Shown: positions 1 to 43,757 of the stretch, piece after piece
How positions within the stretch are numbered: the first letter of the stretch is position 1
Layout of the letters: each line of letters starts with the position of its first letter
Source: Helicobacter sp.
Lineage (GTDB): Bacteria; Campylobacterota; Campylobacteria; Campylobacterales; Helicobacteraceae
Length of the DNA stretch: 43,757 nt
Direction of reading: 5' to 3'
Assembly (NCBI GenBank): GCA_029264775.1
Contig: JARHYT010000038.1
Span: 1 to 43,757 of the forward strand
The notes under the pieces: generated by a model
What the model saw: the letters and a program-made list of their open reading frames with translations, nothing else
The model's database searches: none
What the model was told of the DNA's origin: nothing
Program-made: the position numbers and the translations under genes

Positions 1-271
1 AATCATTAAAGAAGAAAATCTAGAAGTGATTTGGTATGATGAAGCACTTAAACCAATGCGAGCAGGTATTAAACATGATAAACAAAGAGATAAATATATC
101 TCTTTTATCACTAATGCCAAAGCAGAGATTATAGAATGGAAAAATATTGAGTTTGATGGGGATAGATACAGTAAAACTTTTAAAGAAATACTTAACGATG
201 AAAATATAGCCCTTTATGCTCTTATCAATCGTGCGAGAATGATTAAACAAAATAAGATAAGTTTTTATTAA
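1..271 (+). CDS. unrecognised protein, C-terminal part (5' end outside window)
   Basis: The frame is open from the first bases of the window to a TAA at 269-271, about 89 residues, so this is the 3' end of a gene that begins upstream. A GTG at 26 could be read as a start but has no ribosome binding site, and the frame continues upstream of it. The visible part is charged and soluble-looking, with alternating Asp/Glu/Lys and aromatic residues, no membrane segment and a basic, aromatic C-terminus (KISFY). I do not recognise a family. It is followed by an AT-rich repeat block, with no clear terminator. Confidence 0.55.
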   Translation, partial: IIKEENLEVIWYDEALKPMRAGIKHDKQRDKYISFITNAKAEIIEWKNIEFDGDRYSKTFKEILNDENIALYALINRARMIKQNKISFY

Positions 272-287
272 ATAAATAACTATCAAG

Positions 288-430
288 TCAATAAATTATT
301 AGGTAAATATTTATTAAGCGAATATTTATTAAGTAAATAAATTATTGAGTAAATAATTCCATCATAAATATTATACAATAGTGATTTGAAGTTATTGAGT
401 GAATATTTATTAAGCAAATAAATTATTTTA
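288..430. repeat. AT-rich imperfect direct repeat block
   Basis: The 13-mer AATATTTATTAAG occurs three times at 306-318, 321-333 and 402-414. A longer 27-base unit at 320-346 recurs at 401-427 with one difference. A second motif, ATAAATTATT followed by (A/G)(A/G)GTAAAT, at about 290-307 and 337-354, alternates with it. The block lies between the partial upstream gene and the pirin promoter. It could be a degenerate duplication, a protein-binding array or simple slippage product; nothing in it encodes a protein. Confidence 0.7.
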
Positions 431-467
431 GTAGTAACTCTTTTATGCTCAATTCGCAAAAAAAAGG

Positions 468-473
468 TATAAT
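468..473 (+). promoter_or_regulatory. -10 box (TATAAT) of the pirin gene
   Basis: A perfect TATAAT lies about 39 bases before the pirin ATG, preceded by an A-rich run. No clear -35 box is visible, which is usual for the T/A-periodic promoters of Helicobacter and Campylobacter. Confidence 0.55.
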
Positions 474-511
474 ACTCTGCACTATATTTATTTTTATACT
501 AAGGAGCAGAT

Positions 512-1210
512 ATGCTAATATTACGCAAAGCAGAAGATCGCGGACATTTCAATCACGGCTGGCTTGATACCTATCATAGCTTCTCTTTTGCAGGATATTA
601 TGATAAGAAATTTATGGGTTTTAGTGCATTGCGTGTGATTAATGAGGATAGAGTAGAGCCAAGCAAGGGCTTTGGAACGCATTCACATAAGGATATGGAG
701 ATTCTCACCTATGTGCTAAGCGGAACAATTGCACATAAAGATAGTATGGGGAATGAAGAGCAAGTGCCTAGTGGAGAGTTTCAAATAATGAGTGCTGGAA
801 GTGGTATTACGCATTCAGAATTTAACCTACTTGATAAACCCCTGCATTTTTATCAAATATGGATTATACCAAATGAGCTAGGAATCACGCCACGATATGA
901 ACAAAAAGCCTTTGATTCAAGCAAAAATAAAACACTTATTCTTTCTCCAAATGCGGAGCAAGATTCACTTAAAGTTTATCAAGATATGCGTTTATGGTTG
1001 TATAGAGATATTGCAAATGAAACTTTTAAGTTTGAAAGTGGGAGAAAAGCATATATTCAAGTAGTGCGTGGTAAGCTAGAGATAAGCTCACAACAAACAC
1101 AACCTTTTTATATAGAAGCAAGTGATGGCGTAATGTGTTATCATGAATCTAGCTTTGAGCTTAAGAGTTTAGATTCAAAAAATGAAGTATTGATTTTTGA
1201 CCTACCTTGA
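512..1210 (+). CDS. pirin family protein (YhhW-like quercetinase fold)
   Basis: A 232-residue two-domain cupin protein of the pirin family. Family members bind one divalent metal in the N-terminal cupin and some, like E. coli YhhW, cleave quercetin; the physiological role is generally unclear. The metal ligands are visible as H57-x-H59 (in GTHSHKDME) and H101/E103 (in GITHSEFN), at the same spacing as in YhhW. Length matches the bacterial family. The start is ATG 512, with a good AAGGAG seven bases upstream. It is monocistronic: a TATAAT box lies upstream and a 400-base gap follows. A cytoplasmic stress or redox role is possible but not shown by the sequence. Confidence 0.9.
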   Translation: MLILRKAEDRGHFNHGWLDTYHSFSFAGYYDKKFMGFSALRVINEDRVEPSKGFGTHSHKDMEILTYVLSGTIAHKDSMGNEEQVPSGEFQIMSAGSGITHSEFNLLDKPLHFYQIWIIPNELGITPRYEQKAFDSSKNKTLILSPNAEQDSLKVYQDMRLWLYRDIANETFKFESGRKAYIQVVRGKLEISSQQTQPFYIEASDGVMCYHESSFELKSLDSKNEVLIFDLP

Positions 1211-1612
1211 GATTAATATCTTTGTCTTAACCATTTGTTGAATCTTGCTACATAGCTCCTATTAATATAAGTCCTGATACTTCTTGTATGCTCCTATATT
1301 AGAAGATAATACTTTAATATGTCTTTGTTGGGGGAAAAGTAAGTTTAAAATCAAAGAATGCTAAAAGAATACAATCTAATGGTTTCCATATTGTGCTTAA
1401 TAACAAGGAGCAAGTATTACTAGTTGTTTAAATCCGCCTGTGTAGCATTTATGAGTTTAAACCACTTTATATTATAAACTTAGATTAAAACTTACAAATG
1501 TAAAATTAGCAAATAAATAAAATATATAAGTATAGATAATTGATTTGCAAATATAAATTTAGAATCTAAATCTATTTTATAATTATGTTAAAATTCAATT
1601 AAACTCGAAATA
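1211..1612. other. 402-base intergenic region, no gene recognised
   Basis: This is the convergent space between pirin (+) and pseG-pseH (-). It is AT-rich, with no RNA gene and no convincing terminator hairpin. One plus-strand frame stays open for about 37 codons (around 1318-1431) and reads like a protein tail (ends in EQVLLVV), but it has no start signal and no family match that I recognise; it could be a gene remnant or chance. Confidence 0.5.
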
Positions 1613-3157
1613 TTATTGATTATTTCTTAACCCATATATTAAAATGTCGCAGAATCTTTCATCACCATTTTCATAGATTCTAAACCCATTTTCCAATCTA
1701 CCAAATAATCCAAATCCTTCTTTCTCATAAAATTTTATAGCTATTTGATTTGTTGCCATAACCTCAAGATAAAGCATATTTAAATTATAGTGTTCAAACG
1801 CTATATATTTTATCATTTTCATTAATAAATGCCCATAGCTTTTGTGTTTATCTAACAGCGGATTTTTATATATACCTATATATGTTTGTTTATGTTTAAT
1901 GTTGATTCTAGTTAAACTTATAACGCCTATATCGCATTGATCTTCTTTCACAAGAAAATATTTTGAATGCTCATTGTTTCTAAGAGATTCTATAAAGCTA
2001 TAATGTGTTTTTGCGTCAATTATATTGTTTCCATACATTTGCTCTCTTACAAACTTATGGTTTCTATATGTTAATACATCATCAATTTCTTTATTTGATA
2101 TGTTGCAGAAATTGATTGCATGTAAATTATCAAGTGAAAAATTTTTGGGTTTTTTGTCATGTATTACTTCAATATTTTTGTTAAGTGCCAGCATTGCCAA
2201 TTCAGAAACCATAGAATCTATGTTTGAACTTATTTTGTCTTTTATATTATTGTATTGTTTTATATCTTTAAATGTACCTTCTTGTATCGGCAGTTTGATT
2301 TGTTTTAATAAGTTTTGATTTTCTAATATTTGCAATTGTTTGTCTTGATTAGATGCTAGATTCATTGCAAATACATTTTTACATAGCTTTAATGCCTCAA
2401 ATACAATGCCACCACCAGATACTATGCAGTTTTTAGAAGCTGCCATTAATAATGCTATTTCTTTTTGCGTTATATTGTGATATATTTTTGTATTTTTTAT
2501 GTGTGTGTTGTGTTCCAAAAGCCTGCCTTTGTAATTTGCACCAACTACAATGGCGGTATTATTTGATTGTTCTTGTAATTGCTCTGCTATTGTCATACTT
2601 TTATCTTTTGCATCTTCACCGCCTAGACACACAAAAAAGTCATATTTAGATTCTATGTTATCTAGCTTAGAATCTTTAAAACAGGCATTTAATGTTGCAT
2701 ATTCCAAACCAGAGAATATATTATTTAATACATTTTGTTTTATAGTTTGTGTGTTGTAGTAACCATTCATATTGAGTAAAAATATAGATCGCTTATCTAC
2801 ATCATTTTCTATTGTATTTGTTAAGAAGTTTAGATGCCTACCATCATCATCAATTATTACAAGAATTTTTGCATATTGTAAAAACATAGAAAAATCACTA
2901 ATTTCATAGCTATCAATAATGCAAATATCACTTTTTAGCAAAAATGGATTTTTTATATCCTCCCATTGTATTGATAGGGGGTATATATTTTTTATTATTT
3001 CTTGTTTATCTATAAAATCTTTAAAATTTGCATTGCCTCTGATAAATAAATCAACTTCATAGCCTATTTTAGCAAATTTATATGCAAGATTATAGCATCT
3101 TACTACATGTCCTAAACCAAAGCCTTTTATACTTTCTGTTAATATACAAATCCTCAT
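1613..3157 (-). CDS. pseG-pseH: bifunctional PseG-PseH: UDP-sugar hydrolase fused to N-acetyltransferase (pseudaminic acid synthesis)
   Basis: A 514-residue fusion. Residues 1 to about 330 are PseG, the inverting UDP-2,4-diacetamido-2,4,6-trideoxy-beta-L-altropyranose hydrolase of the GT-B/MurG-like fold: the N-terminal GFGLGH motif puts His at position 17, the catalytic His of C. jejuni PseG, and a glycine-rich VSGGGIVFEAL segment near residue 245 fits the UDP-binding site. Residues about 340-514 are a GNAT acetyltransferase matching PseH (ends with a typical QIAIKFYEKEGF segment), which acetylates the 4-amino group just before the PseG step. The two enzymes act consecutively, so the fusion joins neighbouring steps. 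The gene begins 8 bases after pseF in the same operon. PseB, PseC and PseI are not in the window. Confidence 0.92.
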   Translation of the reverse strand: MRICILTESIKGFGLGHVVRCYNLAYKFAKIGYEVDLFIRGNANFKDFIDKQEIIKNIYPLSIQWEDIKNPFLLKSDICIIDSYEISDFSMFLQYAKILVIIDDDGRHLNFLTNTIENDVDKRSIFLLNMNGYYNTQTIKQNVLNNIFSGLEYATLNACFKDSKLDNIESKYDFFVCLGGEDAKDKSMTIAEQLQEQSNNTAIVVGANYKGRLLEHNTHIKNTKIYHNITQKEIALLMAASKNCIVSGGGIVFEALKLCKNVFAMNLASNQDKQLQILENQNLLKQIKLPIQEGTFKDIKQYNNIKDKISSNIDSMVSELAMLALNKNIEVIHDKKPKNFSLDNLHAINFCNISNKEIDDVLTYRNHKFVREQMYGNNIIDAKTHYSFIESLRNNEHSKYFLVKEDQCDIGVISLTRINIKHKQTYIGIYKNPLLDKHKSYGHLLMKMIKYIAFEHYNLNMLYLEVMATNQIAIKFYEKEGFGLFGRLENGFRIYENGDERFCDILIYGLRNNQ

Positions 3158-3165
3158 TACAAGCC

Positions 3166-3906
3166 TTATTGTTCCATGTTTTTAAAGATTGATTGAGCTA
3201 TGATTAAGTCAAGTGGCGTATCTATATCCCACGCATATTCAAGTGGCATACTAATACTTTTTTCACCAAGCATTGGTATTTCAGATAAGAAACTTTTTGC
3301 ATATCCTAAATAGAATTGCCCAGCATCACAGAAAGCTTGTTTTAAATCTTGAGAACGCGTATTTATATATTCTTTAAATATAAAATCTATGAAACCATTT
3401 TCATTTGTAGTAAAACTTCTAAATACTTTTTTATTATCAATAGTTGATATTATATAAGCTACTTCTTTATTGCTTTTGAGTATATCAAAAGATTTTAAAA
3501 CTAGTTCTTTTGTTGCAAATACGGCAGTAGCATACAAACATAATATGCTTGAATTTAGGCTTATTTTGTGTGCTATAATATCTGCTTTATTGTTATTTGT
3601 TTTTCCTATAAAATTAAGCGTTTCATTGTCTAAGAACGGCATTAAAGCATTTATTACTACAGGTAAAGTTGGGGTGAAATCATCTGATAAAATAGCTTCT
3701 CTTTTAAAAGAATACACATCAAGTTTTTTTGCAAATTCTAAAATATTGGTATCATCACTACTTACTATTACAAAATTACTTATTTCTTTTGCTAGATGAA
3801 TGCTTCTTTCAAGCATTGGTATGCCTAAGAATGGTTGCATATTTTTATGTAAAATTCTTTTACTTCCGCCTCTAGCTGGTATCACTACACAATCAATTGG
3901 TTTCAT
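3166..3906 (-). CDS. pseF: pseudaminic acid cytidylyltransferase PseF
   Basis: A 246-residue CMP-sugar synthetase that activates pseudaminic acid with CTP to CMP-Pse, the donor used by flagellin glycosyltransferases. The nucleotide-binding signature PARGGSKRILHKN is at residues 9-21, followed by the SSDD motif and the C-terminal YAWDIDTPLDL segment typical of NeuA/PseF enzymes. Length fits PseF. It sits 16 bases downstream of the SPOR-NlpC/P60 gene and 8 bases upstream of pseG-pseH on the minus strand, so the three are probably co-transcribed. The neighbouring pse functions favour PseF over a sialic or legionaminic acid enzyme. Confidence 0.93.
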   Translation of the reverse strand: MKPIDCVVIPARGGSKRILHKNMQPFLGIPMLERSIHLAKEISNFVIVSSDDTNILEFAKKLDVYSFKREAILSDDFTPTLPVVINALMPFLDNETLNFIGKTNNNKADIIAHKISLNSSILCLYATAVFATKELVLKSFDILKSNKEVAYIISTIDNKKVFRSFTTNENGFIDFIFKEYINTRSQDLKQAFCDAGQFYLGYAKSFLSEIPMLGEKSISMPLEYAWDIDTPLDLIIAQSIFKNMEQ

Positions 3907-3922
3907 TTATATTTCCATTATT

Positions 3923-4639
3923 TTATAGATATGTTCTTGCACCTTTATACACCTTAGTCCAATATTTTGAATCTAAATTCGCTTTTTGTACTTTTTTACC
4001 TTTTCCGGGTGCGTGTATAAATTGATTGTTCCCTATATAGATTCCAACATGATTAATTTGCTTTCCATTATTTGTGATGAAAAATACTAAATCACCTATT
4101 TTTAGATTTTTCTTTAAGACAAAGTTACCCGTGTTAAATTGTTCTCTTGATGTTCTAGGTAAATCTAAGCCATTCAAACGATAAACTGCCCTAGTTAAAC
4201 CGCTACAATCAAAGCCACTAGATGATGTTCCGCCCCATTTATATGGTACTCCTATGTATTGGTGTGCATCTTTTGATAAATTTGATCTTACAGAATTATC
4301 TTTTTTAGCTTGTGAGCCTTTTTTGTTTATTGCATAGCTTTGTGGATTTATTATAAAATAATCTCCTATAACATTTTGTTCCTTGTATTTTTTTGCATTC
4401 TTTCTTGCTTGCTCTGAATCTTTATAATCTCCAAATCTAACCTTATACATTTCATTTTCTTTAAAGAAAAATGCATCTAATCCTTTTTTATTTAAAGAAT
4501 CTGCAAGTTTGCCTGCATTCTCTAGTTTTTTAAAGCTACCTACCTGTATTGTATATGATATGTGATGTATGTTTTCTTTTGAAAAAAGCATCATATGGCT
4601 AATTGCATATAAAATTAGTATAGAATGTAAAAATTTCAT
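3923..4639 (-). CDS. SPOR domain plus NlpC/P60 peptidoglycan endopeptidase, exported
   Basis: About 238 residues from the start chosen here. Order: a short hydrophobic signal segment (residues 2-19), a SPOR domain (about 27-98; binds denuded glycan strands), a lysine-rich linker, then NlpC/P60 (about 125-238). The Cys-His-His site is visible as FDCSG (Cys145), NHVG (His197) and FIHAPG (His209). NlpC/P60 enzymes usually cut D-Glu-meso-DAP bonds in stem peptides, and SPOR should target the enzyme to the division site. An ATG nine codons upstream (4666) overlaps the -10 box, while ATG 4639 has AGGAA at the right distance, so 4639 is preferred. It is first in an apparent operon with pseF and pseG-pseH. 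Confidence 0.88.
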   Translation of the reverse strand: MKFLHSILILYAISHMMLFSKENIHHISYTIQVGSFKKLENAGKLADSLNKKGLDAFFFKENEMYKVRFGDYKDSEQARKNAKKYKEQNVIGDYFIINPQSYAINKKGSQAKKDNSVRSNLSKDAHQYIGVPYKWGGTSSSGFDCSGLTRAVYRLNGLDLPRTSREQFNTGNFVLKKNLKIGDLVFFITNNGKQINHVGIYIGNNQFIHAPGKGKKVQKANLDSKYWTKVYKGARTYL

Positions 4640-4667
4640 TTGATTTCCTAGATTTTTAGTAAGCAAT

Positions 4668-4682
4668 CATTATAACCTAAAT
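4668..4682 (-). promoter_or_regulatory. promoter of the NlpC/P60-pseF-pseGH operon
   Basis: On the minus strand a TATAAT (plus coordinates 4669-4674) lies inside ATTTAGGTTATAATG. Transcription should begin near 4662, about 20 bases before the chosen ATG. Exactly the same 15 bases occur in front of clpP (27969-27983). The rest of the intergenic space (4683-4940) is AT-rich with no recognised gene. Confidence 0.6.
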
Positions 4683-4940
4683 GTTAGAATTTATAAACAA
4701 TGCCTTGTTGTATTGGATTATTCATTTATTAAAATTAAGAAAAATACTTGTTCTTTTTAATGATAAATCTATTATTTTAGTACTTAATAAAGTGTAAATG
4801 TGATTAAAATTTTTGTATTTCGTAATTCATAAGTTAATAAGTCTAGCTAAAACGCATATATTTAGTGTTTATTGTGATTTTGCTACAATTTCGTGTAGCA
4901 TTAATACCGCATTTATAGAATCTATGAGTTGTCCAGCATG

Positions 4941-6719
4941 TCATGCATTGTTTGTTTCTACTGCTTTTACACTTGACATGCCATAAATATGATTAATAGC
5001 ACTAATTAACTCCTTTGCAACATTATGTATAAATGAAAGATCGTTTAACAAAGATGTTCCGCTTGCTGCATTTATCGCCCCATCTTGTATTAATTTTTCA
5101 ACGATATCAAACGCATTTTTATCTTGTTTTTTAAAAAATTTCTTCTGTTGTTTTAAGTTGTCTTTGAAAGTTTCTAGGCTTTCACTTGGATTATTTTTAA
5201 TGCTCTCTATCATTCTTAGCAATATACCCAAATCAACACGCATATCATCGTATTCTTTGCGTAAAGATAAATTATTGCCTGTTGTGTATTTTTTCATATT
5301 TGCTTGCAACAAGCCTATATTTTTTGTTGCCTCTGCAATTTTTCTTGAAGCCACTTGAAGTTCTACTATTCTCTCTATATATCTTGTTTCTGAAACAAAT
5401 GTTTGTAATTTGGTTGAAAAATCCATAATTGCATTAAATAAAACTTTAATTTGTGTATTATACAATTCTGTTACATTAAAATCTTGTTTAAACCACTCTC
5501 TACTTTGTATTAACTCATCAAATGGTTTATCAGATCTAATGTCTGATCTAGAAAATCCAATAGTATGTGAAATAATAGCAAAGGCATTATCATATAAATG
5601 CTTGACCTCATTGTCCAAAGCTTCTACAGCGGTATCTTTGTATGGCAATATTGTATCATTTATAAACAACGGAGTTGTTTCTCCTTTACCATGACCTTTT
5701 AACATTTTGTTTAAAAGACTAGAAATTTGTGGTATAAAACCTGTAAATATAACAATACCAAATAAATTAAATAGTGTATGAAAAACAGCTAATCTTAAAA
5801 TAGAATCACTTGATAAGCCAATTGCATCTGATATTAAATTATTAATAGCAACAAAATAATTAAAAAATAATGCAACAATGAATACGGTAGTAAAATTGAA
5901 TATACAATTCGCAATAGCTAATCTCTTACCCTCAATATTTGTGCTAAGAGATGCCACAAGTGCTGTTACAACTCCACCTACGCTTGTTCCTAAAACGGCT
6001 GCAAGGGCTTGTTCATACCCTACTTGTTGCTCGAGAAAAGCTGTTATGATTATTGCCAATGTGGCATGTGAGCTTTGTATAATGGAAGTAATCAAAGCGC
6101 CTATTAATATGAATCCTATAACGGCTTTGTATCCCTCTAGCTGATATTGAGATAAATCCATAATATGTTTAAAATCTTCAAAGCCTGTTTTTATGTAAAA
6201 TACACCAAGAAAGAAGAAACCTAATCCTGCTAGTACTTTACCAATGCCCTTATAAATATTACCGCCTTGAAAATTAAATAATAAGCCACCAACGATTAAA
6301 GGCAATGCTAAAGCAGATATATTTATCGATGATGCACCAGCTATAAGCCAAGAGCCTGTTGTATTTCCTAAATTCGCTCCAAACATTACGCCGATACCTT
6401 GTGTCAATGTTATTAAAGAGGCACTTACAAATGATATAGATAAAACAGATACAAGACTTGAAGATTGCATTACCATAGTAACTACACTGCCAAAGATAAC
6501 ACTGCGAATTGAAGTCCTAGTATATTGCGTTAAAGTTCTTTCTAAAAATCCACCAGAAAAAGCCCTAAAACCATCCCCCAAAAAAATCATACCAAACAAC
6601 AAGATTGCTATACCAGCACACAATTCACCAAGTTGTTTATTAACAGCAAGAGCATATATAATTAAAATAATTACAATAGATACAGAATATCGTCTTGCTA
6701 AATTTTGAAATTTTCCCAT
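4941..6719 (-). CDS. Na+/phosphate cotransporter with C-terminal PhoU-like domain
   Basis: About 592 residues. The first 340 hold many hydrophobic segments with the two inverted Na/Pi-cotransporter repeats, each carrying the QSS signature (MQSSSLVS near residue 83 and IIQSSHAT near 213). The remainder is a helical PhoU-like cytoplasmic domain. The family imports inorganic phosphate with sodium at the inner membrane; some bacterial members may export it. An ATG at 6749 gives ten extra residues with no ribosome binding site; ATG 6719, preceded by GTGGTGG, is more likely but the signal is weak. The gene is single, convergent to nothing nearby and divergent from gmk. Confidence 0.88.
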   Translation of the reverse strand: MGKFQNLARRYSVSIVIILIIYALAVNKQLGELCAGIAILLFGMIFLGDGFRAFSGGFLERTLTQYTRTSIRSVIFGSVVTMVMQSSSLVSVLSISFVSASLITLTQGIGVMFGANLGNTTGSWLIAGASSINISALALPLIVGGLLFNFQGGNIYKGIGKVLAGLGFFFLGVFYIKTGFEDFKHIMDLSQYQLEGYKAVIGFILIGALITSIIQSSHATLAIIITAFLEQQVGYEQALAAVLGTSVGGVVTALVASLSTNIEGKRLAIANCIFNFTTVFIVALFFNYFVAINNLISDAIGLSSDSILRLAVFHTLFNLFGIVIFTGFIPQISSLLNKMLKGHGKGETTPLFINDTILPYKDTAVEALDNEVKHLYDNAFAIISHTIGFSRSDIRSDKPFDELIQSREWFKQDFNVTELYNTQIKVLFNAIMDFSTKLQTFVSETRYIERIVELQVASRKIAEATKNIGLLQANMKKYTTGNNLSLRKEYDDMRVDLGILLRMIESIKNNPSESLETFKDNLKQQKKFFKKQDKNAFDIVEKLIQDGAINAASGTSLLNDLSFIHNVAKELISAINHIYGMSSVKAVETNNA

Positions 6720-6877
6720 GTTACACCACCACAAAATTATGTAAAACATACTAAATTAATAAAAATAATTATATCTAATTATTCATTTTAATCACTTAAA
6801 AATGTGTATTTTTCCTATATTAAATATGGTTTAAAATATATTTAATTCTTTTTAAATATTATTTGACATATAAATAA

Positions 6878-6883
6878 TATAAT
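6878..6883 (+). promoter_or_regulatory. -10 box (TATAAT) of the gmk-tatA-argS operon
   Basis: TATAAT overlaps the first possible gmk ATG (6882), implying that transcription starts near 6890 and that the downstream ATG 6924 is the true start. A TTGACA at 6863-6868 is too close (9 bases) to serve as the -35 box. Confidence 0.5.
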
Positions 6884-6923
6884 GAATGATTATCTTTTAA
6901 GTATTTTTTGCAAGGGTATTTGT

Positions 6924-7541
6924 ATGGAAGAGTTGCATTGTTATAGTATGCTTATCGTATCTGGACCTTCTGGAGCTGGTAAAAGCACATTGTTAAAGGT
7001 TTTAGAACAACATATACATAATTTTTATTTTTCTGTTTCTAGTACCACTAGAATCCCAAGAGATTCGGAGCAACATGGTAGGGATTATTTTTTTATTTCT
7101 AGAGAAAGTTTTTTAGATGGAATATCTAAAAATGAATTTTTAGAATATGAAGAAGTTCATGGGAATTTATATGGGACAAGCAATATTCAAATAAAAGAAG
7201 CTATAAAGCAACATAAATTTATTGTTTTTGATATAGATGTAAAAGGGCATGGCAACATAAAAGCAAAATACCCTAAAGCTAAGTCTATATTTATCACGCC
7301 AAAAGATTTAGACACATTAGAAAAGAGATTGCATGATAGAAAAACAGATAGCAAGGAAGTGATACAAAGGCGTCTTTTAAATGCTTGTGAAGAGTTAAAA
7401 TGTGCAAATACTTTTGATTATTTGCTAATTAATGATAACATTTCAGAATCAGAGGATGCCATTTTAAGCATAGCTAGAAGTATGGCATTTGTGAATCATA
7501 AGGCAAAGCTAGATGATTTGATTAAACATTATACTTTTTAG
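6924..7541 (+). CDS. gmk: guanylate kinase
   Basis: About 205 residues. Phosphorylates GMP (and dGMP) to GDP with ATP in the cytoplasm. The P-loop GPSGAGKST is at residues 14-22; the GMP-binding STTRIPR and the HGRDYFF segment follow, then YGTS and the lid region. The start is ATG 6924, with AAGGG seven bases upstream; the upstream ATG 6882 has no ribosome binding site and lies within the -10 box. It is followed after 67 bases by tatA and then argS, the order I recall for H. pylori, where gmk, tatA and argS are also neighbours. Confidence 0.95.
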   Translation: MEELHCYSMLIVSGPSGAGKSTLLKVLEQHIHNFYFSVSSTTRIPRDSEQHGRDYFFISRESFLDGISKNEFLEYEEVHGNLYGTSNIQIKEAIKQHKFIVFDIDVKGHGNIKAKYPKAKSIFITPKDLDTLEKRLHDRKTDSKEVIQRRLLNACEELKCANTFDYLLINDNISESEDAILSIARSMAFVNHKAKLDDLIKHYTF

Positions 7542-7608
7542 CCTTATATTGTTTGACTAGCATGTTTTTATAAGCGTTTAAATGTATGAAGTTAGAAAAG
7601 GAGCTATC

Positions 7609-7884
7609 ATGGGAAGTATGAGTATATGGCATTGGCTTGTAGTTTTACTTGTTATTGTTCTGTTATTTGGTGCAAAGAAGATTCCAGAGCTTGCAAAAGG
7701 GCTTGGAAGTGGCATAAGGACATTTAAGAAAGAGTTAGATAATGATGACAGCAAAGATATTGAGCAGACAAATGTATCTACTCAAACTCAAGTCAAAAGC
7801 GAGAAAAAGCCAGAGGTTATAGAAGCACAAGTTATAGAGACACACACAGATAAAACGAATAAGACTAATGCAGAGAAGGTGTGA
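7609..7884 (+). CDS. tatA: twin-arginine translocase subunit TatA/E
   Basis: 91 residues: one N-terminal membrane helix (about 7-22), the conserved hinge LLFGAKKIPELA, an amphipathic helix (GLGSGIRTFKKEL) and a charged, Gln/Thr/Lys-rich disordered tail. TatA oligomers form the pore through which folded proteins with RR signal peptides cross the inner membrane. ATG 7609 has AAGGAG at good spacing, while the ATG at 7582 does not. The stop codon TGA overlaps the argS ATG by one base, so translation is probably coupled. TatB and TatC are not in the window. Confidence 0.93.
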   Translation: MGSMSIWHWLVVLLVIVLLFGAKKIPELAKGLGSGIRTFKKELDNDDSKDIEQTNVSTQTQVKSEKKPEVIEAQVIETHTDKTNKTNAEKV

Positions 7885-9638
7885 TGTATTATAAGATTAG
7901 AACTTTTATAGCTGAAGGTTTGCAAGAATATATAAAGACTCATAATGTAGAAAATGTGTTGTTTTTTGGCGGAATTGTTGTGGGAGATTCTGCTAAACAT
8001 TCATGTGTTTGTAAAAATAACGCAACGATTGTGCAAGTACCATTAGAATATCCAAAAGATAGAGCTCATGGGCATTTCGCAACCCCAGTTTGCTTTATGC
8101 TTTCCAAGATATTACGATCAAATCCAAAGGTTTTATCTCAATCCATTGCAGATTTTTTAACACAATATGATAAAAATATAAATGATAAGCATGATTTTAG
8201 ACATATGCTTGAAAGGATTGATTGTGTTAATGGTTATTTAAATCTGACCTTGTCAGCTAAATTTTTATTTTATGCATTACAAGAAGCCTTACTAAACCCT
8301 TTAACATTTGCTAAAGGAAAAAGCAACGATATTTCTATATTGCTTGAGTATGTTAGTGCTAATCCAACTGGACCTTTGCATATAGGGCATGCTAGGGGTG
8401 CTATATTTGGTAGCGTATTGCAAAGAATTGGTAAGCAGTTGGGGTATAATATCATTAGTGAGTATTATGTGAATGATGCAGGTAGCCAAATTGATATGCT
8501 GGGGTTGTCTGCATATAATAGCATTGCAAAATTATTGAGTTTAGATTCTATGGAGGGTGAAACCTATAAGGGAGAGTACATAGAATCTATTGCTAGAGAA
8601 GCAATAGAATGTTTCACAAAAGATTTTTTTTGTAATAAGAGCAAAGAAGAGATATTATCTTCATTAAGTTTGTTTGCGAAAGATTTAATGTTGCAAGAAA
8701 TTAAGAGTAATCTTGCGTCATTAAATATCGAGTTTGATTATTTTGTGAGTGAAAAAAAACTATATAATAGATGGAATGAGACATTAGATGAGCTAGATAA
8801 ACATGGAGCATTAATAAGAAAAGATGGTGCAATATGGTTGCATTCAAGTATAAAGGGAGATGAAAAGGATAGGGTGCTTGTAAGAGATAATGGCATGCCA
8901 ACATACATGGCTGGTGATATTATCTATCATAAAGATAAATTTGATCGAGGCTACGATCATTGTATCAATATATGGGGTGCAGATCATCATGGTTATATAG
9001 CAAGGATCAAAGCTAGTATAGAATTTTTAGGTTTTGATTCTAACAAATTAGAGGTTTTGTTGGCACAAATGGTAAGCTTATTAAAAGGTGGGCAACCATA
9101 TAAAATGAGTAAAAGGGCTGGCAATTTTATACTTATTCAAGATGTTATAAATGATATTGGTTCAGATAGTCTCAAGTTTGTATTTCTTAGTAAAAGCCTT
9201 GATACACATTTAGAATTTGATGTTAATGATTTAAATCAAGAAGATTCATCAAATCCTGTTTTTTATATCAATTATGCGAACGCTAGAATCCATACACTAA
9301 TAGACAAATCAAACTTTGATAAAAGTCAAATATTACAGGCAACATTTGAAGATTTTGAGTCTATTCAAGAGAATGAGTTGAAACAAGATTGTATGCAACT
9401 AGTTTTACATAGTCTTTCTTTATTTCATGTACTAAATCAAAGTTATGATGAAAGAGCTTTGCAAAAATTATGTGAATATTTGAAAAACCTTGCAAAGTCA
9501 TTTCATACATTTTATAATGCACATAGAATCTTACAGATGCCGTATGAGAAGGTTGTGTTAAAAGTATTTTTACTTGTTTCCTTGAGTCTTACAATCGGCT
9601 TTAATATGTTGGGTATTAACATTAAAACAAAGATGTGA
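7884..9638 (+). CDS. argS: arginyl-tRNA synthetase
   Basis: 584 residues, class I aminoacyl-tRNA synthetase charging tRNA-Arg. The additional N-terminal domain is present, HIGH is at residues 166-169 (GPLHIGHARG), and a KMSKR signature is present at 407-411; the C-terminal anticodon-binding helical domain ends the protein. The start is ATG 7884, overlapping the tatA stop as TGATG, with AAGGTG just upstream; a GTG one codon earlier is possible. Seven bases separate its stop from the DMT transporter gene, consistent with one operon. Confidence 0.96.
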   Translation: MYYKIRTFIAEGLQEYIKTHNVENVLFFGGIVVGDSAKHSCVCKNNATIVQVPLEYPKDRAHGHFATPVCFMLSKILRSNPKVLSQSIADFLTQYDKNINDKHDFRHMLERIDCVNGYLNLTLSAKFLFYALQEALLNPLTFAKGKSNDISILLEYVSANPTGPLHIGHARGAIFGSVLQRIGKQLGYNIISEYYVNDAGSQIDMLGLSAYNSIAKLLSLDSMEGETYKGEYIESIAREAIECFTKDFFCNKSKEEILSSLSLFAKDLMLQEIKSNLASLNIEFDYFVSEKKLYNRWNETLDELDKHGALIRKDGAIWLHSSIKGDEKDRVLVRDNGMPTYMAGDIIYHKDKFDRGYDHCINIWGADHHGYIARIKASIEFLGFDSNKLEVLLAQMVSLLKGGQPYKMSKRAGNFILIQDVINDIGSDSLKFVFLSKSLDTHLEFDVNDLNQEDSSNPVFYINYANARIHTLIDKSNFDKSQILQATFEDFESIQENELKQDCMQLVLHSLSLFHVLNQSYDERALQKLCEYLKNLAKSFHTFYNAHRILQMPYEKVVLKVFLLVSLSLTIGFNMLGINIKTKM

Positions 9639-9645
9639 TTGTATA

Positions 9646-10572
9646 ATGAGTGACATATCAAGAGGTGTTATTTTTATGTTTGCCTCTTCGTTTGGATTTG
9701 CACTTATGAATGCATTTGCTAAGATATTGTCTGTAAATATACCTCCTATGGAAAATATCTTTTTTAGATCAGTTGTTATGGTTGTGATTATGCTATTTGT
9801 ATATATATACATGGCATTAAGACAAAATAAGAAAAAGAAACTTAAAAAAGGTGGTTTTGTAAAGCTATTTATGAGGGTAGCTTTTGGCTCTTTTGCAATG
9901 TTTTGTGTATTTTACAATATTGCTACAATACCTCTTGGAACAGCAACAGCATTTGCACAAAGCGTGCCTTTATATGTTGTTTTTATAGGCTTATTTTTTT
10001 TAAAAGAAAAGATAAATATTGCTATTATTTGTGCGACTTTAATAGGTTTTGTTGGAATCTTAATGATAGGCAATCCAAGTATAAATGGGCTTAGTGTCGC
10101 AAATATATTGTGTGGTATTGCAAGCGGTGTTGGAATGGCAATAGCATTTGTAGCACTTAAGGGATTAAAAGATTATTTTGATAATGCGTTTGTGATACTA
10201 TCATTTGCTTTGGGGACTACATTGCTTGGGTTATTTGGCATGCTAATCCCTATAGAGAATGTAGGTGGATTTGTAATGCCAACTAAAATAGAATGGTTTT
10301 TTATACTTTGCATGGGCATAAGTGGCACTATTGCTCAGCATTTTTTAAATAAAGCATATGTTATAGCGCCTGTTGGCATAGTAGCACCTATTGATTATTC
10401 TCGTATTATATTTAGTATTTTTTTGGGAATCTTGCTTGGAGATTCATTGCCAAACGCTACAACCACTATAGGTATAACATTGATTATAATATCTGGCTTA
10501 CTTATAGCAACTCCAGCACTTTTAGAGGATATAAGAAAAATACGAAATAAAAAATTGCAGAATCTAAAGTAA
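9646..10572 (+). CDS. EamA/DMT-family membrane transporter
   Basis: 308 residues with about ten hydrophobic helices arranged as two EamA repeats (about 8-140 and 150-290), separated by a short loop; a basic stretch rich in lysine follows helix 2. The drug/metabolite transporter superfamily exports amino acids, nucleobases or other small metabolites at the inner membrane; the substrate cannot be told from sequence. It is the last gene of the gmk-tatA-argS operon, with a 7-base gap after argS and a weak ribosome binding site, which suggests translational coupling. The C-terminus is basic. Confidence 0.85.
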   Translation: MSDISRGVIFMFASSFGFALMNAFAKILSVNIPPMENIFFRSVVMVVIMLFVYIYMALRQNKKKKLKKGGFVKLFMRVAFGSFAMFCVFYNIATIPLGTATAFAQSVPLYVVFIGLFFLKEKINIAIICATLIGFVGILMIGNPSINGLSVANILCGIASGVGMAIAFVALKGLKDYFDNAFVILSFALGTTLLGLFGMLIPIENVGGFVMPTKIEWFFILCMGISGTIAQHFLNKAYVIAPVGIVAPIDYSRIIFSIFLGILLGDSLPNATTTIGITLIIISGLLIATPALLEDIRKIRNKKLQNLK

Positions 10573-10658
10573 TTTATTTTGTTTTTTTTGGGTAGGCTTT
10601 TATGATTTAAATATTAGTTTGTAGCGTATGATTTTACATAGAATCATTAATCAAACAG

Positions 10659-10988
10659 CTAGTTTTTAAAATTAATGATTTTAGGATCATATATTTCAAA
10701 ACGAATATAGTTTTTATTTGCATAAAAGAACATCTTTATATTTTTAAGTTCAATATTATCATGATATAGATATATTGCTTGTTGTATAGATTTCAATCCT
10801 ATACCTTGGCATTCATAAAGCCATATATTACCATTTCTGCTACATTCCTTATAAAATAAAAATGGTGTGTATTCTATATTATTCTTATTGTTTGATAAAT
10901 CATTGTTGATTGATATGTTATCAAAGTATATTACAGGCGTGTAACAACCGGTGAAAAAAATAAAAAATATAGTTATAAAACGCAACAA
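10659..10988 (-). CDS. small predicted lipoprotein, unknown function
   Basis: 109 residues: a short hydrophobic leader followed by a lipobox ending FFTGC (Cys15), then a hydrophilic, Asn/Ile/Tyr-rich mature part with two further Cys residues (KECSRNG and YECQG) that could form a disulfide. The start is TTG 10988, six bases after AGGAG that lies in the end of the upstream gene; only one base separates the two genes. I do not recognise a family. The pairing with a second small lipoprotein suggests a common role in the envelope or secretion of the pair. Confidence 0.65.
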   Translation of the reverse strand: MLRFITIFFIFFTGCYTPVIYFDNISINNDLSNNKNNIEYTPFLFYKECSRNGNIWLYECQGIGLKSIQQAIYLYHDNIELKNIKMFFYANKNYIRFEIYDPKIINFKN

Positions 10989-10989
10989 A

Positions 10990-11358
10990 TTATTCTCCTA
11001 GTACAAGACATTTTTTCTGCCATAAGTAAAAAATATTAATATGCTTGTACCAAATTCCAACATTATTAAAACTTGCTTTATTTGTTGTTTTTCTAGCTTC
11101 TTTCAATAACCTTTCAATTGTTAAGCTATAATGTGTTTTATGGTCGCTGAATATAGTATTCGTTTCACATATGGTTGATATTTCTTTGCTTGGTTTATTT
11201 TGCATTTCTTTGTTGGATATCTTGACATTATTTATGTTGCCCAAATCAATATCATTCAATGAACAACCGGTGTAAAATATATAAAAAATATTGCACACCA
11301 TTATATATTTAGCCAATGAAATATTTATAAATTTGCTTAATATCAACTTTATAGCCAT
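10990..11358 (-). CDS. small predicted lipoprotein, unknown function
   Basis: 122 residues with a long N-region and hydrophobic core ending in a lipobox FYTGC (Cys32), then a polar mature part with Cys near 64 and 116. The start is ATG 11358, with AAGG upstream; an internal ATG (11301) would shorten the leader but has no ribosome binding site. Directly upstream of another small lipoprotein with the same type of Cys layout, so the two may be distant paralogues, although little identity is visible beyond the leader. No known family recognised. Confidence 0.62.
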   Translation of the reverse strand: MAIKLILSKFINISLAKYIMVCNIFYIFYTGCSLNDIDLGNINNVKISNKEMQNKPSKEISTICETNTIFSDHKTHYSLTIERLLKEARKTTNKASFNNVGIWYKHINIFYLWQKKCLVLGE

Positions 11359-11604
11359 TGTATTTGCCTTATAAGATTCTATAGTTTAAGCACATCACCA
11401 AAGACGCACAATGTAAGTTCTATAATTTGATAAAAAGACTACAAACCAATGTACTAAATATCCTTATAGATAAAATCAAATTAAATGTTAAACCAAACCC
11501 TCAGTGCTAGGCATGACAAAATGTAATGTGGAAAATAATATTTATTTCATATAGTAATAAATCGATTGTTTAATTGACTTATTAAATCTATATGGATACT
11601 TCTG

Positions 11605-12144
11605 TTAGTGGCTACAACCACAACCACCTCCGCCGCCACCGCAACAGCCACCGCCACCATGTCCTTCTTCACTAGAACAACAGCCACCGCCACCTGCACC
11701 TCTTATTAATTCATCATTTGTAGCATCTCTTGCCTCAAGTACTTTTACTTTAAAATGCAATGTTTTTCCCGCTAATGGATGATTATAATCAATCATAACA
11801 GATTCATCATTAAAATCTTTAACTATCACTTGAACAGGCATGCCATTCTCAGCTTGTCCGAATAATGTCATACCTTTTTCAAGTTCTATATTACCAAATT
11901 GTTCTCTACCAACCTCTTGTATTAATTCAGGATTACAAATTCCATACGCAAATTCTGGTTCTACATTGAATTCTAAGGAATCTCCTACATTTGCTTGCGT
12001 AACCTGTTTTTCAAGACCTTCAATTACTTGTGAGTATCCGGTAATAAACTCTAGAGGCTTATTACTACTATTATCTATTAATTGCATATTAGATGCATCA
12101 AACACTTCATAATTAATTGCAACCATTTTGTTATTTTCTATCAT
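11605..12144 (-). CDS. slyD: FKBP-type peptidyl-prolyl isomerase SlyD with metal-binding tail
   Basis: 179 residues. The FKBP core and the inserted chaperone flap follow the SlyD pattern (starts with a short beta strand, GYSQVIEGLEKQ near 37-48, FAYG near 66-69, then the IF domain, then HPLAGKTLHFKVKV near 121-134). The C-terminal 30 residues are almost only Gly, Cys and His with repeated GGGGCC units, a nickel/zinc-binding tail. SlyD is a cytoplasmic foldase that also supplies nickel to hydrogenase and urease maturation. It lies 9 bases after cpoB at the end of the tol-pal group, as I recall for H. pylori. The tail-coding DNA is GC-rich and repetitive. Confidence 0.93.
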   Translation of the reverse strand: MIENNKMVAINYEVFDASNMQLIDNSSNKPLEFITGYSQVIEGLEKQVTQANVGDSLEFNVEPEFAYGICNPELIQEVGREQFGNIELEKGMTLFGQAENGMPVQVIVKDFNDESVMIDYNHPLAGKTLHFKVKVLEARDATNDELIRGAGGGGCCSSEEGHGGGGCCGGGGGGCGCSH

Positions 12145-12153
12145 AATATTCTC

Positions 12154-13086
12154 CTATTTAGATAAAATGTCCTGAGCTTTTATGCCTTGCTCGCTATTTG
12201 GAAACAAGGCAACTAAAGTTTTCAGGAATTTAAGATAATTATCTTGGTCGTTTAAATATTTAAATGACCAAGCAGTGTGCCAAAGTAATATAGGCATATA
12301 GCTAGCCTTGCTATCCAAACTGGCACTAGTTTTATAATATGGTAAAGCCTCATTGTATTCTTTTCTTGCATAATATATTTCACCTAAATAATAGCTAGAT
12401 TCTGCAACTGCAAATTTTTGGTCTATAAGGTATTCAAAATAAGCCTTAGCGTCTTCATTTTTTCTCTGTCTCAAAAAGTTTTTTGCATCACTCAAGTTTT
12501 TGTTATTATCACTTGAGAAATTATATTTTTTCGAAGTGTCTTGATTATCTTCCTTTATGGATTGTATAACAGGTTGATTTTGGATACCTTGTATGTTGTT
12601 TTGCAATGCTAAAGCCTGTTCGCTTAGTACATTTATTTGCTTTAAAATTTCATCATTTGCCTGTAAAAAAGCCTCTGAAAGCTTATCAAGTTTCTTATTA
12701 ATTTGCTCTATATTATTTGTATTAGCCTCTACTTGTAATTTAAGGTTTTTGACTAATTCGGCTTGTGATTTCTGTGAATTTTGATAAGATTCAACAATAT
12801 CTTGGATATTCTGGATTCTATCTATTTGACTCTTTAGCATAACACTATCTTGCCTAGAAGTAACACTTATTCCCTCATACACCGTCTTAAGTCCATCTAC
12901 TGACTGCTCAAGATTGGCAATCTTATTTTGAAAATCTGATATTACAGAACGCGTAAAATCAGCAATATCCTTTAAATCACGCATATCCTTCTTTGTTGCA
13001 CCGCTTTGTAACTCAAATGCTGAAGGCTCTGCATAAAGGCATGCAAAGGATACAAATAAACAAACAAGAGACTTTTTAGCACTCAT
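12154..13086 (-). CDS. cpoB: Tol-Pal system periplasmic protein CpoB/YbgF
   Basis: About 310 residues: signal peptide (about 1-20, ending CLYAEPS), a long coiled coil (about 35-165) with many Gln/Asn/Leu heptads, a Lys/Asn-rich linker, and C-terminal TPR repeats (about 190-310). In E. coli CpoB links TolA and PBP1B so that outer-membrane constriction follows septal wall synthesis. The start is ATG 13086, with AGGG upstream; an ATG at 13113 would overlap pal and place nine residues before the signal peptide. It is between pal and slyD on the minus strand. Confidence 0.88.
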   Translation of the reverse strand: MSAKKSLVCLFVSFACLYAEPSAFELQSGATKKDMRDLKDIADFTRSVISDFQNKIANLEQSVDGLKTVYEGISVTSRQDSVMLKSQIDRIQNIQDIVESYQNSQKSQAELVKNLKLQVEANTNNIEQINKKLDKLSEAFLQANDEILKQINVLSEQALALQNNIQGIQNQPVIQSIKEDNQDTSKKYNFSSDNNKNLSDAKNFLRQRKNEDAKAYFEYLIDQKFAVAESSYYLGEIYYARKEYNEALPYYKTSASLDSKASYMPILLWHTAWSFKYLNDQDNYLKFLKTLVALFPNSEQGIKAQDILSK

Positions 13087-13099
13087 AGAAAACCCTATA

Positions 13100-13789
13100 T
13101 TATTGTTTCTCAACTAAGTCAGTTCTTCTATTTTTCGCATAACATTCATTTGTTTTTTCTGTACAAACTGGCTTATGCATACCATAAGAAATCGTTGAAA
13201 ACATACTTTTTGGTAGTCCATGTAATACTAATGCATCGCGAACAGATAATGCTCTCTTTAATCCAAGTGCAGTATTATATTCATCCCCACCAAACTCATC
13301 TGTATTACCTTGTAACACAATAGATTGCATGTTTTGAGCTTTTATGTAATCTGCATTAGCACGAATGTATTCCTTCATATCTTGTCGTATATTGTATTTG
13401 TCAAAATCAAAATAAATAGTTGTCAAAGAATCCACAGCTAGATCGCCATTATCAGAATTATTCAACGCCGTTTCTGTGCCATAGTTATCTGTTTCGTTAT
13501 CCATACCATTACCTGCACCATTTCCATTGTCATATCCTGCATAACCATCTTCACCAGTGCCATTTTGTCCATACTCATCGTTACCATCCACGCCATTACC
13601 CATAAAGCCACCCTCTGGATACCCACTACCATTTTTGTCATTATTTGCCACTACTTCAGTTTCTTGTGGCACATCTTGTTCAACAACTTCAGTAGTCGTA
13701 CCACCATCGCTTTGAACACTTTTGTTGCCACAACCGATAACAAAAAACAACGACGCCACTAAAACACTAGAAAGCTTTAAATATTTCAT
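13100..13789 (-). CDS. pal: peptidoglycan-associated lipoprotein Pal
   Basis: 229 residues. A signal with the lipobox FFVIGC (Cys20) anchors it in the outer membrane; residues about 120-229 are an OmpA-like peptidoglycan-binding domain (IYFDFDKYNIR near 128-138, GNTDEFGGDEYN near 162-173, RRTDL at the end). Between them is an extended, low-complexity linker of about 60 residues rich in Gly, Asn, Asp and Tyr, longer than I would expect for Pal. It tethers the outer membrane to the wall and works with TolB, encoded 56 bases upstream. Confidence 0.94.
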   Translation of the reverse strand: MKYLKLSSVLVASLFFVIGCGNKSVQSDGGTTTEVVEQDVPQETEVVANNDKNGSGYPEGGFMGNGVDGNDEYGQNGTGEDGYAGYDNGNGAGNGMDNETDNYGTETALNNSDNGDLAVDSLTTIYFDFDKYNIRQDMKEYIRANADYIKAQNMQSIVLQGNTDEFGGDEYNTALGLKRALSVRDALVLHGLPKSMFSTISYGMHKPVCTEKTNECYAKNRRTDLVEKQ

Positions 13790-13845
13790 AATATCTCCTC
13801 AAATTTAGAATATCTTGGTGCTATTTTATCAAAAAATATGCTATT

Positions 13846-15135
13846 TTACCAATCAAAAGATTGAATTTTTAAATTTTTTAAAGGAAAAAGGAAACTTTTA
13901 TTTATTGATAGTCTAATAACACCTATTGCTTGCTCATTCCCTTGTTGTCTTAAGTACATGATAGAATCCCCATCCTTGGAAAAAACCGGTATTCTATTTG
14001 TACCTTTTCTACTCAATCTTCTTACATAATCACTCTGTGATGATGCTAAATACAAGTTGAATACATTTAATCCTGTATCTTCATCACTTTCTCTACTAGA
14101 ATAAACAACATAATGACTGAAAGTTGATATGGTGCTGTTATTTCTTCCTTGAAATATCAATTGCGATACACTCCCATTCTCAGATAAATCTTGTATAAAA
14201 ATATTCGGATATCCTAGCCTATCAGAAACAAATATAAAGCTTTTGTCATTATTACTAAAATGTGCATTTACATCAATTCCAGAATATTTTGTTAGTTGCG
14301 TAAGCTTCTTGCTTTTTGTATCGTATAAATACACATCGCTTAAACCAATTGGGGCTAAAGACATTAGTAGTCTTTCGCTGTCACCAGAAACATCAGATAC
14401 GACTGCCATTCCCTGGCTAGATATTATTTTTTCGTTCTTTCCGCTATATAGATTGTATTTATATATTGTGGCTTCATTTGTAGCTAGTGTGTAGTAAAAT
14501 TCACTTTGTTCTTTATTAGCCCATTTTGGAAACATGTTTAATCCATTGGATATTATTGTTTTCTTATATGTAAATGTGTAATCAGATATCATTATGTTGC
14601 TTCTACCCGTGCTTATGTAATTTGAAAATATTACATATTTATTTAGCCAATCAATGTTATCTGCTTTTATGTAATTGTTAAGATACACAGCCATACTATG
14701 GGCGATAAAAGGATAACGCTCTACTTCGTCTTGTGTATATTCTGTTGTTGTAACTTTGCCTGTTGAAAAATCATAAAGATTTAATATTCCAACAATTGTT
14801 TTACCTTGCTTTTTATGTGATACTTGTGCTATAAGATTCATGTTTCTACTGCCATACTCTTGTATAGCAAGATTATTTTGCAAAACATCAGTTCTCAATG
14901 TATCATCATAATAAACATTGAAATGCCCTATTATTTTTAAATCTTGTACAAGCATCTTATATATAGACATAGTGTTGTCGTTACTATCACTACTAATAAC
15001 TTGTATGTTTGGTATGTTGTCTGTTTGCTTTGTAATCATTATTGTTTTGTCATCAGCCCTTAATTCTACAAGCCACACAAATAAGAAACAAAAGACAAAA
15101 GATAAAATGTGTGTAACTCTTTTTTGTTTGCACAT
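13846..15135 (-). CDS. tolB: Tol-Pal system protein TolB
   Basis: About 429 residues, a periplasmic protein: basic N-terminus, hydrophobic signal segment (about 10-28), an N-terminal alpha/beta domain and a C-terminal beta-propeller with repeated YxFxxGKxxxL-type and SNDKSFIFVSDRLGYPNIF segments. TolB shuttles between TolA and Pal during cell constriction. Two ATGs are possible; AAAAGGA abuts the first, so ATG 15135, six bases downstream of the ribosome binding site, is preferred. It heads the group tolB-pal-cpoB-slyD. The TolA, TolQ and TolR genes are not in the window. Confidence 0.92.
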   Translation of the reverse strand: MCKQKRVTHILSFVFCFLFVWLVELRADDKTIMITKQTDNIPNIQVISSDSNDNTMSIYKMLVQDLKIIGHFNVYYDDTLRTDVLQNNLAIQEYGSRNMNLIAQVSHKKQGKTIVGILNLYDFSTGKVTTTEYTQDEVERYPFIAHSMAVYLNNYIKADNIDWLNKYVIFSNYISTGRSNIMISDYTFTYKKTIISNGLNMFPKWANKEQSEFYYTLATNEATIYKYNLYSGKNEKIISSQGMAVVSDVSGDSERLLMSLAPIGLSDVYLYDTKSKKLTQLTKYSGIDVNAHFSNNDKSFIFVSDRLGYPNIFIQDLSENGSVSQLIFQGRNNSTISTFSHYVVYSSRESDEDTGLNVFNLYLASSQSDYVRRLSRKGTNRIPVFSKDGDSIMYLRQQGNEQAIGVIRLSINKSFLFPLKNLKIQSFDW

Positions 15136-15209
15136 AACCATTCCTTTTAATATTTTATTGCAATGATAGCAATTTATCGCTTAAATGTTATATTGGTTTA
15201 TAAAATACA

Positions 15210-16664
15210 TCAATTAACTATTATAGTTTTTACTTCCCCGCTGATAATATTATACACTAGCATACGCTTTGGTTGTCCCTTGTATGATTGTATGGCATTT
15301 TGGAAATCAGATACATTTTTTATAGGTTTATTTTCAACTTGAGATATGATATCACCTTTTTGAAAACCTAATTCTTGTGCCTTTGAATTTCTTTGGACTT
15401 CGCTTATAAGAGCTCCATTAATATCTTGTGGGATACGATATGCTTGGCGAAGTTGCCCAGTTAAATTATCTAGGCTGATTCCATCAAAAATATCACCATT
15501 AGATAATGTAGGTTTTCTTGTTTCTGTCTGATAAGTATCATTTTTTGGTTGTTCTGCTAGCATCATCGTTACCTGTTTTGTTTCTAACGCTTGTTTTCCA
15601 CCTTGCATGCTATTTCTTAGTATTGTAAGTTTAACATTTTGTCTTGGTGGCAAAGAACCTATAATATTTCTAAGCTCAGCAGCACTTTTTATGGGCTTAC
15701 CATTTACAGCGGTAACTAAATCCCAAACAGCAATTCCAGCTTTTTGTGCCGGTGAGTTTGCTTGTATTCCAACGACTAAAGCCCCTCTTGCCTCTCCGTA
15801 TGTATTGGCTATATCTGAATCTAAGTCTTTTATGCTTATTCCTATAAAGCCTCTATTGACTTTGCCATTTTTAATTAGCTCTGTTGCTACACTTTTTACC
15901 ATTTCTGATGGAATCGCAAATCCTATACCATGGTTACCACCAGTTTTTGAAATAATTGCAGTATTCATACCTATTAAAGTACCTCTGCTATCAACTAGAG
16001 CACCTCCAGAATTTCCCGGATTTATACTAGCATCTGTCTGTATAAAATTTTCGTAATTACTAATACCAAAGCCATTTTTATTAAGTGCTGAAATAATTCC
16101 TTGTGTAACACTTTCTCCAACACCAAAAGGATTTCCTATTGCGAACACAACATCGCCAACCATATACTTACTGCTATCTGCAAAAGGTAAAATAGGTAAA
16201 TTATTGCGTTCTATTTTAATGACTGCTATATCACTTTGTATGTCTTCCCCTATTAATTTAGCAGGATATTTTTTTGTATCGCCCGGTAGTGTTACAAAAA
16301 TTTTGTCTGCTTCTTTCACAACATGACTATTTGTTACTATATATCCATTATTGGTTATTATAACACCAGAGCCAATACCACCTTGTAGTCTATCTTGTGG
16401 CACCATATCCCCGAAGAATTGCTTAAAAAATGGATCATTGAATGGGGAATCACTCATACCTACTTTTCTTTCTGTTGTTATATTTACAACTGCTTTTGTA
16501 GCATTTTTAATTGCGTTATGATAAGAAAACACTACATTTGGGCTACTAGATGGCATTGCCCTATTAAAAGTTGGTGCCTCTGTTATATCTATTGCATAAC
16601 TTAGGCATATGCTAAATGGCAACACAAACAAAGCACTGCCAATTGTACTTTTTATAATTTTCAT
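15210..16664 (-). CDS. htrA: HtrA/DegP-type serine protease-chaperone
   Basis: 484 residues: signal peptide (about 1-24), trypsin-like protease domain and two PDZ domains (about 265-370 and 395-480). The catalytic triad is intact: His114 (TNSHVV), Asp145 (SDIAVI) and Ser219 (NPGNSGGAL). HtrA degrades or refolds misfolded periplasmic proteins; in H. pylori and Campylobacter it is also secreted and cuts host E-cadherin. Length and layout match Helicobacter HtrA. The gene stands alone, with AAGGAG-like sequence before the ATG at 16664, and no heat-shock operator that I could recognise. Confidence 0.95.
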   Translation of the reverse strand: MKIIKSTIGSALFVLPFSICLSYAIDITEAPTFNRAMPSSSPNVVFSYHNAIKNATKAVVNITTERKVGMSDSPFNDPFFKQFFGDMVPQDRLQGGIGSGVIITNNGYIVTNSHVVKEADKIFVTLPGDTKKYPAKLIGEDIQSDIAVIKIERNNLPILPFADSSKYMVGDVVFAIGNPFGVGESVTQGIISALNKNGFGISNYENFIQTDASINPGNSGGALVDSRGTLIGMNTAIISKTGGNHGIGFAIPSEMVKSVATELIKNGKVNRGFIGISIKDLDSDIANTYGEARGALVVGIQANSPAQKAGIAVWDLVTAVNGKPIKSAAELRNIIGSLPPRQNVKLTILRNSMQGGKQALETKQVTMMLAEQPKNDTYQTETRKPTLSNGDIFDGISLDNLTGQLRQAYRIPQDINGALISEVQRNSKAQELGFQKGDIISQVENKPIKNVSDFQNAIQSYKGQPKRMLVYNIISGEVKTIIVN

Positions 16665-16747
16665 TGTGCAACTCCTTAAGAAACTTAATGTATTGTGTAA
16701 TCGTATTGAATAAATTCAATAATTCTAATATATTTTTACAAATTTTT

Positions 16748-17641
16748 TTAAACAAAGCTAAAAGCTTGACTATTTTTAACTTGACTTAGTATTATTTTTG
16801 CATATTCTATATCTTTATTAATTTGCTCTTTTAGCTTTAATAATTCATCAAATCTCATATTGTCTCTTAAAAACTCTATAAACAAAATTTTAAAATTATC
16901 TCCATATCCACTTGCTAATTTTAAATCAATTATATGGGTTTCTATGCAAAATTTATTATCTGTGCTTAGCCTATTTCCAACAAAAGAAATGGCTTCATAT
17001 ACTTTATTATTATATATAGCGAATGTTGCATAAACACCATGTTTTGGTGTAACATATAATGTATTTTGTATGTTTATAGTTGGATAAACATTGCTTTTCC
17101 CAATACCTTGTCCTTTTATAGTTTTTCCGCTAATGCTATAGAATCTACCCAACATTGCATTAACATTTTTCATATCGCCACATTTAATCAGCTCTTTAAT
17201 TATGCTTGTGTGTATGGGTTTCCCATTATATTTTTGAGAATCTAAAACATCAAGCTTTACATATTCCTTGTTTATATTTTTTAACAACATTATCATGTCT
17301 TTAGTATTACTCATTTTGTCTTTACCAAAACAGAAATCATAGCCAACTGCAATTTTTTTTAGGTTTGGTAATACAAGAAATAGTAACTTTAAAAAATCTA
17401 TTGAATCCCAATCTTTTATATTTTCAAATCTTAGACTATAAAATGGTAAATTTACATATCTCTCTCTTTCTCTTGGTGGTGTAACAAATGGCAATTTATG
17501 AGAAGTGATATTCAAAGCACATCCATTGTCTGCTATAAGATTCAATAACTTAATGTGTGCTTTATGCATACCATCAAATTTTCCAATAGCAATGCCTGTA
17601 TATGGGAGTTTAGAATTGACAAAAGATAAAAAACTCTTCAT
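16748..17641 (-). CDS. ribF: bifunctional riboflavin kinase / FAD synthetase
   Basis: About 297 residues. The N-terminal FMN adenylyltransferase domain has the GKFDGMHKAH nucleotide-binding motif (about 20-29) and the C-terminal riboflavin kinase domain has the GKTIKGQGIGKSNVYPT segment. It converts riboflavin to FMN and FAD in the cytoplasm. The start is ATG 17641, placed inside the 3' end of tlyA (32-base overlap); an ATG at 17662 would give a longer overlap and lacks a separate ribosome binding site. tlyA-ribF adjacency is what I recall for H. pylori. Confidence 0.92.
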   Translation of the reverse strand: MKSFLSFVNSKLPYTGIAIGKFDGMHKAHIKLLNLIADNGCALNITSHKLPFVTPPRERERYVNLPFYSLRFENIKDWDSIDFLKLLFLVLPNLKKIAVGYDFCFGKDKMSNTKDMIMLLKNINKEYVKLDVLDSQKYNGKPIHTSIIKELIKCGDMKNVNAMLGRFYSISGKTIKGQGIGKSNVYPTINIQNTLYVTPKHGVYATFAIYNNKVYEAISFVGNRLSTDNKFCIETHIIDLKLASGYGDNFKILFIEFLRDNMRFDELLKLKEQINKDIEYAKIILSQVKNSQAFSFV

Positions 17642-18575
17642 TTCCCTCTTTTCCTTTAACATGTGAAGTTTCTATAAATATATATTTTGCATTCTGTGCT
17701 TTAAGAAAATCACTAAATGATTCTAAACTTTTTTGTACTGCAATGTGACTCTTTATAACGCCGTTTTTGTTTCGCTCTACATTTACACCAACTTCATATT
17801 GTGGCTTAAATAACAACAACATACATTTGCTAAGGCTTAATAAATCAAAAAATATATTTCTTAGGGATATAAAACTAACATCACAAACTAGAAAGTCAAT
17901 ATTTATTGTATCTAATTCCTTATAGTCGTTGCTTAAAGTTACATCATTTATTGTTTTATCACTACTAATATATTCATGTATTTTATCTCTGTAGTAATAA
18001 AAATTTCTTGCAAAATCCCTAATATCAATGTTTTCAAAAGATATTACTTTTTTATTTTGTTTTAGTATATGTTTAAGCTGCATGCTACCTACATCTTGCG
18101 ATACTACGAGTTTTGGATTAAATGACAATAAAACTTGTGTAAAACCACCTGCACTAGCTCCAACATCAAGTATTATAGAATCTTTGATTATAGAATATAT
18201 GTATTGTTTTATAGATTTTATATACTCATTTGTTAAGACTATGTTTTTTTTAGATATTTTTGCATCTTTTTTTACATATGAGAAAATTGTTTCATCATAT
18301 TTTGAATATGTATTATCCAAAAATAGACTTGTATCTTTTTCCAAACAATTATTTTGTAAAAATCCTTGTAGTTTAAAAGCAGCCCTACTACAAAATATTT
18401 CTGATTCTATAAATAATTCGTCTTTTATAATAATTTTATCTTCTGTTTTTATCTTGAATGAAGGCTTATTTATCACATTATTATTCACTAAAATTTGGTT
18501 GCTTTTTATTAGCTCTATAGCTTTTTGTCTTGATATGTTATTAAACATTTTTGATACAAATAAATCAAGGCGCAT
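17610..18575 (-). CDS. tlyA: TlyA: S4-domain 2'-O-methyltransferase of rRNA (hemolysin A family)
   Basis: 321 residues. An S4 RNA-binding domain at residues 1-60 (begins MRLDLFVSKMF) precedes an FtsJ/RrmJ-like SAM methyltransferase fold with the GASAGGFTQ motif at about 142-150 and the CDVSFISLR motif near 233. TlyA enzymes 2'-O-methylate cytidines in 16S and/or 23S rRNA; in H. pylori and Campylobacter the gene affects haemolysis, capreomycin susceptibility and colonisation. The protein is longer than the typical 230-260 residues because of an insertion between S4 and the methyltransferase core (about 85-135) and a loop near 200-230. It overlaps ribF. Confidence 0.9.
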   Translation of the reverse strand: MRLDLFVSKMFNNISRQKAIELIKSNQILVNNNVINKPSFKIKTEDKIIIKDELFIESEIFCSRAAFKLQGFLQNNCLEKDTSLFLDNTYSKYDETIFSYVKKDAKISKKNIVLTNEYIKSIKQYIYSIIKDSIILDVGASAGGFTQVLLSFNPKLVVSQDVGSMQLKHILKQNKKVISFENIDIRDFARNFYYYRDKIHEYISSDKTINDVTLSNDYKELDTINIDFLVCDVSFISLRNIFFDLLSLSKCMLLLFKPQYEVGVNVERNKNGVIKSHIAVQKSLESFSDFLKAQNAKYIFIETSHVKGKEGNEEFFIFCQF

Positions 18576-18582
18576 GCAAATA

Positions 18583-19401
18583 TTAAAGCTCTATAATTTC
18601 TGCATCTTCAATTGTATTCTTTGAAGTTTTTGTATATTGCTCATACCAAGACATCATAAAATGCGTTAATACAATAATTTGCCATGTTGTTGCAAATAGA
18701 TTCAATAAAGGTATATAAAGAGGTATAAATATTAGTATATTGATAATTGACAATGAAATTTTATTGTTTTGTAAAAACATATTGTATTCTTCTTTGCTCA
18801 TTATATTAAGTGCAATTTCATGATTTAGATTTTTACAATAAAAATTAAAGTAAATAAAGGTACTAATTATTAAGCCAATTAAACCTAGACCTATAAATGA
18901 TAATAGGAAGCATAAAGCTGATAGTATAAGAAACCTTATAAATGTTTTTAAAAACATAAACATTGAAAGCTTTACAGAATCTAAAATTTGCGTTGGATTC
19001 AATGTAACATGATTAAATTTACTTTTGTGTATATTAGAGGCAATAATAGGGGATAGAAATGAAGCAATGACTAACATAAATATGCCATGTATTATGATAC
19101 CATAAATTAACATAGTAATGGCTACAAAAAATATAAGAATATAATATGAAATTGCAGGAAAAAAGCCAGATTTCATTGAATATTCAATCCAAAAATTTGG
19201 AAATTGATTCAAAAAAAAAGTAATATTATTGAAACCTATTATAAACATTAGAATCCAAATAACTATGGAACATATAAAAGGCAAACTAGCTAGAAAAAAT
19301 ATTTGTTTGGTAAATAAAATTTCAAATGATTTAGAAAAGAGTTTAGGAATTTGTATTCTATGCGTATTGCATTCATATTTTGCACTATTATTATAAAACA
19401 T
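18583..19401 (-). CDS. EI24/CysZ-like integral membrane protein
   Basis: 272 residues with about five to six hydrophobic segments in the EI24 (etoposide-induced protein 2.4 / CysZ) arrangement: pairs of long helices with a polar half between. CysZ of E. coli is a sulfate uptake protein, but Campylobacterota homologues are uncharacterised, so sulfate transport is only a suggestion. It lies 7 bases before tlyA, and it is divergent from the PEB4-like gene. H. pylori has an uncharacterised membrane protein in the same place next to tlyA, as far as I recall. Confidence 0.72.
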   Translation of the reverse strand: MFYNNSAKYECNTHRIQIPKLFSKSFEILFTKQIFFLASLPFICSIVIWILMFIIGFNNITFFLNQFPNFWIEYSMKSGFFPAISYYILIFFVAITMLIYGIIIHGIFMLVIASFLSPIIASNIHKSKFNHVTLNPTQILDSVKLSMFMFLKTFIRFLILSALCFLLSFIGLGLIGLIISTFIYFNFYCKNLNHEIALNIMSKEEYNMFLQNNKISLSIINILIFIPLYIPLLNLFATTWQIIVLTHFMMSWYEQYTKTSKNTIEDAEIIEL

Positions 19402-19463
19402 TTTATTGTTGTCCTAGCTTTAAAAAGGATTAATGGTGTTTAGAGTGATTTACAATTAACCGA

Positions 19464-19469
19464 TATAAT
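19464..19469 (+). promoter_or_regulatory. -10 box (TATAAT) of the PEB4-like gene
   Basis: TATAAT in the 111-base divergent region, about 44 bases before the ATG; AGGAG sits six to seven bases before the start codon. Confidence 0.55.
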
Positions 19470-19512
19470 TATACCTTATTTTTTAAATTTTCTGTAATTT
19501 ATAGGAGTAGCA

Positions 19513-20346
19513 ATGAAAGATTTTATTTTAAAGAAAGTTGCACAAGTTGCGGTGGTTTCTAGTTTGTGTCTGCTTCCATTAAGTGCTAAAACAATTGTTA
19601 GTGTTGATGGTGTTGATATTTCTGATTCTGTTTTTTCTGCATTAAAGCAACAAGATCCAAATTTTAATTATGATGCATTACCAGAAGCACAAAAACAACA
19701 GTTAATCGATACTTTGATTGATGGTATTATAACCGCAAATGCTGCTAAAAGAGAGGGGCTTGACAAAAGCGAAGAATATAAAATGGCAAATTTACAAATG
19801 CTTTCTGGCTTGTGGTTAAAAAGGCAAGTAGATAGCCTATCAAAGACGATAAATGTGAGTGTTGCGGATGCACAGAAGTTTTATAATGAAAACAAGTCTA
19901 TGTTTGTTACTCAAAATGCGGAATTGAGACACATATTGGTTAAGACAGAACAAGAGGCTAAGAATTTAATTGCAGAGATTAATAAAGTTCCAAAGACTAA
20001 AACTGAAAGTAAATTCTCAGAGTTAGCACAAAAATTGTCTATAGATACTAATTCTAAAGCAAATGGTGGATTTATGAAATTACCTATAAATAGCCCTGCT
20101 GTTGCTCCAGAGTTTGCACAAGAAGTATTGAAAATGACTGCAGGAACATACACAAAAGTACCTGTAAAAACTATGTATGGTTATCATGTAATATATTTGA
20201 AGAAGCTTGATAAACCAACTACGCAGACTTTTGAGGCTGTAAAAGGACAACTTGTAGAACTATTGAAACAGCAAAAAATGGAAGAAGTTATAAAAGAGAA
20301 AGTTAAGAAAATGAGAGACAACGCAAAAATTACATATTCAAAATAG
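19513..20346 (+). CDS. PEB4/HP0175-like periplasmic peptidyl-prolyl isomerase (SurA/parvulin type)
   Basis: 277 residues: signal peptide (1 to about 26, cleavage after LSAK region), an N-terminal SurA-like chaperone region with a conserved QQLIDTLIDGIITANAAKREGLD stretch read from about 63, and a parvulin domain (about 134-235) with RHILV, GGFM and YGYHVIYL motifs. The homologue PEB4 (Cj0596) of Campylobacter and HP0175 of H. pylori help outer-membrane protein folding and are antigenic or toxic to host cells. A single-gene unit with its own promoter, followed by a candidate hairpin RNA or terminator. Confidence 0.92.
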   Translation: MKDFILKKVAQVAVVSSLCLLPLSAKTIVSVDGVDISDSVFSALKQQDPNFNYDALPEAQKQQLIDTLIDGIITANAAKREGLDKSEEYKMANLQMLSGLWLKRQVDSLSKTINVSVADAQKFYNENKSMFVTQNAELRHILVKTEQEAKNLIAEINKVPKTKTESKFSELAQKLSIDTNSKANGGFMKLPINSPAVAPEFAQEVLKMTAGTYTKVPVKTMYGYHVIYLKKLDKPTTQTFEAVKGQLVELLKQQKMEEVIKEKVKKMRDNAKITYSK

Positions 20347-20364
20347 CTTCGTTTTAACATGTGA

Positions 20365-20370
20365 TATTAT
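20365..20370 (+). promoter_or_regulatory. extended -10 box (TGaTATTAT) before a candidate RNA
   Basis: TGATATTAT lies 16 bases after the PEB4-like stop codon and would start transcription near 20377, just before the long hairpin. The upstream region is T-rich. Confidence 0.4.
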
Positions 20371-20376
20371 GGCGAA

Positions 20377-20480
20377 ATACTCACTACCTGATTTTTGAAT
20401 TGATTATATATCATCTTTTGGTGGGTGGTAGCTTATGGATTTTGGAATCTCCTAGTATTCAAATATCAGGTTGTTTTTAG
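20377..20480 (+). ncRNA. candidate hairpin RNA (or complex terminator) downstream of PEB4-like gene
   Basis: Arms at 20386-20400 and 20457-20471 pair at 14 of 15 positions, closing a 56-base loop with a G-rich segment (GGTGGGTGG at about 20420-20428). A T-run (TTGTTTTTAG) follows directly, as in a rho-independent terminator, and a TATTAT box sits just upstream. This suggests either a small RNA of about 100 bases or an elaborate terminator of the PEB4-like gene. It lacks the GGAAGG-type tip of SRP RNA. The remaining 20481-20745 is AT-rich with no gene seen. Confidence 0.4.
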
Positions 20481-20745
20481 ATTTGTCTATGTTAAGTGAT
20501 ACCATGTGATTTATAAATCATTTCATGCTAATTGTAATAAACCATATGGGTTTGTTTGTCATCTATTTTTTAGTAAGGCTAAATTAATAACCATTGTTTA
20601 GTATAGCCACATAATTAATGTTCATTGTAGCAAACTATTTTAACTTAAACCTTAGCTTAATTTATTTAAAACCTATTGCTTACATATCATTAAAATTTGG
20701 TGATAAACCTTGTTTTCATATGTTGATTCTAAGGAGTATAAAGTT

Positions 20746-21801
20746 TTAACAGATACGAGGTAATAACTCCCCTTGCGGGTATTCTAAGAATCTTTTGCTA
20801 CCATATTTTGTATGCAGAACAACTTTTTTATTGTATATAATATCATTAGAATTCTTAGGAATAGTATTGTTATATACTTCATTGACTTTGCCAATTATCT
20901 TAGCATTACATCCTAGCTCATGCTTCTTTAATATATCTAGGACTTCTTTTGAATACTCCTCGCCTACAGATATAATACATACGCCTTCATTTGCTAGATC
21001 GTAAGGCTCTAAGCCTAATATCTCGCACACGCCATGTACCTCATTATCAATTATTATATGCTCTTCATATATATCAATGCAGGCATTAGATTCTATAGCC
21101 CATTCATTTAAGACGCTAGACAGACCACCTCTTGTTGCATCTCTCATTGCATGTATTGGAATCTTGCTTTGTAATAATGGCATAAGCATAGGGTATAAAC
21201 TAGCACAATCGCTTTTGATATTGCCTTGTATTTCAATATTATTCTGTTCTAAAAATATTCTTGCACCATGATTGCCTATTTTTCCACTTAATATAATGCA
21301 ATCATTTTTTTGCAAGTTACTTGCACTTATATTGCTTTTTTCAATTTCACCTATACAAGTAGTTGTTATAAATAACGAACTTTCCGTGTCTTTTGATTGT
21401 ATAAGTCTTGGTAAAACTTTCGTGTCGGCTGATAAAATTTGTAGATTTAGAGATTTACATTCTTTTGCGATAGAGCTTACAATTTGCTTTAGTTTATCTA
21501 CCTCAAATCCCTCTTCTATAATAAATCCTATATTCAAGTATAATGGTTTTCCGCCCATAACGGCAACATCGTTGCTACTACCACAAACGCATAATTTGCC
21601 TATATTGCCACCATCAAAAAACAATGGCTTTACAATATATGAATCTATGCTTGTTACATATTTACTTGCATTATTATTAAATATTCCAGAATCTTCATTT
21701 GCATAAGGCATAATATTTTTAAAATATGGCATAAAAACCTTTTGCACAAAGTCTGATGAATTCATGCCACCACCACCATGTGCCAATGTTACAAAATCCA
21801 T
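20746..21801 (-). CDS. hypE: hydrogenase maturation protein HypE
   Basis: 351 residues. HypE is a PurM-like ATPase that dehydrates the carbamoyl group put on its C-terminal cysteine by HypF to a thiocyanate, the source of CN ligands for the NiFe hydrogenase centre. The invariant C-terminal PRIC ends the protein, and the N-terminal AHGGGGMNS is present, as are the ATP-binding AVMGGKPLYLN and the DATRGGLSSVLNEWA segments. ATG 21801 has AAAAGGA seven bases upstream; the upstream ATG 21834 would overlap the neighbouring gene. The other hyp genes are not nearby. Confidence 0.95.
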   Translation of the reverse strand: MDFVTLAHGGGGMNSSDFVQKVFMPYFKNIMPYANEDSGIFNNNASKYVTSIDSYIVKPLFFDGGNIGKLCVCGSSNDVAVMGGKPLYLNIGFIIEEGFEVDKLKQIVSSIAKECKSLNLQILSADTKVLPRLIQSKDTESSLFITTTCIGEIEKSNISASNLQKNDCIILSGKIGNHGARIFLEQNNIEIQGNIKSDCASLYPMLMPLLQSKIPIHAMRDATRGGLSSVLNEWAIESNACIDIYEEHIIIDNEVHGVCEILGLEPYDLANEGVCIISVGEEYSKEVLDILKKHELGCNAKIIGKVNEVYNNTIPKNSNDIIYNKKVVLHTKYGSKRFLEYPQGELLPRIC

Positions 21802-21820
21802 GTTTAAATCCTTTTTGTTT

Positions 21821-22804
21821 TTATTCATTATCAATATTACGGTTTTTTAATAAATTTTTACTAGGATCTCTACTAGATAAAACATTATTAATTTTGTTTG
21901 AAATAAAATGATTTTTTGTTGTGAAATGGCTAATTATTTCAGACATTATTTCTTCTGAAGTGCTATCTTGCATTTCGTAGCAATATTCTTTAAACTCATC
22001 CTCAGAAATACCTGCAAAGTCTTCAAATATTTCAATATATTTTTTTATTAATTGTTGTTCTCTCTCTTTTTGTAAAACTTGTTGCATAATTTCATCATGC
22101 GTTACTTTTAATTCTTCAATTTTCATGTCAAATAATTCATTTTTTGTGTAAATACCACTTATCTCTAGGATTTTTCCTATTAATGTCCTTTTCTCTTTAC
22201 TACCATCATAAAATGGCTTATATTCTGTTTCTAAATCTTTACTCAAAAAAGATTGCATTATGTTGAGTTTAGTTTCAGCGGTAGATCGCAAATACTCAAG
22301 TGTTCCTGCACTCCTATATTTCTTATGCAATGCTGCAAGGGACATTATATCATCTCTCATGTTCTCATAATAGGCAATTAATGTCTCTCTCTCTTGTGGC
22401 GGTAAGGCTTCTAAATCTACTTTAATTCTATCTAGCACTTCTTCTTGGACTCTGGCATGAACAATGGCGATAATCCTTTGCAATCTCGTGTATGGTACGG
22501 GCATTTTTATTTCAGCCATAAATGCAATCAAATCCGTTGGTGTATATACATGTAAAAATTCATATAATATCTCATATATCTCATCTGTTGTTTGTGCTTT
22601 TTTTAGCACTTCGATAACATCTCTCTTTTTTGGTTCTAAAAAATCCATTGCTGAATCATCTTCTTCTAACAGATCGTGATAATATTTTATGCCTTCTCTA
22701 ATTGTTTTTTCATATTCTTTTATTAGCTCATCATGATCTAACTCCAACACATTATCAACACCATGAACTCTTAGATACTCTTTTACAAGCATGCTATCTT
22801 CCAT
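21821..22804 (-). CDS. conserved-looking cytoplasmic protein, unrecognised
   Basis: 327 residues, very acidic and helical (many Glu/Lys/Leu runs), no signal peptide, no membrane segment and no catalytic motif that I recognise. The central part (about 110-190) contains PPQERETLIAYYENMRDD and reads like a helical-bundle protein; the last 30 residues are polar and Asn/Lys-rich. AAGGA at good spacing supports ATG 22804. It ends 19 bases before hypE on the same strand, so co-transcription is likely, but this alone does not show a role in hydrogenase assembly. No function is proposed. Confidence 0.75.
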   Translation of the reverse strand: MEDSMLVKEYLRVHGVDNVLELDHDELIKEYEKTIREGIKYYHDLLEEDDSAMDFLEPKKRDVIEVLKKAQTTDEIYEILYEFLHVYTPTDLIAFMAEIKMPVPYTRLQRIIAIVHARVQEEVLDRIKVDLEALPPQERETLIAYYENMRDDIMSLAALHKKYRSAGTLEYLRSTAETKLNIMQSFLSKDLETEYKPFYDGSKEKRTLIGKILEISGIYTKNELFDMKIEELKVTHDEIMQQVLQKEREQQLIKKYIEIFEDFAGISEDEFKEYCYEMQDSTSEEIMSEIISHFTTKNHFISNKINNVLSSRDPSKNLLKNRNIDNE

Positions 22805-23249
22805 TGCAATTCCTTAACTACAATATCAATGAGTTTTGATTCTAACATATTTTATTGTTTTAAAACCAATATCAATTGGCAAATTGTATTAAAAATAGAC
22901 TAATAGCCTATTACTATTATTAAGATTTAAGTTACAATTAGCCAATATAAATAAATTAAAAATAGTGAATCTTAATTCCCAAATATTTATTAATCAATTT
23001 ATTTTACACATCATATGATATATATAAGGCTTCTCAAATATTTATTTGATTGTTGTTATCTTTGAATGTTTAATTTGAGATAACCTAGCAAATCAAGTTT
23101 TGTTTTATTTATTTTTATTAAACCTTTAAAATATTGCTAAATATTCATGTGTGTTTCACAAATAAGTTTATAATAAAATGATATTGATTCTAAAATTCTA
23201 TAAATTTTATATAAAATTACAGACTAGCATTGACAAATTAGGATTTATC
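22805..23249. other. 445-base divergent intergenic region, no gene recognised
   Basis: This separates the unrecognised 327-residue gene (-) from the heptosyltransferase (+). It is very AT-rich; AATATCAAT occurs twice near each end of a 50-base stretch (22823 and 22868 areas). The frame upstream of the waaF start is open to an ATG at 23178, but this has no ribosome binding site. No RNA gene or terminator is evident. Confidence 0.5.
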
Positions 23250-24440
23250 ATGAATTATATTTTATTAAAATTGCCAAATTGGCTTGGTGATACCATTATG
23301 CTAACTCCGACTATTGAGTGCTTGCGAAGGGTTTTTAAAAATGTAAAATTTATAGTGGTGGGAAATTCACTAAGCACAAGCATGTTTGAAACAAGCGAAG
23401 ATATTGTAAAGATATTTATTGATAAAAGCAAAGAAACTAAAGGTTTTATAAAGAGGCTAGATTCTACAATAAATTTAGCATTTAATATAAATCAATATTT
23501 GAGAGAAAACGATATAGAATCTATTGATTGTGCTATAACATTTCAAAATAATTTTTTTTCTGCATTTTTATTGTCAAAAATCAATGCAATGAAAAAAGTT
23601 GGATATGGAGATAAAAATATATTTGGCATTCGTAGATTTCTTTTGACTCATGCCGTAAAATACATAAGTGGTCGTCCTCCTATATGCAATCATCAAGTAT
23701 TAAGCTATATTAATTTATTATTAGCTGTGTTGCCTTACGATTTTTTTAAGCACAATATGGAATCAAATAGCATCCATCATAACGATAGGGCATCATCTGT
23801 TCAAAATGTATTATTTGCACAGGCAAAAGAATTGAAACTATTTTTGCAAATCAACACAACAAAGAAAAGCAATAATATTATAGGAATTAGTTGTGGTGCT
23901 AGTTATGGTAGCTCTAAAATGTGGCTTGAAAAGTATTTTACAGAAACCATTGCGGACTTAGCTAAAAATGGATTCCATATTAGAATCTATGGTTCTAAAA
24001 ATGAGGCAGAAAAAAATGAAAATATACAAAACAATGCAATTAAACTTTTATCAGATAAATTTCATAAGAATATAATAAATCTAAGTGGCAAAACAGATTT
24101 AAAAGAGCTTGCAAACTCATTAAATGAATGTTCTTTATATATAGGAAATGACAGCGGAACAACGCATATAGCAAGGGCTTTAAATATACCAAGTATCGTG
24201 CTATTTGGTCCTATGCCATTTGAGTGGTGTAATCCATGGAGTAGTAAAGAAAGCACATACAAAAGAAATGATTGTTACTATACAGACAATATAGTAGCTA
24301 TTAGAAAAGAGATTCCATGTTCTCCGTGTAAAAAGAAAGTCTGCCCCTTAAAGCATCATAATTGCATGAAATTAATAACACCAGATGAAGTTTTAGAGAT
24401 AGCGTATGATTTATTATGCTTTAATACAAAACAACATTAA
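23250..24440 (+). CDS. waaF: lipopolysaccharide heptosyltransferase (GT9, WaaF-like)
   Basis: About 396 residues. A GT-B glycosyltransferase of family 9 that adds ADP-heptose to the LPS/LOS inner core. The start LLKLPNWLGDTIMLTP is the signature N-terminus of heptosyltransferase II, and the C-terminal half has ISCGASYGSSKMWLE, the IGNDSGTTHIARALNIPSIVLFG block and the Cys-rich CSPCKKKVCPLKHHNC segment typical of WaaF. ATG 23250 follows AGGA at correct spacing and begins right at the family N-terminus; an ATG 24 codons upstream is less likely. Longer than E. coli WaaF (about 348) because of an insertion near 60-90 and 180-210. Confidence 0.88.
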   Translation: MNYILLKLPNWLGDTIMLTPTIECLRRVFKNVKFIVVGNSLSTSMFETSEDIVKIFIDKSKETKGFIKRLDSTINLAFNINQYLRENDIESIDCAITFQNNFFSAFLLSKINAMKKVGYGDKNIFGIRRFLLTHAVKYISGRPPICNHQVLSYINLLLAVLPYDFFKHNMESNSIHHNDRASSVQNVLFAQAKELKLFLQINTTKKSNNIIGISCGASYGSSKMWLEKYFTETIADLAKNGFHIRIYGSKNEAEKNENIQNNAIKLLSDKFHKNIINLSGKTDLKELANSLNECSLYIGNDSGTTHIARALNIPSIVLFGPMPFEWCNPWSSKESTYKRNDCYYTDNIVAIRKEIPCSPCKKKVCPLKHHNCMKLITPDEVLEIAYDLLCFNTKQH

Positions 24441-24697
24441 CTTATTATATAACAAATATAAATATCCATACATAAGCATTATAAAATGTAAAGCACATAT
24501 AAGGTGCATTTACTTGTAATTTTTACCTATAAAAAAGCTTTAAGAGATTATTAATTAGACTAAGGTGTGATTATGGCACAAACCATCAAAAACATAAATA
24601 TATTATCTTAGCCATTACTTCGCAATACTAGAACATAAACATACCTATAGCACATATGTATTTTTAAGATAGTTAATCAATAAAAACATGTATTTAA

Positions 24698-25900
24698 CTA
24701 ACACTTATCAACCATTTCTTGTATTTTCTCCAATATATGAGCACCTATTGGTATAGCAGAGGTAGCAGCAGGACTTGGTGCGTTGCATACATGCACAGAT
24801 CTAGGCGTATTAACAAATAAAAAATCTTCTATTAAATCGCCTTCATTGCTGACTGCTTGTGCTCTAACGCCCGCTGGATATGGTAGCAAGTCTTCTTTTA
24901 CAAGACTTGGACAATACTTTTGTACGAGTTTTAAATAACCAGATTTACAAAATGAGTTTTTCATTTCAACTAAACCTGTTTTAAAATTTTTGTATATCAC
25001 TTTTCTAATGCCTGAATGTTTTATCATCTCCATAATGTCATCAATGGAAATATCACTTTTTGCGTATCCTTCTCTTTTAAAAGCTAACACTGCATTTGGA
25101 CCAACTGTTACACTGCCATCAATCATGCGAGTTAAATGAACACCTAAAAATGGCACACTAGGATCTGGTATTGGATAAATTAAATGTTTCACGATTTGGT
25201 TATGTCTGCTTTGTAATTGATAATATTCACCTCTAAAAGGACAAATAACAAAATTTGGTTGAATATCTAGCATTTTAACAAGTTTATCTGACATGAGCCC
25301 AGAGCATGTAACTAAATAGCGACTTTCATATTTTTCACTTGTTGTTTTTATAACCATGCCTTGAGAATGCTCTGTTAATCCAACGACTTCTGTATTGTAA
25401 AATATGCTACCCCCTTTTTCTTCAAATCTTTTACCCATTGCTTTTGCAACTTCCACATAACTTACAATTCCACTTGAGGGAAAAAAGATGCCACCAAGAC
25501 CAGTTATATTTGGCTCTTTTTCTTTAAGTGCTTGTGCGTCAAGCCATGTTCTTTCTAAACCATTTTCTTTCGTTCTATCCCACAGAGATTTCATTCTATC
25601 CATCTCCAAAGAATCTGTGGCGACTAAAAGCTTTCCGCATACATCATATTTAATTCCATTTTCATCGCAAAAAGACTTTGTAGCCTTGTTTCCTTCAAAG
25701 CAAAATTTAGCCTTAAGGCTTCCCGGAGTATAATATACACCGGCATGTATAACGCCACTATTATGCCCTGTCTGATGTTGCCCCAATGATTTTTCTTTTT
25801 CAAGCAATGCTATTTTCATATCCGGATATTTAGAAATAAGCTGCATAGCAACAGACATCCCGATAATACCACCACCAACTATAACAAAATCATATATCAT
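24698..25900 (-). CDS. lhgO: L-2-hydroxyglutarate oxidase (LhgO)
   Basis: 400 residues, FAD-dependent. The Rossmann GGGIIGMS motif is at residues 9-16, the QTGHNSGVIHAGVYY block near 43-57 and the C-terminal VCNAPSPAATSAIPIG stretch follow the LhgO/YgaF pattern. It oxidises L-2-hydroxyglutarate to 2-oxoglutarate, feeding electrons to the quinone pool. The upstream neighbour CsiD/GlaH makes that substrate from glutarate, so the pair forms a two-step route. The start at 25900 has AAAGGA six bases upstream, and there is its own TATAAT box at 25934-25939 (-), so it can be transcribed apart from csiD. Confidence 0.93.
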   Translation of the reverse strand: MIYDFVIVGGGIIGMSVAMQLISKYPDMKIALLEKEKSLGQHQTGHNSGVIHAGVYYTPGSLKAKFCFEGNKATKSFCDENGIKYDVCGKLLVATDSLEMDRMKSLWDRTKENGLERTWLDAQALKEKEPNITGLGGIFFPSSGIVSYVEVAKAMGKRFEEKGGSIFYNTEVVGLTEHSQGMVIKTTSEKYESRYLVTCSGLMSDKLVKMLDIQPNFVICPFRGEYYQLQSRHNQIVKHLIYPIPDPSVPFLGVHLTRMIDGSVTVGPNAVLAFKREGYAKSDISIDDIMEMIKHSGIRKVIYKNFKTGLVEMKNSFCKSGYLKLVQKYCPSLVKEDLLPYPAGVRAQAVSNEGDLIEDFLFVNTPRSVHVCNAPSPAATSAIPIGAHILEKIQEMVDKC

Positions 25901-25933
25901 ATTGTATCCTTTGAATCATTGTATCTAAAATGT

Positions 25934-25939
25934 ATTATA
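25934..25939 (-). promoter_or_regulatory. -10 box (TATAAT) of lhgO
   Basis: TATAAT on the minus strand about 34 bases before the lhgO ATG, within the 162-base csiD-lhgO gap. Confidence 0.5.
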
Positions 25940-26015
25940 GACAATTTTAATAGGTAAAAACAATTAATTTTAAAATAAAATTAAAATATTAAACATATAA
26001 AATAAGAAATGTTAA

Positions 26016-26039
26016 TGTGAGACATTATATAGTCTCACA
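26016..26039. repeat. perfect inverted repeat between csiD and lhgO
   Basis: TGTGAGAC and GTCTCACA pair over 8 bases around an 8-base spacer, 23 bases past the csiD stop codon. On the minus strand a T-rich but interrupted run follows, so this may be a csiD terminator or attenuator; as a dyad with an 8-base spacer it could also be an operator or an mRNA end-stabilising hairpin. Confidence 0.65.
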
Positions 26040-26062
26040 CAATAAATATTTACAGCAACAGA

Positions 26063-27028
26063 TTAAATATTTGCTATCTTAAGCGTATGATATTGTTTAA
26101 ATGGATTTGAGGTAAAAGCAAAGTACCCTCTTTGTCTCATAAGCTCCCTTCTTAATTTTTCATGTCTTTCAAATTTATCTCTACCATGCAACCAAAATAA
26201 ATTGTTAATTAATAAAAATTGACCAACAGGCACTGGAAATGAAAGCTTGTTTTTACTATTTTCTAAAGAATCTCCCATATCGGCTAACCATGTTCCCTCT
26301 TCATAATCTTTTGGCTGTGCGAATTGATCAATGAAAAGCATTACAGGACGACCTTCAGAATCTACTTCAAATACTGGATGATGTGCATCTTCTTTAACAT
26401 TTTTACTTGGCGGTGCAGACCATCTCATAACCCTCCTTGCCAAATGATGATTAAAATATTTATCTAAATCTTCCCAATCATCAAGGTGTAAAAGTTGAGA
26501 ATCTCCGCCCTTCATATTCTGTTCATCAATTTTATACATTAATACATAATCTGTAGTTTGATTTACATATGTTCCATCGTTGTGTAATTCAAGAGGTTTC
26601 TGTGGTTGTCTTAGATAGCTATCAGAGTTATCAGTATTTACAACAGCCCATCTAGCATAATACTTACCAGTCATATCATCAAAGTTAGATCTGCCAATTA
26701 AATGCACAAACGCAGTGGCAAATTTTACCATATCATCACCTTGCTCTACATTATTTATGCCTGTAGGATTTACAAGTAAAGCTCCCTGTTCTCTGTTGCC
26801 AAGAGCATTTTGCAAGAACTTTTGTAACTCACCATTACATAGCTTATTGAGAATTTCTGCCACTCTGAAACGATAAAAAGATTTGTACTCAAGCGATTGA
26901 ACAGGATATACCTCCATTTCTTTCAAAAATTTAGAAACAACATCTTCTGTAAAAACCACATCTAAAAGTCTAGGCGAGTGCTTAGAAGTAGTCACTTTAA
27001 ACTGCTTATTTTCAAAAATCTTTGTCAT
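26063..27028 (-). CDS. glaH: glutarate 2-hydroxylase CsiD/GlaH (Fe(II)/2-oxoglutarate dioxygenase)
   Basis: 321 residues, CsiD family. It hydroxylates glutarate to L-2-hydroxyglutarate using O2, Fe(II) and 2-oxoglutarate. The iron facial triad is visible as His149-x-Asp151 (HNDGTY) and His281 (FWLHGR), with Arg293/294 nearby for 2-oxoglutarate. Length matches E. coli CsiD (about 325). The ribosome binding site AAGGAGG is very strong, seven bases before ATG 27028. lhgO follows on the same strand. In other bacteria the genes gabT/davT and gabD/davD supply glutarate from lysine; they are not in the window. The leader contains two dyads (see separate entry). Confidence 0.93.
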
Positions 27029-27331
27029 ATTACCTCCTTAAAACAAAAAAACAAATTGATTTGCACTGAATGCAAAAATACTTTTTTGGGATTACGATTG
27101 CAACCCATAAAGTAAGATTACATATTAAAGTTTAAATTTCACTTAATCATGTAAAAAAATACACTCTTTTATTTTATAAAAATTCATAAATGTTACTTTT
27201 TTACAATATAATCAATATAAATAGCATATTAAAAAATACTAAATGAGAAATATAGTAATATGTAAAAATTTATTGTTAAAAAACTACACATTTCAAAAAA
27301 TATACAGAATCATATTTTTAATTTCTCAACA
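27029..27331. other. 303-base region upstream of csiD and downstream of clpP side
   Basis: AT-rich leader of csiD/glaH, reached on the minus strand from the clpP-distal side. No gene is seen; it holds two dyads described separately and an otherwise unremarkable A/T-rich sequence. csiD and clpP both run on the minus strand: clpP ends at 27332, so clpP read-through would pass this region before csiD. Confidence 0.5.
27060..27106. promoter_or_regulatory. two inverted repeats in the csiD/glaH leader
   Basis: The first, TTTGCA-CTGAA-TGCAAA at 27060-27076, is a perfect 6-base dyad. The second, GGG(A)TT...AACCC at 27088-27106, pairs with one bulge. They lie 32-78 bases before the csiD start, a position suited to an operator or mRNA leader structure. 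They do not match the E. coli CsiR half-sites that I recall (TTGT...ACAA), and no regulator gene is adjacent. Confidence 0.4.
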
Positions 27332-27928
27332 TTACTTATCAATTTTAGAGGAGCGAATCATAACGCTATCGATTAAACCATATTTTTTGGCTTCATCCGC
27401 ACTCATATAAAAATCTCTTTCACAATCGTGTGTTATCTTCTTTATATTCTGTCCTGTATTTTTAGATAGAATATCATTTATGATTGTTTTTAAACGCAAG
27501 ATTTCTTTTGCTTGTATTTCAATATCTGTTGCTTGTCCTCTAGCACCGCCTAATGGCTGATGTATCATTATCCTTGAATTTGGGAGAGCATATCTTTTGC
27601 CTTTTGTCCCACAGCTCAATAAAAAAGCACCCATAGATGCTGCTTGTCCCACACAGATTGTACAAATATCTGGTTTAATATAATTCATAGTATCATATAT
27701 GCTAAATCCACTTGTAACACTACCACCGGGAGAATTTATATACAAAAATACATCTTTTTGTGGATCTTCTGCCTCTAAAAACAATAATTGAGCTACTATA
27801 GAGCTTGCTACATTGTCATCTATTTCTCCGCTTAACATAACAATCCTATCTTTTAAAAGTCTTGAATAAATATCATAACTTCTTTCACCTCTACCGGTTT
27901 TTTCTATAACATATGGAATATAGTTCAT
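27332..27928 (-). CDS. clpP: ATP-dependent Clp protease proteolytic subunit
   Basis: 198 residues. ClpP forms the tetradecameric protease chamber fed by ClpX/ClpA. The triad is Ser98 (GQAASMGAF), His123 (HQPLGGARG) and Asp172 ([12 protein letters not shown] at 172). Size is as in other proteobacteria. TATAAT (plus 27970-27975) lies about 45 bases upstream. clpX or the trigger factor gene, often adjacent in other proteobacteria, are absent here. It may be part of the general proteostasis of this region (hspR, cbpA, secA). Confidence 0.96.
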
Positions 27929-27968
27929 AATAAACCCTTCAGTCTTGTATTGCAGTAAATTGCCTTAG

Positions 27969-27983
27969 CATTATAACCTAAAT
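27969..27983 (-). promoter_or_regulatory. promoter of clpP
   Basis: The minus strand reads ATTTAGGTTATAATG, with TATAAT at plus 27970-27975 and the start codon about 42 bases downstream. These 15 bases are identical to the promoter of the NlpC/P60 operon (4668-4682). Confidence 0.6.
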
Positions 27984-28345
27984 ACACATTTTTTTAAATT
28001 CTTTTAATACAAAAATAATGGAATCTTAATATTAACAATTTGTATTGAACAAGATTGTGTTGTTTATTGTTTTGCATTGTAAATGCTTTTATATGTTTTT
28101 ATATAAGTTTGAATAATTCAAAATAAATTCTTGCAAATAGAATAAATTTAAAATGAGATATACAAAACATAACTTGTGGTGCTACAACAAAATATATATA
28201 AGTGTAAGTTCATGTAATAGCTGGGAATACACAAGAAGTTATGATGTTTATTCAATTTTTTCAAGAGATGAGGTTGTTATGTTGAGTTGCCTAGATAGCT
28301 TTGCCAAGTTGTAGTTATTAAGATTAAAAAACTTATCTTGCAAAA
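27984..28345. other. secA-clpP intergenic region with a nested stem structure
   Basis: No protein gene is seen. A long-range stem pairs CATAAC/TTGTG at 28168-28178 with CACAA/GTTATG at 28230-28243 (11 pairs, one 3-base bulge), and GCTA (28181-28184) pairs with TAGC (28218-28221) inside. No promoter or T-run can be assigned with confidence, so an RNA gene is not claimed. A weak hairpin with T-run near 28320 might end secA transcription. Confidence 0.35.
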
Positions 28346-30946
28346 TTATTGATTAGCCAACAACCCTCTCTTTGGTCCGCTCTTACCATGACAATGTTTA
28401 TATTTTTTACCACTACCACAAGGGCAAATCTCATTTCTAGCAGGTTTCTTAGTATTTGTTTGTTCTTCTAAACCATTATGATTGAGCACTAGGTTTTCAT
28501 TCTCATATTCCATATTGGATAGAATCTTTTCTTCCTCTTGTTGTACATCTTGTGTGCTAAATTGCATAATTTGCAATGTGCGATACGCTTCTAGTTTTAT
28601 ATTTTCTACAAGCTCTAAAAATAAATTATAACTTTCTTTTTTGTATTCAACTAACGGATCTTTTTGATTATAACCACGCAAACCAATACCTGTCTTTAAA
28701 TGATCGATTGAATATAAATGTTCTCGCCATGCATTATCTACAATTTGCAAATATATGATCCTTTCTAGCTCATTACGCATTTCTTTTGAAGTATTTGCAA
28801 ATTTTTCTTCATATTTTTCTTGCATTGTATTAATTAATATTTCTGTTATTTCATTATATGTTTTATTATTCAAAGAATCTCTCATATCCAATAAATATTC
28901 CTCTTTTATCAATGCTAAAAGCCCATCAATGTCATAATTTTCTGGCAAATCATTTGGTAATATCTTAGAGCGTTCAAGTAAGTTATGAATACTAATTTCT
29001 CTATTCTCTATAATTCGTTCTGACATGTCAAAATCCCGTTGTAATAATTCATTCCTAAATCTATATATAATTTTCCTTTGTTCATTGCTAACATCATCGT
29101 ATTCTAACAAGTGTTTTCTTGATTCAAAATGTAAAGATTCTACTTTTTTCTGTGCTTTTTCAACAGATTTTGTAATCATACCTGATTCTATACTTTCACC
29201 ATCTTTCATGCCAAGCCTACCCATGATACCTTTTAATTTATCGCTACCAAAGATTCTAAGCAGGGAATCTTCCAAACTTAGGTAAAATTGACTAACCCCC
29301 GGATCTCCTTGTCTGCCCGCTCTACCTCTTAATTGATTATCAATTCTTCTGCTTTCATGTCGTTCTGTTCCTATAATATAAAGTCCGCCAAGATTTCTAA
29401 TCTCTTCATCAATTTTTATATCAACGCCTCTACCTGCCATGTTTGTAGCAATGGTAACTGCACCTTTTAAGCCCGCATTTTTAATAATTTCTGCTTCTTT
29501 ATCATGTTGCTTTGCGTTTAAAACATTATGTGGGATTCTGGCTTTTTTTAATAAGCTATGTAAAACTTCACTCTTTTCTATACTGGCAGTACCTACTAAC
29601 ACAGGTTGCCCGTTTTTATAAAGCTCTGTAATCTTTTCAAGCACAGCATTAAATTTCTCTTGCTCACTCTTATATATCAAATCATTTAAGTCTTTTCTTT
29701 GTATGGGTACATTTGTGGGAATTGAAACTACTTCTAATTGGTATATTTCTAAAAACTCTGTTGCTTCTGTTTGTGCTGTTCCTGTCATACCGCTTAATTT
29801 ATCATATAATCTAAAGTAGTTTTGAAAGGTAATATCTGCCAATGTTTGACTTTCTTCTTTTATGGCAACACCTTCTTTTGCCTCTAAGGCTTGGTGTAGC
29901 CCTTCACTAAATCTCCTACCCTCGCTGAGCCTACCTGTAAATTCATCAACAATAATAACTTCACCATTTTGAACGACATAGTCTTTATCTTTCACAAACA
30001 AATAGTTTGCCTTTAAAGCTTGATCCAAATGGTGAGATAAAGAGGCATTCTCTATTGAATATAAATTATCTACACTAAAAAGTGATTCTGCTTTCTTGAT
30101 ACCATCCTCTGTTGTTAATATAACCCTATTTTTTTCATCAACACTAAAATCTATTTCTTTTTGCATTTTCTTGGCGACAGAATCGGCTAATTGATAATTT
30201 TCCATTTTACGATTAATTGGTCCTGAAATAATTAATGGCGTTCTAGCCTCATCAATCAATATAGAATCTACCTCATCAACAATTGCAAAAAAATGATGTT
30301 TTTGTACTTTTTGTTCTAGATTATATTTCATATTATCACGCAAATAATCAAAACCATATTCATTGTTAGTTCCATAAACTATATTATTTGAATAGACCTT
30401 TAATCTCTCTTCATCATTTTGAATGCCACTTGTAATTACACCAACACTTAGGTTAAAAAAATTATATAGTGGTTGCATGGTTTGTGCATCTCTGCTTGCA
30501 AGATAATCATTAACAGTTACAACATGCACACTTTTACCTGATATTGCATTAAGTATTACTGGCAAAGTTGCCACAAGGGTTTTGCCTTCACCTGTTTTCA
30601 TTTCTGCAATTTTACCTTCGTGCAATGCCATGCCACCTATTAATTGCACATCAAAATGCCTCATGTTAAGTACTCTTTTGCTAGCCTCCCTTGTTAGTGC
30701 AAATACTTCTTCTAATTTAGAATCTAAAATAGAGTTTATAAATGTAATAGATAAATCATTATTGTCTAAACCTTCCACTTTATGTAAAACTTCATCTTGA
30801 ATTACTTTAAATCTATGTTGTAATTCCTCATCACTCAAATCTTTTAAGCTAGATTCTAAGCCATTAATTTTTTTTACACGATTATAATAAACCTTTAATA
30901 GTTTATCATTTCTTGTCCCAAAAATTTTACCAAATAAACTTTTCAT
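28346..30946 (-). CDS. secA: preprotein translocase ATPase SecA
   Basis: 866 residues. SecA drives secretory and outer-membrane precursor proteins through SecYEG. Walker A GEGKT is at residues 119-123, [14 protein letters not shown] near 220 is the Walker B/DEAD region, and the C-terminal zinc motif [14 protein letters not shown] is intact, as in SecA proteins that bind SecB-like partners. It begins 45 bases after hspR and, in the same direction, follows cbpA-hspR; there is no obvious promoter in the gap, so it is probably in the heat-shock operon. Confidence 0.97.
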
Positions 30947-30991
30947 GCCTATCCCTTTTATATTAAATACAATGCAAAATATTAAAAATAA

Positions 30992-31363
30992 TTATTTTTT
31001 TGAATGCAACACAAGCTCATAAGAGCTTTTCACAATCGTTAAATCTCCTACAACATTTGAATTTTGTTGTTTTTGTAAATTATTCCGCAAATTGTCATTT
31101 ATGCTATCAAGCTCATCCATGCGTTCCTTTAAACGCAAAATAATATCAACTCCTGCTAAATTAACGCCTAAGTCCCTTGTAAGCTTTAAGATTGTTTTGA
31201 TTTTATCCATATCTCTTTGAGAATAAAGTCTCATTTTCCCATCTGTGCGAGATGGCTCAATCAATCCCTCTTTCTCATACTGCCTTAGAGTTTGGGGGTG
31301 AATATCAAGTATTTTTGCTACAACACTAATCAAGAAAACCGGTTCATCATAGCTTGCATCCAT
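30992..31363 (-). CDS. hspR: heat-shock repressor HspR (MerR family)
   Basis: 123 residues. The N-terminal winged helix-turn-helix of MerR type (VVAKILDIHPQTLRQYEKEGLIEPSRT read from about 14) is followed by a dimerisation helix and a polar tail. In H. pylori HspR binds HAIR operators and represses cbpA-hspR, groESL and hrcA-grpE-dnaK. A HAIR-like sequence lies upstream of cbpA here, consistent with autoregulation. It lies 33 bases after cbpA. Confidence 0.93.
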   Translation of the reverse strand: MDASYDEPVFLISVVAKILDIHPQTLRQYEKEGLIEPSRTDGKMRLYSQRDMDKIKTILKLTRDLGVNLAGVDIILRLKERMDELDSINDNLRNNLQKQQNSNVVGDLTIVKSSYELVLHSKK

Positions 31364-31396
31364 AGCATATTCCTTTTATATAATTATACATTTATT

Positions 31397-32278
31397 CTAA
31401 AGCTCTTTTTGTAAAAGCTCTTTTAATTCTTTACTAAAATTATCGGAATTTGGAATTTTTGCATTTACCTGCAATAATAAGTCCCCATATTCACCTGTTT
31501 TTCTATTTTTAAAACCCATATTCTCAATACGCATTTTTTGCCCATTTTGCATATTTGGTGGAATCTTAATGGTGATGTCTTTTTGCAATGTTTTCACCTC
31601 AACTTTATCTCCAAATAGCATTGCCTTTAATGGTACGCTGATTTCTTGGATAATATTGTATTCATCTATTTTATAGCCTTCTTGCGATGCAATGTTTATA
31701 GTTATTATTGCATCACCAACCATATTTCCTAGTTTCTTACCTTTGCCCTTTGCCCTTAGTTTAGAACCATTAGAGATACCCTCTGGTATTTTTAATTCAA
31801 AACTAGAGTTATTTAAGCTAATTTTAATTTTATCGCCTAGTAATGCACTCTTAAGTGATATTGTTATATTTGCTTCAATATCTAAATCAATACCATCTTC
31901 AGCACCAAAGCCAAATCCACCAAATCCACCGCTATTTGAACTAAATCCACCAAAATTACCGCTATTAAATCCCCTACCTCTACCACCAAATATACTATTT
32001 AGAATATCATTAAAATCAGCCCCTTGATGAGAGCGAGTGAAATCACTAAAATTTTGCCCATTAAACATGCTATCGCCGTATCTATCATATTCTACTTTTT
32101 TTTGAGGATCACTTAAAATTTCATAGGCTGCATTAATTTCTTTAAATTTTGCTTCAGCTTCAGAAGACTTATTAATATCTGGATGATATTGCCTAGCAAG
32201 TTTGCGGTAAGCCTTCTTAATCTCGTCCGCACTCGCATTTTCATTAATATTTAATGTTTGATATAAACTTTTTGCCAT
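31397..32278 (-). CDS. cbpA: DnaJ/CbpA-type co-chaperone
   Basis: 293 residues. J domain (1-70) with the HPD tripeptide (YHPDINKSS), a Gly/Phe/Asn-rich linker (about 80-125) and the two C-terminal beta domains; the Cys zinc-finger of DnaJ is missing, so this is the CbpA class. It stimulates DnaK and may bind curved DNA. It is the first gene of cbpA-hspR-secA and is preceded by TATAAT (plus 32308-32313) and a HAIR-like operator. Confidence 0.92.
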
Positions 32279-32307
32279 TTACTAACCTCTTTATAGCTTT
32301 TAGTGTT

Positions 32308-32313
32308 ATTATA
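32308..32313 (-). promoter_or_regulatory. -10 box (TATAAT) of the cbpA-hspR(-secA) operon
   Basis: TATAAT on the minus strand about 30 bases before the cbpA ATG; the HAIR-like site covers the -35 position. Confidence 0.55.
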
Positions 32314-32321
32314 ACATAAAA

Positions 32322-32342
32322 TTTGAGTTTATTACTATAAAG
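32322..32342. promoter_or_regulatory. HAIR-like HspR operator
   Basis: TTTGAGT-N7-TATAAAG matches the HAIR consensus CTTGAGT-N7-ACTCAAG at 10 of 14 positions (6/7 in the left half, 4/7 in the right) with exact spacing, starting 8 bases upstream of the TATAAT box so that it covers the -35 position. The left half is near perfect. The location before cbpA-hspR agrees with HspR autorepression in H. pylori. Confidence 0.5.
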
Positions 32343-32375
32343 TTTATTTAGCTTATATAGTTTAATTATAAATTT

Positions 32376-32819
32376 TTAAAGATTAAAAAATTTATCTAAA
32401 TGTAAAAATAAGTTTGGATGCGCAGCTTTAATTCTCTTTGCAAATTCTTTTACATTTATAGCATGCAAATTTCCATTATTGCCCTTATACTTATCTAGCT
32501 CATGTATCGCTACTACCATGGTGTCTTCTAAATCAATAGGCATTAACTCCTTAATTTCATGTCTTAGCAAAATAAGCAACTTTTCTTCATGGTGGTTTTG
32601 TAAGTTGTTTATTAGGCTATTTAAAACTTGTTGAGGCAAAGCTATAAATTCATCGCCTTCTGGGGTTTTAATAAACCATGCTTCATTTACCTTGAAACTA
32701 CCTTCTACAAATTCTAGCAACCATCTATTTTCGTCTAATTGCCCCATGTATGCTACATTATTTACATTTTGCAGACTCTTTACTAAATTTTGTTTGAATT
32801 GCTTTGTCTGTTTAGCCAT
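32376..32819 (-). CDS. DUF2603 / UPF0763 protein
   Basis: 147 residues, similar to the epsilonproteobacterial DUF2603 (UPF0763) family by the blocks [30 protein letters not shown] and [13 protein letters not shown]. No function is known. It is cytoplasmic and acidic with no membrane segment. GGAG seven bases before ATG 32819 supports a start that lies 37 bases inside argF, so translation is probably coupled. The argF neighbourhood is also seen in Campylobacter as far as I recall. Confidence 0.8.
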
Positions 32820-33760
32820 ACCATAACTCCTTTTTGTGCATGCAATCTATTATGTGCTTCTTCTATAATTTTGCTTTGTTTTCCATCAATAACTTCTTCA
32901 CTCACTTCTAATCCACGATAAGCTGGAAGACAATGCAAGAAAATAGCATTTTTATGAGCAAGACTCATTAGCTTAGAATCTACTTTGTAATTCATAAAAT
33001 CTTTCATTCTTTGTTCCTTTTCATCTTCTTGTCCCATAGACACCCATGTATCAGTGGTGATAACATTTGCACCATTTGCAACCTCAAAAATATCATCTGT
33101 AATAATAATTTTTGCTCCGCTTTCACTGGCATTTTTGTTTGCAATATCTATGATTTTTTGCTTTGGCATGTAATTTTTTGGACATGCTAATCTTAATTCA
33201 AAACCTAATTTTGAAGCCAACATAAGCCATGAATTAGCCATATTATTGCCATCTCCTATGTAAGAGACAATTGGTTTTTCAAATTTACTTACATATGGTG
33301 TATTTAGAAATGGGCTAGGAACAAAGATTCCATATTCAATCATGGTCAGATAGTCTGCTAAGAGTTGCATAGGATGAAACTCATCACTTAAACCATTAAT
33401 AACAGGTACGCTAGAAAACCTTGCAAATTCCTCTAATCTCTCATGTATGTGTGTTCTTACCATAATCATATCAACCATAGAGCTAATAACAGCAGAGCTA
33501 TCACGGATAATTTCACCTCTACCTAGCTGCAAATCGCTATTTGATAAAAATATGCCAAAACCACCTAACTGATAGATACCTACTTGAAAACTAACTCTAG
33601 TTCTAGTAGAGCTTTTCTCAAAAACCATTGCTAGTGTTTTCCCTGAAAGATATGGAGTTTGAATCCCTTTTTTATATTCCTCTTTGATTTGTATTGCAAG
33701 AGATAACATTTCTAAAATCTCATTTGCACTAAAATCATTTATAGTAAGGAAATGTCTCAT
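32783..33760 (-). CDS. argF: ornithine carbamoyltransferase
   Basis: 325 residues. Transfers carbamoyl from carbamoyl phosphate to ornithine to make citrulline in arginine biosynthesis. The carbamoyl-phosphate loop STRTR is at residues 51-55, and HCLPAYRG near 293 is the ornithine/catalytic Cys motif. ATG 33760 has GGAG upstream; a GTG four codons earlier overlaps that site and is not preferred. H. pylori lacks argF, so its presence fits an enterohepatic Helicobacter or relative. It overlaps the DUF2603 gene. Confidence 0.96.
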
Positions 33761-33956
33761 TAAAAACTCCACAATGTCAAAGTAAAACTATAATATTACA
33801 ATAAAACTATAACAAATAAACATAATTGCATAAACTTTATGGTCTTTATTAACATCTCGCTAAATTAGCTTGCAAATTGTTTATATAAACTTTATTTATA
33901 TTGTCGTAGTTTAAAATATTTATTTATATAAAATTATTATAGATTTTCACATAAAT

Positions 33957-35525
33957 TTAATAGCGTTTTGCAAAAATACTATGAAATCTTGTTACGCCCA
34001 ATTGCTCATATAATGGAATTTTTTTAATAAAATCTGACACCATGTTTTCTAATTCTTTCTTATTTTCCTTTTCACCTTCCAAATTTTTATTCTCTTTTTT
34101 CAAACTTTTATTTTGTGATTTTAGTATATTCCATACAAATTCTACAAGATTATTATCTGAAACTCCTTCTATCTTTCCATGCAAGAATAATTGAGACACA
34201 TCATCAATAAATACAGCTCCACCAATTAATGGTGCTGATGCGTAATTACAAAATTGTTTTTGACTTTGTTGCCTGAATATATATTGATTAAAATTAAAAC
34301 TTTTTTGTATTATAGAATCTGAAATATTATTTCTTACAGGATGTAAATATCCACTAACTACCATGTCAGAAAATAATGTTGCTAAACCAGATATGCTTAT
34401 GTGATTTACAACTTCATGTGCTTCTCTTGCTCTTTTTGGTCTATAGTTATCATCTGCGAAGAATTTAATTAATTTTGTTCGCATTTCACCTATATCTTTA
34501 GAATCTATGTTTGGGATACTTGTTAGTACAAACTTTGTATTTAAAAATTTATTAAATATTTGGCTAGATGAAAGACTTACTTTTCCTTTTACAAATAAAT
34601 CATTACGAAATTGTCTATTAAAACAATAATCTTTTAATTGCTCTCTCATTACAGAATCTTTTATGCTATGTATGAAGTCCCTGCTTTGTTCGCTTAGCTC
34701 TGAATCTTCAAAATGCCATAATGGATTAGCACTAGATATAAATTGTAATTTACATGATTCTAAATCCTTTGCCATATCTATAAAATAGCAACATGTAGAT
34801 GTTTCATTAAAAAATTCATGTGCAACATACTTATAATCATTATTTTTTAGAATATCCATTATGCTTGCTGAGATAGGATTATTTTGTAAATACGCAGGTT
34901 TTGTGTCTAAAAAATTCTTAAAAAAATCTAGCGATTTAAATATTTTTTCTTCTTCTGTACCCTCTGAGTAATCATGATACATAGTTAATAATTTACGAGA
35001 AGACCACTTGCCATCCCAACCCGGAAAGCAATTATAACTAATATAAACAACACCACCCACTTTTAAAAAACTATCAATAATTTTTAGTATGATTTTTTGA
35101 TTATCATAATTTACCCATGACCAGATTCCATGCAATACAATGTAATCAAATTTTATATCCCTTTTTTGCAATCTGTTAAACAATTCTGCAAAGCTATCAT
35201 CATAAATTTCTATATTTACATTTTTATCTTTTATTACATTTCTATCTTTTATAAGATTGCTTGCGTTTAATGCATGAGATGGATTAAAATCTGTTCCCAT
35301 AAAGAAACTACCATCATATGCCAATGCGTGAGAGCATAGGCTAACTCCCCTTCCAAACCCTAATTCAAGATAATTAAATCCGTCATTTACGGCTATTTCA
35401 TTCTCACTTCCCACATCTATACCAGCGAATGTAAGATTAAGGTTTATTAAAAGAGGATTTAACTGCGTAAAATATGAATCTACATATTCAAAATCCACAA
35501 AATATCCATTATTCCAATTTGCCAT
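33957..35525 (-). CDS. SAM-dependent methyltransferase with regulatory domain
   Basis: 522 residues. The N-terminal class I methyltransferase has motif I as YLELGFGRGVSLCSHA (about 72-87) and DFNPSHALNA after it; the middle (about 200-330) matches the 'methyltransferase regulatory domain' arrangement, and the C-terminal part is helical and charged, with a lysine/glutamate-rich stretch near 480-495. Substrate unknown; in some Campylobacterota such proteins are next to surface-glycan genes, but not here. AAAGGG before ATG 35525 supports the start. It stands alone, with about 200 bases to argF. Confidence 0.78.
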   Translation of the reverse strand: MANWNNGYFVDFEYVDSYFTQLNPLLINLNLTFAGIDVGSENEIAVNDGFNYLELGFGRGVSLCSHALAYDGSFFMGTDFNPSHALNASNLIKDRNVIKDKNVNIEIYDDSFAELFNRLQKRDIKFDYIVLHGIWSWVNYDNQKIILKIIDSFLKVGGVVYISYNCFPGWDGKWSSRKLLTMYHDYSEGTEEEKIFKSLDFFKNFLDTKPAYLQNNPISASIMDILKNNDYKYVAHEFFNETSTCCYFIDMAKDLESCKLQFISSANPLWHFEDSELSEQSRDFIHSIKDSVMREQLKDYCFNRQFRNDLFVKGKVSLSSSQIFNKFLNTKFVLTSIPNIDSKDIGEMRTKLIKFFADDNYRPKRAREAHEVVNHISISGLATLFSDMVVSGYLHPVRNNISDSIIQKSFNFNQYIFRQQSQKQFCNYASAPLIGGAVFIDDVSQLFLHGKIEGVSDNNLVEFVWNILKSQNKSLKKENKNLEGEKENKKELENMVSDFIKKIPLYEQLGVTRFHSIFAKRY

Positions 35526-36214
35526 ATTTACCCTTTTTTGAAAAGATTATTTTAGCTCTAAAATTCAGAATATTGATAAGCATTATATCATAATTAAACT
35601 TGCCATATCACACAACCTTATTTAAGTATGCAATATGTTATGGTTTTATTTATGGATATTAGAATATTGTATTATATTGTATTTTCTACTTGCAATGTGG
35701 TGCTTTTAGAATCTACTATTATAATTATCATTTGCCAAAGCAAAATTATCTCTTTTTATTATATGCGTAGCATTTATTGACTATTATTGTGTGTTATTTT
35801 AACCCCTTCCATAATGATATTATATCATTGGCATTATTAAAATATAATTGTAATCTTGACTTATACATGTTTGTTTTGTATCCTAGCTCTTGCAAATTTT
35901 TATTATTGTATAGCAAGGATTTTTGGAAGTCTTTGTTTTCTTGCGTGTGTTAAATATTTTTTGAGTTTAAAGATTTGACATGTAGTATATAAAATTACCT
36001 TTATTTCAAAATAAATATTATATGGCTTAAACCTATTCATCTCATAAAAAGTTTATAAAATGACTCTATATAACATTTCTACACACTATTTTTTAAAATA
36101 TACTTTATACCTGATGAAATCGCATTTTAGGGTTATTTTTAAGCCTGAACAAAATTTTTACTAAAAAAAATAATAATAGTTCTTAATTTAATAAAACTTT
36201 AAGTTTTGTTTTGC

Positions 36215-36220
36215 TATTAT
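36215..36220 (+). promoter_or_regulatory. extended -10 box (TGcTATTAT) of the RNA candidate
   Basis: TTGCTATTAT with the TG dinucleotide one base before TATTAT; upstream is a T-rich stretch. It puts the start at about 36226-36228, directly before the first hairpin. Confidence 0.5.
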
Positions 36221-36225
36221 TCTAA

Positions 36226-36366
36226 GCGTAATCAAGATTACATGATTACAAGTTCTTAGGCAAAGGTTCTCCTTTGATAGTTTTGGGTTAAATAAGAACA
36301 TTCTTTCACATTATCTTCCTTTAAAAACTAAGGTTGGTTTTTACCTCCTTATGTGTTTTTGTTTTT
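36226..36366 (+). ncRNA. candidate small RNA of about 140 bases
   Basis: Starts after a TATTAT promoter and ends in a terminator-like hairpin with T-run. Hairpin 1: GTAATCA (36228-36234) with TGATTAC (36243-36249), perfect 7-base stem, loop AGATTACA. Hairpin 2: CAAAGG (36261-36266) with CCTTTG (36271-36276), perfect, loop TTCT. A single-stranded pyrimidine-rich stretch (36301-36322) follows and could pair with purine-rich mRNA leaders. No reading frame fits. It does not show the marks of RNase P RNA, SRP RNA or tmRNA. It was inferred from sequence only. Confidence 0.5.
36329..36366 (+). terminator. rho-independent terminator of the small RNA candidate
   Basis: TAAGG (36329-36333) pairs with CCTTA (36347-36351), and GGT (36336-36338) with ACC (36343-36345) across a four-base loop with a small bulge; then ATGTGTTTTTGTTTTT follows. 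Confidence 0.6.
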
Positions 36367-36957
36367 ATATAGTTTGGTTTTTGTAATGCAAGGTTTAGTT
36401 TAGTATTTATTGTGGTTAATTATTAATTTCTTATGCAGTTTTTAACTATACAAAGATGACACATTGCTAATGTTTTTTAGTGTATTTTAGAATCTCTTTG
36501 ATATGTATATAATAAAATTAAAGTTTTTTCAAAGCGGAATAGCCATATTAAACAAAAAAATAAGTACTTTTGTTGGTTGAATTACCTAGTTTAGCCATTG
36601 ATTATTCATTTACTTATTAGTATAAATAGGAGCACATCATCGGTTTTGGTTGTGTAGAATTTAACTAAATATAGATCTTATAATTGCCGTATTTCACATT
36701 TAATTGTGGTTTTGTATAATTTAGATAAATATCAATAAAATATTTTAGAATCATTTTATTCTACTTTAAAAGTCTTTGATATATAGAATCTTTAAATTTT
36801 TACCACTAATAGATAAATACCAATTATAAATAATGCTTTTATTACACCATAGATTCTATAAGTATGTCATGGTAATAAAAAGATATTTAATAATACAATC
36901 ATATAATTTAATTGCTGAGGTCAAATAATTTTATGCGTATAAATATTAGATGAGTAT

Positions 36958-38007
36958 TTATGCTTTTATACTAAAAAAACTAGAGCCACTACCGCTAAAA
37001 TAGACTTTACTATATATTTTGCATAATTGCTCTTCAATTTTTATTAATTTGTCATATAGGTTACAAGCAGGTTTATATAGGTCATTTAATTCGTTTATGC
37101 TATATGCTGATAAAAGTTCTATAGAATTTTTATTAAAGTCTATACTACTTTTTGTATTGATTATATTTATTTTTGCAAATTCTTCATAAACTTTTTTAGT
37201 ATCACACGATACATCATTGCAATGTATCAAAAGATTCATATATTTTTCATAAAATGGCTCTATAATATCCCCTGTACCATAAACATTTGCACTTGTGTAT
37301 TTTAATGTGGCTTGATTTTTGTTATTATATATTCTTAGCATGTTGGATATATAACTATGTGTTATATTAGATTGCATTATATTTATAATGTCATGCTTTT
37401 TTAAAGCAATAGATTCCATAAAATATGAGTGAATGCTGTATTCTTCTTGAGTATATATTTTTATAAAAAAAGCCACATCACTACCCAATTTCTTTGCACA
37501 TTCTAGCAATACGGATAAATCATAATTAAAACTAAGTATTTTATTTAATACTAAAAGCGTTATAGCTGCATTAACACTGCCACCACCAAGCCCACCGCCA
37601 ACTGGTATCTGTTTATTGATTATTGCAAATAATGCCATTTTGTTTGGTAATTTTTTTTGTTTATTTTCTTTATAAAATGTATATAAAATTTTGTATGCCC
37701 TATATATCAAATTAGCTTCCAATGTGCAATCAAAATTTCCATACAAGTAAAATTTCACACACTCTATAGCTTGTGTTTTATCTGTGTATAGCTCATGTTT
37801 AAAATCCTTTGTATTTCTTATTATTTCTTTCATATCATCAGCAGTAAGAATGCAAAATAACATTTCATCAAAAATTTTCTCTAAAACTATATTAAATCTT
37901 GATTGTATTGAATGCAATTTGCCTACTTTTTCATTTACCTTTAATACTGCATTTATTTTTGGATATGCCCTTACATACAAAGTTTCTAGCACAAAACTAC
38001 CTATCAA
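36958..38007 (-). CDS. ispE: 4-diphosphocytidyl-2-C-methyl-D-erythritol kinase (IspE)
   Basis: 349 residues, GHMP kinase of the MEP isoprenoid pathway. The ATP loop is PVGGGLGGGSVNAA (about 131-144), the N-terminal AYPKINAVLKV is the substrate strand and VYFSGSGSSFFSI ends the protein with the GHMP C-terminal glycine motif. It is longer than most IspE (about 260-290) owing to inserts around residues 200-290. The start is uncertain: TTG 38007 has no strong ribosome binding site and a GTG five codons later (37992) is possible. csrA ends 8 bases upstream. Confidence 0.88.
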   Translation of the reverse strand: MIGSFVLETLYVRAYPKINAVLKVNEKVGKLHSIQSRFNIVLEKIFDEMLFCILTADDMKEIIRNTKDFKHELYTDKTQAIECVKFYLYGNFDCTLEANLIYRAYKILYTFYKENKQKKLPNKMALFAIINKQIPVGGGLGGGSVNAAITLLVLNKILSFNYDLSVLLECAKKLGSDVAFFIKIYTQEEYSIHSYFMESIALKKHDIINIMQSNITHSYISNMLRIYNNKNQATLKYTSANVYGTGDIIEPFYEKYMNLLIHCNDVSCDTKKVYEEFAKINIINTKSSIDFNKNSIELLSAYSINELNDLYKPACNLYDKLIKIEEQLCKIYSKVYFSGSGSSFFSIKA

Positions 38008-38015
38008 ATAATCTA

Positions 38016-38309
38016 TTACTTTTTATTGCTTTGTTCTTTTTTAAAAATATCTTTTGCATTCATTTCTTTAGATCGTTTATTCTTAAGCTGCATGCCTAAC
38101 GCATCTAAGACATCCATACTAACAGCATCGCCCATTGCCTTAGTGTTTTCACTTTTTATCGCTTCCGTGAGTTCTGCACGCAAAATTAATGTTTTTGGAG
38201 GTGCTTCAAATCCCAACTTAACACTTCCCTTATCGATACTAACAACCTTTAAAATAATATCGTTTCCTATTACAATACTCTCTTCTTGCTTCCTAGATAA
38301 AATCAACAT
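38016..38309 (-). CDS. csrA: carbon storage regulator CsrA
   Basis: 97 residues. The first 60 match CsrA (starts [15 protein letters not shown]), an RNA-binding dimer that represses translation by covering GGA-containing leaders; in Campylobacter and Helicobacter it controls flagellin (with FliW) and virulence genes. The C-terminal extension of about 25-35 residues (lysine/asparagine-rich) is longer than in most CsrA (61-76 residues). Overlaps truB by seven bases (ATGTTGA), so coupling is likely; ispE follows. Confidence 0.95.
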
Positions 38310-39427
38310 TTATCAATCCTATTTAAAATATATCTTACCTCACCATTTGGAAATACCTTAATAATTCCAAAATGTGTATCAAAATCTGCCAAAAATATTT
38401 TATAATTAGACTCGTTATTAAAATAGTCATTTGACAAACAAACACTATTTGAAACTGCATCAGTAACCGACTTTTTGTCTATATTCACATTATCACCAAA
38501 AATACTTTTACATATATTAGAATCTAATACAATCTTTGCACCATTAAATGCCATGCTAGCATATTCCTTAAGCTTAATTGTATCATATTTTATTATATTT
38601 TTAATATTTAATAAAATAAGTTTTGCTTTTTGTGTTGTTCCGCATGCTAAAAAAGGTACATCAATTATATGATATTGTTTGTTTTTGGATATTATGTCAT
38701 TATAAATATTTTGTTGGCTTTTTAATGTAGCATTGCATTTATGTGAAATTTTATATGGAGATATATATTTATTTTGCGTAATAATGCTTTTATAACACAA
38801 TTCCCCCTCTTTAATCCTTTCTAAGAAACAAAGACTTCCTTGTGTTCTTAAATTATTACATATTATCTCACAAATACTTCTAACATATCCACCCTCGCTA
38901 ATGCAAATTTCAAAACTTAAAAATGGATGAACATAGTTTATCAATTTTAAATATTTAATGTGGCTAGTAATCTTGTTTAAATCAAATTCTTCATTATTTT
39001 TCGCAAGTTGATATGCCCTAGATCCATTAATATGCTTTGCACTAAATTTTGGTGGTTTATAGGTTATAGTACCGCCTATATTGCCTATTGCCTCCTGTAT
39101 GCACTTGTTTTCAAATCTGTTCACATCATGTATTTTAATAATATTTTCAATATCAAGGCTAGCACTCTCCATACCTAGGAATATAGTGGCTTTATATGTT
39201 TTATAGTCTTTTTTTATATGACTTAAAAGTTTTGTGTATGAATTTGTGCCAAGTATCAAAGTACCGTGTGCAAATGGATCTAGTGTGCCTGAGAATCCTA
39301 TTTTATTTATAGAAAATCCCATTTTATTTAAACTATGCTTAATAGAGTTTGCAAATTTAAAGCTAGAAATATTTGGCATTTTATATGATAACGCTAAAAA
39401 ATTGTTATTGAAAGTGGTAATTTGCAA
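38303..39427 (-). CDS. truB: tRNA pseudouridine(55) synthase TruB
   Basis: 374 residues. Makes pseudouridine 55 in the T-loop of tRNAs. The catalytic aspartate is in [14 protein letters not shown] (Asp51 by count), followed by the KSYKAT-type block ([15 protein letters not shown]) and [16 protein letters not shown]. TruB is usually about 290 residues; a C-terminal extension of about 90 residues (from about 255, low complexity with Asn/Ile/Asp) is unlike the PUA domain that I know. The start is TTG 39427, with AAGG seven bases upstream. It overlaps csrA and is divergent from the PAS gene. Confidence 0.9.
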
Positions 39428-39504
39428 AAATAACCTTATAGTTGAATTTTGTAAGATAAGATTCTACTATACAATTCTATATTTTCACAAAAAAAGGGGA
39501 TTGA

Positions 39505-40041
39505 TTGTCAATAAAAGTCAATGGAAATGAGTTAATATTAAATGAAGATACACTTATAACATCTAAAACGGATATTAGAGGTTTTATTACATATGCAAAT
39601 TATGATTTTATTCAATTTAGCGGATATGAAGAAGAAGAGCTTATAGGAAAAAATCACAATATTATCAGGCATGCATTAATGCCACGCATTATTTTTAAAA
39701 TACTATGGGATACAATAAAAAATCGCAAGGAAATAAACGCATTTGTTATTAATAGAAATAAGCAGAACTTTGATTATTGGGTATATGCTAATGTTACACC
39801 ATCATTTAATACAAAAGGGGAAATAATAGGGTATTATTCTGTCAGACGCAAACCAAACGCATATGCAATACCAATAATAAAGGATCTATACATGAAATTA
39901 ACAAATGCAGAGAAAGAGGCTAAATCTCAAGGTAAAAATGACATGGAAGCTAGCTATAATATACTAGCACAAACACTACTAGATTTAAACATAAATCACC
40001 AGCCACTTTTTATAAACTTACAAAAGAACGGAAAGATCTAG
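39505..40041 (+). CDS. PAS-domain protein, Aer-like (energy taxis or redox sensor)
   Basis: 178 residues. A single PAS domain (about 20-120) of the Aer/CetB type: SGYEEEELIGKNHNIIRHALMP and YWVYANVTP match Aer, though the aspartate of the RHxDMP motif is leucine here and the tryptophan usually in the WSGxVKNRR segment is missing (KEINAFVINRNK). FAD binding may therefore differ or be lost. No membrane segment or signalling domain is present, so a partner like CetA would be needed; none is in the window. Start TTG 39505, with AAAAGGGG five bases upstream. It shares a 77-base region with truB. Confidence 0.8.
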   Translation: MSIKVNGNELILNEDTLITSKTDIRGFITYANYDFIQFSGYEEEELIGKNHNIIRHALMPRIIFKILWDTIKNRKEINAFVINRNKQNFDYWVYANVTPSFNTKGEIIGYYSVRRKPNAYAIPIIKDLYMKLTNAEKEAKSQGKNDMEASYNILAQTLLDLNINHQPLFINLQKNGKI

Positions 40042-40086
40042 AGTTTCTTTTATATGGATAAAAAGATTCTAAAACATTAAATATTT

Positions 40087-40470
40087 TTAGTTTTCACTTT
40101 TAGCTTTATTCATGTCCTTTCTTAACTCTTTAATTCTTGCTGCTTTACCTCTTCTATTTCGTAAATAATATAATTTTGCACGGCGGACTCTCCCTATGCG
40201 TAAAACTTCTATTTTGTCTAAACTATCACTATATAATGGAAATATCTTTTCAACTCCAATATTGTTAGCACCCATTTTACGCACTGTAAAAGTTCTATCA
40301 ACACCATTTCCGCGGATAGAAATGCAAACACCCTCAAAGTTTTGTGTCCTACTCTTATCGCCCTCTTTGATTTTAATCCCAACTCTTATGGTATCACCCG
40401 CTTTAAATTGTGGAACAACTTTTCCATCAATTTGAGCTTTTTCAAAGCTCTCAATGTATCTATTTTTCAT
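40087..40470 (-). CDS. rplS: 50S ribosomal protein L19
   Basis: 127 residues, somewhat longer at the C-terminus than E. coli L19 (about 115). The blocks [32 protein letters not shown] and [20 protein letters not shown] are characteristic of L19, which sits at the 30S-50S interface. The start lies 11 bases inside trmD and has GAGGAAACT just before ATG 40470. End of the speE-trmD-rplS operon. Confidence 0.97.
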
Positions 40471-41152
40471 AGTTTCCTCGCTTATATAAATCTGGTCTAA
40501 AATACTTTGTTTTCATCTTAGACATATTGAGTTTTAAACCCGATATTATAGCATGATTTCCGTTTAAATACTCCGAAGTGGGAAAAATTTCTTTATTTTT
40601 GTTATCAAAATGTTTAGATTTTGTAAAATTAGGTGCTTCTAACATATTCATTTCAAAACTTTCATTTTTCAATGATAGTTGATTTCCCAATACGCTGTCT
40701 ATATGTCTAGATATAGAATCAGCCATACACAAAGCACCCAATTCACCACCTGTTAATATGAAATCCCCTATACTAAAAATCTCTGTTGCATATTTTTCTA
40801 TTATCCTTTCATCAAACCCTTCATATCTTCCACATACAAAACTTATATGTGTGTATTTGCTCAATCTAACAGAATCCTTGTAATTAAATCTTGCACCACA
40901 TGGACTAAGAAATATAATGCGTGAATGTATATATCCTTGCAAAGCACAATCAAGCACAAACGGATCAAGCAACATGCCTGCTCCACCTCCCATAAGGCTA
41001 TTATCAACTTTCTTATGTTTATTTAGAGAAAAATCCCTAATATCTATATATTCAACATTTATTATCTTATTTTGTAAAGCCCTACCCATAATGCTATATT
41101 GAAAATATGATTCTACGAGCTTAGGAAATAATGTAAAAAAACTAAAATACAT
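40460..41152 (-). CDS. trmD: tRNA (guanine-37-N1)-methyltransferase TrmD
   Basis: 230 residues. SAM-dependent, trefoil-knot methyltransferase that makes m1G37 in tRNAs reading CNN codons. The [15 protein letters not shown] block and the knot segment [32 protein letters not shown] (read across about 132-164) are intact. It lies between speE (10 bases upstream) and rplS (11-base overlap). The usual bacterial partner genes rpsP, a KH-domain gene and rimM are not in front of it here. Confidence 0.97.
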
Positions 41153-41162
41153 AAAATCTAAG

Positions 41163-41975
41163 CTAATTTTTCACATAAGGTGCAATTAGTTTATTAATAA
41201 TTGTAGGTAGCCTAAACACACTAGTATGTAAATTTGAGTTATAAAATTGCATGTTTTCTAGCATATCACTTTTTTGTAGTTGTAAATCAGCCAATGGATG
41301 ATAACTATCGCTTAAGAAAGTATAAAATTTTGGTGTAATTGCTGGTATCATGAAAGGCATTAAAATGTTGCCAAATTTGTTAGCAGTAGATAATAGATCT
41401 AAAGCAACACTTGGTTCTAAATAAATATTTGGAAGTGCAAAAATCATTATAAAATTTTTATTAGCCATCTTTTTTAATGCCTCAAATTCATTTTGACTTG
41501 GATTGCCAAGATTTATTATTATATCATAATTAAAATCTCTCAAACTCATGAAATTTTCGCATATATTAATTGATTGCTCCTTATAAACATACTTAAAGTT
41601 TGGTAAAAAACCACTTAAGGTATTTAAAGCTTCTTTGTCGCTTACAACCATATCAACATGAATATTATTTAATGATAGATAATAGGCGATCTCAGCGTTT
41701 AGCGTCCCACATACTAGAGCTTTTTTAGAATCTTTGATAACACAATATGGAATCTGCGTTATCATCTCACTTTCTATAAAACAAAATCTTTTTGCCATTA
41801 CCTCTTGTTTTATTTGTTTCTTTACTTTATCTTTATAGTTTATTAAGGCAATCTGTTCGAATAAATTACTGCTAAATAGTTCAATCTCTATATCTTCACC
41901 TTTATAGTTTGCGAATTTATTAGTAATTTCATATTGATTCTTAAAACCCATTGCAACATCATTTGTTAGCCACAT
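41163..41975 (-). CDS. speE: spermidine synthase-like protein (H. pylori SpeE type)
   Basis: About 270 residues. The layout and sequence blocks (EIELFSSNLFEQIALIN, FCFIESEMI, SDSYHPLADLQLQKSD near the C-terminus, VFRLP at the end) match the divergent SpeE of H. pylori. Spermidine synthases transfer aminopropyl from decarboxylated SAM to putrescine. The canonical GGGDG SAM motif is replaced by VCGTLN (about 86-91), and acidic catalytic residues common in the family are hard to identify, as reported for the H. pylori enzyme. ATG 41975 has AAAGGTG upstream. In operon with trmD-rplS. Confidence 0.72.
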   Translation of the reverse strand: MWLTNDVAMGFKNQYEITNKFANYKGEDIEIELFSSNLFEQIALINYKDKVKKQIKQEVMAKRFCFIESEMITQIPYCVIKDSKKALVCGTLNAEIAYYLSLNNIHVDMVVSDKEALNTLSGFLPNFKYVYKEQSINICENFMSLRDFNYDIIINLGNPSQNEFEALKKMANKNFIMIFALPNIYLEPSVALDLLSTANKFGNILMPFMIPAITPKFYTFLSDSYHPLADLQLQKSDMLENMQFYNSNLHTSVFRLPTIINKLIAPYVKN

Positions 41976-42123
41976 AAATAGCACCTTTACTTTTTAATGT
42001 ATTAATTATAAAGCATAATTAGTTAATTTGCATTAATTAGATCATATATTGTAATTGCAAAGATAAATTATGCAATTAGCTTAACTTCTGCATTTTGAAT
42101 GCTATATAAAATTGTAGTTCATG

Positions 42124-42789
42124 CTAGAATAAATAAGAATAATTTGCCCCTAAAAATATTTGAAATCCAAATATATTTTCTGTAGCTTTTGAATGGGTAA
42201 ATACACTTTTTGTCAAGAATTCAAATTGATGATGTTTGCTTACTAGAGTTCTTATGCCAAAATTAATACCTGTTGTAAGCCCGCTAAATTGTGGGATACT
42301 AACATTTTGCAATGCTAAAGCACTGCCACCGGGATAAAAAGTCGTTAGATAGCCAGTCGACACACCAACATAGATTCCAACTCTATGTGTATCTCTGCTT
42401 ACAAAATCATGCAGATAATCTATATTTAGATCACCAATTGCTGTTATGCCAGTTACTTTCAAATCACCAAAAGCGTAGCTTGGTGCTCCAATAACACCAC
42501 CTATACTAAGATAGTAACGCATTCCGTTTGCAAAATCAAAATATTTTTGCCCCCCTATGCGGATGTTTATCCCAAAGCCAGCATTTATTTGTAAAGTTTC
42601 CTTCGTGGGAACGCCACCACCAGCAACATTACCGCCTATTTTAAAACCATCATTAGTTAATACACCAATAGATCCACCAAAATCAATTCCAAGAAAAAAA
42701 CCATTACCCCTGCTATCAGCTAGCAAGCTTGTTGCTAATATGCAATTTGTAAAAACAGCCCCAACAATTATTTTATTAAATGCATTCAT
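42124..42789 (-). CDS. Helicobacter-type outer-membrane beta-barrel protein
   Basis: 221 residues: signal peptide (1 to about 24, ending SLLADS), GNGFFLGIDFGGSIG after it, glycine/aromatic-rich alternating strands and a terminal phenylalanine (YSYLF), the barrel C-signature read by BamA. Length is smaller than classical Hop porins; it fits the small 8-stranded outer-membrane family common in Helicobacter. The downstream partial gene starting at 43332 has a similar N-terminus (NNGAFVGVNLGGSITG), so the two are paralogues. A TATAGT (plus 42817-42822, minus strand) and AAAGG precede the ATG. Confidence 0.82.
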   Translation of the reverse strand: MNAFNKIIVGAVFTNCILATSLLADSRGNGFFLGIDFGGSIGVLTNDGFKIGGNVAGGGVPTKETLQINAGFGINIRIGGQKYFDFANGMRYYLSIGGVIGAPSYAFGDLKVTGITAIGDLNIDYLHDFVSRDTHRVGIYVGVSTGYLTTFYPGGSALALQNVSIPQFSGLTTGINFGIRTLVSKHHQFEFLTKSVFTHSKATENIFGFQIFLGANYSYLF

Positions 42790-42907
42790 AAAAAACCTTT
42801 AGTGAGTATTAAGCGTACTATAAAGATCGTCAAATTATTATATATTTAAAGTAAAACTTATTCCATATTTTATGTTTATTGGATTCTATAATTTTATTGC
42901 CTTATGT

Positions 42908-42913
42908 TATAAT
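42908..42913 (+). promoter_or_regulatory. -10 box (TATAAT, in TGTTATAAT) of the small helical protein gene
   Basis: Extended -10 about 29 bases before the start at 42942. Confidence 0.55.
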
Positions 42914-42941
42914 TAATAACTTTCATGATTAAAGGATGTGT

Positions 42942-43223
42942 ATGCAAGGAGAACAAAGTAATATAACAAAATGGATTGATGCATTAAAAATCGCAATCAT
43001 AGAAAATAATATTGATAATGCAATGGAATTAATTGATAATCTACCTTTTGATAAAGATTCTATATTTAATGGCAAATACGATGGGAATGTAGAGCTACTT
43101 GAATATCTTAATATCGCAAAGGAGTTAATTTCTCAGGTTTTAGATATATTAATTACACAGCAAGAAGACGCTAGAAACCAAATTTATAAAATCAAGCAAG
43201 CACGCAAATTTTTGACTAATTAA
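42942..43223 (+). CDS. small helical protein, unknown (FlgN/FliT-like in appearance)
   Basis: 93 residues, almost all helical with heptad-like hydrophobic spacing (IDALKIAIIENNIDNA, LLEYLNIAKELISQV, ARNQIYKIKQARKFL), acidic in the first half and basic at the end. This looks like a small four-helix or coiled-coil protein, similar in size and pattern to flagellar export chaperones (FlgN/FliT), but identity is not demonstrable. Start ATG 42942 has AAAGG seven bases upstream; an ATG two codons earlier is too close to it. Flanked by two outer-membrane protein genes. Confidence 0.65.
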   Translation: MQGEQSNITKWIDALKIAIIENNIDNAMELIDNLPFDKDSIFNGKYDGNVELLEYLNIAKELISQVLDILITQQEDARNQIYKIKQARKFLTN

Positions 43224-43263
43224 TATAAAAAAATATATATTTTTCATATTTAATACTTTTTGC

Positions 43264-43292
43264 TTGATTTGTTTTTTTTTTTTGTATATAAT
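43264..43292 (+). promoter_or_regulatory. promoter with poly-T spacer for the second outer-membrane protein
   Basis: TTGATT (43264-43269) and TATAAT (43287-43292) are separated by exactly 17 bases, and 12 of those are an uninterrupted T-run (43272-43283). Tract-length change by slippage would alter the -35/-10 spacing and so promoter strength. AAGGG and ATG 43332 follow. Confidence 0.7.
43272..43283 (+). repeat. homopolymeric T tract (12 bases) in a promoter spacer
   Basis: Twelve T in a row, the longest homopolymer that I noticed in the window, placed between the -35 and -10 elements of the outer-membrane protein gene. Confidence 0.8.
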
Positions 43293-43331
43293 GCTGAGGT
43301 TATCTTAATTTATTACAAGAAAGGGTGTTGT

Positions 43332-43757
43332 ATGAAAAAGTTAATTTTATCTAGTATGGTTGCCATATCACTTGCTACAGCAAGTGTATATGCGGGTGAA
43401 AGCAATAATGGTGCGTTTGTTGGTGTAAATCTTGGTGGTTCAATTACTGGTGCGATTTCATCAGATAGCAAAAATCCAGCACTTAACTCTTCTTTAGCGG
43501 TTGGCTTTAAAGGTGGTTATCAAGCATATTTTTCTGAACAAATGGGTGCTAGATTCTATCTATCTAGTATAGCTAATTTTGGATTATTAGGTATAGTAGC
43601 CCAAGGAACTGGAGGAACCACAGATAGTGCAATGTCTGTTAATCTAAGTGTTATGGCTGATTTAAATGGTGATTTCTTGTTTGATTTTATTAATGAAAAT
43701 ACATTCTCTACAGGTGTATATACAGGTTTCTTTGGCGGTGCTCTTCTTAATGGTATA
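43332..43757 (+). CDS. Helicobacter-type outer-membrane protein (3' end outside window)
   Basis: 142 codons are visible with no stop, so the gene runs past the window. Signal peptide (MKKLILSSMVAISLATASVYA, cleavage near Gly22), followed by NNGAFVGVNLGGSIT and alternating beta strands with Phe/Tyr/Leu; it resembles the outer-membrane protein at 42124-42789. Start ATG 43332 has AAGGG at good spacing. The promoter carries a T12 tract (see separate entry), which suggests variable expression of a surface antigen. Confidence 0.75.
   Translation, partial: MKKLILSSMVAISLATASVYAGESNNGAFVGVNLGGSITGAISSDSKNPALNSSLAVGFKGGYQAYFSEQMGARFYLSSIANFGLLGIVAQGTGGTTDSAMSVNLSVMADLNGDFLFDFINENTFSTGVYTGFFGGALLNGI

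Follow-up and report, generated by a model that had tools for sequence, protein, structure and literature searches.

The window, the whole 43,757-base stretch of DNA analysed here, is one contig (C59) of a draft Helicobacter genome (1.68 Mb, 100 contigs, 87.3% complete). Its end is also the contig end and cuts a predicted outer-membrane protein (OMP) barrel gene after 142 codons (43332..43757, plus strand, ATG at 43332). A signal peptide can be recognized by eye at the start of the protein, and a likely ribosome-binding site, AAGAAAGGG, likewise placed by eye, lies at 43317..43325, 6 nt 5' of the start codon. On the same strand, upstream, are a -35-like hexamer TTGATT (43264..43269), a 17-bp spacer of the form TG-T12-GTA (43270..43286) and a -10 hexamer TATAAT (43287..43292), the latter overlapped by an alternative -10-like hexamer, TATATA (43285..43290). 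Both hexamers and the 17-bp gap are present where a preliminary description of this DNA had placed them. The spacer contains a T12 homopolymer (43272..43283) whose length varies between relatives and whose context in the window is TTGATTTG-T12-GTATATAAT; at 12 bases it is longer than the roughly 9 looked for in the -35/-10 spacer of a phase-variable promoter. The description had counted 12 T in the spacer, which is correct for the single run, although the spacer as a whole has 14 T in 17 bases; it had also called the promoter otherwise ideal, which applies only to the -10 (6/6), since TTGATT matches TTGACA at four of six positions. A scan for sigma-70-like hexamer pairs over 42780-43757 (978 bases) found 6 sites, compared with 7.1 (sd 2.4) in 50 shuffles, and at this chance level the hexamers alone prove nothing. 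The T12 tract is the sole A/T run longer than 9 in the window, and an Rfam scan of the window gave nothing at gathering scores.

The truncated protein scored 16.9 bits against the Helicobacter OMP family HP_OMP (PF01856), under the gathering cut-off of 21 because the fragment is cut short or divergent. The full-length ortholog (L130) in G006, a relative with a complete genome, scored 25.0 bits, above the cut-off. The modelled ortholog (L033) begins with a signal-like stretch that is followed by eight strands (mean pLDDT 71.5, pTM 0.64) and ends in F, the aromatic C-terminal residue looked for in beta-barrels; the C-terminus of the window gene is off the contig. The earlier prediction of a surface barrel is supported through the full-length ortholog, which models as an eight-strand barrel and passes the family cut-off. 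A sequence search of solved structures with the barrel alignment returned two matches, at E 0.71 and 0.83, and no relative. A second HP_OMP-family gene lies upstream on the minus strand (42124-42789; 24 bits, above the cut-off) and has no long tract, and a 95-codon open reading frame (ORF) without a Pfam match occupies the plus strand between the two OMP genes (42936-43223).

A protein search of the named genomes identified six loci, all in Helicobacter: the MAGs G009 and G010, H. bilis 37372_8 (G003), H. bilis ATCC 51630 (G002), 'H. rappini' 95150_3 (G007), and H. trogontum ATCC 700114 (G013). By these matches the source genome is a member of the H. bilis group, and the relative closest to it is G009, with 92-94% identity in the OMP. 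An uninterrupted tract was found at the promoter of six of the seven clear orthologs, with T13 in G009, G010, H. bilis 37372_8 and G006, T14 in 'H. rappini' and T9 in H. bilis ATCC 51630, compared with T12 in the window, while in H. trogontum the tract is broken up by C's. The tract had been proposed to vary in length, and at this promoter it does so among relatives. The promoters of the four H. bilis-like genomes are almost the same outside the tract, and differ mainly in its length, at 9, 13, 13, and 14. Counted by hand, the spacer is 17 in the window and in H. trogontum, 18 in G010, H. bilis 37372_8 and G006, 19 in 'H. rappini', 14 in ATCC 51630, and 20 in G009, where the -35 is weak. Judged from these promoters, the OMP of ATCC 51630 would be weakly expressed and the H. 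trogontum promoter would be locked. The ortholog count excludes six of the 14 genus genomes (G001, G004, G005, G008, G011, and G012), which have no clear ortholog; their best matches are 29 to 43% identical to the window gene, and the 150 nt upstream of these matches contain a tract in two cases (A14 and T13) and no tract in at least six. The A14 run, in G004, follows TTGACTTAC and lies 84 nt ahead of the start of the match; it may represent a variant of this promoter built on an A tract.

Throughout the source genome there are 49 T/A runs of at least 9, of which nine are at least 11 long (two T12, six T13, and one T14). On the T strand a G precedes the run in all nine of these, versus 4 of the 40 other runs of at least 9 (P 3.5e-7); unlike the hexamer pair, the T12 tract is far from chance. 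The pattern TTGACTTG-T-GTAARAT was found at three of the nine long tracts (on contigs C9, C44, and C86). TTGA lies no more than 15 nt upstream of five of the nine, compared with none in a control window further upstream, and gene starts no more than 120 nt away were seen in five cases on the T strand and in one on the A strand. A clear -10 is absent at four of the nine. Some of the long T tracts of this genome stand ahead of metabolic genes, including ThiG, and a tetrahydrodipicolinate N-succinyltransferase-like (DapD-like) gene is also behind one.

The promoter-tract arrangement noted in the preliminary description recurs, with the same layout, at numerous promoters across the genus. Over 400 kb sampled from G006, T5 to T9 runs numbered 2557, 983, 221, 42, and 5, there were no T10 or T11 runs, and T12 to T14 runs numbered 2, 5, and 3; by crude ORF calls all ten of the latter are intergenic. 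The whole G006 genome has 47 runs of at least 11 (four T11, six T12, 30 T13, six T14, and one T16; mode 13), commonly surrounded as TTGACTTG-T13-GTANAAT. The concentration at T13 could mean that length is held rather than free. Among the 47 tracts, G precedes 38, GTA follows 31, a -10-like site follows 35, and TTGA occurs no more than 15 nt before 21, while the corresponding numbers for 2551 T5 runs are 562, 91, 148, and 163. The base after the tract is G in 45 of 47, and the next two positions are T and A in 35 and 36. TTGA is exactly 8 nt ahead of the tract in 15 of the 21 cases that have it and was found in a control window further upstream at just 2 of the 47. A clear -10 is absent at 12 tracts. 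Of the 47, 34 have a gene start with a ribosome site no more than 120 nt away on the T strand, and 4 have one on the A strand; in G007, gene starts at this distance numbered 19 of 30 and 1 of 30, respectively. Both hexamers are present at 25 G006 tracts, and when the best of several hexamer positions was allowed, the spacers measured 14, 15, 16 (nine), 17 (five), 18 (four), 19 (four), and 24, that is, 16-19 bp in 22 of 25. Across the 14 genus genomes, T12-GTANNNT occurs at 143 sites (26 in G006 alone) and the reversed pattern at 5. T12-GTANNNT is present in 51 of 121 genomes of the family and in 61 of 397 genomes of a phylum sample, including 20 of 296 outside the family (from a table counted by hand).

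ORFs were proposed for these G006 tracts in 43 cases, and 41 of the encoded proteins were scanned, two short ones being omitted. HP_OMP accounted for 10 of the 41. Conversely, G006 has 20 PF01856 matches at E 0.01 or better, 17 of them above the cut-off, and 10 of the 20, all above the cut-off, are directly behind a tract, where 0.3 would be expected (P about 5e-14, assuming 2,500 genes and 40 tract genes). Other proteins encoded behind tracts include a VacA2-domain protein, a Peptidase_S6-domain protein, FkbM-type methyltransferases, a polysaccharide pyruvyl transferase, DUF4156 proteins, GmrSD, two AIG1-like GTPases, a chemoreceptor-like protein, ThiG, and prephenate dehydrogenase, together with several proteins without a family. 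From these assignments, the genus-wide promoter class appears mostly to precede surface and envelope genes. Several tracts are kept across species at other lengths, namely those of the TerB-like gene (T12, T13, and T13/T14 in two copies), ThiG (T13, T13, and T16), a lipoprotein (T13, T13, and T12), and GmrSD (T13 and T14). The metabolic genes behind tracts in G006 (including ThiG and prephenate dehydrogenase) and in the source genome are unexpected for contingency loci.

Of 43 pairs of orthologous tracts in which both are at least 11 long, 24 are unequal, some by 2-3 bases, over six pairwise genome comparisons that share genomes and hence are non-independent, and in assemblies whose homopolymer lengths may be off by one base. 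Differing pairs numbered 8 of 15 between G006 and G007, 7 of 11 between G006 and G002, and 3 of 5, 4 of 8, 1 of 2, and 1 of 2 in the others. Because the partner genome was searched for tracts of at least 11, losses such as T9 are uncounted. The tracts used were 30 of 45 from G007, 21 of 32 from G002, and 15 of 49 from G003, and the 15 may in part include the T19 and T21 runs and the contig-end clusters (C16, C75, and C76) of the latter genome. Gap openings in the flanks (100 nt per side) were seen in 14 of 3001 columns, 8 of 2200, 2 of 1000, 2 of 1600, 3 of 400, and 1 of 400, so that in the four larger comparisons tracts changed at about 9, 13, 23, and 31 times the rate of 13 flank columns. 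Between close relatives the tract thus varies more than its flanks, and variation in tract length between species is supported. A comparison within one genome comes from the tandem TerB-like genes of G006, whose approximately 320 aligned columns upstream of and into the gene differ solely in T13 versus T14 and in C14 versus C15. The latter is an intergenic poly-C run upstream of the T tract in both copies, and by its sequence it is predicted to be another element prone to slippage, next to the T tract in this upstream region.

Homopolymers in the promoter spacers of surface-protein genes occur in Neisseria, where opc and porA carry poly-C; these differ from the window promoter in having a C tract and in belonging to another phylum. 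Closer to the window promoter, Table 2 of a paper on H. pylori lists, for strain 26695, nine promoters with a tract between -35 and -10, including hopZ (14A), babB (14A), hopG (13T), babA, hopU and others; OMP genes make up 15 of the 25 tract loci in that table and are over-represented, and tract lengths vary between strains at five compared loci (PMC4081817). The window promoter and its class resemble these in having a homopolymer of similar length in the spacer and an over-representation of OMP genes. They differ in number, the nine in H. pylori 26695 contrasting with 47 tracts of at least 11 and 26 T12-GTANNNT sites in G006, and in the surround of TTGACTTG and GTANAAT common to the G006 tracts, unlike the H. 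pylori promoters as tabulated. The H. pylori small RNA HPnc4160 (NikS/IsoB) has a T14 tract that the same table positions at -35/-10, within the spacer (PMC4081817); its expression was described as multiphasic, high at T14, low at T16 and intermediate at T18, and its tract lengthens in infected rodents (PMC8035401). This promoter is like that of the window in having a T tract in the spacer but drives a small RNA rather than an OMP. At sabA, a T tract near an OMP core promoter sets output in steps according to its length, though it is upstream of the -35 and the window tract is inside the spacer (PMC4081817). The Campylobacter -16 element TTTTTTTG, described at the cj0183 promoter, also combines a T run with a G directly before the -10, but it has seven T and is not described there as variable, unlike the window tract (PMC3824568). 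No report of tract promoters in the H. bilis group was found among titles and abstract openings in the open-licence literature.

It is probable (roughly 0.7) that the window contains a sigma-70-type promoter with a spacer tract that drives a Helicobacter OMP, with output changing stepwise as the length of the T run slips, and that it represents a genus-wide class. In the proposed mechanism, the T tract would fill most of the spacer between the -35 and the -10 of a promoter driving the Helicobacter-family OMP barrel, and T's would be gained or lost by replication slippage, as suggested by lengths that differ among relatives and also between the near-identical tandem copies of G006. A change in length would shift the -35 with respect to the -10 and alter DNA structure; RNA polymerase binding and OMP output would then change in steps, for which the precedents are those of H. 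pylori. The class to which the promoter is thought to belong would often have the form TTGACTTG-T(11-16)-GTANAAT. The promoter thus probably belongs to a large set, of a kind known from H. pylori, whose output slippage can tune; we infer both switching within a population and an effect of length on expression. Points against this reading are the chance-level hexamer match, the tracts that lack a clear -10, the concentration at T13 and the tracts ahead of metabolic genes.

Two mechanisms fit, a change in -35/-10 spacing and a sabA-like rheostat based on DNA structure, and length-dependent output by either route is favoured. The purely structural explanation, in which length acts through DNA curvature or the helical phasing of upstream contacts by the polymerase alpha subunit and not through spacing, is a credible minority view. 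At sabA, output was multiphasic with tract length and also altered by base changes at constant length (PMC4081817). A search of ordinary G006 intergenic regions for TTGA-N2-N16-18-TANWAT found 3 sites compared with 5 antisense and 4.6 in shuffled sequence, a test of low power because -10 boxes alone showed little strand bias. From this lack of enrichment, -35 elements seem to be unused in ordinary promoters here; if the -35 is not general in these bacteria, spacing may not matter, and the 26 of 47 G006 tracts without TTGA likewise fit the structural model better. That model is less easily reconciled with the position of the sabA tract, upstream of the -35 and not between hexamers as here, or with the fixed 8-nt offset of TTGA from so many G006 tracts.

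It is unlikely that the promoter is an ordinary one, with a T run that is simply a longer version of the T-rich -16 element usual in the phylum and drifts in length without regulatory meaning. C. jejuni promoters do have the -16 region TTTTTTTG next to TATAAT and no strong -35 (PMC3824568), a G and then the -10 follow the tract here as they do in that arrangement, and a -10-like site already follows 10 of 42 T8 runs in G006. However, run lengths are two-moded, with few between 9 and 12, the long tracts are tied both to OMP genes (10 of 20 matches) and to upstream TTGA (21 of 47), and in the H. pylori work cited above output is known to depend on tract length. Still less probable is that the length differences are sequencing or assembly errors in homopolymers; draft assemblies and MAGs were compared and one-base errors at T13 are plausible, yet T9 and T13/T14, found at this one promoter, are four to five bases apart, and 24 of 43 pairs differ, some by 2-3 bases. 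An intrinsic terminator of the small upstream ORF (42936-43223) was rejected as highly improbable since, although the T run begins 48 nt past its stop codon, a scan found no terminator-like hairpin, folding of the stretch is no stronger than that of shuffled sequence (z -0.84), and the 30 nt upstream of the tract never fold below -7.0 kcal/mol at any of the 47 G006 and nine source-genome tracts.

A broader proposal concerns the H. bilis group as a whole and is offered tentatively, being rather less likely than not. In it, the group would possess a genome-wide contingency regulon in which several dozen promoters share TTGACTTG-T13-GTANAAT, in which a -35 that the ordinary promoters of these bacteria leave unused is coupled to the -10 by a slipping tract. 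Tract length would then set, each independently, OMPs, autotransporter-like proteins, glycan-modifying enzymes, lipoproteins, a GmrSD-type nuclease, and a few metabolic genes (ThiG and prephenate dehydrogenase); H. trogontum, with its interrupted tract and a spacer of exactly 17, would represent a locked version. The promoter type itself is already known, and the novelty in the H. bilis group is its scale and common layout. If true, promoter control by tract length would extend beyond the adhesins of H. pylori to become a principal form of expression control in Helicobacter species of gut and liver, with one layout recurring at dozens of genes. Tract lengths, taken from a genome or from reads, would then be a readable code for which surface proteins are on, and the common layout, with natural lengths from 9 to 21, would provide a ready set with which to separate the effects of spacing from those of DNA structure.

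Some further observations concern the distribution of long T runs. Runs clustered at short distances, mostly at contig ends, were seen in G003 (C16, C75, and C76), G004 (C121 and C131), and G007 (C39) and are perhaps assembly artefacts. The most tracts in the genus were found in G012, with 72 runs of at least 11 and also 4 reversed-pattern sites. In G152, from the same order (family f2), there are ten T12-GTANNNT sites and none of the reversed pattern, and a similar class may have arisen there too.
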